DNA of 7,803 nt from contig CALVUU010000015.1 of assembly GCA_944363655.1 (NCBI GenBank), positions 1-7,803 on the forward strand, given 5' to 3'. Of the stretch, positions 1 through 7,803 are shown in pieces. The notes under the pieces were generated by a model, which was given only the letters and a program-made list of their open reading frames with translations, did not search any database and was not told the DNA's origin. Both the position numbers and the translations under genes were made by a program. Position 1 is the first letter of the stretch. Every line of letters starts with the position of its first letter. The stretch comes from an uncultured Bacilli bacterium. GTDB taxonomy: Bacteria; Bacillota_I; Bacilli_A; RF39; UBA660.

Positions 1-576
1 ACAAGTACAATAGCAGGATATAGATGGAATTATGATACAAGTGTAAGTACGTATGGATCAAATAACTGGACAACAAGTGAATTTAATACAATAAATCTAA
101 ATACCAATTATTGGAATTATTTAGGTACAACATGGCAAAACTTAATAGCAGAAACAACGTGGCATCTAGGAGGAATGACATCAAGTAGTAATACAGCAAA
201 AGCATTTTATGATGGAGAAAGAAATAATGTAGGATATGGAAGTAATCCAACAACATATACAGATGAAATAGGATTAATGTATCCAAGTGATTATGGATAT
301 ACAGCAAATCCGGATGCGTGGACAACAAATTTAAGTTCATATAACAATTCAACAATAACAGCAAATAACTGGATGTATATGGGAGCAACTGAATGGACAA
401 TTACTCCGCGTTCGTCGAACGGTTACTACGTGTTTCGTGTGAGCAACAGCGGCTACTTGCACAACTACAGCGCTGACCGCGGGTATGCCGCTAGACCTGT
501 CTTTTATCTAGAATCTAATGTAGAACTTAGCGGAGGAACAGGAACTTCAAGTGATCCATATCGCCTTGCGGTGTGA
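1..576 (+). CDS. DGR target-like surface protein, C-terminal fragment
   Basis: Frame 1 is open from the left edge to TGA at 574-576, giving the last 191 residues of a protein whose start lies outside. The fragment is rich in Thr, Ser, Asn, Tyr and Trp, has no Cys, and looks extracellular. It contains IGLMYPSDYGY (residues 90-100), WTITPRSS (132-139), ARPVFYL (164-170) and a Gly/Thr/Ser-rich tail ending DPYRLAV. From memory this order (LMYPSDYGY, then WT-x-(S/T)P, a variable stretch, then (V/A)RPV-x-YL and a GTxxxPY tail) resembles C-type-lectin or DUF6273-like domains at the C-terminus of bacterial surface proteins, several of which are DGR targets. Residues about 135-168 fall in a GC-rich island with C-ending codons, unlike the A-ending codons before it (aca, ata, gca, gga). 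The role is probably ligand binding at the cell surface; the ligand is unknown. The family is moderately supported; the partial status is certain. Confidence 0.8.
   Translation, partial: TSTIAGYRWNYDTSVSTYGSNNWTTSEFNTINLNTNYWNYLGTTWQNLIAETTWHLGGMTSSSNTAKAFYDGERNNVGYGSNPTTYTDEIGLMYPSDYGYTANPDAWTTNLSSYNNSTITANNWMYMGATEWTITPRSSNGYYVFRVSNSGYLHNYSADRGYAARPVFYLESNVELSGGTGTSSDPYRLAV
401..505 (+). other. Putative DGR variable region (VR)
   Basis: Boundaries are approximate. In DGRs a reverse transcriptase copies a template repeat (TR) with errors at adenines and the cDNA replaces the VR in the target gene, usually at the C-terminus of a C-type-lectin-fold protein. Here G+C jumps to 56 of 100 bases (401-500) inside an AT-rich gene. 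Of the 21 codons from 418 to 480, 14 end in C: aac, tac, agc, ggc, cac, gac and cgc, all reachable from AAC by changing only the two adenines. The other seven (ggt, gtg, ttt, cgt, gtg, ttg, gct) contain no A and would be the invariant TR positions. The 3' part (about 481-505, encoding GYAARPVFY) would correspond to the fixed side where mutagenic homing starts. The TR is not in the window, so the assignment rests on composition, codon pattern and position in the protein. Confidence 0.72.
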
Positions 577-586
577 GAACATTTAA

Positions 587-620
587 GCCTCCGCCGGCGG
601 CTCTCAATCCGCCCGGAGGC
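587..620 (+). repeat. GC-rich hairpin downstream of the putative VR
   Basis: GCCTCCG (587-593) pairs with CGGAGGC (614-620), and after a two-base bulge (CC, 594-595) GGCGG (596-600) pairs with CCGCC (609-613), leaving the loop CTCTCAAT. This gives 12 base pairs, nearly all G:C, in otherwise AT-rich DNA, starting 10 bases after the stop codon of the target gene. It has no T-run after it (the following bases are cgcgagttat), so it is a poor intrinsic terminator. A DNA hairpin or cruciform just downstream of the VR is known to assist homing in the Bordetella phage DGR; this element sits in a similar place, though about 80 bases from the presumed VR end. A transcript 3'-end structure is the alternative. 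Confidence 0.7.
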
Positions 621-679
621 CGCGAGTTATCAACAAAAAACAAAGTTAACTAAATGTAAATAAGAAAGAGAGATAAAAT

Positions 680-1360
680 ATGGAAAAAGTAAATAGAATA
701 TTATGGGGATTAGTTTTTATAGTATTAGGGGTTGTTGTAGCCCTTAATGCATTAGATATTATTGATTTTAATATCTTCTTTAATGGATGGTGGACATTAC
801 TTATAATAATTCCATGTTTCATTGGTTTATTTGATACAACCAATGAAAGTAGGATTGGTAATATTATTGGTCTTATTATTGGTATAGTTTTACTACTATT
901 ATGTAATGGATGGATAAGATTTGATTTAATATTCAAATTATTCGTTCCAGCAATATTAGTATTTATTGGAATCTATTTAATATTTGGTAATATGTTTAGA
1001 AGTAAAATTACTGAAAAGATCCACGAAACTAAGAGTAAAAGTGATAGTGAATCTATTTGTGCAACATTTTCTGAACAATTTGTTGTTAAAAATGACGAGG
1101 AGTTTAAAAATGCTAACTTAGATGCTATATTTGGTAGTGTAGTGCTTGATTTAACTAATGCTAAAATTAAAAATGAGGCTGTGATTACTGCTAGTGCCAT
1201 TTTCGGAGGCATTGATATAATCGTTCCTAAAGATGTGGAAGTAAAAGTTAAATCCACTCCAATATTTGGTGGTGTAAGTAATAAGAGTAAAACTAAGGAT
1301 GCTAAAAAAGTGATTTATGTTGATGCTCTTGCCTTATTTGGGAGTGTAGATATCAAATGA
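680..1360 (+). CDS. LiaF-like membrane protein
   Basis: This is a 226-residue protein. Residues 1-104 hold about four hydrophobic segments (near 8-25, 36-52, 57-76 and 83-104), matching the LiaI/LiaF-type (DUF5668-like) membrane region. Residues about 125-226 are a soluble, beta-rich domain with repeated FG turns: FGSVVLDL (151-158), FGGIDIIVP (175-183), FGGVSN (197-202) and FGSVDIK at the C-terminus. These are typical of the LiaF C-terminal domain. LiaF proteins modulate LiaRS-type two-component systems that respond to cell-wall antibiotics in Bacillota. No histidine kinase or response regulator is next to it here. The start codon follows a purine-rich stretch (663-673), a weak ribosome binding site. 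It overlaps the next gene by the four bases ATGA, so the two are one operon. I see no convincing promoter between 621 and 679. Confidence 0.85.
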   Translation: MEKVNRILWGLVFIVLGVVVALNALDIIDFNIFFNGWWTLLIIIPCFIGLFDTTNESRIGNIIGLIIGIVLLLLCNGWIRFDLIFKLFVPAILVFIGIYLIFGNMFRSKITEKIHETKSKSDSESICATFSEQFVVKNDEEFKNANLDAIFGSVVLDLTNAKIKNEAVITASAIFGGIDIIVPKDVEVKVKSTPIFGGVSNKSKTKDAKKVIYVDALALFGSVDIK

Positions 1361-2136
1361 GTGGGGTTCAAAAAGGAATAAAAATTGCTGCAATTGTTCT
1401 AGCAATCTTTATTATATGTATAATCATTAATGCAATTTTAGCACTTGTTGGTTCATTTGCCTATGCTGAAGGAGATATAACTTTTTTAGAAAGTTATAAA
1501 GATATTTCTAATATTGAAATTGATTTAAATACAACTAACCTAGAAATAAAAAAAGGTGTGGAATTTAAAGTTGAAGCAAGTAATGTAACTGATAAATTTC
1601 ATGTAAGAAAAAGACATAATACTTTATATATTGAAGAAGATAGTTTTTGGTTATTTGGTAATAATAACGCAGGTAAGGTAATTGTTTATGTTCCTGAATA
1701 TTTAAATGAATTAAATATTGATACTGGAGCAGGAGAAACTTCTATTGATTCTATAAGTGCTAAAGAATTCACTTTAGATTATGGTGCTGGTGTAATAAAT
1801 ATTAATAATTCTGAATTTTCTAATGCTGAAATTGATGGGGGAACTGGTACTATAAATATAAATAATACTATTTTAACTAATAGTGAAATAGATACTGGAG
1901 TAGGTGAAGTAAATATTAATGGACAACTACTAGGTAGAAGCAGTATAAATTCTGGCATTGGTAAGTTAAATATAAATTTAACTGGTGGAGAATCATTATA
2001 TGAACTTCGTCTTGATAAAGGTATTGGTAGCATTACATTAAATGGCTTAGATTATGATAAATCTAGTTATGGTAATGGTATAAATATTATAAATATCGAT
2101 GGTGGTATTGGTGAAATTGATATCAACTTTTCTTAA
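1357..2136 (+). CDS. DUF4097-type beta-repeat membrane-anchored protein
   Basis: This is a 259-residue protein. An N-terminal hydrophobic segment (about 9-32) would anchor it, with the remainder outside the cell. From residue 121 it consists of repeats of the form (I/L)(D/N)xGxGxxxI(N/D)I. They start at 121, 140, 159, 178, 197, 219 and 247, with a period of exactly 19 for the first five. This is the signature of DUF4097/GIN-type putative adhesin domains, which fold as beta-helices. Such proteins often sit beside LiaF- or PspC-like genes and are tied to envelope stress. Its ATG overlaps the stop of the LiaF-like gene (ATGA, 1357-1360), and the nearest Shine-Dalgarno-like GGAG (1341-1344) is 12 bases away, so translational coupling is likely. 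Its 3' end overlaps the convergent gene by 14 bases. Molecular function is not established. Confidence 0.82.
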   Translation: MSGVQKGIKIAAIVLAIFIICIIINAILALVGSFAYAEGDITFLESYKDISNIEIDLNTTNLEIKKGVEFKVEASNVTDKFHVRKRHNTLYIEEDSFWLFGNNNAGKVIVYVPEYLNELNIDTGAGETSIDSISAKEFTLDYGAGVININNSEFSNAEIDGGTGTININNTILTNSEIDTGVGEVNINGQLLGRSSINSGIGKLNINLTGGESLYELRLDKGIGSITLNGLDYDKSSYGNGINIINIDGGIGEIDINFS

Positions 2137-2491
2137 GATTATTTAATTCTTTTTCTATTTTACTAATAGCATCGATTAAGAAATCAACTTCATATCTTTG
2201 AGTTTGATTACTTCTTCCTTGCTCATTATCTGTAAACGGCCCTCCGCCGTTTTTGTGTTTCTGTGAGTTAGTATTTAAATTGTTATTTTCCAGTCTTGCT
2301 TCAATTAATTGTTGTTGTGCAGCATGAGTAAGTATGTATTGTCCTACTAAAATTAACCAGTTACCAATAGAATTCTGTTCATTTGCATTATAATCGCCTA
2401 CACAAGCAAAACCAACGGTAACAGCAAGTACCGCAAATAAATGGGGATCAGTATTCGGAGGAAAATTAGTATTATGAAAATTTCTATCCAT
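2123..2491 (-). CDS. Small hypothetical protein, 122 residues
   Basis: I do not recognise a named family. The start is well supported: AAGGAG (complement of 2499-2504) sits seven bases before the ATG. Residues 18-55 form one hydrophobic stretch broken by a polar motif, GDYNANEQNSIGNW (32-45), followed by QYILTHAAQQQLIEAR. The middle (66-100) is Asn/Gln/Gly-rich and probably disordered, and residues 101-121 look helical or coiled-coil (FLIDAISKIEKELNNLKK). I have a weak memory of similar uncharacterised Bacillota proteins with a GDxxxNEQNxxGNW motif, but cannot assign a role; a spore or envelope protein is a guess from the neighbourhood. It is convergent with the DUF4097 gene (14-base overlap) and divergent from the SleB-like gene, sharing a short intergenic region. 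No clear promoter of its own was found. Confidence 0.7.
   Translation of the reverse strand: MDRNFHNTNFPPNTDPHLFAVLAVTVGFACVGDYNANEQNSIGNWLILVGQYILTHAAQQQLIEARLENNNLNTNSQKHKNGGGPFTDNEQGRSNQTQRYEVDFLIDAISKIEKELNNLKKS
2234..2254 (+). terminator. Candidate terminator inside an antisense gene
   Basis: On the plus strand AAACGGC (2234-2240), loop CCTCC and GCCGTTT (2246-2252) form a perfect 7-bp stem that runs into five T residues (2250-2254). It lies about 100 bases beyond the stop of the LiaF-like/DUF4097 operon and would end that transcript, though it sits within the coding sequence of the convergent gene (its Asn-Gly-Gly-Gly-Pro-Phe codons). The T-tract is short and partly in the stem, so strength is uncertain. 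Confidence 0.45.
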
Positions 2492-2523
2492 AGACTTGCT
2501 CCTTAGTAAATCTTATTCAAATA

Positions 2524-2552
2524 TTTACTAATCATTAAAATTATGATAAAAT
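2524..2552 (+). promoter_or_regulatory. Promoter of the SleB-like/YdcF operon
   Basis: TTTACT (2524-2529), a 17-base spacer and TAAAAT (2547-2552), with TG at 2544-2545 making an extended -10 (TGATAAAAT). The expected transcript start is about 15 bases before the ribosome binding site at 2565. This resembles a vegetative sigma-A type promoter rather than a sporulation promoter. Confidence 0.5.
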
Positions 2553-2564
2553 ACTCACTTGTTT

Positions 2565-2570
2565 GGGGGA
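2565..2570 (+). promoter_or_regulatory. Ribosome binding site that fixes the start at 2577
   Basis: GGGGGA lies six bases before ATG 2577. The frame is also open from TTG 2559 and ATG 2571, but the first is upstream of this site and the second directly abuts it, so 2577 is the best start. Confidence 0.7.
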
Positions 2571-2576
2571 ATGTAT

Positions 2577-3290
2577 ATGGATATTACAAAATTATTAAAA
2601 TATTTTAAAGACAAAGGATTTAAAAAAGCAACTTGCATTAGTTTAACAATACTTATGTTAATTAATACAAAATATTCAGTCGCAACATATAATGCTAATG
2701 CTAAAAGCCTAAGTAAAGATAATGATAAAACAATATCAGATATCGTAACTTATAAAGAAAAATCTATTCAAACAAGTAATATTACTAATGAAGAAAAAAT
2801 AAATATAATTTTAGAAAGAGAAAATTTAACTAAGGAAGAATTTGCTGAAATAGTTGCAACTGTCATTGGTGAAGCGGCTCCAGATAGTTATACTGATGCT
2901 TATGCTGTAATAAATACTTTTTATAATCGAAAACTTAGTGAAAAATGGATTAATGAAGTATTAAAAATAACGGGTATTGATAATGGAGACAATTTATACG
3001 CCCAAATAACTTTAAAAAATCAATCTTCCGTTTATTCTAGTGGTTTATATAAAGAATTTTTAGGAATAACCGATGTTCCCGCTTACCAAGCGGTAATTGA
3101 TTTTCTGTACTCTTTAGAAAGTATGCATGATTATTTATGTTTTTATGCTAGTTTTGGAAGTAAAGAAAATAAAGAACAATTTGTTGATGGTGGAAATCTT
3201 TATTACTCACTCCTTACATCAGAAGATCGCAAAGATACAATGGTTTTAGTAAGAACCAATAAGGAGAAACATGAAACTAACCGATATTAA
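2577..3290 (+). CDS. SleB-like cell-wall hydrolase
   Basis: This is a 237-residue protein. A hydrophobic segment at about 19-31 after a basic N-terminus suggests export or anchoring; a low-complexity linker (40-80) follows. Residues about 88-195 match the Hydrolase_2 (SleB/CwlJ) pattern: EIVATVIGEAAPDSYTDAYA (91-110, with Glu99 at the catalytic glutamate position), then VINTFYNR, then AQITLKNQSSVYSSGLYKEF (142-161), PAYQAVIDFL (168-177), and MHDYLCFY (183-190) in place of the usual MHNYLxF. The family degrades peptidoglycan, classically spore cortex during germination, though vegetative members exist. The long N-terminal linker is consistent with a wall-facing enzyme. The gene overlaps the next one by 20 bases, implying cotranscription. 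Family assignment is good; a spore role is inference, helped by a spoVIF-like gene in the same window. Confidence 0.78.
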   Translation: MDITKLLKYFKDKGFKKATCISLTILMLINTKYSVATYNANAKSLSKDNDKTISDIVTYKEKSIQTSNITNEEKINIILERENLTKEEFAEIVATVIGEAAPDSYTDAYAVINTFYNRKLSEKWINEVLKITGIDNGDNLYAQITLKNQSSVYSSGLYKEFLGITDVPAYQAVIDFLYSLESMHDYLCFYASFGSKENKEQFVDGGNLYYSLLTSEDRKDTMVLVRTNKEKHETNRY

Positions 3291-3912
3291 ATATAAAAAT
3301 ATTTTATTAGATTTAACAGATGAAGATATTAGTAAAATAGTATTTCAAAATAATGTTATAGAAAGTCCTAGTGATATTGGTATTATCCTCGGAGGACCAA
3401 GACTATATAAAAGAGCTGCAGCAGCCCTTACCTTATATCAGAAAGGATTAATAAAAAAAATAATAGTCTCCGGTGGTATTGGTTACCTAAATTATGATAA
3501 AAATAATCCAAAAGCCTTTTTAATGCGTGATTATTTATTAAACGCAGGAGTCTCTAAAGAAGATATAATTGCTGAACCAATTTCTAAAACAACAACAGAA
3601 AATATTTATAATTCATTAGCTATTTTAGATGGTGTATATGATTTAGATAAAACAAGTTTTACCATTGTTACATCTGATTTTCATTTAAAAAGAAGTATGG
3701 CAATACTTGCTAAATTATTAAAAAAGAATGTTCAAGGCTTTGGTATAGAAGATGGCATTATTGATTCAAAAAATTGGTCAAATACTTTAATGGGAAGAAT
3801 TCAAGTATTAAAAGAAGCAATACTTTTAATAAATTATGCGAAAAATAACCAAATAGAAGATTTAGAAGTAAGTGATTTAAGTTTAAAAAGAGTTAAGAAT
3901 TTGCATTTTTAA
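3271..3912 (+). CDS. YdcF/DUF218 family protein
   Basis: This is a 213-residue protein. It has the DUF218 motifs in order: GIILGG (37-42), VSGG (66-69), FLMRDYLLNAGV with ISKTTTENIYNS (83-115), and TSDFHLKRS (134-142). The Rossmann-like fold of this family includes E. coli YdcF, which binds S-adenosylmethionine, and SanA/ElyC proteins linked to envelope barrier function; the reaction is not known for most members. No signal peptide or membrane segment is visible, so this version is probably cytoplasmic. AAGGAG (3261-3266) lies four bases before the ATG, inside the 3' end of the SleB-like gene, which it overlaps by 20 bases. Its last codons contain the -35 element of the engB promoter. Confidence 0.85.
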   Translation: MKLTDIKYKNILLDLTDEDISKIVFQNNVIESPSDIGIILGGPRLYKRAAAALTLYQKGLIKKIIVSGGIGYLNYDKNNPKAFLMRDYLLNAGVSKEDIIAEPISKTTTENIYNSLAILDGVYDLDKTSFTIVTSDFHLKRSMAILAKLLKKNVQGFGIEDGIIDSKNWSNTLMGRIQVLKEAILLINYAKNNQIEDLEVSDLSLKRVKNLHF

Positions 3913-3929
3913 AACATTTACTATATAAT
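3901..3929 (+). promoter_or_regulatory. Promoter for engB operon
   Basis: TTGCAT (3901-3906), a spacer of exactly 17 bases and a perfect TATAAT (3924-3929). The -35 element lies in the end of the upstream coding sequence. Transcription would start near 3936, right at the ribosome binding site, leaving a leader of only about ten bases before ATG 3946. Confidence 0.6.
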
Positions 3930-3935
3930 TGAATT

Positions 3936-3940
3936 GGTGA
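3936..3940 (+). promoter_or_regulatory. Ribosome binding site that fixes the engB start at 3946
   Basis: GGTGA lies five bases before ATG 3946. In-frame TTG 3934, GTG 3937 and ATG 3940 are upstream of or overlap this site, so 3946 is preferred. Confidence 0.55.
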
Positions 3941-3945
3941 TGAAT

Positions 3946-4527
3946 ATGCAAATTGATAATGTTTTAGAACCAATTATTGCTGTAAGGCAAAGTCAATATC
4001 CAACAGATAACTTACCTGAATTTTTATTAGTAGGGCGCAGCAATGTTGGAAAAAGTAGTTTTATTAATACATTAATTGAAAGAAAAAATTTTGCTCGTAC
4101 TTCTTCAAAACCAGGAAAAACGCAAACTTTAAATTTTTATTTAGTTAATAATAAATTTTATTTAGTTGATGTTCCTGGTTATGGATATGCTAGTGTAAGT
4201 AAAGATAAACAAAAGAAGTTTGGTCTTATGATTGAAGAATATTTAAAGAGTAGAACTAATCTTAAACATGTTTTTTTGCTTATCGATTATAGGCATAAAC
4301 CGACAGAAGATGATGTATTGATGTATGAATTTTTAAAGTACTATAATTTAGATATTACAATTGTTGCTACTAAATATGATAAAATAAGTAAAAATAATCG
4401 ACTTAAACAAGATAAATTAATAAAAGATACTTTAAAAATTAGTGAAAGTGATAATTTTATTACATTTTCAACTGTAACTAAAAAAGGAAGAGCAGAAGTA
4501 TTAGAAATATTAGAAAGTAGGTTATAG
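3946..4527 (+). CDS. engB: Ribosome biogenesis GTP-binding protein EngB (YsxC/YihA)
   Basis: The 193 residues are the usual length for the family. EngB is an essential GTPase for late assembly of the large ribosomal subunit. The GTP-binding motifs are complete: P-loop GRSNVGKSS (30-38), the switch I region PGKTQTLNF (56-64) with the conserved Thr, DVPGYGYA (75-82), TKYDK (142-146) and a G5-like FSTVTKKG (174-181). These are characteristic of EngB rather than Der or Era. It is the first gene of a run with a prepilin-like gene (one-base gap) and der. A second ribosome-assembly GTPase two genes downstream suggests joint expression from the promoter at 3901-3929. The start is chosen by the GGTGA site at 3936-3940; an upstream ATG at 3940 would add two residues. 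Confidence 0.97.
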   Translation: MQIDNVLEPIIAVRQSQYPTDNLPEFLLVGRSNVGKSSFINTLIERKNFARTSSKPGKTQTLNFYLVNNKFYLVDVPGYGYASVSKDKQKKFGLMIEEYLKSRTNLKHVFLLIDYRHKPTEDDVLMYEFLKYYNLDITIVATKYDKISKNNRLKQDKLIKDTLKISESDNFITFSTVTKKGRAEVLEILESRL

Positions 4528-4528
4528 T

Positions 4529-4963
4529 ATGGAAAATAAAAAGGGTTTTTCATTAGTAGAAATATTAGCAGTTATTGTAATATTAGCAATTATAATTGGC
4601 ATTGCCTTTGTTAGTGGCAATGCCATAAGACAAAGATCTTTAGAAAGAATTGTTAATACTAAAATAGAACAAATAGAACAAGCGGCGATACTTTATGGTC
4701 AAGATAATCCCCAAATACTTACGGATACTTGTCAAGTTGATGGTGTAGATTATGATTACTGTAAAGTAGTAACGGTAAGAGAATTAATTGAATCGGATGG
4801 CAATTATTTTACAAGTGAAACTACCATTACTGATGAATCAGGTAAACATATTGATTTAATCAATGATGTTACTGGAAAAAGTATGCTTGATGATACTGTT
4901 CAAATATATCGTCGTAATAATCGTGTTTATTCAATAATGTTAGAAGTTAGTAGTAATAATTAA
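4529..4963 (+). CDS. Type IV prepilin-like (pseudopilin) protein
   Basis: This is a 144-residue protein. The N-terminus MENKKG-FSLVE matches the class III prepilin signal: cleavage and N-methylation would occur between Gly6 and Phe7, and Glu11 is the conserved Glu5 of the mature pilin. A hydrophobic helix (about 8-29) follows, continuing as an amphipathic helix to about residue 55 (YGQDN, 56-60). The globular part has two Cys (68 and 78) that could form a disulfide. Family members build type IV pili, type II secretion pseudopili or competence pseudopili and need a PilD/ComC peptidase, which is not in the window. The gene sits alone among two ribosome GTPases, one base after engB and 11 bases before der, with only a weak GTAGG (4516-4520) as ribosome binding site. 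It could be an orphan minor pilin. Confidence 0.85.
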   Translation: MENKKGFSLVEILAVIVILAIIIGIAFVSGNAIRQRSLERIVNTKIEQIEQAAILYGQDNPQILTDTCQVDGVDYDYCKVVTVRELIESDGNYFTSETTITDESGKHIDLINDVTGKSMLDDTVQIYRRNNRVYSIMLEVSSNN

Positions 4964-4974
4964 GGGGGTGTATT

Positions 4975-6279
4975 ATGCAAACTATATGTTTGATAGGAAA
5001 ACCAAATGTCGGAAAAAGTAGTATTTTTAATAGACTTATTAAAGAAAAAAAAGCTATTATTATGGATACTCCAGGTATTACTAGAGATCGTATTTATGGT
5101 ATTGTAAATTATAACGATAAAAGATTTTCTTTAATAGATACTGGAGGAATTAGTCTAGGTAATGATGATTTTGATAAAGATATTATAGCTCAAGCTGAAC
5201 TAGCTATTGATGAAGCGGATTTAATTTTATTTGTAGTTGATGGCATACAAGATATTGATGCAACAGATATTTATATTAAAAATAAGTTACATAAAGCAAA
5301 TAAAAAAGTAATAGTTGTTGTAAATAAATTAGATAATAGTAAAAGACTAGATAATTTATATAATTATTATGAATTAGGTTTTAGTGAAGTAATCGGGGTT
5401 AGTGCAGAACATAATATTGGTTTTGATAAATTACTTGATGTTATTTGTAAGGATATTTCCAATGAAGAAGTAATAGAAGATAATACTTTAAAATTTTGTA
5501 TTATAGGAAGACCAAATGTTGGTAAGAGTAGTTTAATTAATGCTTTACTAAATACAGATAGAGCCATAGTAAGTGATATTGCTGGTACTACAAGAGATGC
5601 CATAGATACTAAATTTAAATATAATCATGAAGAATTTACCGTAATAGATACGGCAGGAATGCGTAAAAAAGGTCGTATTTATGAAAGCGTAGAAAAATAT
5701 AGTTTAATTCGTAGTCTAAAAGCAATAGAGCGAAGCGATGTTTGTGTTTTGGTTCTTGATGCTAAAACAGGTATCATTGAACATGATAAACATATCCTAT
5801 CTTATGCTATTGAATCCGGCAAGGGGATAGTTATTGCTGTAAATAAATGGGATACAGTTAAAAATCCGGATAGGGCTATTAAAGAATGGAAAGAATTAAT
5901 AAAATATGAATTTCAATTTGTACCATATGCTAAAGTTGTATTTTTAAGTGCTTTAAATAAAAAAAGAATTAATACTTTAATGCCTGAAGTAATAAGTGCT
6001 TATGAAAACAATAAAAAAGAAGTAAAAACATCTATTTTAAATAATATTATTATGGAATCTGTTAGTATCCATATTCCTCCATCATATAAGGGAAAACGTT
6101 TAAAAATATATTTTGTTAGTCAAACAGATAGTAAACCTCCAAAGTTCACTTTCCAAGTTAATGATAAAAAGTTAGTTCATTTTAGTTATGAAAGATATCT
6201 AGAAAATCAATTAAGAGAAAACATAGATTTAACAGGTACTCCAATAATATTACAATTTAAAAATAAGGGCGATGAATAA
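4975..6279 (+). CDS. der: Ribosome-associated GTPase Der (EngA)
   Basis: The 434 residues are full length for the family. Der has two tandem GTPase domains and a KH-like C-terminal domain and acts in 50S subunit maturation. Domain 1: GKPNVGKSS (8-16), DTPGITRD (31-38), DTGG (55-58), NKLD (117-120), and VSAEHNIG (142-149). Domain 2: GRPNVGKSS (178-186), AGTTRDAID (203-211), DTAGMRKKGR (225-234), NKWD (290-293), and LSALNKKR (324-331). The KH-like domain covers about 350-434 and includes the conserved PPKFTFQVN region. AAGGGGGTG (4962-4970) is the ribosome binding site, four bases before the ATG. Its final codons form the left arm of the terminator at 6262-6290. It is the last gene of the engB operon. 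Confidence 0.98.
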   Translation: MQTICLIGKPNVGKSSIFNRLIKEKKAIIMDTPGITRDRIYGIVNYNDKRFSLIDTGGISLGNDDFDKDIIAQAELAIDEADLILFVVDGIQDIDATDIYIKNKLHKANKKVIVVVNKLDNSKRLDNLYNYYELGFSEVIGVSAEHNIGFDKLLDVICKDISNEEVIEDNTLKFCIIGRPNVGKSSLINALLNTDRAIVSDIAGTTRDAIDTKFKYNHEEFTVIDTAGMRKKGRIYESVEKYSLIRSLKAIERSDVCVLVLDAKTGIIEHDKHILSYAIESGKGIVIAVNKWDTVKNPDRAIKEWKELIKYEFQFVPYAKVVFLSALNKKRINTLMPEVISAYENNKKEVKTSILNNIIMESVSIHIPPSYKGKRLKIYFVSQTDSKPPKFTFQVNDKKLVHFSYERYLENQLRENIDLTGTPIILQFKNKGDE

Positions 6280-6290
6280 TCGCCCTTATT
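6262..6290. terminator. Bidirectional terminator between der and the convergent gene
   Basis: AATAAGGGCGAT (6262-6273) pairs perfectly with ATCGCCCTTATT (6279-6290) around a five-base loop GAATA. The plus strand continues in T residues after the stem (TTATTTTCT), and the minus strand also leaves the stem in a T-rich stretch (TTATTTTTAA), so it can stop transcription both ways. The der stop codon (6277-6279) and that of the minus-strand gene (6286-6288) both lie inside the hairpin. Confidence 0.88.
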
Positions 6291-7074
6291 TTCTAATTCT
6301 TCTTACTTCTTCTAAAATTGCTGTTTGTAAAGGTATATCATAATAATCTAACATTTGATTATTTAATTTTTTAAAATCTTTACTAGATATAATAAAACTA
6401 CAATTAGGATAAAACTTATTCCAAATATTATAATCTATTTTATTATTATTGGCTAAATCTAAAACTAAATTATTATCACCATCTATTACTACTGAGTGTT
6501 CAATAAATCCTTTAAATGCCAAAGGCACATAGTAGTAGGCGCCATAATAATTTCCATCTGTTTGGTTTAAAAAATCACTAGTAACATCATGACAAAGACC
6601 TCTTCTATTTTTATTTTCTATATCTGTTATCTGATTAGTTATTTTTATTCTTCCATAATTTGTATCTAATAAAAAATCATTATCTATTTTGGTAATACTT
6701 TGAATAGATAACAAACCTTTAGCTAAATAGTTAAATAATTTTATATAATAATCCCCAGTTTGTAATTGATCAATATACTGAGATAGTACTAATAATTCTT
6801 GGGTATAATTATAATGATATTTATCAAGTATTTCTTTAACTATCTTTAATTTTTTTACATCATTTCTAAATCTTAAACAAGCAATATATAAACTTAAACT
6901 ATCATGAATATCAAATGGAAATAAATATGATGAAATAGGTAAAAGTGCAATAACATCTTCTGTAATTTCATCATTTTTAAAAACATTATATCTCTGACGT
7001 AATCTATAATCTTCAATTAATTCTTTATAAGAATGTTTATTTAAAACTTCTTTTATTTCTTCAAAACTAAACAT
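6286..7074 (-). CDS. Hypothetical protein with possible Cys-His-Asp centre
   Basis: This is a 262-residue protein with no family I can name. No signal peptide or membrane segment is visible, so it is probably cytoplasmic. The N-terminal half (1-125) looks helical. The C-terminal half carries GLCHDVTSDFL (159-169, Cys161), then FIEHSVVIDGDNNLVLDLAN (190-209, His193 and Asp206). This Cys, then His after about 30 residues, then Asp 13 further on is the layout of papain- and transglutaminase-like folds, so a cysteine peptidase or transglutaminase-like enzyme is possible, but only as a hypothesis. GAGGTGA (complement of 7078-7084) lies three to four bases before the ATG, and a consensus promoter lies at 7094-7121. 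It is divergent from the spoVIF-like gene and shares a terminator with der. Confidence 0.75.
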   Translation of the reverse strand: MFSFEEIKEVLNKHSYKELIEDYRLRQRYNVFKNDEITEDVIALLPISSYLFPFDIHDSLSLYIACLRFRNDVKKLKIVKEILDKYHYNYTQELLVLSQYIDQLQTGDYYIKLFNYLAKGLLSIQSITKIDNDFLLDTNYGRIKITNQITDIENKNRRGLCHDVTSDFLNQTDGNYYGAYYYVPLAFKGFIEHSVVIDGDNNLVLDLANNNKIDYNIWNKFYPNCSFIISSKDFKKLNNQMLDYYDIPLQTAILEEVRRIRK

Positions 7075-7093
7075 GTTTCACCTCGAGAAAAGT

Positions 7094-7121
7094 ATTATAC
7101 CATGTATTTAATAATTGTCAA
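7094..7121 (-). promoter_or_regulatory. Consensus sigma-A promoter for the minus-strand gene
   Basis: Reading the minus strand, TTGACA (complement of 7116-7121) is followed by a 16-base spacer and TATAAT (complement of 7094-7099). Both hexamers are perfect, and the promoter lies just upstream of the ribosome binding site of the minus-strand hypothetical gene. This implies strong vegetative expression. Confidence 0.82.
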
Positions 7122-7143
7122 ATAAGCATATACCCATATTTAG

Positions 7144-7152
7144 CATATAATA
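7144..7152 (+). promoter_or_regulatory. Possible -10 region of the spoVIF-like gene
   Basis: CATATAATA contains TATAAT (7146-7151) but also fits the CATAnnnTA form of late sporulation (sigma-K type) -10 elements and is close to the sigma-E form. No good -35 for any of these was found at the right distance, so the sigma factor cannot be decided. Confidence 0.4.
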
Positions 7153-7167
7153 TTTTAGAGGTGAAAC

Positions 7168-7410
7168 ATGAAATTTGGAGATGATTTTTTCAAAAAAGTT
7201 GAAAAAAAGACTAAAGTAGATAAAAATACTATTATATCTCTTGCCCAAAAATTACAAAATGGTAATATGAAAGATGAAGGAACATTAAGAGAGGTAATTG
7301 ATACCCTAAGTCAAATGACTGGTAAAAAAGTAACTGAGGAACAAAAAGAAAAAATAATTAGTAAAATAGTAGATGATAAAGTTCCCCAAGATGTAGATAA
7401 AATGTTTTAA
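7168..7410 (+). CDS. spoVIF: Stage VI sporulation protein F-like (SpoVIF)
   Basis: The 80 residues are close to the usual size of SpoVIF (B. subtilis YjcC), a small protein needed for correct spore coat assembly. The order FFKKVEKKTKVDKNTIISLA (7-26), the LQNGNMKDEGTLREVIDTLS helix (28-47), and TGKKVTEEQKEKIISKIVDD (51-70) matches my memory of the family: a helical domain with a KTGV-like start, NxxDExTxRxxI in the middle and an INxIxxD-type end. It is soluble with no Cys. GAGGTGA (7158-7164) precedes the ATG. A terminator follows, so the gene is monocistronic. It is the best evidence that this organism sporulates. Confidence 0.8.
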   Translation: MKFGDDFFKKVEKKTKVDKNTIISLAQKLQNGNMKDEGTLREVIDTLSQMTGKKVTEEQKEKIISKIVDDKVPQDVDKMF

Positions 7411-7438
7411 TAAGTTTGCTTAAAGTTAATTTTTAATT

Positions 7439-7471
7439 AACAATTAACTACTTGTGGTTAATTGTTTTTTT
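7439..7471 (+). terminator. Intrinsic terminator after the spoVIF-like gene
   Basis: AACAATTAAC (7439-7448) pairs perfectly with GTTAATTGTT (7457-7466) around an eight-base loop, and a run of seven T (7465-7471) follows. The stem is AT-rich but the layout is classic. Confidence 0.82.
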
Positions 7472-7532
7472 AATTTTATTTTATAATTATTTTAGGATAT
7501 ACAATAGTTCGACAAGATATTTAAGTGTTTCT

Positions 7533-7541
7533 TGTTATACT
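7533..7541 (+). promoter_or_regulatory. Extended -10 promoter for the right-edge gene
   Basis: TGTTATACT is an extended -10 (TG, one base, TATACT at 7536-7541). A TTCGAC at 7508-7513 resembles a -35 but the spacer would be 22 bases, too long, so the extended -10 is likely the main determinant. Confidence 0.45.
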
Positions 7542-7562
7542 AAAATAAAGGATTGGATGTTT

Positions 7563-7803
7563 ATGAAAGATAAAAAGAATTTAACTCTACTTTTAGTTGG
7601 GGGTATTACCCTTATTATAGTAACACTTGGTGCAACATATGCATTCTTTCAAAATCAAGGTAGTGGTAGTGGACGTATTGATACAAGTGTTATAACTGGT
7701 ACAACAGATCTATTATCATTTAGTTTTGGTGATTTAATAAATATCCATGCAACAGAAGAAAACTTTGGTAAAAATATGGGAGATTTATCAGATAGTACAA
7801 CAG
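7563..7803 (+). CDS. Secreted protein with SipW-type signal sequence, N-terminal fragment
   Basis: The frame is open from ATG 7563 to the right edge, giving the first 80 residues. The N-terminus is MKDKKN followed by a hydrophobic stretch (7-29) ending LGATYAFF, the form of SipW-dependent signal peptides in TasA/camelysin-type proteins, where cleavage falls near the A-T-Y-A-F-F end. After it come Gly/Ser/Thr-rich residues, VITGTTDLLSFSFGDLINIH (43-62) and ATEENFGKNMG, which suggest an extracellular beta-rich protein. AAAGGA (7547-7552) is the likely ribosome binding site; it is ten bases from ATG 7563 and four from an in-frame ATG at 7557 that would add two residues, so the start could be either. 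From memory, proteins with this N-terminus are multi-copy in uncultured gut Bacilli and some end in domains like that at the left edge of this window; this is not shown here. Confidence 0.8.
   Translation, partial: MKDKKNLTLLLVGGITLIIVTLGATYAFFQNQGSGSGRIDTSVITGTTDLLSFSFGDLINIHATEENFGKNMGDLSDSTT

Follow-up and report, generated by a model that had tools for sequence, protein, structure and literature searches.

Why should a gene that is poor in G and C end in a short island rich in both, one where codon after codon ends in C? The question is raised by the left edge of a 7,803-nt stretch of DNA from an uncultured Bacilli bacterium (hereafter the window), where the 3' part of a gene on the forward strand occupies positions 1-576, its start lying outside the window and its frame open at the 5' edge. 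The anomaly pointed out in a sequence-only reading is real. G or C is found at 56 of the 100 bases from 401 to 500, as against 27.4% in the window as a whole, and C-ending codons make up 14 of the 21 codons at 418-480 but only 5 of the 133 upstream of the island in the same gene. That reading took 401-505 to be the variable region (VR) of a diversity-generating retroelement (DGR). The evidence given below supports the idea, with the limits corrected to 402-495 by the template of a relative, and I consider it highly probable that this segment is the variable region of a DGR.

The relatives were found through the window protein encoded at 4975-6276, which I take to be Der. It led to 80 MAG loci, the closest at 93% identity (L001, from an uncultured Bacilli MAG, genome G001), to which the window aligns over 1-3205 and 3892-7416. 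The sequence-only reading called for a search for a near-repeat of the island beside a DGR-type reverse transcriptase (RT), with mismatches confined to template adenines. Such a repeat, 94 bases long, does exist in the genomes of relatives. Aligned without gaps to the template repeat (TR) of G004:C41, the VR on the forward strand of the window (402-495) differs at 17 of the 36 template A's and at 2 of the 58 other bases. In the frame of the target and after the first residue, the template reads NPNSSNSNNVFNVNNNGNLNNNNANNGYAAR, while the VR protein at this locus in the window is TPRSSNGYYVFRVSNSGYLHNYSADRGYAAR. The last 15 positions of the VR (481-495, forward strand) are identical to the template and are presumably an IMH-like start of homing; the 26 codons and stop that follow (496-576) form a constant tail outside the TR/VR homology.

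The template also sorts out the codon pattern. All 14 of the C-ending codons had been thought to derive from AAC. Thirteen do face AAC or AAT in the G004 template, and the exception, GGC at 451, is GGC in the template as well. The codons interleaved with them had been taken for an A-free scaffold, which does not hold at GGT 421 (template AGT) or CGT 436 (template AAT), both of them variable. Variation also affects ACT at 403 and CGT at 409, which precede the 418-480 stretch over which the count had been made. There are 16 AAC/AAT codons in the template, 13 of them changed in the window, and because of these codons many residues can be changed with little risk of creating a stop; the diversity accessible from the G004 template is computed at about 6e20 proteins. 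The abrupt change of composition might instead suggest that horizontal transfer brought in GC-rich DNA from a foreign source. However, the island matches a template of only 43% G+C, change of A to N accounts for the rise to 56%, and both the frame of the gene and its syntenic flanks continue across the island in three species. Transfer can be given a negligible probability.

If the adenines of a template govern the variation, then the same locus in different species should vary at the same positions. The VR protein of the syntenic orthologue is NPYSSSSNFVFRVHLSGSLSGHNAFYGYAAR in G001 and TPDSSDSYSVFIVSNSGLLGSSYAVNGFAAR in G004. Between the members of this trio (three species), pairwise differences amount to 22, 21 and 23 of the 36 A positions and to 2, 1 and 3 of the 58 others (p = 4e-10, 2e-10 and 7e-10 for A-specificity); the locus varies at the adenines and scarcely elsewhere. 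When five VRs are compared, 33 of the 36 A columns vary and 6 of the 58 others. Could ordinary diversifying selection, or recombination amongst paralogues, have done this with no reverse transcription? The family is large, each of 21 relatives having between 11 and 47 homologues of the 191-aa part of the target, and paralogues do share blocks of about 0.9 kb. But the changes follow the A bases of a distant noncoding repeat, which are invisible to selection, and the contrast of 33/36 with 6/58 variable columns also speaks against it. I regard this explanation as very improbable.

It is less easy to dispose of the view that the region is a fossil, once the target of a DGR whose machinery has been lost from this lineage, and now evolving as any other DNA. 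The RT and the TR are known from relatives alone, and no TR matching the window was found in G001, which has targets of the window's type but whose detected TRs (C32 and C3) fit the window worse than does that of G004. Moreover, VRs that carry the adenine signature but lack the hairpin described below show 10-20 non-A mismatches, as decayed VRs might. Yet species are more alike at the non-A positions of the VR (1-3 of 58 differ) than in the flank: 47/401 on the 5' side and 13/145 on the other between the window and G004, 31/401 and 7/145 between the window and G001. This is what overwriting by a conserved template is expected to produce. The VR of the window is also open, its hairpin is kept, and the two non-A bases at which it departs from the G004 template are found again at this locus in G001, its closest relative. 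Since the two differences are common to both genomes, the window's own template probably carries them, with C at 426 and T at 474. A fossil is thus unlikely, and an operating DGR remains the preferred account, one that presumably acts on this VR today, with an RT and TR that would lie elsewhere in the window's own genome.

What the machinery may look like can be judged from G004:C41 (L173), where a target is followed by a MutS-I-like ORF, an Avd-like ORF, and the RT, and then by the AAC-rich TR and a second target. The first target differs from the TR by 15 A and no non-A changes, the second by 16 A and 5 non-A changes. MutS-like proteins are known accessories of DGRs, and GxxxSQ marks the RTs of DGRs; the cassette RT contains IGNxxSQ and YMDD. 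The RT (RVT_1, E=1e-18) and the MutS-I-like ORF (MutS_I, E=3.5e-7) score above the Pfam cut-offs, while the Avd-like ORF matches NF033474 (E=8e-12; 45.4 of 80 bits, below the NCBIfam cut-off), PHROG 3206 (E=6e-12), and Pfam Avd (31.9 of 40 bits, below its cut-off). A DGR-type RT stands beside a TR in G001:C32 as well, and the two templates of G001 (C32 and C3) are other than that of G004:C41. RVT_1 is matched in 19 of the 21 relative genomes, and a sample of 193 genomes of the family includes 48 with an Avd-like match, in many cases a weak one. Genes for an SNF2-type helicase and an AAA_21 ATPase adjoin the G004 cassette (L173:6076-10614), and ORFs that look similar by eye lie beside the G001 cassette (L172:2989-9392).

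In the window itself, none of the 9 ORFs scanned of its 12 main ones matches an RT family, and no TR appears amongst the largest 20 of its 57 direct-repeat families. The gene, with no RT in view, is therefore probably a remote target. I propose that a cassette such as those of the relatives, with MutS-I-like and Avd-like proteins, a DGR-type RT, and an adjoining TR, would serve it in trans. The RT would copy template RNA and misread adenines, and the mutated cDNA would replace the VR, beginning at the conserved 3' end and aided by a hairpin that follows the stop codon.

How many targets might be served in this way? An A-specific signature (p<1e-3, against the best of 14 TRs picked by alignment score, many of them from other species) is found in 14 of 22 homologues in G001, 13 of 21 in G004 and 10 of 30 in G007, counts that mixed strains or foreign contigs could inflate, the relatives being draft MAGs of unstated completeness and contamination. 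The homologues tested were 22 of 23 in G001 (a fragment was dropped), 21 of 23 in G004 (a fragment and the TR itself were dropped) and, in G007, the 30 listed of 42. The upstream parts of the same genes, used as controls, give 0/20, 0/20 and 0/26. A stricter cut, which adds a limit of 20% on non-A change, leaves 12, 7 and 8 signature genes in G001, G004 and G007. The p values were weaker in a previous round that used a different alignment and test, and in a further comparison two loci matched the TR itself and not a VR. The draft genomes are small (about 1.3, 1.1 and 1.0 Mb for G001, G004 and G007), and the signature genes are spread over 13 contigs in G001 (14 genes) and 12 in G004 (13 genes). 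Only genes with the signature are counted as targets. The count could not be taken over all homologues of the domain, since G018 and G019, with 47 and 41 of them, have no RVT_1 match. The dispersion suggests that the cassettes act in trans.

Two pairs of targets are alike over about 0.9 kb, comprising domain, VR, and hairpin. One pair is at L171:4891-5797 and L304:12937-13843, the other at L177:11454-12346 and 18588-19480; the two genes of a pair belong to a single genome, their DNA is 97-99% identical over the block, and the VR protein sequence is the same. The blocks may reflect duplication or conversion of a module.

The island is not the only GC-rich segment at this end of the window. G+C reaches 53% at 551-650, beyond the end of the gene, because of a hairpin at 587-620 (forward strand), with an outer stem of 587-593/614-620 and an inner stem of 596-600/609-613. 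It lies 91 nt from the VR and folds better than 197 of 200 shuffled sequences. Comparison with Rfam gave no match at the gathering score. In G001 and G004 taken together, a hairpin follows 18 of 27 signature genes but none of 16 others. It comes in two versions, I in 14 genes whose best match is to type-I templates and II in 4 genes that match type-II templates, with no exceptions. Signature genes are not told apart from the rest by how strong their inverted repeats are (p=0.19); the G+C content downstream of the stop does distinguish them (p=2.7e-4). Over 30 aligned copies, 99.7% of cells pair, though the pattern by which these copies were selected required the greater part of the outer stem, so that only the inner stem is independent evidence. 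Two inner pairs are changed on both sides in three sequences, which may go back to one inherited event, and 51 of 500 shuffles reach as many. Genes without the hairpin have 10-20 non-A mismatches and those with it 0-15, but most of the former were compared to a TR of another genome or subtype. The hairpin is presumably a cis element that helps homing. Apart from any target gene, a target tail with a copy of the hairpin, preceded by a palindrome, is found at L306:5350-5472 (G004:C8).

What is it that varies? The syntenic orthologue in L001 is an open frame of 541 codons with a hydrophobic stretch near its N-terminus. DUF6273 (PF19789) is matched by the window's part of the target at 11.6 of 23.5 bits, under the Pfam cut-off, by a G004 target at 19.7 bits, and by a distant target (L378) at 38.1, above the cut-off. 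The target protein has no sequence match in PDB at E up to 1 and no relative on viral contigs. A confident structure model was obtained for the domain, which likely has a lectin-like (C-type lectin) fold, and the VR residues would be exposed at the surface and bind ligands. I know of no link between the IgA peptidase of Thomasclavelia ramosa and a DGR. The N-terminal region of that peptidase (PDB 9qa6) is 19% identical to the target. At the other end of the window, the last, truncated gene (7563-7803) contains a short motif that also occurs towards the N-terminus of the orthologue of the target (15/35 identical, E 1e-6, one pair) and may belong to the same family.

Much of this resembles known DGRs. 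Bordetella phage BPP-1 shows change at template A's near the 3' end of the target, an RT with an accessory protein, and a hairpin downstream of the VR, a structure needed for efficient homing (PMC3240598). In the phage DGRs compared in that paper the hairpin is 4-34 bp from the VR rather than 91 nt, and the relatives examined here differ from BPP-1 in their many dispersed targets and their MutS-I-like protein. A single RT and TR with targets scattered through the genome is found in Treponema denticola, but where the DGR of an isolate is complete the targets number 2 to 7 (PMC4891356), against 14/22 and 13/21 homologues with the signature here, and several cassettes and templates. Closer in number is Thiohalocapsa PB-PSB1, which has several loci (nine, with 15 targets, 21 VRs and links to conflict systems) and some targets apparently served in trans (PMC10907252); a similar number is reached here in drafts of 1.1-1.3 Mb, and the one orthologue read has a membrane-type N-terminus. 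Cyanobacteria likewise have dispersed CLec paralogues, of which 121 of 219 in 21 genomes were judged to be DGR-diversified, but for the most part their targets are predicted to be kinases of the cytosol or other proteins of signalling (PMC7517822).

The templates themselves may be subject to interruption. An element of 3.5 kb, presumably RIT-like and carrying three genes for recombinases (each with PF00589), splits the TR at the same place in G013:C17 (L177:14339-17817) and G007:C43 (L291, about 4970-8460), and in G008:C33 (L331:10994-11119) a type-II-like template has a terminal piece of it at the equivalent point. Relatives of the element at 42-44% protein identity sit in AAC-rich, template-like DNA at both junctions in G299:C20 (L347, about 4530-7900) and G412:C8 (L378, about 7540-10900). 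G521:C4 (L379, about 7027-8480) retains the 5' half of a template and one recombinase ORF, and G186:C8 (L380, about 1-3440) is less clear, with one junction, beside an Avd-like gene. Elements thus lie inside DGR TRs at the corresponding place in all 7 copies with a readable junction, one of them weak. A scan of one side for AAC-rich DNA, covering 22 of 43 homologues listed, gives 5.0-6.0 in G007, G412 and G299; G521 and G186, whose template contexts became apparent by eye when more of the surroundings was inspected, score 2.5, no higher than the 1.5-4.0 of distant homologues. A further 16 homologues are more remote, at no more than 36% identity; 14 of these could be scored on the one side scanned, and none reaches 5. 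The element is possibly a parasite of DGRs or a switch. One contig, G014:C61, consists of little but the element, and in G412:C8 another three recombinase-like ORFs in a row, judged by eye, lie between the TR and the DGR accessory genes (L378:4142-7116).

A wider view, plausible but short of probable, is that these small-genome Bacilli maintain a genome-wide, trans-acting receptor repertoire. Each template type would have a small cassette, or a few of them, and some dozen genes in scattered positions would be rewritten in this way; the template-specific hairpin after the stop would be the address label of a target; and one lineage of three-recombinase elements, with DGR TRs as its insertion site, might silence the repertoire and, on excision, restore it. 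In the open-licence PMC literature, no DGR paper on such Bacilli was found among the matches listed, nor any among them that joins RIT terms to DGRs. The kind of DGR is known; new to me, within the literature searched, are the density of targets in small genomes, the hairpins matched to template type, and the recombinase elements inside templates. Uncultured Bacilli of small genome with dense, dispersed targets are added to the known carriers of DGRs. Their orthologues and paralogues, with matched templates, offer natural replicates for learning what directs the choice of remote targets, and in the hairpin there is a candidate address signal that can be tested. If the recombinase elements truly aim at templates, then control of a DGR by insertion would become testable too.
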